Source: Tessaracoccus timonensis | GTDB lineage: Bacteria > Actinomycetota > Actinomycetes > Propionibacteriales > Propionibacteriaceae | Direction of reading: 5' to 3' | Length of the DNA stretch: 64,000 bases | NCBI RefSeq assembly: GCF_900343145.1 | Contig: NZ_LT996886.1 | Span: 372,001-436,000 of the forward strand | Shown here: in pieces, positions 1 to 64,000 of the stretch | Position numbering within the stretch: the first letter of the stretch is position 1 | How the letters are laid out: every line of letters begins with the position of its first letter | Position numbers and translations under genes: made by a program | Notes under the pieces: generated by a model | Told to the model about the DNA's origin: nothing | Database searches by the model: none | What the model saw: the letters and a program-made list of their open reading frames with translations, nothing else

Positions 1-63
1 TCCTGCGATGGCTTCCACCGACGTCAGCAGGACGCCTGCCGGAATCTTATCTTCGAGACCCAT
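1..63 (-). CDS. nuoB: NADH-quinone oxidoreductase subunit B (5' end only)
   Basis: Only the first 21 codons lie in the window; the gene runs off the left edge. The visible start reads MGLEDKIPAGVLLTSVEAIA, which matches the N-terminus of actinobacterial NuoB, the subunit that carries the N2 iron-sulfur cluster of respiratory complex I. It follows nuoA by 21 bases on the same strand, the usual nuoA-nuoB order. The cysteine ligands lie outside the window, so the call rests on the N-terminus plus the neighbour. Confidence 0.8.
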   Translation of the reverse strand, partial: MGLEDKIPAGVLLTSVEAIAG

Positions 64-84
64 TGCACAACTTCCTCTATCTGA

Positions 85-444
85 TCAGTCCCAGTCCAGG
101 CCCTTGCGGCGCAAGACGTAGAAGAATGCGACGAACACCAGCGCGATGAAAATCACCATCTGGATGACGACGAAGAAGTCCATCTGGTTGCGCGACACCG
201 CGAAGGGGTACAGGAATACCACCTCGATGTCGAACACGATGAACAGCATGGCCGTGATGTAGTACTGCACCGGGAAGCGGCCACCGCCGGCAGGCTGCGG
301 GGTGGGCTGGATGCCACACTCGAACGCATCATGCTTGGAGCGGTTGTAGCGCTTCGGGCCTACCACTGCGCTGAGCAGCATGGATACCACCACGAAACCC
401 GTGGCCAACACCATCATTCCCACAATGGGGATGTAGGGGTTCAT
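85..444 (-). CDS. nuoA: NADH-quinone oxidoreductase subunit A
   Basis: A 119-residue membrane subunit of proton-pumping NADH:quinone oxidoreductase. It starts MNPYIPIVGMMVLATG and has three hydrophobic helices. After helix 1 come the family hallmarks KHDAFECGI and RFPVQYYITAMLFIVFDIE, including the conserved FDIEVVFLYP stretch, and it ends RRKGLDWD. The reading frame is open upstream of this ATG, but the family start and normal length select 444. It is the first visible gene of the nuo operon; nuoB follows. The reductase gene upstream on the same strand supplies a menaquinone-linked step, which fits menaquinone as the acceptor. Confidence 0.93.
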   Translation of the reverse strand: MNPYIPIVGMMVLATGFVVVSMLLSAVVGPKRYNRSKHDAFECGIQPTPQPAGGGRFPVQYYITAMLFIVFDIEVVFLYPFAVSRNQMDFFVVIQMVIFIALVFVAFFYVLRRKGLDWD

Positions 445-472
445 GCGGACTCCTTCACTCGATTGTTGTTGC

Positions 473-1741
473 TCATGCCGACGGCGCCGCCTTCGAGAGC
501 ACATTGATGATGTGATCTGCCCAATCGCCATCATGGGCATCACGCAGGTCTGCGAGCAGTTTCATGACGAGGTGCATGAGGTGCTTCCGTGGAAGGCCAT
601 ACTTCGTGCACAAACGCATGATCGTCGGGTTGCCGATGAGCTTCGCGAAGATGGTACCGAGTCGGTAGTAGCCACCTAGCTCCGCCCTCAGTTTGATGGG
701 GTAACCCTGCAACGCGCGCTCTGCGGCAGGCGTGCCGATTCCGCGCGCGAACGCGTCGGCGCAGGCATCGGCGGCCCACTCGGCGGCCTCCATCGCGTAC
801 GCGATGCCCTCACCGTTGAAGGGGCTCACCATGCCGCCTGAGTCGCCGACGAGGAGCAGCCCTCGGCCATAGTGCGGTTGGCGGTTGAAGGCCATGGGCA
901 ATGCGGCGCCTTGCACCTTGCCCACCTGGTTCTCGTCGCGGTAGCCCCACTCTTCGGGAGTGTTGTCGAGCCAGCGCTTCAGCATCGCCCGGTAGTCGGT
1001 TTTACCGAACCCCTTCGACGTGCTCGTGACACCAAGACCGACGTTGACCGTGCCGTCGCCCATGGGGAACACCCAGCCATAGCCGGGAAGCAAATTGGAG
1101 TTGCCGGGCTCACCATCCCAGAGTTCGAGCCAGCTCTCGAGGTGGTCGTCGTCGTGGAGCGGGCTCTTGTAGTAGGTGCGCACCGCCACACCCATCGGAC
1201 GGTCTTCACGCTTGTTGACTCCCATCGCGATGGCGAGGCGCGCAGAGTTACCATCGGCGGCAACGACGAGCGGTGCGCGGTATTCGTCGCCTGCCTTGGT
1301 GCGCACGCCAGCGATACGCCCAGTGCGCTCGTCGAGGATGGGCGCGGACACGTTCGCACCTTCGATGAGGTTCGCCCCGCTGGCCACCGCGATCTTGGCA
1401 AGCATGTCGTCGAAATCGGCGCGCGGACGGGTGAGGCCGAAGCTTGGGAAGTCGTGCAGCTCGGGCCAGGGGAAGAGGTATGGCTCTTTTCGGCCGGCGT
1501 ACACCCTCAGTCCGTGGTTATGGAGCCAGCCGTTACCCTCCGACACATCTACACCCAAGCGGATGAGCGCCCTCGTAGCGCGGGGCGTGAGCCCGTCGCC
1601 ACAGACCTTGTCGCGGGGGAAACGAGACTTCTCCAGGAGTGCTACGTTCAGACCATGGCGAGCTAGGTACGTGGCAGCGGTGGAGCCGGCTGGCCCGGCG
1701 CCGACGACGATGACGTCCGCTTCACAAGCGGGTTGAGCCAT
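473..1741 (-). CDS. Geranylgeranyl reductase family FAD protein (MenJ-like)
   Basis: A flavoprotein of about 422 residues in the geranylgeranyl reductase family, which reduces isoprenoid double bonds. Residues 10-20 carry the dinucleotide-binding motif VIVVGAGPAGS. The conserved KVCGDGLTPRA segment lies near residue 50, and the second FAD motif LLLVGDSGGMVSPFNGEGI lies in the C-terminal half. In mycobacteria the homologue MenJ saturates one isoprene unit of menaquinone. Location between nuoA and the men genes makes the same role likely here, but substrate is inferred. Start 1741 is preferred over 1759 because GAGG lies eight bases upstream. The gene is 28 bases upstream of nuoA on the same strand. 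Confidence 0.82.
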   Translation of the reverse strand: MAQPACEADVIVVGAGPAGSTAATYLARHGLNVALLEKSRFPRDKVCGDGLTPRATRALIRLGVDVSEGNGWLHNHGLRVYAGRKEPYLFPWPELHDFPSFGLTRPRADFDDMLAKIAVASGANLIEGANVSAPILDERTGRIAGVRTKAGDEYRAPLVVAADGNSARLAIAMGVNKREDRPMGVAVRTYYKSPLHDDDHLESWLELWDGEPGNSNLLPGYGWVFPMGDGTVNVGLGVTSTSKGFGKTDYRAMLKRWLDNTPEEWGYRDENQVGKVQGAALPMAFNRQPHYGRGLLLVGDSGGMVSPFNGEGIAYAMEAAEWAADACADAFARGIGTPAAERALQGYPIKLRAELGGYYRLGTIFAKLIGNPTIMRLCTKYGLPRKHLMHLVMKLLADLRDAHDGDWADHIINVLSKAAPSA

Positions 1742-2032
1742 TCCTGCCACCTCAAACATCTATCCAGCGTTGGTCATTCCCGGGTCAGTCTAGGCCTGCC
1801 CGACGATTGGTGCCAGCTGGCCACACCGTCCCCAATTAGGTGACTGATGGCTTGCGAAATACCAGGGCCTTTCTAGGGGTTACCGCGCGTGCTAGACACG
1901 ACGACGAGAAGGGCGTCGCATGGCTCCTCACGGCGGCTCCATTGGGCTCTCGCTAGGGAAAACGACATCGAGTGACGCGTGACGGAACCTGCTTAGCAGT
2001 ACACCCAGTCGAGCGACCAAACCAACCTCGCT

Positions 2033-3292
2033 ATGCTCGGTCGGGTGATGCTGGATTTTGGGACCGCTCGGATGCGGGCAACCACGGTCGCTATCGACGA
2101 CCCGGGGCCGCTGGAACGCTTTCTTCCGGCATCGGAACCTGCTGCCGCATTCCTGCGCAGGGGTGAAGGGTTCATCGGCATTGGCGAGGTGGCCCGGTTC
2201 GAGACCGACTACATCGATACCGCCGACGTGTGGTGGGGCGAGATCGCCTCGCAGATCGACCACGATTCTGAGCTGCCCGGAGTCAGCGGCGTTGGCCCGC
2301 TCGCCTTCGGTTCCTTCGCCTTCGACCCCGATCGTTCCGCGTACCACTCCGTGTTAACCGTGCCGCGAGTCATTATCGCCCGGCGTGGAGAGCATGCGTG
2401 GCTCACGAAGCTGGGCGACCACCGCGAGATGTTGTTGCCCGACCCCGGCGAGCCGCTGAACACCCCTTCACTCACGCTCGACACCGGTTCCATCACCCAG
2501 GATGCGTGGGCAGACATCGTCGCGCAGTGCGTGGAGCACATCCGCCGCGGCGACGTGCACAAAGTAGTGCTGGCCCGAGACCTCATCGCGAAATCTGCCG
2601 AAGCCATCGACTTGCGGGCGCTCCTGGCGCGCCTCACCGAGCGCTACCCGATGACGTGGGCGTACCTCGTCGACGGCGTGATCGGCGCCACACCGGAGCT
2701 TCTGGTTCGAGTGTCCGACGGGCTCGCCACCTCACGAGTACTCGCGGGCACGGTCTCCGTCGATCCGGACCACACCGACCCGCTCGCCAAAGCGATGCAG
2801 TTGGTCGGAAGTGAGAAAGACCTGGGCGAGCACGCGTTCGCGGTCGACTCCGTCGCCGAAGCGCTCCAGCCGTTCTGCAAGGCAATGAACGTGCCCGAGA
2901 CCCCGTCGGTGCTGCCCCTACCCAACGTGCTGCACCTCTCCACCGACATCACGGGCGTTGTCGAGGAGGGCTCAAGCTCGCTGCGGCTGGCCGCCGCCCT
3001 CCACCCCTCGGCAGCCGTATGCGGCACACCGACGCACCTGGCACGCGACATGATCGCCGACCTGGAACCCATGGATCGCGGGCGCTACGCGGGCCCCGTC
3101 GGGTGGGTAGACATGCACGGCGACGGCGAGTGGGCCATCGCGCTTCGAGGCGGCCACGTGCGTCCCGAAGCACCCGAAGAGATCCGTATCTTTGCTGGCG
3201 CGGGCATCGTCGCTGATTCAGACCCGCGCCTCGAGCTCGAAGAGACCAGGGCGAAGTTCCTGCCGATGCTGCAGGCCTTCGGCCTGGAGTAA
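2033..3292 (+). CDS. menF: Isochorismate synthase
   Basis: A 419-residue chorismate-binding enzyme that converts chorismate to isochorismate, the first committed step of menaquinone synthesis. The C-terminal half holds the family landmarks: VHKVVLARDL with the catalytic-region lysine, then the stretch CGTPTHLARDMIADLEP followed by MDRGRYAGPVGW. The N-terminal third is divergent, as is normal in the family. Its genomic position next to menG, menD, menC, menA and menE argues for menaquinone rather than siderophore synthesis. It is transcribed divergently from the MenJ-like gene across about 290 bases. An alternative ATG at 2048 is possible. Confidence 0.88.
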   Translation: MLGRVMLDFGTARMRATTVAIDDPGPLERFLPASEPAAAFLRRGEGFIGIGEVARFETDYIDTADVWWGEIASQIDHDSELPGVSGVGPLAFGSFAFDPDRSAYHSVLTVPRVIIARRGEHAWLTKLGDHREMLLPDPGEPLNTPSLTLDTGSITQDAWADIVAQCVEHIRRGDVHKVVLARDLIAKSAEAIDLRALLARLTERYPMTWAYLVDGVIGATPELLVRVSDGLATSRVLAGTVSVDPDHTDPLAKAMQLVGSEKDLGEHAFAVDSVAEALQPFCKAMNVPETPSVLPLPNVLHLSTDITGVVEEGSSSLRLAAALHPSAAVCGTPTHLARDMIADLEPMDRGRYAGPVGWVDMHGDGEWAIALRGGHVRPEAPEEIRIFAGAGIVADSDPRLELEETRAKFLPMLQAFGLE

Positions 3293-3298
3293 TACCAG

Positions 3299-4924
3299 CT
3301 AGCGCTTGCCGCGCTGCACGCGGATCTTTTCCTTCGAGCCACGCGCTTTTGCCTTCTCCTCCTCGAGGAGCCGCTGCTGCTCCTTCGACTGCTCCATGAG
3401 CCCCTCCTGGTCCAGGCCGGAGCTCAAGAAGAAGAACGCGATGGCGGCGATCACCATCGACACCCAGGCCGGCAACCCGAAGAGCAGCGGGAAGGTGACC
3501 AGCGCGATCATGTCGAAACCGCGGATCATCGAGAACATGAGCCCAGGCGGCATGGCGCCGGTACCGGTGGCGACCAACGGCCCGTTGTAATTGGCCGGTT
3601 TCGCAGACACCCACCGCACCGCGCCGAGGAAGCCCGCGACGGCGGCGACGAGCGTCGGTGTGATGCCATCGACCAGGGAGAACTGCTCGTCGGCAGTCAC
3701 TCCCGCGAAGGCGGGCAGTGTGCCCGCGGCCCACACCAGCGCAAGAATGCCGGGAACCACCATGAGGGACCGGCGCAGCTGGGCGGGCGCGAACGGGAAC
3801 GCGCGAGCGAGCCCCTTGGTCCTCGAAATCACGCGCAGGGAGTTCATGAACGGGATCAGCGCGGCCATGAGCACGATGCCGGAGATCGCGACGTTGAGCG
3901 CCTGCAACCCGAGCGCGAGCACCGCGTAGGGCACCACCATGGTGATGAGCAGTACCACCAGATTCAGCGGACTGCGCAGGAGGCGCTGCACGTCACGCAG
4001 CATCAGCGCGCGCGTGCCAGAACCGGAGCCGCGAGTGGGCCGCACATGCCCCTTCTCCTTGCACTTGTTCTCGACGAGAATGTCGCGGATGAGCGCGAAC
4101 TCCAACGCGAACGCGGCACCTTGAAGACCGCTCAGCAACGACCCGCCCGACGTGAGCCGCTGACGCCGGATGTTGCGCAAGCGTAGAAAGCCGCTTGCCC
4201 CGCACGCAATGAGCAGCACCAGGCCGACGCCGCCCACGATGAGCGCTAGGTCCGACGAAACGGTAGGGGGCACGTCGATCCATCCCGCCGCAGCAGCGAC
4301 GAGGGCACCCAGGGCCGCTGCCGCTGAGAGCCCGAGCAGCCACTGCACGGTAACGACGAGCCACCGTCGCTCATACGTTTGCTCCATGCCGGCGAAGGCG
4401 GTGAGTCCGGCAGCACCCAGGCCTGCGGACAGCGACCAGATGCCCACGTTTGCAAGCGTCTGCCCGCTGAGTGCAGACACGAGCGCGGCGGCTGCGGCGC
4501 TGATGACTCCAGAGAGGATGATGGCGACGGCGAATCGCCCACGCAGGAGGCGCCGTCGGTCCATGGGTGAGTCCATGAGCCAAAAGCCCTCGGCCGAGCT
4601 CGCGAGCACCGGCCCAAACATGCGGCTAAACACCAGGGTGAGCGCGAGAATGCCGGCTGCGGCCGCCCAAGGTAGGAGCCCGCGGCCCGCCAGGCAGCCG
4701 GCGGAATCGCAGCTCGACGCGGAGCGCTGGGCGTCGAGGATGGCAGAGCCGATCATTGCGCCGAGCACGACCACGGAGAAGACCATCACATAGGAATCGG
4801 CTACCGCAGCCCAGAACGAGCGGTCGGCGCGGCCGTTGCGCCAGTCGCCCATCAGCTGTTTGATGGCGCGTTCGTCGGGAACTCCGATGGGCTCGAAGCG
4901 GGCGTTCAATGCATCTGCGCTCAA
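3299..4924 (-). CDS. Polytopic membrane protein, permease partner of the adjacent ABC ATPase
   Basis: A 541-residue protein with many hydrophobic segments from about residue 40 onward and a charged, probably coiled C-terminus (LDQEGLMEQSKEQQRLLEEEKAKARG and on to KRGKR). No catalytic motif is visible. It overlaps the upstream ATPase gene by four bases (ATGA), so the two are almost certainly co-translated and form one ABC transporter or exporter. Substrate is unknown. I recognise no close family with certainty; similar ATPase plus large membrane protein pairs occur widely in actinobacteria. It converges on menF with a six-base gap. Confidence 0.6.
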   Translation of the reverse strand: MSADALNARFEPIGVPDERAIKQLMGDWRNGRADRSFWAAVADSYVMVFSVVVLGAMIGSAILDAQRSASSCDSAGCLAGRGLLPWAAAAGILALTLVFSRMFGPVLASSAEGFWLMDSPMDRRRLLRGRFAVAIILSGVISAAAAALVSALSGQTLANVGIWSLSAGLGAAGLTAFAGMEQTYERRWLVVTVQWLLGLSAAAALGALVAAAAGWIDVPPTVSSDLALIVGGVGLVLLIACGASGFLRLRNIRRQRLTSGGSLLSGLQGAAFALEFALIRDILVENKCKEKGHVRPTRGSGSGTRALMLRDVQRLLRSPLNLVVLLITMVVPYAVLALGLQALNVAISGIVLMAALIPFMNSLRVISRTKGLARAFPFAPAQLRRSLMVVPGILALVWAAGTLPAFAGVTADEQFSLVDGITPTLVAAVAGFLGAVRWVSAKPANYNGPLVATGTGAMPPGLMFSMIRGFDMIALVTFPLLFGLPAWVSMVIAAIAFFFLSSGLDQEGLMEQSKEQQRLLEEEKAKARGSKEKIRVQRGKR

Positions 4925-5571
4925 CGCTGTTCTCCCAGCCGTACTTCGCGGGCACCAATGGCCTCGACCAGGGATGGCTCATGGCTCGCCAGCACGACGG
5001 CCAACCCGTCGCGCATGTCCTCCTTCAGCCGTCTACCCAGCCACTCGACGCCCTCGACGTCGAGCCTCTGCTCCGGCTCGTCGAGCACAAGCACGCGCCT
5101 GGGGCGTACGAAAGCCGTAGCCAGCGCCAAACGTCGGCGCTGTCCCGACGAAAGCGTGGCAGGCAGCTGACCCGCCTGCTGCACGAGCTGCACCTCTTCC
5201 AGCACATCGTCGACGATGTCGTCGGGGAAGTCGATGCCGTGGGCTCGGGCGAGCAGATCAAGGTGTTCCACGACGGCGAGGTCGGGGAAGAAATCGAGGT
5301 CGTCGATGACGGTGGCGAGGTCGCGGCGGATCTGCGGGTTCGTCTCTGACATGCGGTTGCCGCATATGGTGACCGTTCCCTCGTCGGGACGATCAGCACC
5401 CACCAGGCAGCGCAGCACCGTCGATTTTCCGGCGCCGTTGCGTCCGACGAGCGCGACGGCCTCACCTTCGCGCACTTGGAGGTTGAACCCTTCCACGATC
5501 GTCACGGGACCGTACGCTTTCTTGAGCCCTTCGGCCTTCAACACCACGTCTTTCTTAGCCACGCCCGCCAT
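4921..5571 (-). CDS. ABC transporter ATP-binding protein
   Basis: A 216-residue ATPase. Walker A is GRNGAGKST (about residues 40-48), the signature is TLSSGQRRRLALA, and Walker B is VLVLDEPEQRLD, followed by a switch-histidine region LASHEP. It is the energy module for the membrane protein encoded immediately downstream, whose start codon overlaps its stop. The start is only 37 bases from the divergent menG start, so promoters of both directions are squeezed into this gap. Such single-domain ATPases commonly drive export or lantibiotic-type self-protection; the substrate cannot be read here. Confidence 0.88.
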   Translation of the reverse strand: MAGVAKKDVVLKAEGLKKAYGPVTIVEGFNLQVREGEAVALVGRNGAGKSTVLRCLVGADRPDEGTVTICGNRMSETNPQIRRDLATVIDDLDFFPDLAVVEHLDLLARAHGIDFPDDIVDDVLEEVQLVQQAGQLPATLSSGQRRRLALATAFVRPRRVLVLDEPEQRLDVEGVEWLGRRLKEDMRDGLAVVLASHEPSLVEAIGAREVRLGEQR

Positions 5572-5608
5572 TGTCTCAGGCGTGTCAAAGTGGGGCTAGT
5601 CTGGAGCA

Positions 5609-6325
5609 ATGAATGCTCAACGGCAGCCGCGTGAGGGGATCCGCGCCACGCTCGACAAACGCCGCGACGATGTGGCCAGCATGTTCGACAACATCGCCCC
5701 ACGCTACGACCTCTTGAACGACGTGCTCTCGCTCGGCCAAGACCGGGGGTGGCGGCGTGAAACCATCAAGGCCGTCGAGCCCCAGCCCCGCCAATTGATT
5801 CTCGACCTGGCGGCCGGCACCGGCACCTCATCGCAGGCGCTGGCGGAGTCGGGCGCGACGGTGGTGCCCGCAGATCTGTCGTTCGGAATGCTCCATCAGG
5901 GGCGCAAGCAGTACCCAGCGCTCTCGTTCATCAACGCCGACGCGCTCCAGCTCCCCTTCCCCGACGAGACATTCGACGCTGTCACCATCAGTTACGGCCT
6001 GCGCAACGTCGAGCACACCCTCGCGGCCCTCCAGGAGATGCTGCGGGTGACCCGTCGCGGGGGGCGCATCGTCGTGAACGAGTTCTCCACCCCCACCAAC
6101 CCGGCGTTTCGGAGGGTGTACAAGGACTACCTGCTGCGCGCCCTGCCTCCGCTGGCCAAGATCTCACCCAATCCCGTTGCCTACAGCTACCTCGCGGATT
6201 CCATCATGGACTGGCCTGATCAGCGCGCGTTGGCCGAGCTCATGACGCAGGCGGGCTGGACGAGCGTCGAGTGGCGCAACCTCACCGGCGGCATCGTCGC
6301 ACTGCACCGAGGGCGCCGCCCGTGA
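5609..6325 (+). CDS. menG: Demethylmenaquinone methyltransferase
   Basis: A 238-residue SAM-dependent methyltransferase of the UbiE/MenG family that performs the last methylation of menaquinone synthesis. It shows the family entry motif [21 protein letters not shown] (about residues 28-48), SAM motif [17 protein letters not shown], and the conserved segment [20 protein letters not shown]. The C-terminal [12 protein letters not shown] is also typical. Its stop overlaps the GTG start of the downstream nuclease by four bases, so the two are translationally coupled. Confidence 0.93.
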
Positions 6326-7977
6326 TCCTGCTCGACCCCTACGCCGCGCGCTCCTGCCCGGTGAAGACGTTCAACGCGTTCGATCCCACGCAGGAAGCCC
6401 CCGTGCTCGACGAGGCGCTGCACGAAGCGTTCCAAGGCGGCGCCGATTTCCGCACGTCCGTGCTCGACGTGTTGGCAACGTCTCCTGGCGCGGTGGATCT
6501 GCGGGAGAGCCCTGGGGTCGAGGCGACGCGGGCCGCGGTCGAATCAGGCGCGACGGTGATCGTCGGCCCCCGGCTCCCCCACGACGAGGAGGGCCACCGT
6601 CGCGGCTCCCCCGACGCCCTCATCCGCGACACCGACGCGAGCGAGCCCCGTTACTGGCCGCTCAAAACCAAGCCGTACCGCATCGTCGAGAAACAAATGC
6701 GCGGAAACGACTTGGAGGTCTCGACGCTGCGCTCCCCCACCCAGCGCGAGGTGCTCGCTGACCGTCGCTACCGCACCTACCGCGAGGGCGCACTGATGGA
6801 GCTCGCGCACGCCTGGCGCATCCTCGACGCCGCCGGCTGGGCCAGCGATGCGCGGCGAGTGGGCGTCGTCGGCGATGCCGGCGATGGCACCGACCCGGTG
6901 ATCGTCTGGGTCAATCTGGAGCACAAGTTCATCCGCACGTTTTCGCGCACGAGCGGTTACAAGCTGCGGAGCCCCCTGGAGCGCTACGACCACGAGCACG
7001 GGTTTCGTCTGCACGTCGCCGAGGCTGCCAGCGCCCGCACCGGTACGGATGACCCGGAGCCGCTGGTGCGCCCCATCCGGGTGAAGGAGTGCGAGTATTG
7101 CGCCTGGTGGGAGCGCTGTCGCACCAAGATGGACGACGACGATCTCTCGCTGCGCATCGCCAAGGCGCCGCTGGATGTGCGGGAGCTTCAGACCCTGCTG
7201 GGGCTTGGCATCAAGACGGTCGCGCAGCTCGCGGAGGCCGATATCGAGGAAGTCTTGCCGCAGTATCTGCCGCTGACCCAGCACCGCGACCGTTCGGAAG
7301 CCCGCCTGCGTCAGGCGCACCGTCGGGCGCAGATGATGGCGCGCGGGGTCGCGCTGGAGCGGGTGAGCGTCGATCCGATCGGCGTGCCGCGCGCTGAGGT
7401 GGAGATCGATTTCGACATCGAGACTGCGGGCGACGGGTCGGTGTACCTGTGGGGCTGCCTGGTAAGCGGCGTAGGCGATGAGCCTGAGTACGTGCCGTTC
7501 GTGCGGTTCGAGCACCTCGACGCCGACGCCGAGGTGGCGCTCGCGGTGGAGTGTTGTCAGTGGCTGATACAGATGGCCCAGCGGTATCCCGGCATGCGCG
7601 TGTACCACTACTCCGACTACGAGGTGGTGCACATCCGGCGCCTTGCCCAGCGCTCCAACCATCCGGCGCTCCAGGCGGCGTTGGCGCTCGTCGGCGACCA
7701 CTTCGTCGACCTCTATCCCTATGTGAAAGACAATTTCGTCGGCGTCGACGGGCTGGGCCTGAAAGTCGTCGCCACGCGCGGAGCGGGCTTTGCATGGCGC
7801 GACGAAGAGCCAGGCGGGCTGCAGTCGCAGACGTGGTTCGCGAACGCCGTCGACGACCACGACGACGCCTCGCGGGTGCGGGTGCTGGAGTACAACGAGG
7901 ACGACGTGCGCGCCACGCTGCAATTGCGCCACTGGCTCGAACACTTGGATGCCGACGAGGGGTCGCCCGGCGGCTAG
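6322..7977 (+). CDS. TM0106-family RecB-like putative nuclease
   Basis: A 551-residue protein starting at a GTG that overlaps the menG stop as GTGA; the frame extends further upstream inside menG, but the coupled GTG fits better. The N-terminal half resembles the RecB-like PD-(D/E)XK nuclease fold and ends in a cysteine cluster [12 protein letters not shown] that could hold an iron-sulfur site. The middle has a helix-hairpin-like segment [19 protein letters not shown]. The C-terminal third starts [17 protein letters not shown], the first acidic motif of an RNase H-like DEDD exonuclease, and ends with [16 protein letters not shown]. Family function is unproven, and its coupling to a menaquinone gene is unexplained. 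Confidence 0.75.
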
Positions 7978-7990
7978 TGCCTAGCGCCGC

Positions 7991-9529
7991 CTACGGCCGG
8001 GGATACCTCGCGACGATGCACTCGGCCTCGCTGGCGAGTGCCGCCTCCAGCTCGGCGCGGGAGGTAGCCACCGTCGTGTTCCAGCCGAAGGCCCTAGCCA
8101 CCGCGGCGAGGTCGACGTCTTGCGGCGTGCCGAAGACGCGCTCGAACGCGTCGGCGTATTCCGGCTGGCCCTGCTCGAGTTTGTGGAAGAGCGAGCCGCC
8201 GTTGTCGTCGCCGATCACAATGCGCAGGCGGGCGCGCGGCTCCGACTTCGGGCGGGCCAGCGAGCCGATGTCGTGCTGGGCGGTGAGGTCGCCCAGGAGG
8301 ACGGTGGTTAGGCGCCCGCTGCCGAGCGCGATGCCGGCGGCGGTGGCGATGGTGCCGTCGATGCCGGCCTGCCCGCGACTGGCCCAGGTGGTGGGCGGCG
8401 CGGCCTGGATGGGGGCGAGGTCGGCGTCGCGGATGAGGTTGCTGGCGCCGAAGACCAGGTTCTCCTCAGGCCCGGTGGCGGCGAGCACCGCGTCGGCGAC
8501 CGCGCGTCCGTTCCACGCGGTGTTGGATTCGATGGCAGCGTCGGCTTCGCGCCAGCGTTCGAGCCAGGCCGGGTCTTGCACTTCGAGGGTTACTCGGTCG
8601 GCGACGATGCTCGCGCGGTGTCCGGTGTCGGGCCAGGTAGCGCGCTGCGTCACGACGACGACCTCGACGTCGCTGCGGGCAAGCAGCGCCAGTTGCGGCC
8701 TTGACAAGGTGGGATGCCCGAACACGATGACCCGCTCGACCTCGCGGGCGAGCTCCTGGTTCAGCAGGCGGCGGTAGTTCGCGATGGCGCAGTGGCCGGC
8801 CCGAGCGTTCGACGCGGGTTCGGCCAGTAGCGGCACGCCGGCGTGCTCGGCGAGCGCCCGCGCCTCCGCGCCGACGGCGGGCCCGGCCTCTCCTGCCACC
8901 ACGACGGTGCGCATGGTTCCGACGAGTTCGACGGCGTCGCCGCCTCGGCTCGGAGCAACATGCGCGACGTGCACGTCGGGGGTGGGCGCCTGCCCCACGA
9001 GCGGCGGCGTAAATTCGAGGTTGAGCTGCACGGGCCCGGGCTCGCGGGTGCGGGTGCCGAGTGCGAGGTGGGAGGCGCGCTGCACTGCGGCGCACCAGGC
9101 GGCCGGGCCGCCGGATTGCGATGAGAGCCGCACCGCGCCCAGCACGGATGGGCCGAAGATGCCCACCTGGTCGGCGGTCTGGCTAGCGCCGGAGCCGACG
9201 AGTTCCATCGGGCGGTCGGCGGTGAGCACGAGCATCGGCACCCCGGCGTGCCGGGCTTCCAGCACGGCAGGGTGCAGGTTCGCGACGGCGGACCCGCTGG
9301 TGACGGCCACCACGGCGAGCTTTCCCGTCGCTTTGGCCAGGCCGAGCGCACGGAAGGCGGCGGACCGCTCGTCGACGACGACGTGCAGCGAGAGCGCGCC
9401 GTCGCTATCGAGGCGATGGAACGCCATCGACAGCGGGGCGTTGCGCGACCCCGCGCCGCTGACCACGCCGGCGACACCCATCCGCGCCAGCGTGTGCGCC
9501 ACCACCGCGCCCAGCTCCACACTGCTCAT
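7991..9529 (-). CDS. menD: SEPHCHC synthase (menaquinone biosynthesis)
   Basis: A 512-residue thiamine-diphosphate enzyme joining isochorismate with 2-oxoglutarate. The N-terminal domain has VSGAGSRNAPLS and the conserved VVDERSAAFRALGLAKATG segment with the catalytic-region glutamate. The C-terminal cofactor domain shows LLGDLTAQHDIGSL and IVIGDDNGGSLFHKLEQ. Start 9529 (MSSVELG) is chosen over an upstream extension because it begins the family-conserved region. It is the last gene of a menE-menA-menC-menD run on the minus strand. Confidence 0.92.
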   Translation of the reverse strand: MSSVELGAVVAHTLARMGVAGVVSGAGSRNAPLSMAFHRLDSDGALSLHVVVDERSAAFRALGLAKATGKLAVVAVTSGSAVANLHPAVLEARHAGVPMLVLTADRPMELVGSGASQTADQVGIFGPSVLGAVRLSSQSGGPAAWCAAVQRASHLALGTRTREPGPVQLNLEFTPPLVGQAPTPDVHVAHVAPSRGGDAVELVGTMRTVVVAGEAGPAVGAEARALAEHAGVPLLAEPASNARAGHCAIANYRRLLNQELAREVERVIVFGHPTLSRPQLALLARSDVEVVVVTQRATWPDTGHRASIVADRVTLEVQDPAWLERWREADAAIESNTAWNGRAVADAVLAATGPEENLVFGASNLIRDADLAPIQAAPPTTWASRGQAGIDGTIATAAGIALGSGRLTTVLLGDLTAQHDIGSLARPKSEPRARLRIVIGDDNGGSLFHKLEQGQPEYADAFERVFGTPQDVDLAAVARAFGWNTTVATSRAELEAALASEAECIVARYPRP

Positions 9530-9554
9530 ACTCGCTCCTTGTCGTGCTGCCGCA

Positions 9555-10499
9555 TCACAGCTGCCCTGATTCCTCGAGCACGCGCTGCGCACGCTCGAGA
9601 CGCGCCTGCCACCACCTGGTCGTTCCGTCGTCGGCGAGGTGCCGCGACGCCAGCGTCGGTTCTAGGCCGACGATCGGCGGCGTCAGCCAGCCGTCCTGAG
9701 GCAGCAGCGGGCGCTCGACGACGTCGCCTGCCAGCAGCCGCACGGTCTCGAGCCCGCACGCCCACGGCAGCTCCGGCAATGCCGCAGCCAGTGCCACGCC
9801 GGCAGCGATGCCGACGGAGGTTTCCACCGCCGACGACACCACGCACGGCATCTTCAGCTCTTTGGCGAGCGCCAGGCAGCGGCGGATGCCGCCGAGTGGC
9901 TGCACCTTGAGCACGATGCCGTCGGCGGCGTCTAGTTCCGCCACGCGGTACGGGTCGTCGGCTTTGCGGATGGACTCGTCGGCGACGATGGGCACGCCCA
10001 GCCCCAGGGAGCGCAGGCGGGCGAGGTCGTCGACGCTGGCGCAGGGCTGTTCGGCATACTGCAGTTGCAGGGGCGCCAGAGCGCTCAGCGCGCGGGTGGC
10101 CTCGTCGAGGCTCCAGCCGCCGTTGGCGTCAACGCGCAGCTGCGCCTCCGGGAGCGCCTCGCGCACGGCGCGCACGCGGGCGAGGTCATCGTCGAGGGAG
10201 GTTTCACCGGCCACCTTGATCTTGATGGTGCGGCAGCCTGTTTCTCTCGCGCGCCGCACCGCATCGTCGGGCGCGAGTGCGGGCACGATGCCGTTGACGG
10301 GCACCTGGTCGCGAAACGGGCCGGGGAAGCCATGTTCGGCGATATCGAGTGCCGCGAGCAGCCACGTCGCGGCCTCCTCGTCGCCGTATTCGGGGAACGG
10401 GCTCCACTCGGCCCAGCCGGCCTTGCCTTCAAGCAGTACGCCTTGGCGCCTGCGCAGCCCGCGGAAGGGCACGCGCATGGCGATGTCGTAGACGATCAT
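9555..10499 (-). CDS. menC: o-Succinylbenzoate synthase
   Basis: A 314-residue enolase-superfamily enzyme that dehydrates SHCHC to o-succinylbenzoate. The catalytic set is visible: KIKVAG with the base lysine, RVDANGGW, LQYAEQPC and PIVADESI for the metal ligands, and IVLKVQPLGG with the second lysine. It begins MIVYDIAMRVPFRGL. Its start overlaps the menA stop by four bases. The gap to menD is 25 bases, consistent with one transcript. Confidence 0.92.
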   Translation of the reverse strand: MIVYDIAMRVPFRGLRRRQGVLLEGKAGWAEWSPFPEYGDEEAATWLLAALDIAEHGFPGPFRDQVPVNGIVPALAPDDAVRRARETGCRTIKIKVAGETSLDDDLARVRAVREALPEAQLRVDANGGWSLDEATRALSALAPLQLQYAEQPCASVDDLARLRSLGLGVPIVADESIRKADDPYRVAELDAADGIVLKVQPLGGIRRCLALAKELKMPCVVSSAVETSVGIAAGVALAAALPELPWACGLETVRLLAGDVVERPLLPQDGWLTPPIVGLEPTLASRHLADDGTTRWWQARLERAQRVLEESGQL

Positions 10500-11371
10500 G
10501 CGAGGAACACCCCGACGACGAGCCCAAACCCTATTCCGATGCCTGCCATGCCGGTGCCCTGAATGACAGGAATGAGCGCCCTACCCGTGGCTCCGCCAAG
10601 CACGAGTTTCAGCGGGGCGACGACCACACCCAACCCCAGGAGGGCGATGAGCGCCCACCACGTGGTGCCCGCCGCGAAGGCCACCACCGACGCGGCAGCG
10701 AGCAACACTAGGGCAGCGTAGAACCGTCGGGTGCCTTGGTCGCCAAGGCGCACGGCGAGGGTGCGCTTGCCCACCTCCTTGTCGGTGGGAATGTCGCGCA
10801 GGTTATTGCCGACGAGCACCCCGCACGCCATCGCGCCGACGGCGGCACCAGCGCACCACGCGTACCAGGGCGCGGCGAGCACATTGATGTAGGTGGTGCC
10901 GACGGTGGCGACCAGCCCGAAGAAAATGAAGACGAACACCTCGCCAAGCCCGATGTAGCCGTACGGGTGCTTGCCGCCGGTGTAGTACCACGCCGCCAGG
11001 ATGCACAGGGCGCCGACGAGGAGCAGCCACCATTGCGCCGTCAACCACACGATGACGAGGCCAACCAGCGCTGCCACCCCGAAGCTCACGAAGGCTGCGC
11101 GTCGCACCTGGACGGGCTCGGCCAGGCCGGATGCGGTGATGCGCAGCGGCCCGGCGCGGTCTTCGTCGGTGCCGCGAACACCATCGGAGTAGTCGTTGGC
11201 GTAGTTCACGCCCACCTGCAGCGCGACGGCCACTAGCAGCGCGAGCACCGTGAGGAGGAGGTCGACGCGCCCGGCGTACATGGCGGCTGCAGCGCCGGCG
11301 AGTATGGGCGCGACGGCGGCGGGCAGCGTCCGGGGGCGAGCACCTTCGACCCAGATGTTGAAGCTTGTCAT
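10496..11371 (-). CDS. menA: 1,4-dihydroxy-2-naphthoate polyprenyltransferase
   Basis: A 291-residue integral membrane prenyltransferase of the UbiA superfamily that attaches the isoprenoid tail. It starts MTSFNIWVEGARPRTLPAAV, which matches the usual MenA start. The first aspartate-rich site is NYANDYSDGVRGTDEDR (about residues 65-81) and the second is NNLRDIPTDKEVGKRTLAVRLG. Start 11371 gives an ATGA overlap with the menE stop; an in-frame ATG at 11383 would add four residues. It is flanked by menE upstream and menC downstream in one operon. Confidence 0.93.
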   Translation of the reverse strand: MTSFNIWVEGARPRTLPAAVAPILAGAAAAMYAGRVDLLLTVLALLVAVALQVGVNYANDYSDGVRGTDEDRAGPLRITASGLAEPVQVRRAAFVSFGVAALVGLVIVWLTAQWWLLLVGALCILAAWYYTGGKHPYGYIGLGEVFVFIFFGLVATVGTTYINVLAAPWYAWCAGAAVGAMACGVLVGNNLRDIPTDKEVGKRTLAVRLGDQGTRRFYAALVLLAAASVVAFAAGTTWWALIALLGLGVVVAPLKLVLGGATGRALIPVIQGTGMAGIGIGFGLVVGVFLA

Positions 11372-12336
11372 TGCGCCAGCCATCTTAGGAGCTTTTCGCG
11401 ATCTGGCTTGCCGCCCGGAGTTCGCGGCAGCTCATCGACGACGCACAACTGGCGCGGCAGTGCGTGCTTCGGGAGCGCCGGGCGCAGGCGCGCTCGCCAC
11501 TGATCGAGGGTGCCTCCCGTGGCGAACAGCACGATCCGCTGCCCCCATTCGTCATCGTCGACGGCGAGCACCCAGGCGTCGGCGTCGAGTGCGGTGACGG
11601 CGGCGCGCACGGCGGCGAGGTCAGCTTTGAGGCCACCGGTGATGACGATGTCATCCGCGCGTCCGAGCACGCGGAGGCGCCCGTCGGCCCACTCGCCGCG
11701 ATCCTTCGTCAGCAGCGATCCGCCGGTGACCATCGGCCCGCTCAGACGAATGAGGCCGCGCTCAATGGCCACCTCGACGCCGGGCAGCGGCACGCCGTCG
11801 TAGACCACGCCCCCGCAGGTCTCACTCATGCCGTACGTCTCCACCACGCGCACGCCCGCATCTTCGGCTCGCGCCCGCACGTCCTGGCGCAGCGGCGCTC
11901 CCCCGACAAGCACCGCGTTGAAGCCGTCGAGCGGCAGGCGCTGATCGAGGGCGCGGATGAGCTGGGTGGGGACGATAGACAGACAGTTGCGGCCAGGAGC
12001 TGGAACAGCGTCGGTGAGATCCGACGAGCACACCCGCACCCCTGTGCCCAAGACGCCTCGGACGAGCACCATCAGCCCGGCCACGTAGTGGCTGGGCAGG
12101 GCGAGGTGCCACGTCGCATCCCAGCCGAAATACTCTCGATTGGCCCGGGCGGCAGCGACGAGTTGCTCGCGCGTGAGCATCACTCGCTGCGGGGTCCCCG
12201 TCGACCCTGAGGTCTCCAACACCACACCGATGCCCGGATGGAGCTCTTGAGGTTCTCCCGACGCGAGCCACAGCCCTGGGCCTCCGGAGAGCATGCGTTG
12301 CACATCGTCGACGGTGGGGCTGGTCATGCGCGTCAT
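11368..12336 (-). CDS. menE: o-Succinylbenzoate-CoA ligase
   Basis: An acyl-adenylating enzyme of about 322 residues activating o-succinylbenzoate. The phosphate-binding loop is LETSGSTGTPQRVMLTR, followed by LPSHYVAGLMVLVRG, then YGMSETCGGVVYDG. The C-terminal domain shows GRADDIVITGGLKADLAAV and the catalytic lysine in RTPGGKPDREKLL. It is short for the adenylate-forming superfamily but normal for actinobacterial MenE. Start is uncertain between 12336 and 12327; no clear ribosome site favours either. It is the first gene of the menE-A-C-D run. Confidence 0.88.
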   Translation of the reverse strand: MTRMTSPTVDDVQRMLSGGPGLWLASGEPQELHPGIGVVLETSGSTGTPQRVMLTREQLVAAARANREYFGWDATWHLALPSHYVAGLMVLVRGVLGTGVRVCSSDLTDAVPAPGRNCLSIVPTQLIRALDQRLPLDGFNAVLVGGAPLRQDVRARAEDAGVRVVETYGMSETCGGVVYDGVPLPGVEVAIERGLIRLSGPMVTGGSLLTKDRGEWADGRLRVLGRADDIVITGGLKADLAAVRAAVTALDADAWVLAVDDDEWGQRIVLFATGGTLDQWRARLRPALPKHALPRQLCVVDELPRTPGGKPDREKLLRWLAQ

Positions 12337-12408
12337 GCTATCGCCGCTGCCTGAGGCCTTCCGAATCCCCTTCGTGGCGCCTTCTGAGCGCAAGCTAGAC
12401 TAGCTCCT

Positions 12409-12657
12409 ATGCCTAGGGTGCTGCTCATCGTCGCGATCATCATGTTGACGCTCTACTGCGTCATCGAAGTTGCGCAGGCTCGAAGTGCCCGCGTGCGGCG
12501 GCTGCCGAAATGGCTGTGGGCCTTCGCCGTGATTTGTGTTCCGGTGGTCGGCCCGATCAGCTGGCTGGCATTGGGGCGCCCCACGAACGCGCCCCGCAAG
12601 CCACTACCCAACCGCGCCCCCGACGACGACGAAGACTTCCTGCGCGGAATTAGGTAG
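12409..12657 (+). CDS. Small PLDc_N-type membrane protein
   Basis: An 82-residue protein with two predicted membrane helices (about residues 4-22 and 34-53) and the pattern LPKWLWAFAVICVPVVGPISWLALGRP, typical of the PLDc_N (phospholipase D N-terminal) family of short actinobacterial membrane proteins. The rest is a hydrophilic tail rich in proline and acidic residues. The name comes from homology to a leader of cardiolipin synthases; no catalytic domain is present and function is unknown. It lies 72 bases from the divergent menE start and 21 bases before dhaL. Confidence 0.75.
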   Translation: MPRVLLIVAIIMLTLYCVIEVAQARSARVRRLPKWLWAFAVICVPVVGPISWLALGRPTNAPRKPLPNRAPDDDEDFLRGIR

Positions 12658-12678
12658 GGCAACGCCCGAAGCGCAAGA

Positions 12679-13353
12679 ATGGCACACATGGGATTCGGAC
12701 TCGGCGCAATGCAAGCATGGCTCGGTGATGCGAGAACCACGTTCCACGCGAACATGCAGATGCTCGACGACCTCGACACTGCAATCGGCGACGGCGACCA
12801 CGGCACCAACATGGCGCGTGGTTTCGACGCCGCTGTCACCGTCGACTTCGTGATGAACAACACGCCCAAGCTGGCGCTGCGGCAAATCGGCATGCAGCTG
12901 CTCGGCACCATTGGCGGCGCATCGGGCGCGCTCTACGGCACGTTCTTCCTCACGCTGTCGGCCTCCTGGCCCTCCGAGCTGAACGCAGCGACGCTGACGC
13001 ACGCATTCGGCTCCGCTCGCGATGCGGTGCAGGCGAGGGGTCGGGCCGAGATCGGCGACAAGACCATGGTCGACTCCCTCGACGCCGCGGTACGCAGCCT
13101 GAGCGCAGCGCCTTCCGACGCGTCCACCGCCGACGCGCTTTCCCGCGCTGCGGACGCAGCCAAGCAGGCCGCCGAAGCCACCCGCGACATGCTTGCCCGA
13201 CGCGGACGTGCGGCCCTGCTGGGTGAGCGCAGCGTCGGCCACGTTGATCCGGGCGCAGCGTCCATAGCCCTGCTGTTCGAGATCACCGCCCGCCAGGCGG
13301 CGTTCCTGAGTGCGAATAACGACGCCCCTCAGACCCCAGGAGATCACTCGTGA
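12679..13353 (+). CDS. DhaL-type dihydroxyacetone kinase ATP-binding subunit
   Basis: A 224-residue DhaL/DAK2-domain protein. The magnesium-nucleotide site DDLDTAIGDGDHGTNMARGF is complete, and the rest is the expected all-helical fold with GTIGGASGALYGTFF and the late GARS-like turn RRGRAALLGERSVGHVDPGA. DhaL normally phosphorylates dihydroxyacetone bound on DhaK, using ATP or a phosphotransferase partner DhaM. Neither partner is nearby; instead the stop overlaps the start of a galactokinase-like gene by four bases. The substrate is therefore open. Confidence 0.8.
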   Translation: MAHMGFGLGAMQAWLGDARTTFHANMQMLDDLDTAIGDGDHGTNMARGFDAAVTVDFVMNNTPKLALRQIGMQLLGTIGGASGALYGTFFLTLSASWPSELNAATLTHAFGSARDAVQARGRAEIGDKTMVDSLDAAVRSLSAAPSDASTADALSRAADAAKQAAEATRDMLARRGRAALLGERSVGHVDPGAASIALLFEITARQAAFLSANNDAPQTPGDHS

Positions 13354-14534
13354 CTAGCTGGTTCGTGCCCGGACGCATCGAGGTATTCGGCAAACACACC
13401 GACTATGCCGGCGGGCACTCGCTCCTCGCTGCAGTCGACCGCGGGGTGACGGTCACCGTCGCATCTGACGACGTGTTCCGTGCCACCTCAGACGCGTTCC
13501 CCGACGAAGCCATCGAGCTGATCCCCGGGCAGCCGCTGCAGGCGCGCCCTGGGCACTGGGGCCATTACCTGCAGGTGGTGCTGGACCGCCTCACGTTGAA
13601 CTTTGGCCCCCTCGAGCCGGTGCGCTTCGAGATCTCGTCGACGCTCCCCGCAGCCAGCGGCATGAGTTCCTCGTCAGCGCTGGTGTGCGCCGCCGTGCTC
13701 GCCCTCGCTGACCACGCTGGCTTCCTCGAATCGCCGCGATGGACCGACCACATTCACGACGAGCTCGAGCTGGCGAGCTACTGCTCCTGCGTTGAAAACG
13801 GCTATGACTACCCCGGCCTGCCGGGTAGCGCCGGCGTGGGAACCTTGGCCGGAGCGCAAGACCAGACCGCCATGATCGCCTGCCGCGAGGGCGAAATCAC
13901 TGAGTTTTCCTACATTCCCAGCCGCCGCTATGGATCGTGCGCCCTGCCTCACGACTGGTGCTTCGTCGTCGGCGTATCAGGAGTGCGCGCGGAGAAATCC
14001 GGCGCGGTGAAAGAACGCTACAACTATCTCTCGAGCAGCACGAAGGAACTACTCGAGCGTTGGAACGACGCCACCGGCCGAGACGACGTCATCCTCAACG
14101 ACGTGCTGAGTGTCGAAGACGGGGTTGCTGGCCTGCGCGAAATCGTCGCTGATGACGAGGCCCTCACCCGCCGTCTGGAGGCGTTCGTCGAAGAAGTGAC
14201 GCAGTGCATTCCGCAGGCGTTCAAGGCGCTCGAAGCAGGCGATGTGGAGGCGTTCGGAGAGGCTGCGTTGAGGTCGCACCGCAACGCGGATGAACGTCTG
14301 GGCAACCAGATTCCTGAAACGAACCGACTGGTGGAGCTGGCTCGCGAACTCGGCGCCCCCGCTGCCTCAGCATTCGGCGCCGGATTCGGCGGCTCGACGT
14401 GGGCGCTGGCCCGCAAGGACGACGCCGAGCAGTTCGCTGCGCGTTGGGGCGAGCGCTACCGCGCCGAGTTCCCGGACACGAACCCGGAGTTCATCATCAC
14501 CCAGCCCAGCGCGCCGGCCCACAAGCTCTCGTAG
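13350..14534 (+). CDS. GHMP sugar kinase, galactokinase-like
   Basis: A 394-residue GHMP-superfamily kinase closest in layout to galactokinase. The N-terminal signature is PGRIEVFGKHTDYAGGHSLL (residues 8-27). The ATP loop is LPAASGMSSSSALVCA (about 92-107), and motif 3 is FGAGFGGSTWAL near residue 340. Classical galactokinase reads GEHTDYN; here the glutamate that helps hold the sugar is lysine and the asparagine is alanine, so specificity may differ. It starts with GTG, coupled to the DhaL gene by a four-base overlap. No other Leloir-pathway gene is present. Confidence 0.78.
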   Translation: MTSWFVPGRIEVFGKHTDYAGGHSLLAAVDRGVTVTVASDDVFRATSDAFPDEAIELIPGQPLQARPGHWGHYLQVVLDRLTLNFGPLEPVRFEISSTLPAASGMSSSSALVCAAVLALADHAGFLESPRWTDHIHDELELASYCSCVENGYDYPGLPGSAGVGTLAGAQDQTAMIACREGEITEFSYIPSRRYGSCALPHDWCFVVGVSGVRAEKSGAVKERYNYLSSSTKELLERWNDATGRDDVILNDVLSVEDGVAGLREIVADDEALTRRLEAFVEEVTQCIPQAFKALEAGDVEAFGEAALRSHRNADERLGNQIPETNRLVELARELGAPAASAFGAGFGGSTWALARKDDAEQFAARWGERYRAEFPDTNPEFIITQPSAPAHKLS

Positions 14535-14547
14535 CGAGCGCGACGCG

Positions 14548-15492
14548 TCACGTATTGCGGGGCGTGCGCTCGGCGTCGAGTTCGATGTCGGCGTAGCTTC
14601 GCGGGTCTTCGATGGGCTCGAGGTGGCCGAGCACCTGCAGGCCAGGGAACTCGGCGACGAGCTCGTCTACCAGGTCTTCCATGAGGTCGTGGCCGTACTG
14701 CACGCTCCACTTGCCGGGCACGAGCATGTGGAACTCAAGGAACGACCTCGCCCCGGACACGCGCGTGCGCACCGCGTGGAATTCCACGTCCTCACCCACC
14801 GAACGTTCCATGATCGTCGCAATCTGACGGCGGTCCTCCTCCGGCAGCGCCTCGTCTAGCAGGCCACGCGAGGATTCAGCGAGCAGTTTCCACCCCGTCC
14901 AGAGGATGTTCAGCCCGACGAGCAGCGCCACGACCGGGTCGAGCCAGATCCAGCCGGTCAGCCACACGAGCCCTACCCCGACGAGCACCCCAGCCGAGGT
15001 GACAACGTCGGTCATGAGGTGCTTGCCGTCGGCGCGCAGCGTGATGGAACGGTGGGTCTTGCCGGCGCGAATGAGCACCAGGGCCACGGCGCCGTTGATG
15101 AGCGATGCGACCACCGAAATGAGCAGCCCGATGCCCACCTCTTCGAGCGGCTGCGGGTTGAGAAGCCGCTCGACCGAGAAACCGATGATGGCCATGGCCG
15201 CGATGAAGATCATCACGCCTTCGGTGGCGGCGGAGAAATACTCAGCCTTGCTTCGCCCGAAGTGGAAGGCATCATCGGCGGGTTTAGCGGCGAGCTTCAG
15301 CGCGATGAGCGCCACGATGGCCGCGACGAGGTTCACCGTCGATTCGGCTGCGTCCGACAGCAAACCCACCGAGCCGGTAATCCACCACGCCCCGGTCTTC
15401 AGTAGGAGTGTGGCGAGCGCGGCAGCGATGGACAGCCACGCATATTTGGAGAGATCGGCACGTTGCACAACCCATGAGTGTTCCCCGTTCAT
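14548..15492 (-). CDS. Cation diffusion facilitator family transporter
   Basis: A 314-residue CDF exporter for divalent metal ions (zinc, iron, cobalt or manganese class). Six helices are expected. The membrane metal site shows SDAAESTVN in helix 2 and HLMTDVVTSAGVLVG with the HxxxD pair in helix 5. A cytoplasmic domain follows, with EFHMLVPGKWSVQYGHDLMEDL. Helix 2 has D with S four residues on instead of DxxxD, which is common in one CDF subgroup. ATG 15492 is preferred over a TTG six bases upstream. Its start is 16 bases from the divergent patatin gene. Confidence 0.88.
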   Translation of the reverse strand: MNGEHSWVVQRADLSKYAWLSIAAALATLLLKTGAWWITGSVGLLSDAAESTVNLVAAIVALIALKLAAKPADDAFHFGRSKAEYFSAATEGVMIFIAAMAIIGFSVERLLNPQPLEEVGIGLLISVVASLINGAVALVLIRAGKTHRSITLRADGKHLMTDVVTSAGVLVGVGLVWLTGWIWLDPVVALLVGLNILWTGWKLLAESSRGLLDEALPEEDRRQIATIMERSVGEDVEFHAVRTRVSGARSFLEFHMLVPGKWSVQYGHDLMEDLVDELVAEFPGLQVLGHLEPIEDPRSYADIELDAERTPRNT

Positions 15493-15508
15493 GCTCAAAG
15501 GTCAACGT

Positions 15509-16987
15509 ATGCTGGATGGCATGCGAAGCGGATGGTTTGGTTTGCCGCTGTTCGGTAAACACCCGGAGCCGGCGGTGGTGTCATGCACGATTTCAGGCGG
15601 CGGGTCACGCGCGAGCTTCCAGATCGGCGCCCTGCAATACCTCTACCGCCATGACGAACAGTTCACCCCGACGGTATTCGTCGGCGCATCTGCGGGCGCG
15701 ATCGTGGCGTCAGGGCTCGCCCAGTACGCGAGCCGCCACGACCAGTCCGAGTGGATCGACCGTCTGGGCGAGCTGTGGTTCAGCATGCGCAGCTCCGAGG
15801 AGATGTTCACGCCGCGCAATTGGTTCCGTAAGCTGCGCGACGAAGGGCCGTCGTGGATGGAAATTGTGCAGCCTCCGCCCGCGCCGCCCAAGCCGAAGAA
15901 AGCCCCATCGCCGCGTCTCGCGCTGCCCAACTTCTTCACCCGCCGTGACCAAGATTCACCCGCCACGCCGAGCTCGCCGGATTCGCCGCTTGACCCCGTC
16001 GAGATGGCACTCACGCCCGAAGGTGAGATCCAGCCGCAATGGTCGCTGGAGCATCTCTCTGCCATCGCCAGCCACATCGGGCAGATTCCGCGCATCGGCA
16101 CGGACATGTCGGCCATCTGGTCGGGCTTGGAGCAGACCCAGTCGATGTACCGCCCCGGCCCGGTGTTGCAAGACCTCCTGGAGCCGGGTTTCTTCCAACC
16201 TGCGCGAGTGGCGTCGTCGGGAATGCGGCTCAGGATTGCCCTCGTCGCGCTCGAATCGGGCGAGCTGCGCTACATGACTGAGGAAGGCAAGCTCGTCGAC
16301 CGCAACAACGAGCCCTGGGACGACACCGACCACGATCTCGTCCACGGCCTGCTCGCCTCGTGCTCTATCCCCGGTGTGTTCCGCGCCGTGCCCATCGAGG
16401 ATGAGACCTACGTCGACGGTGGAACCCGGGAGAATCTTCCCGCCGAGCTCGCCATCGGGCTCATGGGGGCGTCGCGCAACTACGTGCTGTCGAGCCACAC
16501 CGGTGGCGTCACCCCGCGGCCGAATATGGCCGACGCGTCCATCTTCGACGTGGTGATGCGCGCCACGGACATTCTCATCGACGAGGCCGGGCGCGACGAG
16601 CTCGAGTACGCGATCTCCGCGAATGCCATCAACATCTATCCCGACGTGCCGGTCCATGACGCGATGACCGTGCACCCTGGCCTGACGCGCATCAACACGG
16701 CGCATGGCTGGTTTCGAGCAGCCGAAGTGCACCTCGAGCTTGATGCGCAGCACCGCCGCAGACATCGTCGGATCATCGAACAGCGCTTGCAGTGCCTACG
16801 CCTGGAGCAGGCATGGCTCGAGGAGCCGGAGCTGCAACAGCGACGCGACGACATCGTCAGCGCGAAACGGGCGCTGCGGGCACTGGTGGAGGAAGCGCGC
16901 GCCGACGCGCTACCACCGGACGCCAGTTCGTGGGCGCGCACGTTCGAGGAACACCCCGTGGCAATCGAGTCGCGCCCCTGGTGGTGA
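15509..16987 (+). CDS. Patatin-like phospholipase family protein
   Basis: A protein of about 492 residues with the patatin fold. The oxyanion stretch is CTISGGGSRASFQIGALQYL, the nucleophile elbow is FVGASAGAIVASG (serine in GASAG), and the dyad aspartate is in ETYVDGGTREN. A long low-complexity, proline-rich insert (roughly residues 110-165) separates the elbow from the core. Members hydrolyse acyl esters of lipids. ATG 15509 has AAAGG eight bases upstream; 15491 and 15521 are alternatives. The C-terminal 80 residues are charged and likely helical (LEQAWLEEPELQQRRDDIV). Confidence 0.85.
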   Translation: MLDGMRSGWFGLPLFGKHPEPAVVSCTISGGGSRASFQIGALQYLYRHDEQFTPTVFVGASAGAIVASGLAQYASRHDQSEWIDRLGELWFSMRSSEEMFTPRNWFRKLRDEGPSWMEIVQPPPAPPKPKKAPSPRLALPNFFTRRDQDSPATPSSPDSPLDPVEMALTPEGEIQPQWSLEHLSAIASHIGQIPRIGTDMSAIWSGLEQTQSMYRPGPVLQDLLEPGFFQPARVASSGMRLRIALVALESGELRYMTEEGKLVDRNNEPWDDTDHDLVHGLLASCSIPGVFRAVPIEDETYVDGGTRENLPAELAIGLMGASRNYVLSSHTGGVTPRPNMADASIFDVVMRATDILIDEAGRDELEYAISANAINIYPDVPVHDAMTVHPGLTRINTAHGWFRAAEVHLELDAQHRRRHRRIIEQRLQCLRLEQAWLEEPELQQRRDDIVSAKRALRALVEEARADALPPDASSWARTFEEHPVAIESRPWW

Positions 16988-16991
16988 GTGC

Positions 16992-17606
16992 CTAGTCGAC
17001 GGCGATCCAGGCATGGTGGGCGTCGGCCGCCACTGACGCCGCGCTGCCGTACGCCTCATCTGGCACGTAGCCTGCCCGTAGGTCGTCGGCGGTGAGCGGC
17101 TGGGCGTGCACATGCTCCGCAATCCGTGCGCGTTCCTTCGCCGCCGCTGTCAGCACCAGCAGCGGCATCCCGGAATACTTGCGGTTGGCCTGCACGGTGT
17201 GCGCTACTTCGTCGTGGACTGTTTCCGCGACGATGGCTAACGGGTTGCGGGCATCGAGGGCGGGGAACAGTTGCCGGATGCTGGCGATCGTCCCGTTGAC
17301 GACCAGCACGCGTGGCGACTCGAGGTGGGCGCGCCCGCGGGCCGGCAAGAGCACGCGATGCGCGACCTGAGCGTCAAACCGTTGTCCGGCGGGAGCCTCA
17401 CGCCGCCCCTCGACATCGGGGAGGGCGTCGATCTCGGCTTGGGTGATGTAGGTGGGCACGTGGGCGTCAACGGTGTCGTTGCCCCTGGGCGGCACGACGA
17501 CGGCCTCGCGCTGAGCGCGTCGGAGCACGCGGCGATCGGTCACCACAGCCACGCACAACAAGGCCAAGCCAAGCGCCACCGCGCCGACGAGCCACAGCCA
17601 TTCCAT
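16992..17606 (-). CDS. Single-pass membrane protein of unknown function
   Basis: A 204-residue protein with one N-terminal membrane helix (residues 2-22, LWLVGAVALGLALLCVAVV) and a soluble domain beyond an arginine-rich patch (TDRRVLRRAQRE). I do not recognise the family. The soluble part has alternating hydrophobic strands such as RVLVVNGTIASIRQLF and PLLVLTAAAKERARIAEHV, suggesting an alpha/beta domain, and ends HHAWIAVD. It converges on the patatin gene with a four-base gap and precedes tRNA-Lys on the other strand. Confidence 0.55.
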   Translation of the reverse strand: MEWLWLVGAVALGLALLCVAVVTDRRVLRRAQREAVVVPPRGNDTVDAHVPTYITQAEIDALPDVEGRREAPAGQRFDAQVAHRVLLPARGRAHLESPRVLVVNGTIASIRQLFPALDARNPLAIVAETVHDEVAHTVQANRKYSGMPLLVLTAAAKERARIAEHVHAQPLTADDLRAGYVPDEAYGSAASVAADAHHAWIAVD

Positions 17607-17673
17607 GCCTTCACTGTGCCAGAGGAGCCAAGCCCGAAGTGGCAGTTTGGCGTCGATGCTCTAGACTGTGATG

Positions 17674-17749
17674 GCCCCTATAGCTCAGTTGGCAGAGCAG
17701 TGGACTTTTAATCCATGGGTCGCGGGTTCGATCCCCGCTGGGGGCACCA
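17674..17749 (+). tRNA. tRNA-Lys (TTT anticodon)
   Basis: A complete cloverleaf. The acceptor GCCCCTA pairs with TGGGGGC, the D arm is AGCTCAGTTGGCAGAGC, the anticodon loop CTTTTAA sits on a GTGGA/TCCAT stem, and the T arm is CGGGTTCGATCCCCG-like. The 3' CCA is encoded at 17747-17749. Confidence 0.96.
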
Positions 17750-18150
17750 TTCACGACGACGCATCTCCCCGCATCGCATGCCCGAACCCTGCTGCACATG
17801 TTGGTGCGATGTATTCAAACCTCAACCTCAACCTGCGAAAGCCTGAACCTCAAGCTGTACTTCAAGTGATTTACTGAGAGCTGAACTCAGGATTTCTTCA
17901 GCCTTGGGCCCGGCAGCGATTTCAACATAACCCCTAGCCAGACGCGTGATGCCTCAAAAATTACATTCGTGTGATTTCGACAGGCTTGTCGGCGCGCTTC
18001 CTTGCATTCGAACCTCAACCAACCCTCAAGCAGCCTTGTCCCCACCTCCTCAGGCGTCCTACTGTCCTCGAGACCGGATGTGCCGGGAGTCTCAGGATTC
18101 CGGGGAAGCGGTGCATCCGGACACCCGTATCCACAACGTGAGGAGACATC
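17750..18150. other. Non-coding gap upstream of the SH3b protein gene
   Basis: About 400 bases with no convincing gene. A 15-base imperfect repeat occurs at 17813-17827 and 18006-18020 (ATTC, then A or G, then AACCTCAACC), each followed at a short distance by CTCAAGC. The downstream end holds the AGGAG ribosome site for the GTG start at 18151. No tRNA or riboswitch fold was recognised. Confidence 0.5.
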
Positions 18151-19569
18151 GTGAGGGCTATCCAAGGGCTGCGCGTGACTGCGGCTGCTGCCTCCTTGGC
18201 GCTCGGGGTTCAACTGTTCGGGTCCCTGGCCACCGGGCCGGGTGCAGACGCGCACTCCGGCACCGTGCAGGCGACAACGCGGGTGCACGTCCGCACGCAG
18301 CCCACGACGAGCAGCAAGTCCCTTACGATTCTGAATCCCGGAACAAAGGTCACAGCCTCCGGCACCGTGAACGGCTGGACGAAGGTCACCTGGAACGGGC
18401 GTGAGGCCTACGTCTATGCGAAGTACCTCACAACGACGACGCAGTCGGCCGCCCCGGTGACTTCGTCGTCGGCATCCGGACAGTCCCGCACGACCGCGAA
18501 CCTCATTGTCCGAACTGGCCCATCCATCAAGCACCGCCGCGTGTCCCTCGCGACGAAGGGCACCGTCGTGAGACTCACCGGCAAGCGCTCTGGTGAGTAC
18601 ACGCAGATCAACTGGAGCGGCACCCCTCGTTGGGTGGCCACCAGGTATTTGACGTCCCCGACGAGGGGGGCCGCGCCTGCGCCGTCGGCATCCTCTAGCG
18701 GCACAGCTACTGCGCAGACCACCGAGAATCTCAATGTACGCACCGGGCCTGGCACTAACTACCGCCGCGTCGCGACGGCCGCGAAGGGCAGTCTGCTGCC
18801 CACCACAGGCCGCACGAGCGGTGGATTCACCGAGGTGATCTACCAGGGTAACAAGCGCTGGGCTGCGTCGAACTGGCTCCGGAGCGTCGAATCGTCTTCC
18901 TCGAAGCCGAGCGACAACACCAAGCTGCCGTCGACGACGAAACGCTGGGCTACCGCCGACCTCAACATTTGGTACGCCAGCACCGGGTCGCGGTACAACG
19001 GCGAGATCCCCAAGGGGTCCGAGATCGCCATTACCGGCAAGGTAGCCAACGGGCGTGCCGAGGTCGTGCACAAGGGCGCGCTGCGCTGGGTGACGTCGCG
19101 CTACACCACCTCGGCCGCACCCTCCACGCCCGCACCTGATGGCTGGAGTGGTTCGGGCAACGTTCCGGCTACGCCGATCACCGGCGGCCCCCGTGGCAAG
19201 GACCTCAACAAGGGGTACTCGTCGGGCATGCACCGGACGAATCCGTACATCCAGCGCATCTCCGCCGACGCATGGGCGCGCTTCCCGCAGATCAAGACCC
19301 ACTACGGGTGGCGTCGCGACGTGACCCCCGACCACCCAGCCGGACGCGCCGTCGACCTCATGATCCCCAACTACAAGAAGAACAATCAGCTGGGCTGGGA
19401 AGTCGCCCGCTACTACCAGAAGTACGCGCGCGAGCTGAACATCAAGTACATCATCTGGGACCAGAAGATCTGGAGCGTCAGGCGTAGCAAGGAGGGGTGG
19501 CGCCCGATGTCGAATCGAGGAAGCGACACCGCGAACCACTACGACCACGTGCATATCAGCTCGAACTGA
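18151..19569 (+). CDS. Secreted four-SH3b protein with ARB_07466-like C-terminal domain
   Basis: A 472-residue exported protein. GTG 18151 is the start because AGGAG lies six bases upstream. Residues 1-33 form a signal peptide. Four bacterial SH3b domains follow, each with a TxxLxVRTGPxxxxR-type core (from about residues 40, 120, 200 and 270), separated by Ser/Thr/Ala-rich linkers. The C-terminal 110 residues (WARFPQIKTHYGWRRDVTPD, then HPAGRAVDLMIP, ending NHYDHVHISSN) match the ARB_07466-type domain, which resembles a metal-site peptidase with His and Asp ligands. A role in peptidoglycan binding or cleavage is likely but inferred. Confidence 0.8.
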   Translation: MRAIQGLRVTAAAASLALGVQLFGSLATGPGADAHSGTVQATTRVHVRTQPTTSSKSLTILNPGTKVTASGTVNGWTKVTWNGREAYVYAKYLTTTTQSAAPVTSSSASGQSRTTANLIVRTGPSIKHRRVSLATKGTVVRLTGKRSGEYTQINWSGTPRWVATRYLTSPTRGAAPAPSASSSGTATAQTTENLNVRTGPGTNYRRVATAAKGSLLPTTGRTSGGFTEVIYQGNKRWAASNWLRSVESSSSKPSDNTKLPSTTKRWATADLNIWYASTGSRYNGEIPKGSEIAITGKVANGRAEVVHKGALRWVTSRYTTSAAPSTPAPDGWSGSGNVPATPITGGPRGKDLNKGYSSGMHRTNPYIQRISADAWARFPQIKTHYGWRRDVTPDHPAGRAVDLMIPNYKKNNQLGWEVARYYQKYARELNIKYIIWDQKIWSVRRSKEGWRPMSNRGSDTANHYDHVHISSN

Positions 19570-19582
19570 CGCCGGTCGTACA

Positions 19583-19620
19583 GCGCAGGGCGTACTCCGA
19601 TGCAAGGAGGCGCCCTGCGC
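19583..19620. terminator. Hairpin between convergent genes
   Basis: A perfect 10-bp inverted repeat (GCGCAGGGCG at 19583-19592 and its complement at 19611-19620) sits exactly between two convergent stop codons, so it can serve both strands. No long T tract is present. Confidence 0.6.
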
Positions 19621-19626
19621 ATTGCG

Positions 19627-20442
19627 TTACTGCTCCATGGCTTCCAAAGCGTCGCGGACGATGGCGTCGGCATCCTCGGGTGTGAATGAATCTTCCACCG
19701 AGTGCAGCGACGAAGAGACCACCACGTTGCCTTTCAACGCGAGCACAGAGTTGGTGGTGGTGGACGCTCCCCCAGGGATGGTCTCAACCAACTGCATGGC
19801 GCTTGTCAGCTCGACGTTGTCGAATTTTGGGGGCTTGCGCTCCGTGTACTCCACAGTGACCGTCATGCCGTTGGTCTCAATCTTCATCTTTTTGCACTGA
19901 GCCGGTCCCGGTTCATCCGAAAGCGTGGCCATCCGACGTGCATCCTCGGGCGTCTCGTATTCCTGGATGCTCAACCAGACCAAATTGCCCAGGCCGGTGT
20001 TTCGGTGCATGGCGACGTGCGTCTTCCCCGTCTGCGGCAGATCTGGGTCTTGGAGCCGCAGGTAGGCGTCCTTGCATTCCTTGGGCTCGACCTTCACGCC
20101 CTTCGACACTTCGTCGAGCTCGCTCGGCTTAATATCGCTCCCGGGGATCTCCTGGGCGCCCTCGTGCTTCTTCACGAACGCATCGATGGCCGCTTGGATC
20201 TGCTCCTGCGAAACCTTCTCCCCCGACGCGGCTGGCGTCGCAGATTCCTCCGTCGGTTGCGGTTTTGTCGGCGATGCTTCCGACGACGGTTCGCTCGGCG
20301 CCCCCGTTGGCTGCTGGGCCTCGGTTGCACTCGAGGCGCTAGGCGTCGGGCTTGGCTCGTCCCCAGCTGAGCAGGCCCCCAGCGTGAGTGCTACGGCGAG
20401 AGGCACGAGGAGGCCGCGTGCGCGGCGTCGGTGCAGTGTCAT
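19627..20442 (-). CDS. Lipoprotein of unknown function
   Basis: A 271-residue predicted lipoprotein. The start at 20442 has AAGGGG eight bases upstream, followed by an RRR n-region and a lipobox LTLGAC. A Ser/Thr/Pro-rich linker of about 60 residues leads to a folded domain with two cysteines (PKECKDAYLR and PGPAQCKKMK) that may form a disulfide. The spacing resembles small cell-surface lipoproteins of actinobacteria. No catalytic motif is seen and the family is not recognised. It is transcribed convergently with the SH3b protein gene. Confidence 0.65.
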   Translation of the reverse strand: MTLHRRRARGLLVPLAVALTLGACSAGDEPSPTPSASSATEAQQPTGAPSEPSSEASPTKPQPTEESATPAASGEKVSQEQIQAAIDAFVKKHEGAQEIPGSDIKPSELDEVSKGVKVEPKECKDAYLRLQDPDLPQTGKTHVAMHRNTGLGNLVWLSIQEYETPEDARRMATLSDEPGPAQCKKMKIETNGMTVTVEYTERKPPKFDNVELTSAMQLVETIPGGASTTTNSVLALKGNVVVSSSLHSVEDSFTPEDADAIVRDALEAMEQ

Positions 20443-20626
20443 GGGTTGTCCCCTTTCCATCGCGAACACGTTCGGCATCGCGGGATTCGTTGACTGCTCA
20501 GCACTGTAACGCCGACGGAGGTCACCTGTAGCTTCGAATGGCGAGCCGCATTTCTGGAGCTACGCGCTGTATATTCGGCGTCGCTTTGTGCGAACAGGCT
20601 GCTATCCGGTACAGTCTTCCGAGCTG

Positions 20627-20699
20627 GTCCCCATCGTCTAGCGGTCTAGGACTCCGCCCTTTCACGGCGGCAACACGGGTTCGAATCCCGTTGGGGATG
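20627..20699 (+). tRNA. tRNA-Glu (TTC anticodon)
   Basis: The acceptor GTCCCCA pairs with TGGGGAT (G-T at the outer pair), the D arm is GTCTAGCGGTCTAGGAC, the anticodon loop is CTTTCAC, and the T arm is ACGGG/CCCGT. The 3' CCA is not encoded. First of a three-tRNA run. Confidence 0.94.
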
Positions 20700-20813
20700 C
20701 GAAACTTCCCGCGAGGGAAGTGGCGACGAAGTGCCACGCCACGTCGATTTCCCATAACGACGCAAGCATGGCTATAGTTGCCGAGTTGGTTAACGCCAGC
20801 AGGTCAAGAGATT

Positions 20814-20887
20814 GGCCCCGTAGCGCAGTTGGTTAGCGCGCCGCCCTGTCACGGCGGAGGTCGCGGGTTCGAGTCCCGTCGGGGTCG
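20814..20887 (+). tRNA. tRNA-Asp (GTC anticodon)
   Basis: The acceptor GGCCCCG pairs with CGGGGTC, the D arm is GCGCAGTTGGTTAGCGC, the anticodon loop CTGTCAC sits on a CCGCC/GGCGG stem, and a T arm follows. CCA is not encoded. Confidence 0.95.
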
Positions 20888-20910
20888 CTAGGTCTGAATT
20901 CAGGCCGCAC

Positions 20911-20987
20911 GGCCAGGTAGCTCAGTTGGTAGCAGCGTTCGCCTGAAAAGTGAAAGGTCGCCGGTTCGACCCCGGCCCTGGCCACCA
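20911..20987 (+). tRNA. tRNA-Phe (GAA anticodon)
   Basis: The acceptor GGCCAGG pairs with CCTGGCC, the D arm is GCTCAGTTGGTAGC, the anticodon loop CTGAAAA sits on a TTCGC/GTGAA stem, and a T arm is present. CCA is encoded at 20985-20987. The REP-like repeat cluster begins about 25 bases downstream. Confidence 0.95.
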
Positions 20988-21013
20988 GTTCTTTTTCTCT
21001 CCCACTCGCATCT

Positions 21014-21366
21014 CGATACCCGCCTGCGGCGCTACTCGATGGTCGAGTAGCGGCTGGATCCGGCGCATCACAACGAACTTGAGTCGTGGCGTTGGCGATA
21101 AGGAATGGGGGATTCCACCGTTTTCGGTGGAATCCCCCATTCCTTATACCGGCGAGGTTGGGTATTGGCGGCCGATGCATCTCGATACGGCGACTGCGTC
21201 GCCTACTCGATGGTCTGGATCTGGCCGGTGGTTGAGTAGCCCGCGGAACAGGCGCATCGAAACCACATCCGGGATGATTTCGATACGCGCCTGCGGCGCT
21301 ACTCAATCATCGAAACAAGCACCCCGGTGGTTGAGTAGCCCGCGGAGCGGGCGCATCGAAACCACT
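21014..21366. repeat. REP-like palindromic repeat cluster A
   Basis: About six copies of a roughly 35-bp unit whose consensus is close to TTTCGATACGCG, a short variable palindrome, then CTACTCAACCACC. Forward copies lie near 21014, 21179 and 21280; reverse-oriented copies lie near 21042, 21228 and 21331. The variable centres are themselves self-complementary, so each unit folds as a hairpin. Orientation alternates as in bacterial REP pairs. The cluster fills the 450-base gap between tRNA-Phe and the HNH endonuclease gene. Confidence 0.75.
21098..21147. repeat. Perfect 23-bp inverted repeat with TTTT loop
   Basis: Arms 21098-21120 and 21125-21147 are exactly complementary and separated by four T residues. 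The arm starts ATAAGGAATGGGGGATTCCA. It is longer and more perfect than a normal terminator and differs from the REP units around it. It could act as a terminator for the tRNA run or be a tiny mobile element. Confidence 0.85.
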
Positions 21367-21450
21367 CCTTCACCGCACACTCCCCCAGCGCAGCACTGCT
21401 ACCCGCAACCATGACGGTATACGGGGTGGCAGGGTGATCGTCGGGTGGAA

Positions 21451-22803
21451 CTATGCAGCTCGCACGAAATCTGGAGGCGGCTCGTACTCGGGAGGCGGCT
21501 GAGGCGGCACCTCTGCGATGGGTGCAACCGGTACGTCGGGCAGGCGTGTCATGACGCTGCCTTGCCCAGTGACCTCATATTCGTACCCCAGCGGCGACAC
21601 CCAGTGGAACACCCCAGGCTCGGGTTGAGTCAGCCGCCAGTAACCGGCCGTCTTTGCCCGGTGCGCTCTTCGGTCGAGAGGGCCTATGTTCGCCATCGAC
21701 GTGACCCCATCCCCGCCAGTTGGGCAGAAGTTCACCGTGTGGTCGACGTCGCAGTCCTTTGCCTTCGTGGTGGCAAACGGGAACACCGAACGGGGGTTCC
21801 GCACCATGAGGGCTCGTCGCTGATCGGCGGTTGGTTCTTTTCCACTCGGGCTGGGGATCATGTTCGGGTCAAGCACTGGCCGAACCGTGACGTTCGCCCC
21901 CTTCAAGAATTCAGGCAGTGTGGTGGTGAGCATGTTGCCCCAGCCTTCCACGTACGCCACCGAGCCCAGCGGGGCTCCGGCCTCCTGGGGGTGGCCGTCC
22001 GCCGAAGCAGGCTCAGCGGGAACATGGACCACCATCTCGACGTCCATCAGGCTGTCTTGACCAATAGCTTGGCGGGCAAACACCCCGAACGCAGCCGCGC
22101 GCCGTTGCCCACGAATAAACCATGCCCGCTCCTCGGGCTCGAGCTCTTCCGGGACTTCAGGCGCCGGCAGTGTGGCGGCAATCTGGTCTAACGCTTGGTC
22201 GAACAGCACCCCATCCGCGGCATCGACGCGCCCGAACAACCCCACGTGATCGTCTTCAAAACGCCCGACGTGCACGAACCGGCCTTTTTTGGACAGGGCT
22301 GCCTTGCGGTGTGCTTTGTCGGGATCTGCTTCCATCACCCAACGAGAGAGCTGATCCAGCACGCTCCACACCGGGTGCATGCTCACCCGGTGTGAGGCCC
22401 GGCGATCTACTTCCAGCGCCGCTTCAAGCGACAGCTCTTGGCAGGCCTCTTCGATTTTGCGGACCACCCACCACTGGACGCCGCCTGAGATGAACAGCTG
22501 CCACGCCCTGGGATGCCGAACCCGGACGCTGAGTGCCTGCGACGTGCGCTCCCGCATTCCCCCGAAGCTCATGCCCGTCGCTGCGGCGGCTTCCAAGAGG
22601 AAGGCTTCGGTGGGGCCGAGCACGCCATCACGGCCAGAGCTCACCCGCTTCACGCGCAGGGGTTCGGGGAGCTGGGGGTCGTCGTCGATGGCGTAGGCGT
22701 CGGAAGCTTCTAACAGCGCCACGACCTCGGCGATCTCTGCCGCGTGCGCAGATCGCCGAGCATGCACCATAGCCGCGAATGACAACGCCGCCTGATCACC
22801 CAT
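21451..22803 (-). CDS. DUF222 / HNH endonuclease domain protein
   Basis: A 450-residue protein of the DUF222-HNH group (13E12-repeat type). The N-terminal DUF222 region runs to about residue 300. The C-terminal HNH site reads CDVDHTVNF, then ANIGPLDRRAHRAKTAGYW, with the paired histidines and asparagine present. The protein ends with a proline-rich tail. Start 22803 is chosen because GGAG lies six bases upstream. Family members are highly multicopy in actinobacteria and are suspected homing or mobile nucleases; activity is not shown. The gene is bracketed by two REP-like clusters. Confidence 0.85.
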   Translation of the reverse strand: MGDQAALSFAAMVHARRSAHAAEIAEVVALLEASDAYAIDDDPQLPEPLRVKRVSSGRDGVLGPTEAFLLEAAAATGMSFGGMRERTSQALSVRVRHPRAWQLFISGGVQWWVVRKIEEACQELSLEAALEVDRRASHRVSMHPVWSVLDQLSRWVMEADPDKAHRKAALSKKGRFVHVGRFEDDHVGLFGRVDAADGVLFDQALDQIAATLPAPEVPEELEPEERAWFIRGQRRAAAFGVFARQAIGQDSLMDVEMVVHVPAEPASADGHPQEAGAPLGSVAYVEGWGNMLTTTLPEFLKGANVTVRPVLDPNMIPSPSGKEPTADQRRALMVRNPRSVFPFATTKAKDCDVDHTVNFCPTGGDGVTSMANIGPLDRRAHRAKTAGYWRLTQPEPGVFHWVSPLGYEYEVTGQGSVMTRLPDVPVAPIAEVPPQPPPEYEPPPDFVRAA

Positions 22804-22897
22804 TGGCATCTCCTCTCTGAGACACCACCAGCATATCGAACATCTGTTCTACACCCAAGGGTTTTGGGGAGATTTTTTCGAAAAAACTTTGGGGTTG

Positions 22898-23190
22898 TGG
22901 TTTCGATACGCGCCCTACGGGCGCTACTCAACCACCGGGTGCGGGCAGGTTTCGACACGCAGGCTCCGCCTGCTACTCAACCACCGGGTGCGGGCAGGTT
23001 TCGATACCCGCCCTGCGGGCGCTACTCAGCCACCGGGTGTCGGCAACACCCGACCATCGAGTAGCGGCGAAGCCGTGTATCGAGATGCAGCGCGGTTTCG
23101 ATACGCGAGCTCCGCTCGCTACTCAACCATCGGGGGCATTTGGGCGCTACTCAACCATCGGGGGCAACTGGACGCTACTCAGCCAGCGAA
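22898..23190. repeat. REP-like palindromic repeat cluster B
   Basis: A second array of the same unit found downstream of the endonuclease gene. Full copies lie near 22898, 22949, 22998 and 23093, a reverse copy lies near 23055, and two half-copies with CTACTCAACCATC or CTACTCAGCCAGC lie near 23147 and 23175. Three forward copies occur about 50 bases apart with the spacer CGGGTGCGGGCAGG repeated. Spacers are repeated rather than unique, so this is not CRISPR. Confidence 0.75.
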
Positions 23191-23200
23191 AACCGGCGAA

Positions 23201-23683
23201 TCACTTCCCCGAAACGGAGTTGCCACCCAGCGCGTTGCGCACGAGCGTCGGGGTGACGGTGTTCGCGACGATCCAGTTCTCGCCCACGACGTACTGGGTG
23301 CCAGCGTCGTCGAGCTCCTTGGCCTTGGCGTCAACCTTCGAAGCATCCTCGAACCACATGACCTGGTCTTCACCGTTGCAGGTGCCCGACGCATCGGCGC
23401 CGTCAACGTCGTCGGTTTGCTTCCAGCCCTGGCAGGCGTAGTTCTTCTTCCGGAGCTTCTCGACCATCATGTCGATCGAATCGACCGACTTCGAGTCTTT
23501 GTTGCTGCTGGCCTCTTCAGCCTTTGATTCCTTGGCCGACGCTGCGGGCGCCGACGCCTTGGCGTCGCTGCCCGAATTCGCCCCACCGCTCGAGGCCTCG
23601 TCCTGGGAAGCGCAGGCGGTCATCGACAGCCCCATCACTACAGTTCCCAGCATTGCAATGCCAAACTTGCTGGCCTTGCGCAT
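23201..23683 (-). CDS. Small lipoprotein of unknown function
   Basis: A 160-residue predicted lipoprotein. Start 23683 has AAGGAG nine bases upstream; an ATG at 23692 is too close to that site. The signal ends at the lipobox SMTAC. About 50 low-complexity residues (Ser/Ala/Lys/Glu) precede a compact domain with two cysteines (NYACQGWKQ and SGTCNGEDQ). The pattern of a short DUF-like domain closing with VVGENWIVANTVT suggests a secreted sensor or inhibitor fold, but no family is recognised. REP repeats lie directly after its stop. Confidence 0.65.
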   Translation of the reverse strand: MRKASKFGIAMLGTVVMGLSMTACASQDEASSGGANSGSDAKASAPAASAKESKAEEASSNKDSKSVDSIDMMVEKLRKKNYACQGWKQTDDVDGADASGTCNGEDQVMWFEDASKVDAKAKELDDAGTQYVVGENWIVANTVTPTLVRNALGGNSVSGK

Positions 23684-23798
23684 CGGCGTCATCTCCTTGC
23701 TTCGTCGGCCCGCATCCGGGCGCATCAATCGTGTAGCTGCCTATTCAGCCAATCTTGTACGGTAGCGCACTCCCCTGCGGGGAGCACATCCGGGGCGC

Positions 23799-24722
23799 TC
23801 AAGGGCGCAACAGCACGGAAACGGCGAGCGAGATCGGCAGAGAGAGCCCCGTCGTCACGGCGACGGTGTCGCGGGCGATCACTTCCCCGGACTCGTAGCG
23901 CAGCGCGTACTGGTACATGTTCTGCGCGGTCGGGAGCGTGGCGAGCACCGTCGCGGCGAACAGGTGCTGCGCGTCGAGGCCAAACACCCAACGCCCCAGC
24001 CCGTACACGACGAGGGGAAGCACCACTGTTTTCGCCACCGTCGCGATCAGCACGTCGCGCCGCCTTGTGCCCGGCTGGAGCGGTTTCTGCCCCACGAGAG
24101 AAATACCGAACGCGATCAGCATCAGTGGCACAGCTGCCCCACCGACGAGCTCCAGCGGGCGCATGAGCCACGCCGGCTGCGGAAGCGAAAACGCAGAGAA
24201 CACCACACCTAACGCGGAACCCAGCACGATGGGGTTAATCACCGGCTGCAGCAAGAGCCGACGAAGATCGAGTCCGTCCTCTCCCGAAGCATCGAGCACG
24301 CCCATCAGAATCGGTGCCAGCACAACCATCTGCAGCACCAGCAGCGGCGCCACCTGACTACCGTCGCCAATCACGTACACGGCAATGGGCAGGCCAATGT
24401 TGTTGGCGTTGGAGTACACCCCGCAGTAGGAGGCGACCATCAGCTGCCGAACGTCACGCGTACCCAGCGCGCGCATCACAACCAAACACCCGCCGCACAC
24501 GATGACCACGCCGGCGACATGCGTCGCAAGGGAGATCGAGAAAATCTGGGCGAGATCGGCCTTCGCCAACACGGTGAACAGCAGCGCGGGGCTGGCCGCG
24601 TAGAACGCGACCTTGTTCAGCGAGAAGCGATCTTCCGGCTTGACGATGCCCCGTCGCCCTAACAACCACCCGACGAAGATCGCGAACGCGATCATGCCGA
24701 AGCCGGTGATGACTGGCGTCAT
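23799..24722 (-). CDS. AEC family transporter
   Basis: A 307-residue membrane protein of the auxin efflux carrier family with about ten helices in two halves. Landmarks are GWLLGRRGIVKPEDR after helix 1, the VYSNANNIGLPIAVY stretch with its conserved asparagines and glycine-proline break, and ATLPTAQNMYQYALRY in the second half. Bacterial members export or import small organic acids such as malate; the substrate here is unknown. Its ATG overlaps the stop of the upstream hydrolase gene by four bases. Confidence 0.87.
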   Translation of the reverse strand: MTPVITGFGMIAFAIFVGWLLGRRGIVKPEDRFSLNKVAFYAASPALLFTVLAKADLAQIFSISLATHVAGVVIVCGGCLVVMRALGTRDVRQLMVASYCGVYSNANNIGLPIAVYVIGDGSQVAPLLVLQMVVLAPILMGVLDASGEDGLDLRRLLLQPVINPIVLGSALGVVFSAFSLPQPAWLMRPLELVGGAAVPLMLIAFGISLVGQKPLQPGTRRRDVLIATVAKTVVLPLVVYGLGRWVFGLDAQHLFAATVLATLPTAQNMYQYALRYESGEVIARDTVAVTTGLSLPISLAVSVLLRP

Positions 24723-25693
24723 GCGGCCCCGTATGCGCTCAGGAAGCGCTGCAACTCGTCGAACGCGCGGCGGCGCACTGGCTGAGCCGACAAGGCGATG
24801 TCGTGGAGGGCGCCTTCGAGACGCACCAAGGTGACATGCTTGCCGAGGTAGTGCGACCGCTCGGCGATGCGGCGGACGTCGAGCACACCGTCGGCGTGAT
24901 GATAGTCGTCACTCCATTGGCCCCCGACGAAGCCACCCACGCTGCGGCTAGAGGTGAGCACGAGGATAGGGGCGTCGATGTCGAGCCCCTTCTCTACGCG
25001 CGTTTGGCCGGACAACACAGCCTTCACCCAGCCGACGCGAATCCAAAACGCTTCGTCGCCCTTCAGGTGCCGGTCGAACTCCCACTCGCCGTCCTCGTCG
25101 GCGCTGATGGAGCGCAGATAGAAACCGTTGTCAGCCATGGGGAGCACCGTGGTGGGTGCGACCGCAGAAAAGCTGCGCATGATCGGGTGGAGTGAGTAGC
25201 GCACGACCGGCGAGCTTTGAATCTCAATCCAAGGAGAGTTCAGCAACACAGTCGCGAACGTGCCGGGACGCTCGTCGGCATACAACGACGCGATCAGCCC
25301 ACCGGTGGAGTGGCCGCACAAATCGATCACGTCGTGGCCGTCGTCGCGGATGTGCTGCACAGCCTCGTCGAGTTCCGTCCAGTAATCGCGCATGTCGGGG
25401 ATGTACCCGGCGAGCTGTCCGTTGCGCAGGGAGCGCCCGTAGCGACGTAGGTCGATGGCGTAGAAGTCGATGCCGAGCGCCTCGAAGGCATCCCCCAGGT
25501 GCGCCTGGAAGAAGTAGTCAGACCAACCGTGGATGTACAGCACCGCACGCCGACGCGTCGGCTCGCCTCGTCGGACAAGTGTTGCAACCAGTGTGCCCGA
25601 CGGCTCGAGGGCGTAGGTGCTCTCGTCGGGCAACGCGATGGTGCGTGAGACATATCCGGGTAGCAGCGTGTCTGCCACCCAGGGGGAACTCAT
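24719..25693 (-). CDS. Alpha/beta hydrolase (lysophospholipase-like)
   Basis: A 324-residue serine hydrolase. VLYIHGWSDYFFQ gives the HG oxyanion motif, FYAIDLRRYGRSLRNGQ is the conserved second strand region, and DLCGHSTGGLIASLYA holds the nucleophile in GHSTG. The late histidine is expected in EGALHDIALS. The layout is that of serine aminopeptidase S33 / lysophospholipase-type enzymes; substrate is unknown. It is coupled on both sides, overlapping the DUF3073 gene stop and the AEC gene start by four bases each. Confidence 0.85.
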   Translation of the reverse strand: MSSPWVADTLLPGYVSRTIALPDESTYALEPSGTLVATLVRRGEPTRRRAVLYIHGWSDYFFQAHLGDAFEALGIDFYAIDLRRYGRSLRNGQLAGYIPDMRDYWTELDEAVQHIRDDGHDVIDLCGHSTGGLIASLYADERPGTFATVLLNSPWIEIQSSPVVRYSLHPIMRSFSAVAPTTVLPMADNGFYLRSISADEDGEWEFDRHLKGDEAFWIRVGWVKAVLSGQTRVEKGLDIDAPILVLTSSRSVGGFVGGQWSDDYHHADGVLDVRRIAERSHYLGKHVTLVRLEGALHDIALSAQPVRRRAFDELQRFLSAYGAA

Positions 25694-25911
25694 GCCCCGC
25701 GCTCTTCCTCTTCTTCGTCGTCGTAGTCGTCGACGTAATCGTCGTACTGTGCCGCGAGGTCTGCGTACTGATCGGGGATGTCGTCATGCTCGTCGACGGG
25801 AGGCTTCCCTTGGAGCTCGCGCTCCAGCGATGCGAAATCGGTTTCGACGGAACGGTACTTCAGGTCGCGTGCGACCCTCGTCTGCTTTGCCTTTGCACGG
25901 CCGCGCCCCAT
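25690..25911 (-). CDS. DUF3073 family protein
   Basis: A 73-residue protein starting MGRGRAKAKQTRVARDLKY, the invariant basic head of DUF3073. It finishes with a strongly acidic tail (YDDYVDDYDDEEEEE). Such a basic-head, acidic-tail protein is restricted to actinobacteria and its function is unknown. It is the first gene of a three-gene overlapping set with the hydrolase and the AEC transporter. Confidence 0.9.
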   Translation of the reverse strand: MGRGRAKAKQTRVARDLKYRSVETDFASLERELQGKPPVDEHDDIPDQYADLAAQYDDYVDDYDDEEEEERGA

Positions 25912-26069
25912 ATGGGTCGACCCCCTTGCTCTGTCCCTCGCGGCTTGCCGCGGAATCTTTCAGTTTCTCGTGGCGATAAGGCTACCCAAGTTTCCGCACA
26001 AGACCAAAGGTGACACGAGTTCGGTGTGGCAAAGCTAAGCTGAACCTCGTATTGCATTCCACGAGATAG

Positions 26070-28274
<2,205 letters not shown>

Positions 28275-28289
28275 CGTCACCCACAATCG

Positions 28290-28333
28290 CCGACGGTGCC
28301 CTCCCCCACGTAAACCGGGGAGGGCACCGTCGG
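28290..28333 (+). terminator. Intrinsic-type terminator of icd
   Basis: Exact 17-bp arms (28290-28306 and 28317-28333) around a ten-base loop, GC-rich, followed by TTT. It lies 15 bases past the icd stop. Confidence 0.85.
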
Positions 28334-28389
28334 TTTGACCACTACCGAACCCCGTTTGCAGCATCGCTCCTCAGTGCTATCATCGCTCT

Positions 28390-28770
28390 ATGGCGATTAA
28401 TAGTGAGGTGGTCGTCGACAACCACGCGACCGAGGCCTACGCGCACCTGTTTCAGGCGCTCGCCGAGCCTGCCCGGCTGGCGATCCTGCAGCACCTCGCA
28501 TCCGGCGAGCACCGGGTGCGTGACCTCGTCGAGCACATGGAGCTCGCGCAGTCCACAGTGAGCAAGCACATCTCATTTCTCACGGAATGCGGCCTGCTCA
28601 CAGCACGCCCTGAGGGGCGCGCCACCTGGTACGCACTCGCAGAGCCTGCACTGCTGAAGATCCTCGTCGCAGCCGCCGAACAGATGCTCAACTCCACAGG
28701 CCACGCCGCCCAGCTGTGCAGCCACCTGCACAGTTCCGCAGACGACGATTCCGCCCCCACGAGGAGCTGA
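28390..28770 (+). CDS. ArsR-family metal-responsive repressor
   Basis: A 126-residue winged-helix regulator. The core LFQALAEPARLAILQHLASGEHRVRDL and the recognition helix ELAQSTVSKHISFLTECGLL are typical of ArsR/SmtB. The tail AAQLCSHLHSS has a cysteine and two histidines that could bind a soft metal. It is followed after five bases by a CDF exporter gene, so a zinc or cadmium sensor controlling its own operon is the likely role. The metal is inferred from context. Confidence 0.88.
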   Translation: MAINSEVVVDNHATEAYAHLFQALAEPARLAILQHLASGEHRVRDLVEHMELAQSTVSKHISFLTECGLLTARPEGRATWYALAEPALLKILVAAAEQMLNSTGHAAQLCSHLHSSADDDSAPTRS

Positions 28771-28775
28771 GCCAC

Positions 28776-29693
28776 ATGGGTGCTGGACACACACATGCCC
28801 ACGGGGCCGACTTGCATCGTCGGAAGCTTTGGGCAGCATTGGCGATCACGTCGACGGTCGTCGTCGCGCAATTGGTGGGGTCGATCATCACAGGCAGCCT
28901 CGCGCTGCTCACCGACACCGTGCACGTCGTCGTAGATGCGTCTGGACTCGTGCTCGCGCTCAGCGCTGCGACCCTCATGCGCAGGCCCGCCGATACGAGC
29001 CGAACGTGGGGTTTCCGCCGTGCCGAGGTGCTCGCCGCCCTCGCCCAAGCCACGGTGCTGATCGTCGTCGGGTGCTATACGGCGGTCGAAGGGATGCGAC
29101 GCCTCTTCGATCCCCCACAGCTGCACGGCCCTCTCGTGATGGCCTTCGGCGTCGTCGGGCTGATCGCCAACCTCGCATCCATCGCGGTGCTGCATTCAAG
29201 CCGCGACGCCAACTTCAACATGCGCGCCGCCTTCCTGGAGGTATTCAACGACGCCCTCGGCTCGCTCGGCGTGATCGTCGCAGGCATCTTAATCGCCACG
29301 ACGGGATTTCAGCAGGCCGACGCGATCGCGAGCCTGCTCATCGCAGCACTCATCGTTCCCCGCGCGTTGATCATCCTGCGCGGCACACTGCGGGTACTGA
29401 TGGAACAGACCCCCGAGGCACTCGACCTCGACGATGTGCGAGCTCACCTCCTGGCGCTCGAACAGGTCAAGAGGGTCCATGATCTCCACGCCTCCACCAT
29501 CGCCACCGGCCTGCCCATCGTCACCGGACACATCGTCGTCGACGACGAGTGCTTCCACGACGGCCACGCCGCCGAGGTCGTGCAGGCGGCACAGGACTGC
29601 ACCGCGCGACATTTCAACATCCGCCACGCAACATTCCAGGTGGAGCCGGCCTCGGCTGCGGCGCACCCTGGGCATGTGTGTCTGGATGGCTGA
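28776..29693 (+). CDS. CDF-family zinc/cadmium exporter
   Basis: A 305-residue cation diffusion facilitator. A His-rich head (MGAGHTHAHGADLHRR) precedes six helices. Helix 2 carries LLTDTVHVVVDASG with the HxxxD pair. Helix 5 carries FLEVFNDALGSLG, in which glutamate stands where many relatives have histidine. The C-terminal cytoplasmic domain has the usual VHDLHASTIATGLPIVTGHIV. Start 28776 has GAGGAG upstream, five bases after the ArsR stop. It forms a metal-resistance operon with the repressor. Confidence 0.9.
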   Translation: MGAGHTHAHGADLHRRKLWAALAITSTVVVAQLVGSIITGSLALLTDTVHVVVDASGLVLALSAATLMRRPADTSRTWGFRRAEVLAALAQATVLIVVGCYTAVEGMRRLFDPPQLHGPLVMAFGVVGLIANLASIAVLHSSRDANFNMRAAFLEVFNDALGSLGVIVAGILIATTGFQQADAIASLLIAALIVPRALIILRGTLRVLMEQTPEALDLDDVRAHLLALEQVKRVHDLHASTIATGLPIVTGHIVVDDECFHDGHAAEVVQAAQDCTARHFNIRHATFQVEPASAAAHPGHVCLDG

Positions 29694-29824
29694 GCAGGCG
29701 CCTGACGTGGCTCTCACTCCTCCCCCTTGGCTGTCTACTGGTATGCAATTCTGTCTTGTGGTGGGCGGATCTGCCTTGTACGATGAAGTTAACGGGTTCT
29801 CTTAACGAGTCCCATCCGCCACAG

Positions 29825-29842
29825 CCCCGGCTCTGTCCGGGG
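29825..29842 (+). terminator. Short hairpin downstream of the CDF gene
   Basis: A 6-bp GC stem CCCCGG/CCGGGG with a six-base loop, in the 160-base gap between the CDF gene and the DUF3800 remnant. It is weak and has no T tract; the rest of the gap shows nothing recognisable. Confidence 0.3.
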
Positions 29843-29853
29843 TTGATGTGCAT

Positions 29854-30066
29854 CTAGGGAGTCCAGAAGTAGCAATCACACAGGTCCTTCACAATCTCCC
29901 AGGCCTGCTGCCCCGCCGCGTAGCTCCTAGATGTTTCGGGTGTCATCCGCGCGCGGAAGTGGGCGTACGAGACAAGATCGGCGGCTTGAAGGAGGCGGCT
30001 TTCGTGGGATGGAGCGAAGTACACCGTGTCAAGGATGTTCTTCAAAGGATGGCCGTCGTACCTAGT
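29854..30066 (-). pseudogene. DUF3800 protein, C-terminal remnant
   Basis: The reading frame from about 30066 down to the stop at 29854 encodes RYDGHPLKNILDTVYFAPSH and then ESRLLQAADLVSYAHFR, the typical C-terminal end of DUF3800 proteins (RNase H-like fold, often in defence or mobile loci). There is no start codon of its own except a TTG at 30045, and the frame closes at 30078. The N-terminal two thirds are missing. The cut coincides with the left side of the IS481-type element, whose insertion or later deletion probably removed it. Confidence 0.65.
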
Positions 30067-30238
30067 TGTATGAGGTCATGACGTTGTAGTCGGCGCGGTG
30101 GGGTGAGGGAACGGGCCCCTGGCCGGCACGATGGGTGGTGACGAAACCATTCGCATCTGCTGGGAGGAGACCCGTTCCATGACCCACCGTAACGCCCCGT
30201 TACCTTGGAAGAGTCCTCGAACGTCGGGGATCTGGTCG

Positions 30239-30381
30239 CTCGGTCGGGCATGGCTGTCTCGCCCTGCCATTGATGGTCCGGGGGGTGTTGCCACCCGACC
30301 GAGAGACACTCGTTGACCGCTGATAGGGACACGGCCCAGCATTGCTGAGGTCTCACCGTAACGTGGGTGCCGGCAGTGGGT
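30239..30381 (+). ncRNA. Candidate IS110 bridge RNA
   Basis: Two stem-loops occupy the left end. Loop 1 is closed by a perfect 10-bp stem (30239-30248 with 30294-30303). It contains TGTCTCGCC at 30255-30263, a partial match to the left target, and GGTCCGGGGGG at 30275-30285, which matches the complement of the right target at 10 of 11 bases. Loop 2 is closed by 30316-30322 with 30374-30381 (one bulge). It contains ATAGGGACAC at 30323-30332, identical to the last ten bases of the element, and GTAACGTGGG at 30358-30367, near-complementary to the first bases of the element. The order fits target loop then donor loop. The RNA ends are not determined. Confidence 0.65.
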
Positions 30382-31651
30382 GTCACGACTGCGACCAGCC
30401 AGAAACTCTCATCGAGGAGAGCCACCATGCAAGACACCATTTGCAATCACCATTGGCCTGGACGTCGGCAAGACCGAGCACCACGCCTGCGCGCTCGATC
30501 CCACCGGGAAGAAGATCTTCGACAAACCCCTCCCACAAGACGAGACCAAACTCCGCGCACTGTTCACCACGCTACTCGACCACGGCCGAGTACTGCTGGT
30601 GGTCGATCAACCCAACACAATCGGCGCGCTCCCGGTCGCAGTCGCCCGTGACGCTGGCTGCGAGGTCGCCTACCTGCCCGGTCTGGCCATGCGCAAAGCC
30701 GCCGACCTCTATCCCGGCCGGGCAAAGACCGATACCAAAGACGCATTCATCATCGCTGACACCGCCCGTACCATGCCCCACACACTCCGGCAGGTCGATC
30801 ACAACAGCGAAACTCTGTCCGCGTTGAAAGTCCTCTCCGGCTTCGACGAAGACCTCGCCCACGAATGCACCCGCGCGCTGAACCGGCTCCGTTCGCTGCT
30901 CACACAGATCCCCCCCGCCCACGAACGGGTCTTCACCGGCGCCACCCTCAGCAGCGAACTCGCGCTGAACCTGTTGATCAAATACGCCGGCCCCACCGGT
31001 CTCGCCACGGCCGGGAAGACCCGCGTCCTGCGCTACGCCCGGACCCACCGCTACCGGAATCCAGGCCAGCTCATCGACCGCATCTTCACCGCACTCGAGG
31101 AACAAACCGTGACCGTCCCCGCCACCCGCGCCGTCGAGAGCATCATCCCCCGCATCGCCGCGCAAGTCGTCGAGCTCAAGACCCAACGCGCCACCGTCGC
31201 ACAAGAAGTCGAAGCCATGCTCGCCGACTTCCCTCTCTCCAAGGTCTTGATGAGCATGCCCGGGATCGGCATCAAGACCGCCGCACAGATCCTCCTCGCC
31301 ATCGGCGACGGCTCCAGCTTCGCCACCGCCAGCCATCTCGCCGCCTACGCCGGCATCGCCCCTATCACCAGACGCTCCGGCTCCTCCATCCGCGGTGAAT
31401 ACCCATCCAGAGCAGGCAACAAACGCCTCAAGAACGCCCTCTTCTACTCCGCCTGGATCGCCTCCACCCGCGACCCCGCATCCAAGACCTACTACCAACG
31501 CAAACGTGCCGAAGGGAAACGCCACAACGCCGCCATCATCTGCCTCGCCCGCCGACGATGCAACGTCATCTACGCCATGCTCCGAGACGGCACCCCTTAC
31601 CAACCACCAACACCCTCGCCCAACCCCAAACCCGTCACCCTCGCAGCTTGA
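30380..31651 (+). CDS. IS110-family transposase (recombinase)
   Basis: A DEDD/serine recombinase of about 400-420 residues. The RuvC-like N-terminal domain shows ITIGLDVGKTEHHACALD, LLVVDQPNT and AKTDTKDAFIIADTAR with the acidic residues. The C-terminal Tnp domain shows LMSMPGIGIKTAAQILLAIG and RRSGSSIRGEYPSRAGNKRL. The in-frame start is a GTG at 30380 with no ribosome site. The expected start, an ATG at 30427 with GAGGAG seven bases upstream, is out of frame by one base and would stop early. One extra base near 30439 would explain this, so the element may be inactive. Confidence 0.88.
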   Translation: MSRLRPARNSHRGEPPCKTPFAITIGLDVGKTEHHACALDPTGKKIFDKPLPQDETKLRALFTTLLDHGRVLLVVDQPNTIGALPVAVARDAGCEVAYLPGLAMRKAADLYPGRAKTDTKDAFIIADTARTMPHTLRQVDHNSETLSALKVLSGFDEDLAHECTRALNRLRSLLTQIPPAHERVFTGATLSSELALNLLIKYAGPTGLATAGKTRVLRYARTHRYRNPGQLIDRIFTALEEQTVTVPATRAVESIIPRIAAQVVELKTQRATVAQEVEAMLADFPLSKVLMSMPGIGIKTAAQILLAIGDGSSFATASHLAAYAGIAPITRRSGSSIRGEYPSRAGNKRLKNALFYSAWIASTRDPASKTYYQRKRAEGKRHNAAIICLARRRCNVIYAMLRDGTPYQPPTPSPNPKPVTLAA

Positions 31652-32680
31652 CAAACAACATAGGGACACCCCCCCTGACCGTTGAAGGAAGACTACGAGC
31701 CCTGGGACAGGTCCTCAAATGGGGCGGTCCGATCGCGCACGTGGCGGCCGAGTTCCATATCACCCGCTCGACATGATCGAAATGGGTCGCCCGCTACCAA
31801 ACCGCCGGCCCGGCAGGGCTGGAGGACCGCTCGAGTGCCCCGCTGAACCGGCCCACACGCCTGAGCGCGGAAATAGTGGAGCTGATCGAAACCTGGCGTC
31901 GCAAACACAAGTGGTCAGCACGCCGGATCACCCGCGAACTCACCGATCAGCGCCATGCCCGGTGCAGTGTTCGGACAGTGACAAGGTGGCTGGACCGGCT
32001 CGGGTTGAACCGGATCCGAGACATCACCTAGAAGGGGAACACTTGCGCCGACCTGGCAAGATCATCGCCCGCTATCCAGGCCACATGCTCCACATGGACG
32101 TGACAAAAGTCGGCAAAATCCCCGACGGTGGTGGCTGGCGGGCCCACGGCCGCGGCAGCAGCAAAGCCCTGGCATCCAAACGCGCGCAGAAGCACAAGGT
32201 CGGCTACACCTACCTCCACTCGATCATCGACGGCTTCTCCAGATGGTCCTACACCGAGGCGTTAGAAGACGAGACCGCCGCGACCACGATCGGGTTCTTC
32301 CACCGAGCCAGGGCATACCTCGCCGCTCATAGCATCACCCGTATCACCAGACTGGTCACCGACAACGGCAGCAACTACACCGCCACAGCATTCCAACGCT
32401 CCACCGGCGCGTTCATCGGTCGTCACCAGCGCATCCGCCCCTACACGCCCCGACACAATGGCAAGATTGAACGCTACAACAGGCTCCTGGCCGATGAATG
32501 CCTCTACGCCCTCCCCTACACATCCCAGCAACAACGACGCCAAGCAATCAAAGTCTGGAACCACCACTTACAACTATCATCGACTCCACACCACCTGCGG
32601 CGATCAACCCCCCAGACCCACGCCTCCACACCCAAGCCGACAACGTCATGACCAACTACACCTAGGCCGCCGCCGCAACG

Positions 32681-32800
32681 ATGTTCGACCGCATCGTCCA
32701 CCACGCCAAAGCCCTCACCCTGAAGGGCGCCACCTACCGACTACGCAACTGCAGCATCGGGACCCTGCCCAGCATCAGAACCCAAGACACGACTGACTAG
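32681..32800 (+). pseudogene. IS21-type IstB ATPase, C-terminal remnant
   Basis: The last 39 codons of an istB-like gene survive: MFDRIVHHAKALTLKGATYR and on to the TAG at 32798. The phrase DRIVHHAxxLxLKGxxYRLR is the standard C-terminus of IstB, the helper ATPase of IS21 elements. The AAA+ domain and istA are absent. The fragment abuts the end of the IS481 transposase, so it is the scar of an older insertion. Confidence 0.75.
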
Positions 32801-33083
32801 ACAGCACGAACCGGTGGCCTGGTTTTCGAGCGTCGGATCGGCCTCCGTTTCGAGCGTTGCCGACAGTCGAATACGGTAAACCGGTTCGGCCCAAGTACCA
32901 AGCTAGGACATTGCTCTGCAACAGTCCGCAAAAGCATCTCCACCGTGGCGTTGTCGGCGACCTACCACTTCTGCCACTCAACCCGACCGTCTCGTAGCGG
33001 GTGATTGCGTGCTGGAGCAGCCCCACACGGCTCCTGCGTGGGCTCGCAAAGCGAGTGGTACGGAACTGCTCACTCCTCTCCGT
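32801..33083. other. Gap with no recognisable gene
   Basis: About 280 bases between the istB remnant and the helicase-nuclease stop. Base composition is lower in GC than the flanking core genes. No open frame here resembles a known family, and no tRNA, direct repeat or strong hairpin was found. It is most likely leftover mobile-element sequence. Confidence 0.4.
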
Positions 33084-35657
33084 TCAGTCGCCGGGCCTGA
33101 TCCGGTTCTGCGTGAGTCGGTTGATTACCTGGCTGGGCAGGCACCCGTTCTCATTCATAACAGATCGGACATGTTGCTTCTGACTATGCTCGGACACAAC
33201 TCCGACTGCGGTCTTCAGTAGATCGGCCCAGACCACTGCAACATCGCCGGCGATCTCCCTCAAGACGCCGGACGAGGTTAGATAAACGTTCGGATTCGCC
33301 GCCTGAGCGTGCTGCGGATCCACCGACAACCTGTCGGACACAATGATCGCTGGACTCCCCGCTGGCGGGTGGTCCATGCCTCGGTCCGCCGCCAGCTGGT
33401 CGAGCTGGGTATTGGCTTGCCGAACATCCTTGAGCGGAAGTAGGCCGTCGCTATGCTCTTCCGATTTGGCTTCAATAGTTATCCACATCGCAGTACCCCA
33501 TACCCAGGCGGAATCGCAGCGCCCTTGGCCCTTCGGCTTCGCAGCTTCGGCACCGAGGAACGACCCCAAAGTCGTCAGGCCGCGTTCAAACCGGGTCGCC
33601 TCGTCCTGGGCTAAATCATCCTGCATCTCTGCGAGAGCGGAGTTGATCTGCTTCGATTTGAGTTGGCCGCGCAACCGGGCGACAACACAGTTCACTGCCA
33701 TTATGTCCTCTGCGACGAGCGGGACTTCCTCTGTACCCGGAAGCTCCCGCATCTCTTTGAGCCAGGTGCTGCGGTTGGCAGCGCATGCGGCCTCTCGAAT
33801 GAGCTGTCGGGCACGCGACCGCTGGGTCTCGTCCTGAGCGCCAAGGTGCAACCAGACACCAGCGAGGTATAGCAGTAGACCGCGGTAACCCCGCGTCGCA
33901 GCAGGACCGACAAGCGGTACTGCTTCCTGCAGCTTCTCGCTTGCACCAATCCAGTCGCTTCCAAACGCCAGTTGCCACGCCTCAACCTCCAGCACTGCAG
34001 CCTTGCCGAGGGCTTCAGTTCCTGGCGGCTCGATCTTGTCGGCGTCCTGCCGGAACTCAGCCACCGCTGGCTCCCCCTGATCACGCCAGCCGGCCCCATG
34101 TTCAAGAAACACCTGGATCTTCTCGAGAACCTCGTCAGGCTCGGCACCTCTGCTGTTCTGCCAGCCGAACTCGACCTCGGCCTGCAACTCCGGCTCGAGC
34201 GCCTGGATGTTCTCAGGCCGGGAGAAGTACTTCATGATGTCTGACCCGAGCACGACGACCACGGCATAGTCGTTCGGACCACGAGTGCAGCGACCAGCCC
34301 CTTGGACAATGCGGGTCCGCATTCGTTCGGCAAGGGCGGCATTGGCTTCGGCTCGCTCGCTCAGGAACCGCTCCTGCAAACCAACAGCATCCGGCTTACC
34401 TCCAAGGACAACGATCCGACAAGCGTTACCCGGCAAGTCAAGGCCGTCGTAACGGTTAGCCAGACCCAGCACTCCAGTCGGAGCCCCGGCGAAGGACTCC
34501 AGTCCCTGCTCCTCTAGGTCGTCTCGCCCCATGACCGGCACCTCCTCGCCGGCCAGTTCCTTGGCTGCCGCCTCGGCGTTGGCAACAGTATCCTGACTCA
34601 GCACGAGCGCCTTGTTAGTGAGTCCGATAATCTGTCTGGTCAATCCGGTCGCATCCTGCCCCTTGACCAAGTCCGGGAAGACGAACAGCCTCCGACCTGA
34701 GCGTGGAGGAGTCTTAGTTGGGAGTGGCATTCGAACGATCTCACGTCGCCCGAAGGCGCGTTCGAGTTCGCCGCCCGAGCCGAGAGTCGCCGACAAATAG
34801 ATGCGCTGCCTGGCACGGGCAAAGATGTGATTCTCATAGGTCGGAGGAATCATCGGCCTGATCTGTATACCGCCGTAGGACAAGTAGACACAGCATGCCG
34901 CTAGGCCCGACCTGATCATCGCGAGCTTGTACGAGTAAGGACTAGGCAAATCCGCCAGGACGGCGTCGAGCTTGGTCAGTGCCGATTGGTCGACCGCAGG
35001 TAGAATCAGGCGTACTTGGTGGTGGGCGCCGGGGTCCGGCTCGCCCTCAAGCCGCTGAATGAGGAGCTCAGACAAGAACGGCTTCAACGCCTCCAACACA
35101 TCGAGGTATGCTTCCTCGTCATCGTAACGGCGGATAGTGATGCCGTACTCGTTCCCCACAAACTGCTCACCAGCATGGGCGTCATCGAAGATCAAGAGAT
35201 GGGGTTGCGGCAGCTTCGGGCTGCTGTTGAAAACAGCGCTATAAGTCGTTATCCCAATCGCTTCGCCGCGCTCGACCAACGCCTCTTCCGCGGGACCCCA
35301 GCATTTGGCGGGACCGGTCAGGATCGCGGCAGGAACGCCCTCGCGCTCCGCTGTCGCCGCTACCTGACGAGCGAGCTGCCTGGTAGGCGTCGCATAGACG
35401 ACCGGGCCAGCGGCCTTCCGTCGCACCCACTCCCCGATAAGCAAGCCAGGCAGCGTCTTGCCTGTACCTGTCGGCAGCTCCAGCGCAAGGTCGGGAGTAT
35501 CCTGGTGTCTTTCTGCATAGGCGCGAATGACATCGCCCTGATGCAGCCAAAGCGAGTCCACCGCAGCCGTGGTCCGCGGCAAAATACCGCTGAGATACAG
35601 CTCTTCTGGGGATGTGAACTGCCGAACCGCCCTCTTGTTCTTACCCAAGAAAGCCAT
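33084..35657 (-). CDS. Superfamily 2 helicase with C-terminal PD-(D/E)XK-type nuclease domain
   Basis: An 857-residue protein from ATG 35657 (MAFLGKNKR); a GTG at 35735 is an alternative. Helicase motifs are complete: Walker A ELPTGTGKTL (60-69), motif II FDDAH (157-161), motif III YLSATL (287-292), motif V NRYDGLDLPG (401-410) and motif VI QGAGRCTRG (452-460). The DDAH box and the overall order resemble DinG/XPD-like repair helicases. Residues 695-760 look like a nuclease: LGAEAAKPKGQGRCDSAWVW, then WITIEAKSEEH, giving D715 and the ExK pair at 729-731. It stands alone in an island of mobile debris with lower GC than its neighbours, which suggests transfer. A phage- or plasmid-defence role is inferred. 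Confidence 0.75.
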   Translation of the reverse strand: MAFLGKNKRAVRQFTSPEELYLSGILPRTTAAVDSLWLHQGDVIRAYAERHQDTPDLALELPTGTGKTLPGLLIGEWVRRKAAGPVVYATPTRQLARQVAATAEREGVPAAILTGPAKCWGPAEEALVERGEAIGITTYSAVFNSSPKLPQPHLLIFDDAHAGEQFVGNEYGITIRRYDDEEAYLDVLEALKPFLSELLIQRLEGEPDPGAHHQVRLILPAVDQSALTKLDAVLADLPSPYSYKLAMIRSGLAACCVYLSYGGIQIRPMIPPTYENHIFARARQRIYLSATLGSGGELERAFGRREIVRMPLPTKTPPRSGRRLFVFPDLVKGQDATGLTRQIIGLTNKALVLSQDTVANAEAAAKELAGEEVPVMGRDDLEEQGLESFAGAPTGVLGLANRYDGLDLPGNACRIVVLGGKPDAVGLQERFLSERAEANAALAERMRTRIVQGAGRCTRGPNDYAVVVVLGSDIMKYFSRPENIQALEPELQAEVEFGWQNSRGAEPDEVLEKIQVFLEHGAGWRDQGEPAVAEFRQDADKIEPPGTEALGKAAVLEVEAWQLAFGSDWIGASEKLQEAVPLVGPAATRGYRGLLLYLAGVWLHLGAQDETQRSRARQLIREAACAANRSTWLKEMRELPGTEEVPLVAEDIMAVNCVVARLRGQLKSKQINSALAEMQDDLAQDEATRFERGLTTLGSFLGAEAAKPKGQGRCDSAWVWGTAMWITIEAKSEEHSDGLLPLKDVRQANTQLDQLAADRGMDHPPAGSPAIIVSDRLSVDPQHAQAANPNVYLTSSGVLREIAGDVAVVWADLLKTAVGVVSEHSQKQHVRSVMNENGCLPSQVINRLTQNRIRPGD

Positions 35658-35750
35658 CTCCGTCGATGCCTGCCTTTCGCCCTTGCATTTCAAACCACTG
35701 CGGCCAAAGCGCAGTTCTCTGGCACAACCGCTCACTGAGCCTACAGATCA

Positions 35751-36314
35751 TTGTCGCTATCAGGCTACCAGGCGAGGAAGGCTCGTTGGCAGCTCGTCTT
35801 GGACAATGCTTCCTCACCCAACGATTTCTCGAGGCGCTTCAGCATCGAGGTCTCCAACGACGCCCAACACTGGCGACGCATCGCTCGGGCTGCAGGGACT
35901 CCGTCGAACTCTCAGGTGCAGCTCGCGCCCACTTCGGCCCGCTACGTGCGAATCCTCAACCACAGCAACTCTGGCAGCTGGTGGTCCGTCCACGAGGTGG
36001 ACGTCCTGAGAACCATCACTGATACTTCACCGCCGGCTGGCACGCTTCTGACAGCTGAGGCAGCACTCGGATCCGAGATGAGTCTCCGCGGTTGGTTCAA
36101 TGCCAGCGATGTAGGCCAACAATTCGTTACAAGGTTGGGGAGCGTCACCTTTACCGGCGAACTGCCACCCCAGGGTGCCTTCACTCTCGCACACGAGGGC
36201 AGTGACTCCGCGGATGCACCGAGTCCCGACGATGACGTCGATGATGAGCCTTCACTACCGGCGCCACCCAAGCCCGACAGGCCACCCATCGGACTGCCAT
36301 CCACTGGAATCTAA
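35751..36314 (+). pseudogene. Surface protein stump: discoidin (F5/8 C) half-domain and LPSTG
   Basis: The frame encodes the second half of an F5/8 type C domain (FSIEVSNDAQHWRRIARAAG, then SARYVRILNHSNSGSWWSVH and EVDVLR). A short domain, an acidic/proline linker and a final PIGLPSTGI follow, after which comes a stop. The first half of the discoidin domain and any signal peptide are missing, and after LPSTG there is no membrane helix or basic tail. It is therefore cut at both ends. It probably derives from a large sortase-anchored carbohydrate-binding protein removed when the island entered. Confidence 0.7.
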
Positions 36315-36453
36315 GTCATGCCCGCTGCACCGGGCCAGTACGCAGGTCCTGGCCCGGTACAGCTCTACCCACTTCATGCAAGACATTGCGCAACGTTGCG
36401 TAACGACTGCAACGCCCGTCGACAGGCCCGCCCCGGGTCGGTACGATGCAGGC

Positions 36454-39009
36454 ATGGCTGAAACTGCGCATTCGAACGGCAACTTCCAGGCCGACGAGAC
36501 CCCCAACGTTGATCACCGGGTATTTGGTCCTTCAAGCGAGCCGACCCACGCGTTGGCAATCGCCCCCATTGCTACTCCCCCGCACACCGTCGACGGCTTC
36601 GTGAAGGAGTTCCTACACGAGCTGAACACCACGCAGGGCGTGACCCTCGAGACGGCCAGCATTAACGACCAGTACATGGCGTTAGCGCTCACCGTCCGCA
36701 ACTACTTGATGGCCCGCTGGCTGGAAACCACCAAGGCAAATCAGCGAAACCACAGCAAGACCGTCGGCTACCTGTCTGCGGAGTACCTCCTCGGCCGCCA
36801 GCTCGGCAACGCGTTGCAGGCTTCCGACCTCAGCAAGATCGCGGAGGAAGGCCTCAAGCAATGCGGCATTGAGCTGTGGCGTCTGCGCGCCCAGGAAGTC
36901 GAACCGGGCCTCGGCAACGGTGGCCTCGGCCGACTCGCCGCCTGCTTCATCGATTCGCTCGCGACGATGAACGTGTCCTGCATTGGCTACGGCATCCGCT
37001 ACGAATACGGCATCTTCCGCCAGACCTTCGTCGACGGACGCCAGGTCGAGCAGCCCGACACCTGGCTCGCGCTCGGCTCCCCGTGGGAGTTCCCGCACCC
37101 CGAGGCTTCCGTCAAGGTGAACTTCGGCGGCCACACCGAGAGTTACACCGACGACAACGGCCGCGAGCGCACTCGCTGGGTCCCCGCGTGGGACGTCCAG
37201 GCGGTGCCCTACAACTACATGGTGCCGGGCTTCAAGAACGGCTGCGTGAACACCCTGCGCCTGTGGTCGGCTGAGGCGACGCGTGCGTTCGACCTCCAGA
37301 TCTTCAACGCAGGCGACTACGCCCAGGCGGTGCGCGCCCAGACGTTCGCGGAGAACATCTCCAAGGTGCTCTACCCCGAGGACTCCACGCCACAGGGCAA
37401 GGAACTCCGCCTGCAGCAGCAGTACTTCTTCGTGGCCGCGTCGATCCGCGACTTCATCCGCAGCCTCGAGGACGACTTCGACCTGCACAACCTCCACGAG
37501 CGCATCGTCTTCCAGCTCAACGACACCCACCCCGTCATCGGCGTCCCCGAGCTCATGCGCGTGCTCATCGATGAGGAGGGTTTCGAGTGGGACGAGGCCT
37601 GGGAGGTCACGTCGAAGTGTTTCGCGTACACCTGCCACACGCTGCTGCCAGAAGCCCTCGAAGTATGGCCGACGGAGCTGCTGGGCCGCCTACTCCCCCG
37701 TCACCTGGAGATCATCTACCGCATCAACGAGGAGTTCCTCGACGAGGTGCGTTCCGCGTTCCCGGGCGACGAGGTACGCGTCGGGCGCATGTCCATCATC
37801 GCCGAATACCCCGAGCGTTCCGTGCGCATGGCGCATCTCGCGGCGATCGCCGGCATCAAGATCAACGGCGTCGCCGAGCTCCACTCCCAGCTGCTGCGTG
37901 ACAAGGTGCTCAAGGACTTCGCCGAGCTGTGGCCCGACAAGTTCACGAACGTCACGAACGGCATCACGCCCCGTCGCTTCATCCGCATGGCGAACTACAA
38001 GCTCTCTGATCTCATTAGCGACACCATCGGCAAGGGCTGGGTGAACGACCTCGAACGCCTCCGTGAGCTGGAGCCGTTCGCGGAAGACGACGAGTTCCGC
38101 GCCCGGTTCCGTGAGGCCAAGGCGTTCAACAAGACGCGCCTGACGAACCTCCTCGCCAAGCGCGACGGCATCGAGCTGCCCGACGGTCACCTCCTCGACG
38201 TGATGGTCAAGCGCCTGCACGAGTACAAGCGTCAGTCGCTGAAGCTCATGCACATCGTCTCGCTGTACGAGCAGGTGATCTCCGGCAAACTCCAGGCCTC
38301 GGATATCACGCCGCGCACCGTCGTCTTCGGCGCGAAGGCCGCCCCCGGCTACCGCCTGGCGAAAGACACCATCCACCTCATCAACAAGGTGTCTGAAGTC
38401 ATCAACGCAGACGAGCGCCTCGAGGGGCGCCTCAAGGTGGCCTTCCCAGCGAACTACAACGTCACACTCGCCGAGAAGCTCATCCCAGCGGCCGACCTCT
38501 CGGAGCAGATCTCGCTCGCGGGCATGGAGGCATCCGGCACGGGCAACATGAAGTTCGCCCTAAACGGCGCGCTCACCATCGGTACGGACGACGGCGCCAA
38601 CGTCGAAATCCGCAAGTTCGTGGGCGACGACAATTTCTTCCTGTTCGGCATGACCGAGCCGGAAGTGGCCGAGCTGCACCAGAAGGGCTATCAGCCGGGC
38701 GAGTACTACTCGAACGACCCGCAGCTCAAGGCAGCCGTCGACCTCATCTCGTCGGGCGTCTTCTCCGACGGCGACCGCACCACCTTCGAGTCGCTGGTCT
38801 CCAGCTGGCTCTACCACGACCGCTTCATGCTGTTCGCCGACTTCGCCTCCTACATGGACAAGCAGGCCGAGGTGGAAGCGAAGTACGCCGACACCGACGC
38901 GTGGACGCGCTCCGCGATCTTGAACGTCGCCCGCTGCGGCTACTTCACCTCCGACCGCTCCATGCGCGACTACATGCAGCGCATCTGGAACATCACGCCG
39001 AGGTTCTAA
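36454..39009 (+). CDS. glgP: Glycogen/maltodextrin phosphorylase
   Basis: An 851-residue GT35 enzyme releasing glucose 1-phosphate from glycogen or maltodextrin. Landmarks are KTVGYLSAEYLLGRQLGNAL near residue 110, EPGLGNGGLGRLAACFIDS, NVTNGITPRRFI, and the pyridoxal-phosphate lysine segment EASGTGNMKFALNGALTIGT, followed by DDGANVEI. ATG 36454 gives the normal family length; the open frame further upstream overlaps the surface-protein stump. It is the first intact core gene to the right of the island. The maltose locus 5 kb away would feed the same pool. Confidence 0.95.
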   Translation: MAETAHSNGNFQADETPNVDHRVFGPSSEPTHALAIAPIATPPHTVDGFVKEFLHELNTTQGVTLETASINDQYMALALTVRNYLMARWLETTKANQRNHSKTVGYLSAEYLLGRQLGNALQASDLSKIAEEGLKQCGIELWRLRAQEVEPGLGNGGLGRLAACFIDSLATMNVSCIGYGIRYEYGIFRQTFVDGRQVEQPDTWLALGSPWEFPHPEASVKVNFGGHTESYTDDNGRERTRWVPAWDVQAVPYNYMVPGFKNGCVNTLRLWSAEATRAFDLQIFNAGDYAQAVRAQTFAENISKVLYPEDSTPQGKELRLQQQYFFVAASIRDFIRSLEDDFDLHNLHERIVFQLNDTHPVIGVPELMRVLIDEEGFEWDEAWEVTSKCFAYTCHTLLPEALEVWPTELLGRLLPRHLEIIYRINEEFLDEVRSAFPGDEVRVGRMSIIAEYPERSVRMAHLAAIAGIKINGVAELHSQLLRDKVLKDFAELWPDKFTNVTNGITPRRFIRMANYKLSDLISDTIGKGWVNDLERLRELEPFAEDDEFRARFREAKAFNKTRLTNLLAKRDGIELPDGHLLDVMVKRLHEYKRQSLKLMHIVSLYEQVISGKLQASDITPRTVVFGAKAAPGYRLAKDTIHLINKVSEVINADERLEGRLKVAFPANYNVTLAEKLIPAADLSEQISLAGMEASGTGNMKFALNGALTIGTDDGANVEIRKFVGDDNFFLFGMTEPEVAELHQKGYQPGEYYSNDPQLKAAVDLISSGVFSDGDRTTFESLVSSWLYHDRFMLFADFASYMDKQAEVEAKYADTDAWTRSAILNVARCGYFTSDRSMRDYMQRIWNITPRF

Positions 39010-39026
39010 CCAACCGATATCACTGC

Positions 39027-39064
39027 ACGAAGCGTGGGCTGACGAACGTCGGCTCACGCTTCGT
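39027..39064 (+). terminator. Hairpin after glgP
   Basis: ACGAAGCGTG (39027-39036) pairs with CACGCTTCGT (39055-39064). The stem can extend by four further pairs (two G-T), and the loop GACGAACGTC is itself self-complementary. No T tract follows. Confidence 0.6.
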
Positions 39065-39086
39065 CGCGTCGTAGGGTGACCTAGAT

Positions 39087-39416
39087 TTAGCGTCCGGTGG
39101 CGGCAGCCAACGCGCGCGAGAGCACGAAGGCAGACACCGCGAGCACGAGGGCAAACACGAGATGCCCAATGGAGGCCATCCCCACCACCGCGATGCCGTA
39201 CACGACGATCTTCGTCATGGCCGCTTTGGCCGGGGTGCGGGTTCTCGACGACGGTGCAGCCCAGCGCGCCCAAGCGGCCAGCACCACGCACACCGCTGCC
39301 GCAGCCACGATCCATCCGACAAAGCCACCGCCGGCTCGGGCATAAAACACAACGCCAATCGACACCCAGGTGAGCAGCTCCACGAGAAACACGAGCATGA
39401 AGAGGATCGCTGTCAC
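39087..39416 (-). CDS. Small membrane protein, YrdB/DUF2568-like
   Basis: A 109-residue protein of four hydrophobic helices with a short basic linker (APSSRTRTPAKAA) between helices 2 and 3. It starts at GTG 39416 with GGAGGG upstream. Length, four-helix layout and the EL motif in helix 1 (FLVELLTWVSIG) resemble the YrdB/DUF2568 group of unknown function; the assignment is tentative. It lies 76 bases downstream of the larger lipoprotein gene on the same strand. Confidence 0.5.
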   Translation of the reverse strand: MTAILFMLVFLVELLTWVSIGVVFYARAGGGFVGWIVAAAAVCVVLAAWARWAAPSSRTRTPAKAAMTKIVVYGIAVVGMASIGHLVFALVLAVSAFVLSRALAAATGR

Positions 39417-39492
39417 AGCACCCTCCGATCGCTCCTATTGAAATCGTTTCCTCACACTGTAGCGGACGCGCATTTCAGCAGATGCGGGCCCC

Positions 39493-40896
39493 TCAGCGCT
39501 TCGCTGTCGAGTCCCAAAGCTCGAGGAAGTCCCTGCCCCACCCGTATGGCTCTCTCTGCTTGGCCCCGCTGAGCGTGTTGTACGCGTCCTCGGCTCTGCC
39601 GTCGGCAGTGCTCCAGAAGAGGAGATACTCATCGTAGGCCAACTGGATCTGGGCCCGGCCTTCCCACTGATGCGCCCGGAGCACCTCGACGATCCGCCGA
39701 TAACCCTCCTCCGACTTGAGGTCCGGGCCGTCATCTGGCGCCTGGAACTCGATGTCGAAGGTGCGCTTCGCCGTCCCACCCTTTGGGCCGTAGGCGCGCG
39801 TCTCAGTCATGCCGGCCTTGTGTGCGTCGACGACGATGGGCCCGACGACGCGCCACAACTCCGGCCGCATCCCGAACCCCTTTCCCGCATATCCAGGAGT
39901 GACTCGCACATCGAAGTCGGGGAGGCCCTCCCACTGTTCAGACGAGACCAACGCCACGACCTTGGTGAACGACTCGATATCCGGCACGTCGAGGGCGTAG
40001 GAGCCGCGGAAGTCCGTGGACCTCAGGCGTGCACCCGTCGTCGCCACCTGTTCGGCCACCTCCGGCTCGTGAGGAAGCCCCTCACGAAGCTCAGACTTCT
40101 TGCCCCGCACCTGCCGCCCATCGGGGAACACGAGGCGCACATCGTAGCCCTTGAGTGCAGCAGACTCCTTGCCGATCGCTTCGACGACGCTCATCGCCTG
40201 CGTGGAATCGCGCACCGCCACCGTCATCCTTCGCTGCAACACCGTGAACTCGCCAGTCTTCGACGACGCATGCGCAAGCACCCGTTCATAGGCGGCGAAC
40301 TGCTCGGCCTGGTCCGGGTTTCCGGGGGCGAGCTCGATCGTCGAGCTCTCACCCTCGATACTCAAGGCCGGGCGCTCACCGTCGACGACATCCCTAGCGA
40401 TCAGATCGTGCATCACGGCGACGGCGAACGCCTCGTCGGAGAGCGTGACCCGTGCTGTGAAATTGGTGATCGAGCCCAGCGCGACGGGGGCGTCCTCCAG
40501 CCAGCGGATCCACCGTAGGTCGGCCGGCCCGGGCTGCGGGCCCTGACCGTCGTGCTCGTACTCCACCGGCACCTGCCACGGCCTGCTCACGATCATCGCC
40601 TCCGGCTCGCTGTCGCGGCCGGCTTCATTCACGAGTGAGAACAGCGTCTTGCCAAGCCCCTCGAGGTCGTCACACTGCGAATCAATCTTGATGGTCCACG
40701 GCTCGGCGTTGTGCTCGAACTGCTTGACGCACTCCGTCGCGCTGATCTGCTCGAGCGCGGCGGATGGTTCGAGTGACGGCGTCGCGCTCGTCCCTGACTG
40801 CGTCGCTGACGATGTCGGAGTGCTCGGATCCCTCGGCGAGGTGGGCATACAGCCCACCAGTAGCACCGACAACCCGATTACCCATATACGTCGCAT
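39493..40896 (-). CDS. Large lipoprotein of unknown function
   Basis: A 467-residue predicted lipoprotein with a short signal MRRIWVIGLSVLLVGC (lipobox LVGC at residues 13-16) and a Ser/Thr/Pro linker to about residue 45. The mature part contains repeated alpha/beta units, for example LLVGC-distal segments NFTARVTLSDEAFAVAVMHD and RMTVAVRDSTQAMSVVEAIG, and a third near YALDVPDIESFTKVVALVSS. Three similar spacings suggest an internally repeated secreted fold. No family is recognised. It starts 32 bases after the purM stop, so it may share the pur transcript. Confidence 0.6.
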   Translation of the reverse strand: MRRIWVIGLSVLLVGCMPTSPRDPSTPTSSATQSGTSATPSLEPSAALEQISATECVKQFEHNAEPWTIKIDSQCDDLEGLGKTLFSLVNEAGRDSEPEAMIVSRPWQVPVEYEHDGQGPQPGPADLRWIRWLEDAPVALGSITNFTARVTLSDEAFAVAVMHDLIARDVVDGERPALSIEGESSTIELAPGNPDQAEQFAAYERVLAHASSKTGEFTVLQRRMTVAVRDSTQAMSVVEAIGKESAALKGYDVRLVFPDGRQVRGKKSELREGLPHEPEVAEQVATTGARLRSTDFRGSYALDVPDIESFTKVVALVSSEQWEGLPDFDVRVTPGYAGKGFGMRPELWRVVGPIVVDAHKAGMTETRAYGPKGGTAKRTFDIEFQAPDDGPDLKSEEGYRRIVEVLRAHQWEGRAQIQLAYDEYLLFWSTADGRAEDAYNTLSGAKQREPYGWGRDFLELWDSTAKR

Positions 40897-40928
40897 GCGT
40901 AGGAGTGTAAGTGCGAGCAGGCTGAGCC

Positions 40929-41966
40929 TCAGACGAGCACCGCGGTACCTGGGCCCTCACCATCGGTGATTTCGCCCAGCACCCAGGAGCTGATGCCGCG
41001 CCGTTCAAGCAGCGCGAGTGCACCGTCGACGGACTCCGCGGGCAAGATGGCGGCCATGCCCACACCCATGTTCAAGGTGGCGTCGACGTCGGCCTGCGTG
41101 AGCCCACCCACCTGCTGCACGAGCTGGAAGACGGGCGAAGGCGTCCACGACGAGCGCTGCAGCCGCGCGCTCAGACCGTCGGGGATCACCCGCGCGAGGT
41201 TCGCTTCGAGCCCGCCGCCGGTGATGTGCGAGAACGCGTGCGTCTCCACCTCGTCGATGAGCGCCAGCACGTCAAGGGCATACACCTTCGTCGGCTCCAG
41301 CAGCTCCTCCCCCAGCGTGCGCCCGAGCTCGTCGACGTGGCGGTCGAGCTGCCAGCCCGCCTCCTGCAGCAACACGTGCCGCACGAGCGAATAGCCATTG
41401 GAGTGCAGGCCCGACGAGGCCATCGCGACGACGACGTCGCCCGCCTGCACCCGCTCGGGGCCGAGAATCTTGGCGCGCTCCACCACGCCCGTCGTGGCGC
41501 CGGCGACGTCGTACTCGTCGGGACCGAGCAGGCCAGGATGCTCCGCAGTTTCACCACCGACGAGCGAACAGCCGGCAGCGACGCAGGCGTCGGCAATACC
41601 CCCGACGATGGCCGCGATGCGCTCGGGAACCACCTTGCCGCACGCGATGTAGTCGGTGACGAACAGCGGCTCGGCGCCGGTGACGACGAGGTCGTCGACG
41701 AGCATGCCGATGAGGTCAAAGCCGATCGTGTCGTGCTTGTCGAGAGCCTGCGCGATGGCCACCTTGGTGCCCACACCGTCGGTGGAGCTCACCAGCACCG
41801 GCTGCTCCATGGTCTTCAGCGCGCTGGCATCGAAGAACCCGGCGAATCCGCCCAGCCCGCCCAGCACCTCAGGGCGGCGGCTGCGTGCCACCGATGCTTT
41901 CATCAGCTCGACGGCGCGGTCACCCGCTTCAATGTCGACGCCCGCCCGCGCATACGCGTTGCTCAC
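40929..41966 (-). CDS. purM: Phosphoribosylformylglycinamidine cyclo-ligase (AIR synthetase)
   Basis: A 345-residue enzyme of purine synthesis (FGAM to AIR). It begins at GTG 41966, which overlaps the purF stop as GTGA, with GAGGAGGAG just upstream. Landmarks are YARAGVDIEAGDRAVELMK, LVSSTDGVGTKVAIA, the metal-site HDTIGFDLIGMLVDDLVV, GGETAEHPGLL, and FSHITGGGLEANLARVIP. It forms an operon with purF. The purL 3' portion at the right end of the window belongs to the same pathway but is 22 kb away. Confidence 0.94.
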   Translation of the reverse strand: MSNAYARAGVDIEAGDRAVELMKASVARSRRPEVLGGLGGFAGFFDASALKTMEQPVLVSSTDGVGTKVAIAQALDKHDTIGFDLIGMLVDDLVVTGAEPLFVTDYIACGKVVPERIAAIVGGIADACVAAGCSLVGGETAEHPGLLGPDEYDVAGATTGVVERAKILGPERVQAGDVVVAMASSGLHSNGYSLVRHVLLQEAGWQLDRHVDELGRTLGEELLEPTKVYALDVLALIDEVETHAFSHITGGGLEANLARVIPDGLSARLQRSSWTPSPVFQLVQQVGGLTQADVDATLNMGVGMAAILPAESVDGALALLERRGISSWVLGEITDGEGPGTAVLV

Positions 41967-43441
41967 AGCTCCTCCTCGTTCGTGATGCCGAGCAGTTTGC
42001 CCTGCTCCTTCGGAATAGTGATGGGATAGTGGCCGTCGAAACAGGCCCGGCACAACTGTGACGCCGGCACCGTCGTCGCCTCGGTCATGGCGTCCAACGA
42101 AACATACCCGAGCGAATCGGCCCCGATGGAACGGCAGATGTCGTCGACGGTAAGCCCGGGCGCGATGAGCTCGGCGCGCGTCGCGAAGTCGATGCCGTAG
42201 AAGCACGGCCACAACACCGGCGGAGACGAGATGCGCACGTGCACCTCGCTGGCGCCGGCTTCGCGCAGCATCCGAACGAGGGCGCGTTGGGTGTTGCCGC
42301 GCACGATGGAGTCGTCGACGACCACGAGCCGCTTACCGTCGATCACCGAGCGCAGCGGGTTCAGTTTCAAGCGGATGCCGAGCTGCCGAATGGTGTCGGA
42401 CGGCTGGATGAACGTACGCCCGACGTACGCGTTCTTCACCAGCCCGAGCCCGAACTCGATGCCCGACCCTTTCGCAAAACCGATAGCCGACGGCGTGCCG
42501 GAATCAGGCGTAGGGATCACCAGGTCGGCATCGACGGGATGCTCGTGCGCCAGGCGCCTACCGATCTCGACGCGCGTGTCGTACACGCCCCGCCCGGCGA
42601 TCGTCGTATCCGGGCGCGCCAGGTACACGTACTCGAAGATGCAGCCCTTCGGCTGCGGCTCGGCGAACCGCTGGGTGCGAAGCCCGGCCGCGTCAATGGC
42701 GACGAACTCCCCCGGCTCAATTTCGCGGATGAACGATGCGCCGACGATGTCCAGCGCCGCAGTCTCGCTCGCCACTACCCAGCCTGTGCGCAACCGGCCG
42801 AGCACGAGCGGGCGCACGCCCTGCGGGTCGCGCGCGGCGTACAGCGTCGTCGGGGTCATGAACACCAGCGAGAATGCGCCTTTCAGGCGCGGCAGCACTT
42901 CGAGCGTGATGTCTTCGAGAGGCCGATCCCCCATCGACACCATGAGCGCGGAGATGAGGGCCGTATCCGACGTCGAATCCATCGCGGCATGCTTCGACGC
43001 GACCTTCGCATCCGGCGCGAGCTCACGCAACCACGCTTCGAGCTCGTCGGTGTTGGTGAGGTTGCCGTTGTGCGCGAGCGCCAGCCCGGTGCCGTCGGGG
43101 CGCGAGCGGAACGTGGGCTGCGCGTTGTTCCATGTCGACGAACCGCCGGTCGAATACCGGGTATGCCCGACGGCGATGCCGCCCGGCAGCGACTTCAGCG
43201 TCGACTCATCGAAGACCTGCGCCACCAGACCCATGTCTTTGAACACCATGATGCGCTCGCCCGACGACACCGCCATGCCGGCGGATTCCTGGCCGCGGTG
43301 CTGCAGGGCGAACAGGCCGAAATAGGTGAGCTGGGCGACGTCCTCGTCGGGTGCCCAGACGCCGAACACACCGCACTCGTCTCGAGGTGGGGTGTCGGTG
43401 GGGTCGGGCTCGTGGGTGAGTTTGCCGTCGGGTTGGAGCAC
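41963..43441 (-). CDS. purF: Amidophosphoribosyltransferase
   Basis: A protein of about 492 residues catalysing the first step of purine synthesis. The N-terminal nucleophile domain begins at the conserved ECGVFGVWAP (Cys about residue 23, after a short propeptide to be removed). LFALQHRGQESAGMA and the C-terminal phosphoribosyl site LVVVDDSIVRGNTQ follow. GTG 43441 (LQPDGKLTHEPDP follows) gives the standard actinobacterial start; the open frame continues upstream without a better site. It is coupled to purM by a four-base overlap. Confidence 0.93.
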   Translation of the reverse strand: MLQPDGKLTHEPDPTDTPPRDECGVFGVWAPDEDVAQLTYFGLFALQHRGQESAGMAVSSGERIMVFKDMGLVAQVFDESTLKSLPGGIAVGHTRYSTGGSSTWNNAQPTFRSRPDGTGLALAHNGNLTNTDELEAWLRELAPDAKVASKHAAMDSTSDTALISALMVSMGDRPLEDITLEVLPRLKGAFSLVFMTPTTLYAARDPQGVRPLVLGRLRTGWVVASETAALDIVGASFIREIEPGEFVAIDAAGLRTQRFAEPQPKGCIFEYVYLARPDTTIAGRGVYDTRVEIGRRLAHEHPVDADLVIPTPDSGTPSAIGFAKGSGIEFGLGLVKNAYVGRTFIQPSDTIRQLGIRLKLNPLRSVIDGKRLVVVDDSIVRGNTQRALVRMLREAGASEVHVRISSPPVLWPCFYGIDFATRAELIAPGLTVDDICRSIGADSLGYVSLDAMTEATTVPASQLCRACFDGHYPITIPKEQGKLLGITNEEEL

Positions 43442-43513
43442 CCCCTCATCGTATCCGTCTGCCGCAGACCGTGCATGACACGGTGTGGCGTACCTTCCCA
43501 GAGCAAAGAAGGA

Positions 43514-43552
43514 GGCCGGGCCGATGCGGATTACGCACCTGAGCCCGGCCTT
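43514..43552 (-). terminator. Terminator of the sugar ABC permease operon
   Basis: Read on the minus strand, AGGCCGGGC pairs with GCCCGGCCT across a 21-base loop and is followed by CCTTCTTTG. It lies 35 bases past the permease stop and upstream of purF, which continues in the same direction. Confidence 0.65.
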
Positions 43553-43586
43553 CCGTCCCTTGCCCATCACTGGCTTGGGGAACTCG

Positions 43587-44510
43587 TCATCCCTTCACAC
43601 CGCCAGCGGTGAGCCCGCTCACGATGTACTTCTGCAGGAACATGAACAGCAGGATAACGGGGATTGCGGCGAGCACAGCGCCTGCCGCGAACACCGACCA
43701 CGGCGCGTTGCGCTCGTCGGAGGCCCACACGTAGAGGCCGACGGCGAGCGTGTACTGCTCAGGGCGCTGCAGCACCACGCGCGCGAGGATGAACTCACCG
43801 TAGGTGCCGACGAAGCTCAGCAGGCCGACCACCGCGAGGATGGGCGATACCAGCCGCATGATGATGCCCCAGAAAATCTGGGCGTGCGTGGCACCGTCGA
43901 TCTTCGCTGCCTCGTCGAGCTCCTTCGGGATGGTGTTGAAGAAGCCGTACATGAGGAACGTGTTCGCCCCCAGCGCGCCGCCCAGGTAGACGGCGATCAG
44001 TCCGAGGTGCTGCCCGAGCCCCAGGGGTGGGTAGATCTCCTGGATGGCGAGCAGCAGCAGGAAGATGGCGACGAAAGCCAGCATCTGCGGGAACATCTGG
44101 ATGATCAACAGGAACGTGAGCCCGCCGTGGCGGCCCTTGAAGCGGAACCGGCTGAACGCGTAGGCCGCGCATGCCGCCATGAGGACGGTGGCGATGGCGG
44201 TGACGCTCGAGACGAACAGTGAGTGCAGCGCCCACTTCGGGAAGTCCGTCTCCAACAGTCTCTGGTAGTGCTCCCCCGTGAACGCCTGGAACAGGTTGTT
44301 CGAGCCGGTGAGCGTGCCCCTCGGGTTCACCGATGCAGACACGACGTACAGCAACGGCAGGATGCAGTACACGATGAACACGATGGCGAACAGGTGCTTC
44401 CAGCCCACCGACTTGCACCAACGCCACCACGCGCCCTTGACCTTGCGCTTCTTCGGTATGGGCTGCGCGCCGGACGTTGGCTTAGAGGTTATCGATTGCG
44501 TACTCATCAC
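43587..44510 (-). CDS. MalG-type sugar ABC transporter permease
   Basis: A 307-residue inner-membrane permease with six helices. The cytoplasmic EAA loop is complete: KELDEAAKIDGATHAQIFWGIIM. The C-terminal end LQKYIVSGLTAGGVKG is standard for MalG. The protein sits with the MalF-type partner and a MalE-type binding protein, so a maltose/maltodextrin role is likely. Its ATG overlaps the upstream permease stop by four bases. No MalK-type ATPase is encoded here. Confidence 0.9.
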   Translation of the reverse strand: MMSTQSITSKPTSGAQPIPKKRKVKGAWWRWCKSVGWKHLFAIVFIVYCILPLLYVVSASVNPRGTLTGSNNLFQAFTGEHYQRLLETDFPKWALHSLFVSSVTAIATVLMAACAAYAFSRFRFKGRHGGLTFLLIIQMFPQMLAFVAIFLLLLAIQEIYPPLGLGQHLGLIAVYLGGALGANTFLMYGFFNTIPKELDEAAKIDGATHAQIFWGIIMRLVSPILAVVGLLSFVGTYGEFILARVVLQRPEQYTLAVGLYVWASDERNAPWSVFAAGAVLAAIPVILLFMFLQKYIVSGLTAGGVKG

Positions 44511-46072
44511 ATGATCTCCTCAAGCTTGCGGGTCTGACGGAAGCCGAGCCAGGCGATGATGCCCACCACCACGAAGATGATGATCGACAGCGCGCTGGCC
44601 ACGCCGTATTGCTTCTCACCCTCGAACGAGATGGCGTACACCATCGAGATCAAGATGTCCGTCTCACCGACGTTGAACGGCGCACCCGGGTAGTTGGGGC
44701 CACCACCGGTGAGCATGTAGATCAGCGAGAAGTTGTTGAAGTTAAACGCGAAACTCGAAATCAGCAGCGGCGCCACGGACACCATCAGCATCGGCAGCGT
44801 CACGTTGAAGAACCGCTTGACCGGGCCCGCGCCGTCCATGATGCCCGCCTCAGTGAGCTCGCCTGGAATCGACTGGAGCGCGCCGGTGCAGATCAGGAAC
44901 ATGTACGGGAAGCCCAGCCACAGGTTCACCATGAGAATCGACAACTTCGCGAGGTTCCCGTCGCCAAGCCAATCGATGGACGCACCGCCCAGGAGTGTCT
45001 GGTTAATGAATCCGAACTGCCTGTTCAGCATGCCCTTCCACACCAGCGCGGCCAAGAAGCCGGGGAAGGCGTAGGGCAGGATGAACAGCGAACGGTAGAG
45101 GACTCGCCCCTTCACCCGTGGATCGTTGAAGATCACGGCGATGAGCAGCCCCAACGCGAACGTGGTGAACACCGAGAGGAACGCGAACGCGAACGTCCAA
45201 CCGAGCGACCCGAGGAAGAACTTCGACACCTCAGGGTTGGTGAACAGGAACGTGAAGTTCTTCAACCCGACGTTCACCCGCCACCCCGGCTCGAGCTTCT
45301 TCCCGGCTTCAGAGACGTAGTTGCCCTTGGACTCGTCGGCCTTGAATACCGTGCCGTCGGTGTTGGTGAAAGAGTCGTCGGCCTCCTCGTAGTGCAACGA
45401 CGGCGTGGCCTGCGTAGCCGTCGAGCCGTTACGGGTGCGCAGCGATCCCTCGTTGGCGTCGTCGCTGATGGGAACGCGCAGACCGAGCACCTCGTCTTGG
45501 CGCTCGATGATGTCCTGCGTCGACAGCGCGGTGGCGCCGTCGGCTTCCGTCACCCGGTCACCTTCGACGGTGGCTCCCTCGAGCGGCTCCAGTGCCTGCT
45601 CTGCGGTGCCGAACATCGCGGCGCCTTCACGCACGACGGCAAACCCCAGCTCACCATCCCGTTCCATGACCGTGACGGGCAACTGCACGTCACCCTCCAC
45701 CTCGGAGGTGGCGAGGATTTGCTCGATGGCGTGTTGCTTGGTGTCGGAGTGCCCGTCGCCATAGTTCGTGAACGCGACGTAGCCCGTCATGCCCATGACG
45801 TAGACCTGGTAGATGATCAAAAAGATCAGGCCGGGGAACAGATACTTTGCGGGGATAGCCCGCTTGGAGAAGTAGATGACATCGGCAATCGCCAGAGAGG
45901 CGACGAGGAACACGAGGATGCCCCAGCGTTGCTGACCGTAGCAGGCGAGAATCCCGTAGATGCCGAATGCGTTGACGAGCCCCATCAGCAGGAGCTTGAC
46001 GTAGAAGCCCGGGCGCGAAAGGTCCCGAGCGTGTGAGAGAGGTGGGCGCTCCACCTTCGTTGCTGTGCTCAA
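44507..46072 (-). CDS. MalF-type sugar ABC transporter permease
   Basis: A 521-residue permease with eight helices. Between helices 3 and 4 there is a large extracytoplasmic domain (about residues 85-270), the P2-like insert of MalF, which docks the binding protein. The EAA loop reads GELTEAGIMDGAGPVKRFFN. The first 30 residues are a basic cytoplasmic head. It is encoded between the binding protein and MalG-type partner. A hairpin precedes it in the intergenic gap. Confidence 0.9.
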   Translation of the reverse strand: MSTATKVERPPLSHARDLSRPGFYVKLLLMGLVNAFGIYGILACYGQQRWGILVFLVASLAIADVIYFSKRAIPAKYLFPGLIFLIIYQVYVMGMTGYVAFTNYGDGHSDTKQHAIEQILATSEVEGDVQLPVTVMERDGELGFAVVREGAAMFGTAEQALEPLEGATVEGDRVTEADGATALSTQDIIERQDEVLGLRVPISDDANEGSLRTRNGSTATQATPSLHYEEADDSFTNTDGTVFKADESKGNYVSEAGKKLEPGWRVNVGLKNFTFLFTNPEVSKFFLGSLGWTFAFAFLSVFTTFALGLLIAVIFNDPRVKGRVLYRSLFILPYAFPGFLAALVWKGMLNRQFGFINQTLLGGASIDWLGDGNLAKLSILMVNLWLGFPYMFLICTGALQSIPGELTEAGIMDGAGPVKRFFNVTLPMLMVSVAPLLISSFAFNFNNFSLIYMLTGGGPNYPGAPFNVGETDILISMVYAISFEGEKQYGVASALSIIIFVVVGIIAWLGFRQTRKLEEIM

Positions 46073-46094
46073 CTTGCTGCCCTTCGATACTCAG

Positions 46095-46130
46095 TAGGGG
46101 CGGGCTTGGCATTACCGTAGCCCGCCCCTA
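46095..46130 (-). promoter_or_regulatory. Intergenic stem-loop between binding-protein and permease genes
   Basis: A perfect 11-bp inverted repeat (TAGGGGCGGGC at 46095-46105 and its complement at 46120-46130) with a 14-base loop. There is no T tract downstream. In sugar ABC operons such a structure commonly protects the binding-protein mRNA 3' end and lowers permease expression; here that is inferred. Confidence 0.6.
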
Positions 46131-46148
46131 TCCGATAGCGAGGATAAA

Positions 46149-47372
46149 TCAGAACTTCGACTTGATGTTCTTGACCATCGTCTGCCACGCGGCCTTAGCG
46201 TCGGGCGACTTCTGATCAATGATCTGAATCTGGGTGTTGCCCCAGAACTCCCACACAGCGTTCATCTCAGGGATCGTCGGCATGGGCTGACCGTCCTTCG
46301 CGGCGTCGTTGAATCCAGACATCAGCTCATCATCGACGGCATCCGCGGATTCTGTGAGTGCCGGCACGCGTCCACCGAGCTCGTAGAGCTTGTCCTGGGC
46401 TTCCTTGGACCCGAGGAAATCGATGAACTGGTTCGCGATGAGCGCGTTCTTGCTCTTGGCGGACACGTAGACCACCTGCACACCGACGAACGGGGCCGAC
46501 GGCTTACCGCCTGCCGAAGGCACGGGGAGCACGGAAATGTCCATGCCAGCCTTCTGGAACTCCGCGGTGTTCCACGGGCCGGTGATCATGTACGGGCTCT
46601 TGCCGTCGAGGAAGAGCTGCTTGGCCTGGTCGCCGCCAATGTCGCCGGAGAGGATGCCTTCCTTGCCAAGCTTCTTGATGTACTCGGCGAAGGCCTCGCC
46701 CTCGGGGCCGGCCATGCCCAGCTCGGTGGTGTACTCGTCGCCCTGCATCTTGAAGACAGGAGCGCCAAACGAGGTCTGGATGGGGTACATGTGGTACGGA
46801 TCACCCTGATCGCCCTGCTGCACGAGCAGCGGGTACTTCGAGCCGTTGCTCTTGCCCTGCTCGATGAGTTTGTCGAGCGTGTCCGGGGTGTCCTTGGCCA
46901 GCTTGTTGTTGCGCACCAGCGCGATGTTCTCCAGCGCGTAGGGCATGCCCCAGACCTTGCCGTTCTGGGTCACGGCCTGCACCGCGACGGGGTTGAAGGC
47001 GTCCGCCTTCGACGCGAAGTCGATGGGCGAGATCACGCCGTTTTGCACGAGGTCGCCGAGACGGTCGTGGGCTGTGACAACGAGGTCTGGGCCCTGGCCC
47101 GACGATGCCTGCGCGATGAGATCGTTCGCGATGTCGCCCGTCGGCTTCTGCACGACATCGAGGGTGACGCCGGAGCTTTCCTTAAACTTGGCGCCCAGTT
47201 CCTTGAATGCATCGAGACGAGTTTCGTCCGCCCAGATGGTGAGGGACCCGGCTTGCTTGGGCTGTTCGCTCTTCGAACCTTCCGAGGGTTTGGCTTCGCC
47301 ACCACCGGAGCCTCCACACGCCGTCAAGGCGAGAGCAGCAGCCGCGGCGATAGCGATCAAGCGCTTGTGCAT
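46149..47372 (-). CDS. MalE-type extracellular solute-binding lipoprotein
   Basis: A 407-residue binding protein of the sugar family-1 type. Start 47372 has AAAGGAG nine bases upstream; the signal ends at the lipobox LTAC (LALTACGGSGG). Landmarks are GSLTIWADETRLDAFKELGAKF, the GQGPDLVVTAHDRLGDLV segment and a late WEFWGN cluster likely to stack on sugar. The order binding protein, MalF-type, MalG-type and the divergent alpha-glucosidase point to maltose or maltodextrin. Confidence 0.9.
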   Translation of the reverse strand: MHKRLIAIAAAAALALTACGGSGGGEAKPSEGSKSEQPKQAGSLTIWADETRLDAFKELGAKFKESSGVTLDVVQKPTGDIANDLIAQASSGQGPDLVVTAHDRLGDLVQNGVISPIDFASKADAFNPVAVQAVTQNGKVWGMPYALENIALVRNNKLAKDTPDTLDKLIEQGKSNGSKYPLLVQQGDQGDPYHMYPIQTSFGAPVFKMQGDEYTTELGMAGPEGEAFAEYIKKLGKEGILSGDIGGDQAKQLFLDGKSPYMITGPWNTAEFQKAGMDISVLPVPSAGGKPSAPFVGVQVVYVSAKSKNALIANQFIDFLGSKEAQDKLYELGGRVPALTESADAVDDELMSGFNDAAKDGQPMPTIPEMNAVWEFWGNTQIQIIDQKSPDAKAAWQTMVKNIKSKF

Positions 47373-47462
47373 GAGATCAATCTCCTTTGATTCCGACATT
47401 TCCGAGAACTGCACCCGCTGCAATCCCCAGTTGAGGGCCATTCAAGCACGTTCAAGGGTAAG

Positions 47463-47538
47463 TTGCAAGCGTTCCTGAAAGCTTTGCGCAACTGTTACAT
47501 CTTTGTTGCAATGGCGTTGCTGGGGGCTGTAACGTTAC
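47463..47538. promoter_or_regulatory. Candidate LacI-type operators in the divergent intergenic region
   Basis: The 195-base gap between the binding-protein gene and the LacI-family gene holds two perfect palindromes, TTGCGCAA at 47484-47491 and GTAACGTTAC at 47529-47538, plus two TTGCAA boxes at 47463 and 47506. LacI-family regulators usually bind a palindrome with a central CG, and both palindromes have that. Confidence 0.55.
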
Positions 47539-47566
47539 GTGCACTAATGGTCCCGGAGGTACAACG

Positions 47567-48538
47567 ATGATCACGACGACCCTGGCCGACATCGCCGCGG
47601 CCGCTGGAGTGTCCACCGCCACAGTCTCGCGAGTGATGAACCAAAAACCAGGCGTCAAAGACACCACTCGCAACGCCGTGCTGCGCGCACTCGAAGCCGC
47701 TGGCTACGAAGCCCCCACCAAACTCGCCACGCGCGTCGTCGCCATCCTTGTGCCTGAACTGTCCAACCCCGTGTTTCCGCAGTACGCGCAAGAGCTCAGC
47801 CTCGTCCTCTACGACGCTGGCTACTCGGCCATCGTGTGCCCCGTGAGCCAAGGTGGATACAGTGAGATGCAGTACCTCGACACGCTGCGCTCATCCGAAA
47901 TCTCAGGCATCATCTCTGTCTCCGGTGCATCGGCCGACTCGCTCGCGTCGAAGGCGCCCTACCAGATGCTTACCGACGACCACATCCCCGCCGTCTACAT
48001 CAACGGTTCAAGCGACGACATCGCCGCGCCCTTCTTCTGCGCCGACGATCACGCAGGCATTGAGCTCGCCGTCGAGCACCTGCGCGGACTCGGCCACGAA
48101 CGCATTGGGCTCGCCGTCGGCCAACCGCGCTACATGCCCACCACCCGCAAGGCGGAGGCATTCTTGGCGCTCGGATTCGACGAAGCCGACATCGAGTACA
48201 CCGAATACACCGCCGACGGTGGCGGCCGCGCGGGCAGACGTCTGCTGGCCAGCGATCACACGGCCATCATCTGCGGCTCCGACGTGATGGCCCTCGGCCT
48301 CATCCAGGAAGCATCCCGCCAGGGCCTCAGCGTTCCCGCTGACTACAGCGTCATCGGCTACGACGATTCGCCCGTCATGCATCTCACTAGCCTCACCACC
48401 GTCCGCCAGCCCGTGAACACCATCAGCGAGGCCGCCGTCGGGGCGCTCCTCGCGATGCTGCGCGATGAGCACGTGGCGGCCAACGAACAACTGTTCGCAC
48501 CAGATCTGACCATTCGAGACACGACAGGAGCACCATGA
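47567..48538 (+). CDS. LacI-family transcriptional regulator
   Basis: A 323-residue regulator. The N-terminal helix-turn-helix and hinge read TLADIAAAAGVSTATVSRVMNQKPGVKD; the effector domain resembles periplasmic sugar-binding folds with VAILVPELSNPVFPQYAQEL and LGHERIGLAVGQP. It is divergent from the binding-protein gene and overlaps the downstream alpha-glucosidase start by four bases. It most likely represses the maltose-uptake operon and the glucosidase until a sugar is present. Confidence 0.92.
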   Translation: MITTTLADIAAAAGVSTATVSRVMNQKPGVKDTTRNAVLRALEAAGYEAPTKLATRVVAILVPELSNPVFPQYAQELSLVLYDAGYSAIVCPVSQGGYSEMQYLDTLRSSEISGIISVSGASADSLASKAPYQMLTDDHIPAVYINGSSDDIAAPFFCADDHAGIELAVEHLRGLGHERIGLAVGQPRYMPTTRKAEAFLALGFDEADIEYTEYTADGGGRAGRRLLASDHTAIICGSDVMALGLIQEASRQGLSVPADYSVIGYDDSPVMHLTSLTTVRQPVNTISEAAVGALLAMLRDEHVAANEQLFAPDLTIRDTTGAP

Positions 48539-50151
48539 CAACCACCCCGTGGTGGCGCGACGCCGTCATCTACCAGATCTACCCCCGCTCATTCGCCGAC
48601 GCGAACGGCGACGGGTACGGCGATCTCGCTGGCATCATCTCACGGCTCGACCACATCCGCGACCTCGGCGTCGACGCCATCTGGTGCTCGCCGTTCTACC
48701 GCTCCCCTATGAAGGACGCCGGCTACGACGTCGCCGACTACCTGACCATCGACCCGATGTTCGGCTATCTCGACGACGCCCGCCAGCTGATCGACGAGTG
48801 CCACCAGCGTGGGCTGCGGCTCATCGTCGACCTCGTTCCTAACCACACCAGCGCCGACCACGAGTGGTTCCAGGCGGCGCTCGCCTCCGCCCCCGGCTCG
48901 CCCGAGCGGGCGATGTACCACTTCGCCGACGGCCGCGGTGAGCACGGGGAGCTGCCGCCGAATAACTGGACCTCTATCTTCGGCGGCAACGCCTGGACGC
49001 GCCTCCACGATGCCGACGGCAACCCCGAACAGTGGTACCTCCACCTGTTCGACACCACGCAGCCGGATCTCAACTGGGACGACGAGCGCGTGCGCGAAGG
49101 CTTCGACGAGATCTTGCGGTTCTGGCTCGATCTCGGCGTCGACGGGTTCCGCGTCGACGTGGCGCACTCCCTGGTGAAGGCCCCCGGACTGCCCGACGAC
49201 GACGCCGATTACCGGATGATCTCGGGTGGCCAGGGCCCCATGTGGGATCAGGACGGCGTGCACGAGGTGTACCGACGGTGGCGGGCCATCCTCGACTCGT
49301 ACGAGGGCGAGCGCATCCTCGTCGCCGAGGCCTGGGTGGACGACGCCGACCGGCTGGCACTGTACCTGCGCGCCGACGAGATGCACACCGCGTTCAACTT
49401 CGGGTTCCTCACCTGCGAGTGGGACGCCGAGCACTATCGCGAGCAGATTGAGACGTCGCTCGCTGCGGATGCCAAGGTGGGCGCACCCACGACGTGGGTG
49501 CTGTCGAACCACGACACCATGCGCCATACATCCCGGCTCGGACGCGAGGACGAACCGGGCGTCCACAAGGAGTTTCTCGGCCCCGGCGATCCGCAACCTG
49601 ACGAGGAGCTCGGTCTGCGGCGCGCCCGCGCCGCGACAATGCTCGAGCTTGCGCTGCCCGGTTCGGCCTACATCTACCAGGGCGAGGAGTTGGGTCTGCC
49701 CGACCACACGACCCTCCCCCACGAGTACCGCCAAGACCCGGCTTGGTTCCAGTCCAACCACGAGGAGCTGGGCCGCGACGGCTGCCGCATTCCGTTGCCC
49801 TGGGACGCCGAGGCGCCGGGGATGGGTTTCTCCCCCACCGGCAAGACCTGGCTGCCCCAGCCGGAGGGTTACGCGCACTACGCGGCGACCCAGCAGCGCG
49901 GCGTCGAGGGCTCCACGCTGGAGTTGTACCGTCGGCTCCTGCGCCTGCGCAAGGAGCTGGGGCTAGGCGCGGGCAGCTTGACGTGGCTCGATGCCCCCGA
50001 GGGCGTGCTGATGTTCGACAACGCTGGCGTGCAGGTGATCGTCAACGTCTCGGGTAGCCCCGTGCCCGTGCCCGCTGGGCGGGAGGTGCTCGTCGCGAGC
50101 CACCCCGTCGAGAGCGAGATCCCGGCCAACACCACGGCTTGGCTGCGCTGA
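48535..50151 (+). CDS. GH13 alpha-glucosidase
   Basis: A 538-residue glycoside hydrolase family 13 enzyme. Region I is DLVPNHTS, the nucleophile is in GFRVDVAHSL, the acid/base glutamate is in ILVAEAWV, and the stabilising aspartate is in VLSNHDTMRH. DGYGDLAGIISRLDHIRDLG near the start marks the oligo-1,6-/alpha-glucosidase subgroup rather than amylase. No signal peptide is seen, so it acts in the cytoplasm on imported maltodextrin. It is translationally coupled to the LacI gene. Confidence 0.9.
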   Translation: MTTTPWWRDAVIYQIYPRSFADANGDGYGDLAGIISRLDHIRDLGVDAIWCSPFYRSPMKDAGYDVADYLTIDPMFGYLDDARQLIDECHQRGLRLIVDLVPNHTSADHEWFQAALASAPGSPERAMYHFADGRGEHGELPPNNWTSIFGGNAWTRLHDADGNPEQWYLHLFDTTQPDLNWDDERVREGFDEILRFWLDLGVDGFRVDVAHSLVKAPGLPDDDADYRMISGGQGPMWDQDGVHEVYRRWRAILDSYEGERILVAEAWVDDADRLALYLRADEMHTAFNFGFLTCEWDAEHYREQIETSLAADAKVGAPTTWVLSNHDTMRHTSRLGREDEPGVHKEFLGPGDPQPDEELGLRRARAATMLELALPGSAYIYQGEELGLPDHTTLPHEYRQDPAWFQSNHEELGRDGCRIPLPWDAEAPGMGFSPTGKTWLPQPEGYAHYAATQQRGVEGSTLELYRRLLRLRKELGLGAGSLTWLDAPEGVLMFDNAGVQVIVNVSGSPVPVPAGREVLVASHPVESEIPANTTAWLR

Positions 50152-50160
50152 CCCGTCGAT

Positions 50161-50240
50161 GTTGACCGTTATCCTCCACACCTGACGATTTCTGCCGAAA
50201 TCAGGGGTACGAAAGCCTCTCGTGGAGGATAACGGTCAAC
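50161..50240. repeat. 80-bp hairpin element, copy 1
   Basis: Perfect 19-bp arms GTTGACCGTTATCCTCCAC (50161-50179) and the complement at 50222-50240 enclose 42 bases. The inner part can form its own smaller stem (CCTGACGATTTC with GAAATCAGG). The stop codon of the nuclease gene (50236-50238 on the minus strand) is inside the right arm. The same arms recur at 51141-51222 in the opposite orientation. Confidence 0.95.
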
Positions 50241-51069
50241 TTTTCTGACTGAGCGCTTGGCGGATTTGCGGCACGAGGTCGTCGATCGTCTCCCACGTGA
50301 ACCGCAGCACCTGCCATCCGGCGAGGGTGAGCAGGTTCTGCTTCACGCGGTCGCGTACGAACGTGGCGCGCTCCCTGTGGAACTCGTAGCCATCGAGCTC
50401 CGCGATGAGCTTGCTGCCGCCGAACAGCAGGTCGGCGGGAAAGGCCATGCCGCCCACCTGCACGGTGGCGTTCGCTTTCCAACCCGTGATGCGGGCGCGT
50501 CGCAGCATGGTATGAGCGAGCCGCTCAAACTCCGACCACGGCACGTCCCTCGACTCCCACAAGATGCGTCTGGCAAGGCGATTGCCCGTGTGCCCAGGCA
50601 CATGGCTGAGGGCCAGGTGCATGTCAGCGACGGTGGCCGCGCCGCGTCGCAGTGCCTCGTCGACGGCGTTGCCACCCACGCTCTTCACCAGCTGCACCGC
50701 CGACAGCGCAGGGGCCGCGACCTTGTAGTCGTCGTGCCAGATCATGACGTCGGGGTCGAGTGACGCGCGCCGCACCGTGAGCCACGGCACCGGGGATTCC
50801 TTACGGGCGCCCCACAGCTCGATGTCGTCGATGGGCAGGTCGTCCCACCACGTCACGCGAGCGGCAGCGGCACCGACGAGGGCGTGGTCGGGAGCCCACG
50901 CCATCGCGGCGTGCACGCGGGTCTCCCATGTGTCCGGCACATTGGGGTGGGCGTAGACGCCAGGTAGCGGCGACCACGCTTTGCCTCTGCGGCGCATGGA
51001 GCGCAGGGCATTGGCGAGATGCGGGTGGTCTCTGACAGCGATGATGGGCTGGTTCGCAAAAATGTCCAT
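50236..51069 (-). CDS. AbiEi-like / DUF559 endonuclease-type protein
   Basis: A 277-residue protein. The N-terminal 70 residues (MDIFANQPIIAVRDHPHLAN onward) resemble the winged-helix head of the AbiEi/DUF559 group. The C-terminal 110 residues carry a Vsr-like PD-(D/E)XK pattern: FPADLLFGGSKLIAELDGYE with the acidic pair, FHRERATFVRDRVKQNLL, then GWQVLRFTWETI. Start 51069 gives this conserved beginning. Relatives are abundant in actinobacteria and of unproven function, with DNA cleavage or nicking suspected. The gene lies between two inverted 80-bp hairpin elements. Confidence 0.75.
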   Translation of the reverse strand: MDIFANQPIIAVRDHPHLANALRSMRRRGKAWSPLPGVYAHPNVPDTWETRVHAAMAWAPDHALVGAAAARVTWWDDLPIDDIELWGARKESPVPWLTVRRASLDPDVMIWHDDYKVAAPALSAVQLVKSVGGNAVDEALRRGAATVADMHLALSHVPGHTGNRLARRILWESRDVPWSEFERLAHTMLRRARITGWKANATVQVGGMAFPADLLFGGSKLIAELDGYEFHRERATFVRDRVKQNLLTLAGWQVLRFTWETIDDLVPQIRQALSQKS

Positions 51070-51140
51070 GCAACAGGATTGGTAACCAGCACCCCTCCAC
51101 GCCCGTTTTCCACAGGGGAAATTTTGGGGGAAGAGCAAAA

Positions 51141-51222
51141 AGTTGACCGTTATCCTCCACGAGAAGCGTTTGATCTCCTCGTTTCGGGGATTTTCTGCAG
51201 GCGTGGAGGATAACGGTCAACT
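51141..51222. repeat. 80-bp hairpin element, copy 2
   Basis: Arms of 20 bp (51141-51160 and 51203-51222) identical in their 19-bp core to copy 1, again with a 42-base interior. When copy 1 is read on the minus strand the two interiors align without gaps and agree at about 25 of 42 positions. The interior can form a small inner stem of different sequence (GATCTCC with GGGGATT), suggesting structure is kept while sequence changes. The YhgE/Pip gene ends 14 bases further on. Confidence 0.95.
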
Positions 51223-51235
51223 GCGCTGGCGACGA

Positions 51236-53416
51236 TCAGCGCGGACGGATCGAGAAGGCGTAGTCCGCCGTCGACTCCGACGTGATCATCGGCGGGTGCA
51301 GGTCGCGCATGCGGAAACGCTGCCTGCGCCGGATGAGCAGCACCGACGCGGTCACCGCAAGCGCCAGCACCCCGGCCAGCACCCCGATACACATCCAGTA
51401 CGTGGCCATCGATCCGCCGGAGATCGTCACCCTAAAGGCCGTCACGGAGTACCACATGGGCGAGATGGGCGCCAGATACTGGAACAGCGGCGGCAACATC
51501 TGCACCGGGAAGGTGCCACCGCTGGACGGAATCTGGATGATGAGCCACACCAGGAACAGCGCGGTCTGCGGCGAGCCCAGGATCACCCGGAACATGTACG
51601 CCAGCGACAAGAACGACAGCGACGAGACGGTCAGCAGCAGGAAGAACAGCACCGGGTGCACGGGGTTTAGGCCGAGGAAGAACCACAAGCCAAATCCCAT
51701 GAGCCAGGAGGCTACGAGGCCGATGGCGGCGATCGGTCCGAGCCCCGTCGACGCGATGCGCAGCGGGTTGCCTCGGCCGGTGAGCGCGCGCCCGGAGATG
51801 GTGCGCACGACGAGGAACCCGGAGATGCACAGGATCCACAGGCCGATCGATGCGAACAGGGGTGCCAGGCCGCGTCCGTAGTTCTCGGCATCGTGGTCGA
51901 CGACTTGCTCGAGATCCACCGGAGAACTCATCACGACGGCCAGATTCTCTTGTTCAGAATCGCTCAGCTGCGGCAGGCGTCGAGCGCCGTCGTCGAGCCC
52001 AGTGCGGAGCTTGTGGGCACCATCGGAGAGCTGCGGGACCGCGGTGTTGAGCTGGCCCACCCCGTCGGTGAGCCGCACCACGCCATCGACGACTTCAGGG
52101 ATCGAGTCGGTCACCGAACGCGCCTGCGCACCTACGCTGCGCAGGGCATCACGGCCGTCTTGGAGGCCCTGATCGACGGTGCCCGCGCCGGCACGCATGG
52201 CCGCGACCCCGTCGTCAATACCGCCCGCCTGCTTCCGCGCGTTGTCGAGCGACGACTGCGCGTTGCGGGCCGCCTTCTCCAGGCCGCTCGTGTCAAGCTG
52301 CAGGTTGATGCCTGCCGTGAGCGTTGCAGCCTGGTCGAGCTTCGAGGTGAGCGTCACGTGCGAGTTTCGCGCCCCGTCGAGCTCGCGCGTGAGCGCGATG
52401 AAATCCTTGTCCTTGGCGAGTTCAGGGTACTTCGCACTGAGGCTGCTGGAGTGCGTGCGCGCCCGGTCGACGTGGCGGTTCAGTTCGACGACGAGCCCGC
52501 CGCCGTCGCTGTTGATCTCGCCCTGCACCTTGACCAGCTCGCCTGCCTGCTCGCGAATCTTCGGTAGTTGCCCCAGTGCGTGGTTGATGAGCGGGTCGAC
52601 CTGCGCGGCAGCCGCCTGAATGCTCCCAGCAACGGCCGCCCCAGAATCCGCGACGGTGCTCGCCCCGGAGCGCATCTGCGCGGCACCCTTCGACATCTCA
52701 TCCACCGACGCGCTCACACCGTCGAGCCCCTTCTCAATGGCATTGGCGGTGTCGACGAGGCCCTCGGTCTTGCTGGAAGCTTCGAGGAGTTTCTCGTGCA
52801 TTTCCGCGACGCCGTCTTTCACTTGGGCGAGCCCGTCGTCGAGCTGCCCTGCCCCGTCTGCGGCGTCCAGCATTCCCTGCCGGATCTCCTCCAGCGAACC
52901 GAACAGTGCCCGGAAATAGGCGTCGGAGACGGTGGAGTCGAGGGTCTTCGCGAGCGTGTCCTCGGCTTTACCTGTGAGCGAGCCGATGATGAACCCGTTG
53001 GCGTCGTCGCGATGCATGGTGATCACGGCACGTTTCGGATCGTAGTTGCCGGCGCTCACGAGGTTCGACGAGAAGTTTTCGGGCACCGTGATGACCATGT
53101 AGTACTCGCCCTCGCGTAACCCTTCTCGCGCCTCCTCCTCGGAGTCTAAGAACTGCCAGTCGAATACGGGACGGTCGCGCAGCGCCTCGACGAATTGGCC
53201 GCCGCCGTCGATTTCCATGCCCTCGAATTTCGTGGGTTTGTCGTTGTTGACTACGGCAACCTTGATCTCGTCGATGTTGTCGTAGAGGTTCCAGTTGGCA
53301 CCCAGATAGATGACGCCATAGAGCAGCGGCAGCAGCAGCACGAAGATGAGCGCGAGGCGGGGAACGCCCTTGAAGCGTCGGAACTCGTAGCGCACGAAGT
53401 GGGTGATCGACCTCAT
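51236..53416 (-). CDS. YhgE/Pip-family ABC-2-type membrane protein
   Basis: A 726-residue protein. It has a helix near the N-terminus (LALIFVLLLPLLYGVIYLGANW), the YhgE/Pip N-terminal domain with DNDKP-like VVNNDKPTKFEGM, a long central region rich in heptads (about residues 190-480; many Gly/Ala/Asp/Gln with DGLAQVKDGVAEMHEKL), and five to six C-terminal helices. The family includes phage-infection protein and type VII-related proteins. It overlaps the ATPase gene upstream by four bases and probably forms an exporter with it. Confidence 0.85.
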   Translation of the reverse strand: MRSITHFVRYEFRRFKGVPRLALIFVLLLPLLYGVIYLGANWNLYDNIDEIKVAVVNNDKPTKFEGMEIDGGGQFVEALRDRPVFDWQFLDSEEEAREGLREGEYYMVITVPENFSSNLVSAGNYDPKRAVITMHRDDANGFIIGSLTGKAEDTLAKTLDSTVSDAYFRALFGSLEEIRQGMLDAADGAGQLDDGLAQVKDGVAEMHEKLLEASSKTEGLVDTANAIEKGLDGVSASVDEMSKGAAQMRSGASTVADSGAAVAGSIQAAAAQVDPLINHALGQLPKIREQAGELVKVQGEINSDGGGLVVELNRHVDRARTHSSSLSAKYPELAKDKDFIALTRELDGARNSHVTLTSKLDQAATLTAGINLQLDTSGLEKAARNAQSSLDNARKQAGGIDDGVAAMRAGAGTVDQGLQDGRDALRSVGAQARSVTDSIPEVVDGVVRLTDGVGQLNTAVPQLSDGAHKLRTGLDDGARRLPQLSDSEQENLAVVMSSPVDLEQVVDHDAENYGRGLAPLFASIGLWILCISGFLVVRTISGRALTGRGNPLRIASTGLGPIAAIGLVASWLMGFGLWFFLGLNPVHPVLFFLLLTVSSLSFLSLAYMFRVILGSPQTALFLVWLIIQIPSSGGTFPVQMLPPLFQYLAPISPMWYSVTAFRVTISGGSMATYWMCIGVLAGVLALAVTASVLLIRRRQRFRMRDLHPPMITSESTADYAFSIRPR

Positions 53417-54243
53417 GCCTCAGCCTCCTCGTCATCGCCGTCGTCTTCGGTTGGCGTGTCATTGTCATCGGGCACCGAATCTTCGATGGGGCCCGCGTTG
53501 CGAATGCTTGCCACCACCACGTCGGGATCAATCTCGAAGGGCTCGGCCTTCGACAAACCGACGATGGCGAGCCCCTCGTCGATAGGCCTCGACGATTTCT
53601 TCTTCTGCGACGGCAGTGTGACCTCGACGGCGCCCGCGGGCGCGGTGCCTCGGTCGAGGGTGGCGGCGATCAGCACCGCGTCGTCGAGGGACAGCATCCT
53701 CGAAATGAGCTCGAACATCAGCGACTGCTGTTCGTGCGGCACCAGCACGTCCGCGTCGTCGAGCACCACGACCTTCGACGGCCGGAGCATGACGAGCCCC
53801 ACCGACGCGATGGTGCGCTCGAGCGGGGTGAAGTCTGCCATCTCGGTGGTGCGGTCGAGGCGGAAGCCGACGAGCCGCTCCAGCTGGTCTGCGCGAGCAA
53901 CCCCGTCGTGAATCGAGATGCCTTCCAGAAAGCAGCGCTCGAACAGGGACTCGCGCAGCGTCAGGCGATCTTCTGGCGCGACGTAGTCGCCCAGCCGTGC
54001 GACGCCCGTGAGCGCCATGGCACGACGGGGGTTGGCGATGGCGTCGATTCCGTCGATGGTGAGGCTGCCGGTGGCAGCGCGCAGTCGGGCGGCCAGCGCG
54101 AGCAACAGCGACGACTTCCCGCTGCCCTGCTCACCGTGCACCACACAGATCTGGCGAGCGTCGAGGGTAAGGTCGAGTGGGCCGAAGATGCGCCCACGAG
54201 GGCCTTCGGCTTCCAGGTTCTTGGCTTCGAGCACGGCGTTCAT
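53413..54243 (-). CDS. ABC transporter ATP-binding protein with atypical motifs
   Basis: A 276-residue ATPase. Walker A is HGEQGSGKSSLLLALAA; Walker B is KVVVLDDADVLVPHEQ, with aspartate where the catalytic glutamate normally stands. The signature region is weak (FTPLERTIASVGLV, no canonical LSGGQ). The C-terminal 60 residues are acidic (PDDNDTPTEDDGDDEEAEA). Such changes may make hydrolysis slow or regulated. The start overlaps the TetR gene stop and the gene overlaps the YhgE/Pip start. Confidence 0.75.
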   Translation of the reverse strand: MNAVLEAKNLEAEGPRGRIFGPLDLTLDARQICVVHGEQGSGKSSLLLALAARLRAATGSLTIDGIDAIANPRRAMALTGVARLGDYVAPEDRLTLRESLFERCFLEGISIHDGVARADQLERLVGFRLDRTTEMADFTPLERTIASVGLVMLRPSKVVVLDDADVLVPHEQQSLMFELISRMLSLDDAVLIAATLDRGTAPAGAVEVTLPSQKKKSSRPIDEGLAIVGLSKAEPFEIDPDVVVASIRNAGPIEDSVPDDNDTPTEDDGDDEEAEA

Positions 54244-54842
54244 GCGAGCAGTCCTTTCAGGCATCGGGCCAACGCTTCGCGCGCCAGGGAAAACGATACG
54301 ACGGCGGGCGCCGCCACACATTCCATCGTCAACGAAGTGAGCATAGTGAGTGCGCCGAAGGCGATGTTTCGACGCCGCTCCTGGCTGTATCCGCTCGTCA
54401 GGGGATGGCCTGCGAGCACCTCTTCCACCATAGCCATGCGTCGTTCGAGCAGCGTGGTGTAGCCGTCGCGCACCTCGTCGGCGTGAACGGCGAGCATGCG
54501 GAACTCGGCGAGCGTGCGCTGGTGGGTCACCGCGTCGGGTATCCGCTCTACCAGCACCTCCGCGAGGCGCTCCGCGACGAGCTCCAACTCGACGACGCCC
54601 TCGATGGCAGCGCTGAGGCGGGGTTGCAGATGCTGCACCGACGCCATAATCCACCGCTCACAGGTGGCGACGTACAGCTCGGGTTTGGATTTGAAGTTCG
54701 AGTACACCGCGCCCTTGGTGAATCCGGCGCGCTCCGCAATCTGATTGAGGCTCGCCCGCTGGTAGCCCTGTTCGGAAAAGACTGCTTCTGCGGCGCGCAG
54801 CAGCTCTTGCTGCACCTCGCTGCGGGTAGGCCTGGTGACCAT
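54240..54842 (-). CDS. TetR-family transcriptional regulator
   Basis: A 200-residue repressor. The helix-turn-helix reads AAEAVFSEQGYQRASLNQIAE and RAGFTKGAVYSNFKSKPELY. Start 54842 (MVTRPTRSE) fits the family; the frame continues upstream. It is the first gene of a three-gene run (TetR, ATPase, YhgE/Pip) with four-base overlaps, so it probably represses its own operon. The ligand-binding half has no recognisable specificity. Confidence 0.9.
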   Translation of the reverse strand: MVTRPTRSEVQQELLRAAEAVFSEQGYQRASLNQIAERAGFTKGAVYSNFKSKPELYVATCERWIMASVQHLQPRLSAAIEGVVELELVAERLAEVLVERIPDAVTHQRTLAEFRMLAVHADEVRDGYTTLLERRMAMVEEVLAGHPLTSGYSQERRRNIAFGALTMLTSLTMECVAAPAVVSFSLAREALARCLKGLLA

Positions 54843-55084
54843 GAGCACTCCAATACCGTCGGTTTTGCATACCCAGGGTATTGACTTCTCGGCTCTCTTC
54901 CAAACCGCCAAATGGAGCCTGGACCACCCCGATTACCCAGACACATCTCTTTGGGGGATAATTGGGGGACGGCAATGATCGCCGCACACCCCATTTGCAT
55001 CGGTGGTGTACAGATAGGCCTAACGTCTCGTTTACGCAGCGCGGCGCAGAACGACACAGAGTTCACAGCAGAAGGGAGAAGGCA

Positions 55085-55378
55085 ATGACTGAGATGACCG
55101 TTACGGTCGGATCAACCATTGGGCTGCACGCACGCCCAGCTCGCATCATTGCCCAGGCTGCCCAGACTTTCGACGCTTCAGTCATCTTGGCCCACAACGG
55201 CCAGTCCGTCGTGGCAAGTTCCCCGCTCATGATCATGTCGCTCGGCGCAGAGCACGGTGCAGCGGTGACGGTCGTGAGCGAGGACGAGTCTGCAGCGAGG
55301 GCAATCGCTGACCTCGTCGAGCAAGACTTGGACGCGAGGGATCGCCCGCTCGCGTCCAAGTCCCCGCTCGCTCAGTAG
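55085..55378 (+). CDS. ptsH: HPr phosphocarrier protein
   Basis: A 97-residue PTS carrier relaying phosphate from enzyme I to sugar-specific EII. The active histidine is His15 in TIGLHARPARI, and Ser46 lies in VASSPLMIMSLG. An AGAAGGGAGAAGG stretch precedes the ATG. It is solitary: enzyme I and EII genes are not in the window. The protein is slightly long, with a basic tail. Its last seven bases overlap the 3' end of the convergent aspA gene. Confidence 0.92.
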   Translation: MTEMTVTVGSTIGLHARPARIIAQAAQTFDASVILAHNGQSVVASSPLMIMSLGAEHGAAVTVVSEDESAARAIADLVEQDLDARDRPLASKSPLAQ

Positions 55379-56853
55379 TGTTCGAGGCGGTCCGCGGAGT
55401 CGAGATCGCTCTCAATGGCGGCGATGAGCTCAGGCGTGAGCGTGGGCATCGTCTGCGTTTCCGGCCCCTGATTCGACAGCTGGGCCGGGTTCATCATGGC
55501 GTCCACCTGCGCTTCGTCGAGTAGACCACGCTGCACGACGAGCTCCCGCACAGTCCCCTCGCCTCGCAGCGCCGCTTTCGCGACGTCGGCAGCAGCCTGG
55601 TAGCCGATGGCGGGCGATAGCGCCGTCACGACACCCACGGAGTTGTTGACCATCTCCGCTAGGTGTTCCTCGTTGGCCGTAATGCCGTCGACGCAATTGA
55701 TGCGCAGCGTCCGGATGGCCCGACGTAGCCACGTCGTGTTCTGCAGAATCACGTGCGCCATCACGGGCTCGAAGGCGTTGAGCTGCAGCTGCCCCGCCTC
55801 GGAGGCCATCGCCACCGTCACATCTGAGCCGGCGATGACATAGGCCACCTGCGATACCGCCTCCGGGATCACCGGGTTCACCTTGCCTGGCATGATCGAC
55901 GAGCCAGCCTGCCGGGCGGGCAGGTTGATCTCGCCCAAGCCGGCCTGCGGACCGGAGGAGAGCAGACGGAGGTCATTGCAGATCTTGCTGATCTTCATCG
56001 CGGCGCGTTTCACCACCGCCGACGTGGACATGAACACGCCGGTGTCGCTCGTCGCTTCGATGAGGTCGCGCGCGGTGGATAGCCCCGCCTCACCCGTGAT
56101 CGCACGCAGGTGCTGCATCACCGCGGGGGCGTAATCGGCATGCGCGGTAATGCCGGTGCCAATCGCCGTCGCCCCGAGGTTGAGGCTGAACAGCAGCGGG
56201 AGGAGGCCTTGCAGACGCTCGATGTCCTGGGCGAGCGTGGTGGAGAACCCGTGGAACTCCTGCCCGAGCGTCATGGGCACGGCGTCCTGCAGCTGGGTGC
56301 GCCCCACCTTCAGCACGTGGCGGAACTCGCGGCTCTTCAGATGGAATGAGTACTGCAGCAGCTGCACTTCCGCGATGAGCTTCTTGATGGCCGCCGCGAT
56401 GGCGAGCTTCACCGCCGACGGGTATGAGTCGTTGGTGGACTGCGCACGGTTCACGTGATCGATGGGATGGATGAACGCGTAGTCACCCTTGGGGTGGCCT
56501 GCGATCTCCAGCGCCCGGTTCGCGATCACCTCGTTCACGTTCATGTTGGTGCTCGTGCCTGCGCCGCCCTGGATCACGCCGACGACGAACTGGTCTTGCA
56601 GACGTCCGTCGATGATGTCTTGGCAGGCCTGGTCGATGTAGCCGGCGCGTTCGTCGTCGAGTTCGCCGAGGTCAGCGTTGGCGCGTGCCGCAGCTTGTTT
56701 CACCTGCGCAAACGCGCGGATGAGGTCGGGGTACACGCCGATCGCGCGCTTGCTGATGGGGAAATTCTCGACGGCTCGAGCGGTGTGCACGCCCCAGTAG
56801 ACGTCGGAGGGAATCTCCAGCTCGCCCAGCGAGTCGCGTTCGATGCGGCTCAT
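55372..56853 (-). CDS. aspA: Aspartate ammonia-lyase
   Basis: A 493-residue lyase of the fumarase/aspartase superfamily converting aspartate to fumarate and ammonia. Landmarks are YWGVHTARAVENFPIS, GAGTSTNMNVNEVIANRA, the mobile substrate loop with GSSIMPGKVNPVIPE, and PIDHVNRAQSTNDSYPSAV. The early HTARAVENF segment favours aspartase over fumarase. It overlaps the upstream dipeptidase stop by four bases, linking peptide breakdown with aspartate use. Confidence 0.93.
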   Translation of the reverse strand: MSRIERDSLGELEIPSDVYWGVHTARAVENFPISKRAIGVYPDLIRAFAQVKQAAARANADLGELDDERAGYIDQACQDIIDGRLQDQFVVGVIQGGAGTSTNMNVNEVIANRALEIAGHPKGDYAFIHPIDHVNRAQSTNDSYPSAVKLAIAAAIKKLIAEVQLLQYSFHLKSREFRHVLKVGRTQLQDAVPMTLGQEFHGFSTTLAQDIERLQGLLPLLFSLNLGATAIGTGITAHADYAPAVMQHLRAITGEAGLSTARDLIEATSDTGVFMSTSAVVKRAAMKISKICNDLRLLSSGPQAGLGEINLPARQAGSSIMPGKVNPVIPEAVSQVAYVIAGSDVTVAMASEAGQLQLNAFEPVMAHVILQNTTWLRRAIRTLRINCVDGITANEEHLAEMVNNSVGVVTALSPAIGYQAAADVAKAALRGEGTVRELVVQRGLLDEAQVDAMMNPAQLSNQGPETQTMPTLTPELIAAIESDLDSADRLEHY

Positions 56854-58184
56854 GCTTGGACCTCCGCGAGGTTGGCCAGCAGCTGCGCCTCGGCGTGACA
56901 GGCCTTGCCGAAGTCGTCGAGGCCGAGCGACTCGTCGATGCCGTGCATGCGCGAGTACGGGTCGACGACGGCGGTGACGAGCACGAGCGCGTCGGGGTTA
57001 CGACTGGAGAAGTCGGCGACGATCGGGATGGATCCGCCGCAGCCCATTTCGACGGGTTCCTTGCCGAACGCTTCCTTGAAGGCCGCGACGGTGGCCTGGG
57101 CGCGATCGTCGGTGAGTTCGAGGAAGCTGCCGGACCCGCCGCGGCCAGCTTCAACCTCCACCTGCGCGCCCCAGGGCGCATGCTTACGAAGATGCTTCTT
57201 CAGCGCTTCGCTGGCGCGCTCCGGATCGTCGGTGGGAGCGATGCGCACGCTCACGACGGCACGAGCGCTGGGCACGAGCACGTTCGACACATCCTTGACG
57301 GGGGTGGCGTCGATGGCGAGCACGGACGCCGTCGGCTTGGTCCACAGGCGCGCGGCGGCAGGCCCGTCGCCGATGAGTTCGACGCCGTCGAGCAAGCCGG
57401 TTTCTTCGCGCAGGCGCTCGTCGGAGTAGTCGACGGCCACGTCGTCGGAGCTCACCAGGCCCTCAATCGCGACGTTGCCTCGCTCGTCGTGGAGCGTGGC
57501 CATGAGGCGGCACAGCGCGGTGAGCGCGTCGGGAACCACGCCGCCATAGGCGCCGGAGTGCATCGGCGTCTCGAGTGTCTTCACCGTGACGGTGGCGTCG
57601 ACGAGGCCGCGCAGCATGGTGGTGAGCGACGGCGTACCCACCTCCCAGTTCGTAGCGTCGGCGATCACGAACACATCGGCGCTGGTTTCCTCGGGGTACT
57701 TGTCGAGGATGGCGGACATCGTCGGGGAGCCCTGCTCCTCTTCCCCCTCGATGAGCAGCTTGACGCCCACCGGCGGCTTGCCGTCGAAGACGCGTAGCGC
57801 CGCGAGGTGCACGGCCACGCCGCCCTTGTCGTCGGCAGCGCCTCGGCCGAAGAGCCGCCCGTCACGCTCGGTGGCCTCGAACGGGCTTGAGCTCCACTGC
57901 GTGACGTCGCCGGTGGGCTGCACGTCGTAGTGGGAGTAGAGCAGCACCGTGGGCTGGCCTTCGGGTGCCGGGAAGTGGGCGTAGACGGCGGGCTTGCCAC
58001 CTGCCTCCAGGAAACGAACCTCAGCGGCTCCGGCCTCACGGATGAGGCGAGCCACTTCTTCGCTGGCGGCGACCACGTCGTCGTGGTGCTCGGGCAGGGA
58101 AGAGATCGACGGGATGGCGACGAGACGCTTGAGATCGTCGAGAACGCCAGGCAGGACACGTGCGGATGCTTCGGAGATGTTCAC
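56850..58184 (-). CDS. M20-family dipeptidase
   Basis: A 444-residue zinc peptidase of the ArgE/DapE/CPG2 type. Metal-binding segments are VLLYSHYDVQP, RGAADDKGGVAVHLAALRVF and LIEGEEEQGSP; the lid-domain and C-terminal GCGGSIPIVADF and YSRMHGIDESLGLDDF complete the fold. GTG 58184 (NISEASARV follows) is chosen as start by family alignment. It is coupled to aspA, suggesting dipeptide hydrolysis feeding amino-acid catabolism. Peptide specificity is not readable. Confidence 0.88.
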   Translation of the reverse strand: MNISEASARVLPGVLDDLKRLVAIPSISSLPEHHDDVVAASEEVARLIREAGAAEVRFLEAGGKPAVYAHFPAPEGQPTVLLYSHYDVQPTGDVTQWSSSPFEATERDGRLFGRGAADDKGGVAVHLAALRVFDGKPPVGVKLLIEGEEEQGSPTMSAILDKYPEETSADVFVIADATNWEVGTPSLTTMLRGLVDATVTVKTLETPMHSGAYGGVVPDALTALCRLMATLHDERGNVAIEGLVSSDDVAVDYSDERLREETGLLDGVELIGDGPAAARLWTKPTASVLAIDATPVKDVSNVLVPSARAVVSVRIAPTDDPERASEALKKHLRKHAPWGAQVEVEAGRGGSGSFLELTDDRAQATVAAFKEAFGKEPVEMGCGGSIPIVADFSSRNPDALVLVTAVVDPYSRMHGIDESLGLDDFGKACHAEAQLLANLAEVQA

Positions 58185-58293
58185 CTCTCGCAGCCTAGTG
58201 CCCCGGGCCGAACAACGGGGCTCCGACGTGCAATCTTCGTGCGGAACGGCTCTCCGCGAGGGTAATGAGATTGATTCGCAACAAGCCCAAGTC

Positions 58294-58392
58294 AGGTGAA
58301 CAACAGACGTACAAATTGCTGCTAGACACCCGTTTGCGCTTGCCAGCCCCTTGTTCCCAGATTTCCATTTGTTCACCAAATGGTCATCTGTT
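58294..58392 (+). promoter_or_regulatory. PHO-box-like sites upstream of the alkaline phosphatase
   Basis: The 299-base gap before the phosphatase holds GTTCACCAAAT at 58371-58381, directly followed by GGTCATCTGTT at 58382-58392: two 11-base units in tandem like the GTTCACC direct repeats bound by PhoP in streptomycetes. A third GTTCACC lies on the minus strand at 58294-58300. The tandem pair ends about 90 bases before the ATG. The rest of the gap shows no gene. Confidence 0.6.
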
Positions 58393-58483
58393 GTACAGGC
58401 ATTGGTTGATTGCGGGCGATGGGATGGAGGGGATCCCACCACGAAGTTGGTGCCTCACATCCGAGCTGCAAGAAAGGCGGCCC

Positions 58484-61400
58484 ATGTCCAATCGTTCATC
58501 CAAGCGTCGTACGGCCTCGCTGGCCGCACTCACGCTAGCCGGCTTGATCGGTTCGCTGGCGATGACTGCGTCCCCCGGTGACGCGGCCAGCGCGCCGACG
58601 ACCCGCACCTACAACGGCCCAGAGTCCTGCATCACCATCGACGCGGCCGGCAACGTCGTCGCCCCCGGCCCCGGCGACTGTGCCCAGTACGGCAAGGCCG
58701 GCCAGGGCCGCACCGACGCCACCGCCCGCAACGTGATCCTCATCATCGGCGACGGCATGGGCCAGCAGGAGATCACTGCTGCCCGCAACTACCTCAAGGG
58801 TGCGGCAGGCCGCTTCGAGGGCATCGACGAGCTCACCTCGGAGGGCATGTACACCCACCACTCCATCGACGCCAGCGGCAAGTTCAACTACGTGACGGAC
58901 TCCGCCGCTTCCGCCACCGCATGGTCGACCGGCACCAAGACGTACAACGGCGCGCTCGGCATCAAGATCGACGGCAAGCCCGTCGAGAACATGATCGAGA
59001 TCGCAAAGAAGGCCGGCATGCGCACCGGCAACGTCTCCACGTCTGAGATCCAGGACGCCACCCCGGCCGGCATGGGCTCCCACGCCGTCGGCCGCAAGTG
59101 CTACGGCCCGGAGAACACGAAGGAAGGCAATAAGGGTTGCTTCGGTGACTTCTACAACTCGCAGTACCGCGAGAACGGCGGCCTCGGCTCCATCTCCGAG
59201 CAGCTCGTCGAAACTCGGGCCGACGTCACTCTCGGTGGCGGCGCCAAGGCCTTCAACCAGATCGTGCAGGAGAGCGGCCCCGGCCGCAACCCGTTCCTCA
59301 CCGGCGTGGATGGCATCAAGCAGACCGAGTGGACCGCCGGCAAGTCGGTGCTCGAGAACGCCAAGGACAATGGCTTCCAGGTGGTCACCACCGCCGACGA
59401 GCTCTCCGCTGTGACGAAGGCCGATCAGGACAACCCCGTTCTCGGCCTGTTCCACGACGGCAACATGACCACCCGCTTCGCCCCGTACCAGGCGGAAGTG
59501 GGCGGTGCGAAGAAGGCCCCGCACACCTGCGAGAAGCAGGACATCGGCACCCAGCCGGAGCTCCCCCTCATGGCGAACAAGGCCATCGAACTCCTCGACG
59601 ACCCGAAGGCTGAGAAGGGCTTCTTCCTCCAGATCGAGTCGGCTTCCATCGACAAGCGCGCCCATGGCTCCGACATCTGCGGCCAGATCGGCGAGACCGA
59701 GCGTCTCGACGAGGTCACCAAGGCTGCGCTCGACTTCGCAAAGAAGGACGGCAACACCCTCGTCGTCGTGACCGCCGACCACTCGCACACCACGCAAATC
59801 GTCTACGACGAGGCCGACAACGTGTCCGCGACCGCTCGCATTCTCACTGCGGATGGCGCTCCAATGACCGTCTCCTACGGCACCATTCCCACCGAGGAGA
59901 TTGCGAACGGCTCCACCCAGCACACCGGCGCCCAGCTCCGCGTAGCCGCCTTCGGCCCTGGTGAAGAAAACGTCATCGGCCAGACCGACCAGACCGACCT
60001 CTTCTACACGATGCTGAGTGCACTGGACCTCAACCCCAACAAGAAGCAGACCGCGACCGACGCGGCGCTGAAGAAGCCCGTCGCTGCGTCGAACCCGAAC
60101 GAGACCTGCTTCAAGGTGGACGCGAACGGCAACGTCGTCGCTCCCGAGCCGGGCGAGTGTGGCCAGTACGGTGCCGAGGGCCAGCAGCGCTCCAAGGCGC
60201 AGGCCAAGAACGTCATCCTGTTCATCGGCGACGGCATGGGCGACTCGGAAATCACCTCCGCCCGTAACTACCTCTACGGCGCCAATGGCCGCCTCCCCGG
60301 CGTCGACGCGCTCGACTACACCGGCTCCTACACGCACTGGGCGCTGGATCCGAAGACCGGCAAGCCCTCCTACGTGACGGACTCCGCCGCGTCGGGCACC
60401 GGTTGGGCCACCGGCACCAAGACCTACAACGGTGGCGTGAGCGTCGGCCTCGACGGCACCCCGCAGGCCAACCTGCTGGAGATGGCCAAGGCCAAGGGTA
60501 TGAAGACCGGTAACGTGACCACCTCCGAGATCCAGGACGCTACCCCGGCTGTCATGGGCTCGCACGCACTGAACCGCAAGTGCTACGGCCCGGAGAAGGA
60601 GAAGAACTCGAGCTCCTGCCAGACCGGCGCGACCGAGGGTCAGTACCGCGAGAACGGCGGCCTCGGCTCCATCTCCGAGCAGCTCGTGGACACCCGCGCC
60701 GACGTCACCCTCGGTGGCGGCGCCAAGGCGTTCGACCAGACCGTGCAGGTGAGCGGCAAGGCCGACTCCACCGAGTGGATGGCTGGCAAGAGCGTCGTCG
60801 AGAACGCCAAGGCCAACGGCTACAAGGTGGTCACCAGCAAGGCTGAGCTCGACGCTGTCACCGCTGCCGATCAGAGCACCCCGGTGCTCGGCCTCTTCTC
60901 GTCGGGCAACATGCCGCGCCACTTCCTGCGCAGCGTGCCGACGGAGAATGGCGCGAACAAGGACCCCGAGGAGTGCAAGCTCAACCCTGAGCGCTCCAAC
61001 GAAGTCCCCACCATGGCTGACATGACCGGCAAGGCACTCGATCTACTGAAGAACGACAAGGGCTTCTTCCTGCAGGTGGAGGGCGCGTCGATCGACAAGG
61101 CTGACCACGATTCAGACATCTGTGGCCAGATCGGCGAGCTCGACGACCTCGACCAGGCTGTGCAGGTGGCCCGCAAGTGGGTGGCCGAGAACAACGAGCC
61201 CACGCTCATCGTCGTGACCGCCGACCACGCGCATACCTCGCAGATCGTGCAGAACAGCGTGCTCACCTCCGGCCTGGTGACCAAGCTCCGCACGGCCGAT
61301 GGCCACGAGATGAGCGTGAACTACGCTTCCGCTCCCACCAATGAGGCTGCGGTGAAGGACTCGGCTTCGACGCACACCGGCGCTCAGCTGCGCATCGCAG

Positions 61401-61711
61401 CCCAGGGCCCGTCGGCGGAGAACGTCCTCGGTTTCACCGACCAGACTGACCTCCACTACACGATCGTCAACGCTCTGGGCCTCGACACCAACGTGCCGGC
61501 GGGTATCCCGTTCGTGCCCAGCGGCGACCAGAAGACGCCGACGCCTGACGATCAGGGCGACCAGGGTGACCAGGGCGGCGACAAGACCAACCCCGGCAAG
61601 GGCAAGCCGAAGCCCGGCATGCCGAAGACTGGTGCGGATGCCTCCACCGGAGCGATCTTCATGCTCACGCTGATGGCAGGTGCCGTGCTGATCGGCCGTC
61701 GTAACAAGTAA
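58484..61711 (+). CDS. Tandem-domain, cell-wall-anchored alkaline phosphatase
   Basis: A 1075-residue secreted protein. Residues 1-34 are a signal peptide (start ATG 58484 with AAAGG upstream). Two complete PhoA-type domains follow, about 36-535 and 540-1000. Each begins with a small ES/ETC..GNVVAP-cap and has GDGMG metal loops, the catalytic-serine motif VTDSAASATAW (domain 1) or VTDSAASGTGW (domain 2), TADHSHTTQI / TADHAHTSQI, and HTGAQLR. The tail has an Asp/Gln/Gly/Lys/Pro linker, the sorting motif MPKTG, a helix and RRNK, so sortase should fix it to the wall. A tandem enzyme is unusual. Confidence 0.9.
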   Translation: MSNRSSKRRTASLAALTLAGLIGSLAMTASPGDAASAPTTRTYNGPESCITIDAAGNVVAPGPGDCAQYGKAGQGRTDATARNVILIIGDGMGQQEITAARNYLKGAAGRFEGIDELTSEGMYTHHSIDASGKFNYVTDSAASATAWSTGTKTYNGALGIKIDGKPVENMIEIAKKAGMRTGNVSTSEIQDATPAGMGSHAVGRKCYGPENTKEGNKGCFGDFYNSQYRENGGLGSISEQLVETRADVTLGGGAKAFNQIVQESGPGRNPFLTGVDGIKQTEWTAGKSVLENAKDNGFQVVTTADELSAVTKADQDNPVLGLFHDGNMTTRFAPYQAEVGGAKKAPHTCEKQDIGTQPELPLMANKAIELLDDPKAEKGFFLQIESASIDKRAHGSDICGQIGETERLDEVTKAALDFAKKDGNTLVVVTADHSHTTQIVYDEADNVSATARILTADGAPMTVSYGTIPTEEIANGSTQHTGAQLRVAAFGPGEENVIGQTDQTDLFYTMLSALDLNPNKKQTATDAALKKPVAASNPNETCFKVDANGNVVAPEPGECGQYGAEGQQRSKAQAKNVILFIGDGMGDSEITSARNYLYGANGRLPGVDALDYTGSYTHWALDPKTGKPSYVTDSAASGTGWATGTKTYNGGVSVGLDGTPQANLLEMAKAKGMKTGNVTTSEIQDATPAVMGSHALNRKCYGPEKEKNSSSCQTGATEGQYRENGGLGSISEQLVDTRADVTLGGGAKAFDQTVQVSGKADSTEWMAGKSVVENAKANGYKVVTSKAELDAVTAADQSTPVLGLFSSGNMPRHFLRSVPTENGANKDPEECKLNPERSNEVPTMADMTGKALDLLKNDKGFFLQVEGASIDKADHDSDICGQIGELDDLDQAVQVARKWVAENNEPTLIVVTADHAHTSQIVQNSVLTSGLVTKLRTADGHEMSVNYASAPTNEAAVKDSASTHTGAQLRIAAQGPSAENVLGFTDQTDLHYTIVNALGLDTNVPAGIPFVPSGDQKTPTPDDQGDQGDQGGDKTNPGKGKPKPGMPKTGADASTGAIFMLTLMAGAVLIGRRNK

Positions 61712-61721
61712 CCCACCTCCG

Positions 61722-61767
61722 CGTGGCCCGGTTCCGGCAAGTTTCATCGCGCCGGGGCCGGGCCACG
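61722..61767 (+). terminator. Hairpin after the phosphatase gene
   Basis: CGTGGCCCGG (61722-61731) pairs exactly with CCGGGCCACG (61758-61767). It lies just past the stop and before the TIGR03943-type gene. There is no T tract. Confidence 0.6.
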
Positions 61768-61785
61768 TGCCACCATTGGAACGCC

Positions 61786-62574
61786 ATGTCTTCACCCTCT
61801 GCTCTTGCCTCGACGCGGAAGTCCGCGACGGCACAATCCCTCGGCGCAACGTGCTTGTTAGCCCTAGCCACCGTCGTGTTCGGGATGCTCACATCCGGCA
61901 GCTACACCAACTATCTCCAGCCGTGGTTCAAGCCCTATCTGCTCGCTGCGGTGATCGCGATGATCGCGCTCGGCATCTGGACGCTACTGAGTGCCAGCGA
62001 TGCCATCGCCGACGCGGAAGACGCCGCGAACGCGGAAGCCGACGAACAGGCCGACGTGGCTGAACCCCACCATCACGGCACCCCACGGGTGGCCGGATTC
62101 TTGCTCGTGCCCGCACTCGTTTTCGCGCTGGCCGCTCCTGCCGCGCTCGGCACCGACGCCGCCGCCAAGCGGCCCGCATTAGAGAGCGCCCAGGTGGCCA
62201 AGCACAAAACCATCGACTTCGAGCCGCTGCCGGCACAAGGGCTCACTGACCTCACCGTGCAGGACTACTCCGACCGATTCGTCTGGGGACGCCCCGAAGA
62301 CCTCGTCGACAAGCGCGTGCGGATGCTGGGATTCGTCTCCAAGCCCAGCGAACTTGCGGACGATCAGTGGACGGTCAACCGCTTCCGCATCTACTGCTGC
62401 GCCGCCGACGCCAACCTGTACAGCGTGGCGGTCACGGGCGCAGATATGCCCGATGGCGAGAACGTCTGGGTTGAAGTGGAGGGCTTCCTCGATGAGCAGG
62501 CCAGCAAAGACTACCCCGTGCTGAGCGCCGTGGACGTCAAGATCGTCGAGGAGCCCGCGGAGCCGTACCTATGA
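61786..62574 (+). CDS. TIGR03943-family membrane protein
   Basis: A 262-residue protein with two N-terminal helices, a hydrophilic stretch with EPHHHG, a third helix (VAGFLLVPALVFALAAPAAL), and a soluble domain containing VNRFRIYCCAADANLYSV. It matches the TIGR03943 group always found beside a permease of the UPF0718 type; a role in metal or small-molecule export is suspected but unproven. Start 61786 is chosen over an upstream extension by family length. Its stop overlaps the permease start by four bases. Confidence 0.8.
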   Translation: MSSPSALASTRKSATAQSLGATCLLALATVVFGMLTSGSYTNYLQPWFKPYLLAAVIAMIALGIWTLLSASDAIADAEDAANAEADEQADVAEPHHHGTPRVAGFLLVPALVFALAAPAALGTDAAAKRPALESAQVAKHKTIDFEPLPAQGLTDLTVQDYSDRFVWGRPEDLVDKRVRMLGFVSKPSELADDQWTVNRFRIYCCAADANLYSVAVTGADMPDGENVWVEVEGFLDEQASKDYPVLSAVDVKIVEEPAEPYL

Positions 62575-63545
62575 GCAACTTCATACGCATTTGGCTCGCG
62601 CCTTTCATCGCCGTCCTCGCGCTCCTGGCTCTTCTTCGCACGCTCGACGCCAACGGCCCGATGATCCAATTGACCGGCGCTGCCTCGACGTTCGGCACGC
62701 TGCTGCTTGCCATCGTCGTGCAGGCCTTGCCGTTCCTCGTACTGGGCGTCCTCGTCTCCGGCGCCATCGCGGCGTGGATGCCGAAAGATGTGCTCGCGAA
62801 GGTGACGCCCCGTTCACCATGGCTCGCCGTCCCCACCGCTGGTGCCGCCGGCATGGTGCTGCCAGGGTGCGAGTGCGCGTCGGTGCCCGTATCGCAGTCG
62901 CTGATGCGCCGCGGGCTCTCGCAGGCCGCGGCCTTGGCGTTTCTGCTGGCCGCCCCCGCCGTAAACCCCATCGTGCTGGTGGCCACCGCCGTGGCCTTCC
63001 AGGGCAACCCCATGATGGTCTGGGCGCGACTCGCGGCCTCGCTGCTCGCCGTCGTGGTGATCGGTTGGGTGTGGATTGCCGTCGGTAAGCAGGAATGGAT
63101 GAAGTCGCAATCAGGGCACGAGCACGAAGGGCAGTCCAAGGCGGACATCTTCCGCGAGACAGCGACGCACGATCTGCTGCAGGCCGGGGGTTTTCTCGTC
63201 GTGGGTGCTGCCGCTGCGGCCGCGCTCAAGGTGTTCGTGCCCGCCGGCGTACTCGCGACGCTGACGCAGAACCCGTGGCTGGCCATCCTCATCATGGCGG
63301 CGTTGGCCGTCGCACTCTCGCTGTGCTCCGAGGCCGACGCGTTCGTCGTCTCGTCACTCACGACGGTCTCCCCCACCGCCCAGCTCGCGTTCCTCGTCGT
63401 GGGCCCCATGGTGGACATCAAACTGTTCGCGATGCAAAGCGGCGCGTTCGGCACGAAGTTCGCGACGCGTTTCATGCCGCTCACGCTGGTGGTGTGCATC
63501 CTCTCGGCTGCCCTGGTGGGCAGGCTGATGTTCGGGACGTTCTGA
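62571..63545 (+). CDS. UPF0718-type permease
   Basis: A 324-residue polytopic protein with about eight helices. The diagnostic GMVLPGCECASVPVSQSLMRRGLSQAAALAFLLAAPAVNPIV stretch (about residues 96-140; PGCxCxxxPV) is present, and SLCSEADAFVVSS is its second-half counterpart. A His/Glu-rich loop (GHEHEGQSK) lies in between. Cysteines and histidines suggest metal or arsenic-like solutes. It is coupled to the TIGR03943 gene. Confidence 0.85.
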   Translation: MSNFIRIWLAPFIAVLALLALLRTLDANGPMIQLTGAASTFGTLLLAIVVQALPFLVLGVLVSGAIAAWMPKDVLAKVTPRSPWLAVPTAGAAGMVLPGCECASVPVSQSLMRRGLSQAAALAFLLAAPAVNPIVLVATAVAFQGNPMMVWARLAASLLAVVVIGWVWIAVGKQEWMKSQSGHEHEGQSKADIFRETATHDLLQAGGFLVVGAAAAAALKVFVPAGVLATLTQNPWLAILIMAALAVALSLCSEADAFVVSSLTTVSPTAQLAFLVVGPMVDIKLFAMQSGAFGTKFATRFMPLTLVVCILSAALVGRLMFGTF

Positions 63546-63555
63546 GCCGACCGCG

Positions 63556-64000
63556 TTAACCCAAGGCTGCGGGCAGCGGCGCTTCCCAGGCCGCGCGAGC
63601 CTCGTCGAGGGAAATGGAGAACTGGCCGACGAATTCGAGCTGGTTGTCGCCGGTGACCTCACCAATGCGCGTGATGGGCACACCGTGGGTGGTGCACAGC
63701 TCCTCGAAGCGGGGCAGGTCGGCGCCGGAAAGCGAGACGAGCGCGCGGGCCGCGGATTCGCTGAAGAGGTCGACGGTGGCGTCCTCTCCGGGGAGCGTCA
63801 CGGCGAAGCCAGCGCCATGACGGAACGCGGACTCCGCGAGCGCGACAGCGAGCCCACCCTCGGACAGATCGTGCGACGAGGTGAGCAGCCCCTCCTTGGC
63901 CGCCATCTGGAACACTGCGGCGAGCGCTTTCTCTTCCGCCAGCCGCACCTTGGGCGGCATGCCGCCGAGGTGCCCGTCGTGGAGCTGCGTCTCCCAAATG
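63556..64000 (-). CDS. purL: Phosphoribosylformylglycinamidine synthase subunit PurL (3' end)
   Basis: The C-terminal 147 residues of PurL are in the window; the gene runs off the right edge. The visible protein starts IWETQLHDGHLGGMPPKVRL and includes SSHDLSEGGLAVALAESAFRHG, the metal-site region near the end of the second half of the enzyme, and the final WEAPLPAALG. It converts FGAR to FGAM in purine synthesis, one step before PurM. It converges on the permease gene with ten bases between stops. Confidence 0.92.
   Translation of the reverse strand, partial: IWETQLHDGHLGGMPPKVRLAEEKALAAVFQMAAKEGLLTSSHDLSEGGLAVALAESAFRHGAGFAVTLPGEDATVDLFSESAARALVSLSGADLPRFEELCTTHGVPITRIGEVTGDNQLEFVGQFSISLDEARAAWEAPLPAALG

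What the first reader, a model, noticed from the sequence alone, without database searches (positions are those of the whole stretch)
30197..31680. IS110 element with a readable candidate bridge RNA and base-exact insertion site
The IS481 transposase start (ATG ACC CAC CGT AAC GCC) stops at a CC and resumes in frame 1.47 kb later, which defines the IS110 ends and a CC core. Inside the left end, 30323-30332 is identical to the last ten bases of the element, 30275-30285 matches the complement of the right target at 10 of 11 positions, and 30358-30367 is near-complementary to the first bases of the element. These segments sit in two stem-loops (30239-30303 and 30316-30381) in the order target loop, donor loop, as in the IS621 bridge RNA. 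The left-target match (30255-30263, 6 of 9) is weaker. CACCGTAACG at 30354-30363 also equals the ten bases before the insertion, so its role is ambiguous.
Basis: partly seen in the sequence, partly recalled or inferred. Interest (0 to 1): 0.85.

Follow-up and report, generated by a model that had tools for sequence, protein, structure and literature searches.

The report
IS110 jumping gene with bridge RNA
A small bacterial jumping gene carries its own guide RNA, and comparison with its relatives shows which RNA letters pair with its ends and its landing site; it is a known kind of element, but its relatives include clear natural cases of changed guides at matching sites.

Summary
The observation largely holds. 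30199-31669 is an IS110-group element with three more near-identical copies in its genome. 30234-30387 is a bridge RNA: 22 of 42 pairs change on both sides, and sliding the partners destroys pairing. Guides and DNA change together: right donor guide and left end agree in 156 of 165 loci; right target guide and right flank agree 5/5 in 92 of 112; of six scored loci whose guide is neither GGGGG nor CGGGG, five agree 5/5 (GGGAG/CTCCC twice, AAAAA/TTTTT, CAGAG/CTCTG, ATTTT/AAAAT). The left target guide is weaker but significant. Corrections: the insertion is not base-exact, because both junctions lie in C-runs. A CC core is possible, not shown: empty sites of two variants give one donor C; reading frame at two poly-C sites gives two or five. 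The four own copies share little beyond the C-run, so most of the 10-of-11 match is homopolymer. The flank-identical CACCGTAACG is a coincidence (1 of 181 sites, about 0.75 expected). New member of a known kind, in a large actinobacterial, mostly C-run-targeting clade.

The parts
30199..31669 (+). IS110-group element, GTTACC...GGGACAC (ends uncertain by a few C)
   Evidence: comparison of four own-genome copies and 119 junction pairs of relatives and own copies
30195..30198 (+). left flanking C-run (C4); target- and/or donor-derived
   Evidence: 168 of 181 left junctions have at least three C
31669..31675 (+). right C-run (C7); first C belongs to ACAC, the rest is right target and/or donor
30234..30387 (+). 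bridge RNA core (covariance model R1 match, 157.6 bits; the copy is itself in the model)
30240..30303 (+). target-binding stem-loop
   Evidence: helix 1 of 13 pairs, 7 with changes on both sides, 96.5% of cells paired
30256..30264 (+). left target guide, GTCTCGCCC
   Evidence: position in the alignment; guide C-run length follows target C-run length; diagonal signal
30280..30284 (+). right target guide, GGGGG, pairs with CCCCC to the right of the junction
30285..30288 (+). GTGT: complement of ACAC; probable core plus handshake positions by analogy with IS621
   Evidence: sequence; PMC11208158 passages; inference
30304..30387 (+). donor-binding stem-loop
   Evidence: helices 4-7: 13 of 23 pairs with changes on both sides
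30323..30332 (+). left donor guide, ATAGGGACAC, same as 31660-31669
30358..30364 (+). right donor guide, GTAACGT, complement of AC|GTTAC
   Evidence: 156 of 165 concordant over the five bases GTAAC
30380..31651 (+). frame of the IS110 recombinase (DEDD RuvC-like plus Transposase_20 domain; serine at 31376-31378 aligned with the IS621 SG serine)

Best explanation
The feature is an IS110-group insertion sequence whose left end encodes a bridge RNA. The recombinase-RNA complex would hold the circular element by its donor loop: ATAGGGACAC reads like the right terminus, and GTAAC(GT) pairs with the left terminus GTTAC across the junction. It would hold the target by its target loop: GTCTCGCCC on the left and GGGGG on the right, so it selects a C-run. 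By analogy with IS621, the top strands are cut after a short core whose last base is C and then exchanged, leaving LT-core|GTTAC... on the left and ...GGGACAC|RT on the right. Shown here: element, recombinase family, RNA structure, covariation of guides with DNA. Inferred: expression, processing, circular intermediate, cleavage position. In this clade the target loop is mostly poly-C/poly-G. Variants with other target loops sit at matching conserved sites in other insertion sequences: an IS3-family transposase gene (ATTTT guide, L319) and the place between the two half-frames of an IS5-family transposase (AAAAA guide, L184 and L109).
For: Domains. Own copies. RNA structure: 95.8% of cells paired against 28-55% when slid by 1-3 columns; 203 cells with change on both sides against a shuffle mean of 59.5. 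RDG/left end concordant in 156 of 165. LDG/RE concordant in 109 of 116; mean 5.91 of 6 against a permutation mean of 5.73, maximum 5.80 in 2000. RTG/RT mean 4.71 of 5 against a permutation mean of 4.44, maximum 4.58 in 5000. LTG: C-run of guide against C-run of target rho 0.50 (n=158), 0.58 with one row per guide (n=73, null sd 0.12); best diagonal z 3.6 (n=181), mean z 3.4 with one row per guide (n=88). L319: left guide ACGTCAACC equals its left flank. Empty sites: three IS3 plasmid copies with CCC AAAATGA at the L319 site; 3 of 297 genomes at the L184/L109 site, in an IS5-family gene.
Against: No transcript evidence. The four own copies have the same guides (one copy differs at 30313-30315, outside the guides), yet left flanks agree poorly with the left guide; the window copy gives 7 of 10 in one register and 3 of 10 in the next (by hand). 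The left-guide signal is modest and spread over registers; with equal C-run lengths only it is not significant (p 0.06 and 0.17). In six scored loci with guide CGGGG the fifth right-flank base does not follow the guide (five 4/5, one 3/5). L191 (AAAAA) matches 1 of 5, with no transposase found after it; L275 and L286 have GTTAC instead of a C-run at the right. Of 37 RNA matches without GGGGG in the target loop, only six could be scored. Permutations control for relatedness only in the one-row-per-guide versions. Single-sequence folding is only weakly better than shuffles (z -1.7). In all four own copies the only nearby ATG (30428) is out of frame with the DEDD frame, and the in-frame GTG at 30380 is followed by a stop in two of four, so this copy may not be autonomous.
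Confidence: 0.93

Rival explanations
1. In the poly-C class the G-run of the target loop pairs with the element's own C-rich right end rather than with the target; right-flank agreement would then be donor coevolution and the element inserts into any short C-run.
For: GGGGGGTGT is the complement of ACACCCCCC. In this class the reading frame at two interrupted genes fits two or five donor C (window IS481-like gene, homologous start recalled; F510_1955 glycosylhydrolase gene at L330), and a palindrome at L257 fits four.
Against: In the ATTTT and AAAAA variants the matching right flank is present in empty sites of other records, so it is target. L220 and L226, same RNA in one genome, match at two different sites.
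Confidence: 0.2
2. The conserved left-end RNA is only a regulatory leader of the transposase gene, with end-like repeats of no guiding role.
For: It lies directly upstream of the gene and overlaps the 5' part of the open frame.
Against: Guide segments change together with both ends and, at L319, L184 and L211, with foreign flanking DNA.
Confidence: 0.03
3. An IS1111-group element with the guide RNA in the right end.
For: None found.
Against: The structured noncoding region is upstream of the gene; only 18 bases lie between stop codon and right end.
Confidence: 0.01

Closest known systems
IS621 bridge RNA system (IS110 group; PMC11208160 section 12 and passages, PMC11208158 passages)
   Same: Recombinase family and serine motif, RNA in the left end, target loop before donor loop, left guide reading like the top strand and right guide complementary to it.
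   Different: Core is CT in IS621; here donor AC and target CC fit best in the variants with empty sites. The target loop of most members is poly-C/poly-G. By profile only the C-terminal part (profile 209-387) aligns with IS621.
ISEc21 and seekRNAs of IS110/IS1111 (PMC11187229, passages)
   Same: Upstream noncoding region specifying a target-matching RNA; natural reprogramming reported; target traced to a conserved region of certain IS3-family members.
   Different: [quoted passage not shown] here the stretch before AAAATGA); seekRNA reported as 70-100 nt.
ISKrh6, IS110 element of Kocuria rhizophila (PMC12500396, passages)
   Same: Similar size (estimated 1,476 bp), actinobacterial host, ends said to need experiment.
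   Different: Sequence not compared here; membership in this clade is a guess.

Membership tests
IS110 family, IS110 group | DEDD RuvC-like domain plus Transposase_20 domain | tested here: met
   PF01548 and PF02371 above cut-off; NF033542 236 bits, cut-off 140
IS110 family, IS110 group | Catalytic serine of the Tnp domain | tested here: met
   SGSSIRG aligns with IS621 SGSSVRG; invariant in 11 sequences; that this is the catalytic S241 rests on PMC11208158 passages and an assumed numbering offset of two
IS110 family, IS110 group | Long left noncoding end with structured RNA, short right end | tested here: met
IS110 bridge RNA systems | Two loops whose guide segments covary with donor and target DNA | tested here: met
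   weakest for the left target guide
IS621-type bridge RNA (subtype) | CT core dinucleotide | tested here: not met
   in the two variants with empty sites the donor reads AC and the target CC before the cut; not resolvable in the window copy itself. CT is not required of the whole IS110 family
IS110 bridge RNA systems | RNA expressed and bound by recombinase; circular intermediate | not testable with these tools
   needs RNA-seq, pull-down, junction PCR
IS1111 group | Guide RNA in the right end | tested here: not met
   RNA model match lies in the left end; right end has 18 bases after the stop codon
IS1111 group | Subterminal inverted repeats of 7-17 bp | not tested
   no search for such repeats was made

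The most novel reading that the evidence does not exclude
A widespread actinobacterial IS110 clade whose target loop has become largely a homopolymer, turning a programmable RNA-guided element into one that lands in C-runs almost anywhere; from it, lineages re-specialise by small guide changes to single conserved sites in other insertion sequences (the AAAATGA stretch of IS3 genes, the half-frame junction of IS5 genes). In Brevibacterium the ends are flipped relative to RNA and gene, which would mean that the bridge RNA uses its donor in either orientation.
Probability: 0.4. Interest if true: 0.62.

Novelty: new member of a known kind. Interest (0 to 1): 0.45.

Why it matters
Natural families with clean guide-target pairs help to learn the rules of bridge RNAs. 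This clade offers four right target guides away from poly-G with matching right flanks, two of them with empty sites in other records, three co-changed types of left end and right donor guide, and a core that is not CT. That is ready material for testing which guide positions matter and what core is tolerated. For the window itself it is a sound annotation: an IS110 copy in a broken IS481-like gene.

Tried and rejected
Rfam search for a known bridge RNA family: no relevant match. Reading frame at junctions to fix the donor C number over many sites: few clear coding sites and inconsistent answers, also wrong for L184 where an empty site is known. Palindromes at junctions: one clear case (L257), which suggests four donor C. 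Empty sites by pattern for the GGGAG variant: 0 of 186 genomes. Empty-site searches from plasmid flanks of L333, L334, L331 and L336: no usable empty copy among the rows listed; for L335 the listed hits start away from the junction. The L330 site gave five homologues; each has seven bases between the flanks, not all C, so they bound the number only modulo 3. The first RTG script mis-placed some right ends and was repeated with a corrected pattern. Twenty relatives from viral contigs (53-65% identity) were fetched and not analysed.

Rows dropped. Of 226 RNA matches (225 loci, 172 distinct RNA sequences, 50 loci used to build the model), 128 had both ends by pattern and 119 remained after removing duplicate flanks. 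Left junctions: 197 of 226, 181 unique. RTG scored in 112 of 119, RDG in 165 of 181, LDG in 116 of 119, with seven discordant pairs of which four are probably pattern errors. C-run test: 158 of 181. The patterns for ends and guides ask for parts of the conserved letters, so conservation itself is overstated, and for RDG the middle letters are partly forced; the co-changes at its outer letters are not. Of 37 matches without GGGGG in the target loop six were scored; 31 were not: contig stops inside the element (L187, L299-L304), right end missing (L059), RNA cut off (L054, L115), duplicate flanks or right end not reached by the pattern (the rest). Of these, L109 and L250-L253 were read by eye and agree with their guides.

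Full report
What is there. The window copy is one of four near-identical copies in a 2.76 Mb genome. The genus is very probably Tessaracoccus: a same-genus genome (G025) has a contig of 356,301 bases carrying such an element, the length of a Tessaracoccus rhinocerotis record found with the same kind of element. The protein in the frame 30380-31651 carries the two IS110 domains and is named an RNA-guided IS110 transposase by NCBIfam. A profile of 11 relatives finds IS621 (E=1e-21) and ISCro4 (E=1e-18) among solved structures.

Ends. Copies compared in one orientation share C-run|GTTACC on the left and ATAGGGACA|C-run on the right. Left C-runs are 4, 3, 3, 3 and right C-runs (from the C of ACAC) 7, 6, 7, 7 in the window copy, L002, L003 and L004. 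Because both sides of the cut are C, exact ends and core cannot be read from this element. Two specific-target variants help. L319 sits in an IS3-family gene whose empty copies read GACGTCAA CCC AAAATGA (L338, L340; GACGCCAA in L339); the insert has CCC|GTTACC on the left and GGGGCAC|AAAATG on the right, so the donor brought one C. L184 and L109 sit at a site whose empty copies read CTGCAAGTTCG CCCCC TTTTTAGC (two genomes) or CCCC TTTTTT (one), 3 of 297 genomes searched; with CCCCC the donor again brought one C. That site lies between two open frames that match the first and second half of an IS5-family transposase model. In the poly-C class, to which the window belongs, the evidence is indirect and inconsistent: the IS481-like frame in the window (homologous start recalled, from no call) and the F510_1955 gene at L330 fit two or five donor C, a palindrome at L257 fits four.

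The RNA. An alignment of 50 left ends gives a consensus with two stem-loops; 21 of 44 pairs have changes on both sides. On the trimmed alignment A3, 42 pairs were counted over 49 distinct rows: 95.8% of cells paired, 22 pairs with changes on both sides, 203 such cells against 59.5 in shuffles; sliding the partners by one to three columns drops pairing to 28-55%. The model found a match in 42 of 394 genomes of the class, own genome included (E up to 1e-3), and in 18 of 186, 1 of 5 (E up to 1e-3), 41 of 251 and 5 of 35 genomes (E up to 1e-6) of four families. Within held loci it matched 96 of 96, 72 of 72 and 57 of 57 sources given. These sources were picked as relatives or model hits and 50 of them built the model, so this is not a prevalence.

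Donor guides. The right donor guide, read as its complement, and the left end agree in 156 of 165 scored loci: GTTAC/GTTAC 137, GTTAT/GTTAT 16, ATTAC/ATTAC 3; nine differ. For the left donor guide against the right end, of 116 scored: AGGGAC/AGGGAC 103, AGGGGC/AGGGGC 5, AGAGGC/AGAGGC 1, and seven discordant.

Target guides. The five bases before GTG in the target loop, complemented, were compared with the five bases after ACAC: 92 of 112 agree 5/5, 14 4/5, 3 3/5, 3 1/5. The mean is 4.71, against 4.44 (maximum 4.58) in 5000 permutations. Most rows are GGGGG against CCCCC. Six have CGGGG: five agree 4/5 and one 3/5, and in none does the fifth flank base follow the guide. The informative six are L220 and L226 (GGGAG/CTCCC), L184 (AAAAA/TTTTT), L211 (CAGAG/CTCTG) and L319 (ATTTT/AAAAT), all 5/5, and L191 (AAAAA/CCCAT), 1/5, after which no transposase was found. 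L109 and L250-L253, read by eye, agree with their guides too. The left guide: C-run length in guide and target correlate (rho 0.50, n=158; 0.58 with one row per guide, n=73), and bases before the C-run match more often than by chance (p 0.007 for all, 0.01 with one row per guide). When only equal run lengths are taken the effect is not significant (p 0.06, 0.17). Individual strong cases are L319 (ACGTCAACC), L045 (TAGGTG) and L059 (TTTGACCC).

The window's own target. Left guide TGTCTCGCCC against CGTAACGCCC gives 7 of 10 in one register and 3 of 10 in the next (by hand). The other three own copies agree less: their sites share a C-run and little else. So for this element the data support a C-run target and no more. 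In the 64 kb window there is no run of eight or more C or G, and in 319 kb of flanks of the 119 sites runs of eight to twelve number four. If the donor brings one C, insertions pick very rare sites; if five, they pick common C4-C6 with a bias to longer runs.

The 10-base identity of 30354-30363 with the flank: the longest common stretch between own flank and own RNA is ten bases in 1 of 181 sites, this one; in shuffled pairings about 0.75 sites reach ten or more. It is chance.

Literature. I saw section 12 and passages of PMC11208160, and passages of PMC11208158, PMC11187229 and PMC12500396. Paper searches (listings only) showed no title on a C-run-targeting IS110 clade; the library holds only open-licence papers, so this says little.

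Noticed in passing
L062 (2249-2265, 3699-3707), L065, L068 (Brevibacterium): Ends are flipped relative to RNA and gene: the left end starts with the reverse complement of the family's right end (GGGGGGTGCCCCTATA) and the right end finishes with the reverse complement of the family's left end (TGTAACGGG); clear in L062, with variants in L065 and L068.
   Followed up: partly
L006 (about 1495-1617, minus strand), own genome C1:2648285-2648397: 113-nt derivative: left end and target loop joined at an internal GAGACAC directly to CCCCCTTGG, as if GAGACAC had stood in for the right end GGGACAC.
   Followed up: no
window 30380-30450: In all four own copies the only nearby ATG (30428) is out of frame with the DEDD frame; in two of four the upstream in-frame GTG is followed by a stop. 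The four closest relatives looked at (L038, L045, L049, L051) have an in-frame ATG.
   Followed up: partly
window 31675-32651: IS481-like transposase remnant right of the element: HTH-like start below Pfam's cut-off, stop after 33 codons, rve domain in the frame 31719-32651.
   Followed up: partly
L275 and L286, right junctions: Right end is followed directly by GTTAC (GGGACAC|GTTAC), the sequence expected for a circle junction with one C, but then by DNA unlike the left end.
   Followed up: no
L337 (Rhodococcus opacus plasmid pR1CP1): Same left junction as L319 in the same IS3-type sequence, so this variant has used the site in at least two records.
   Followed up: no
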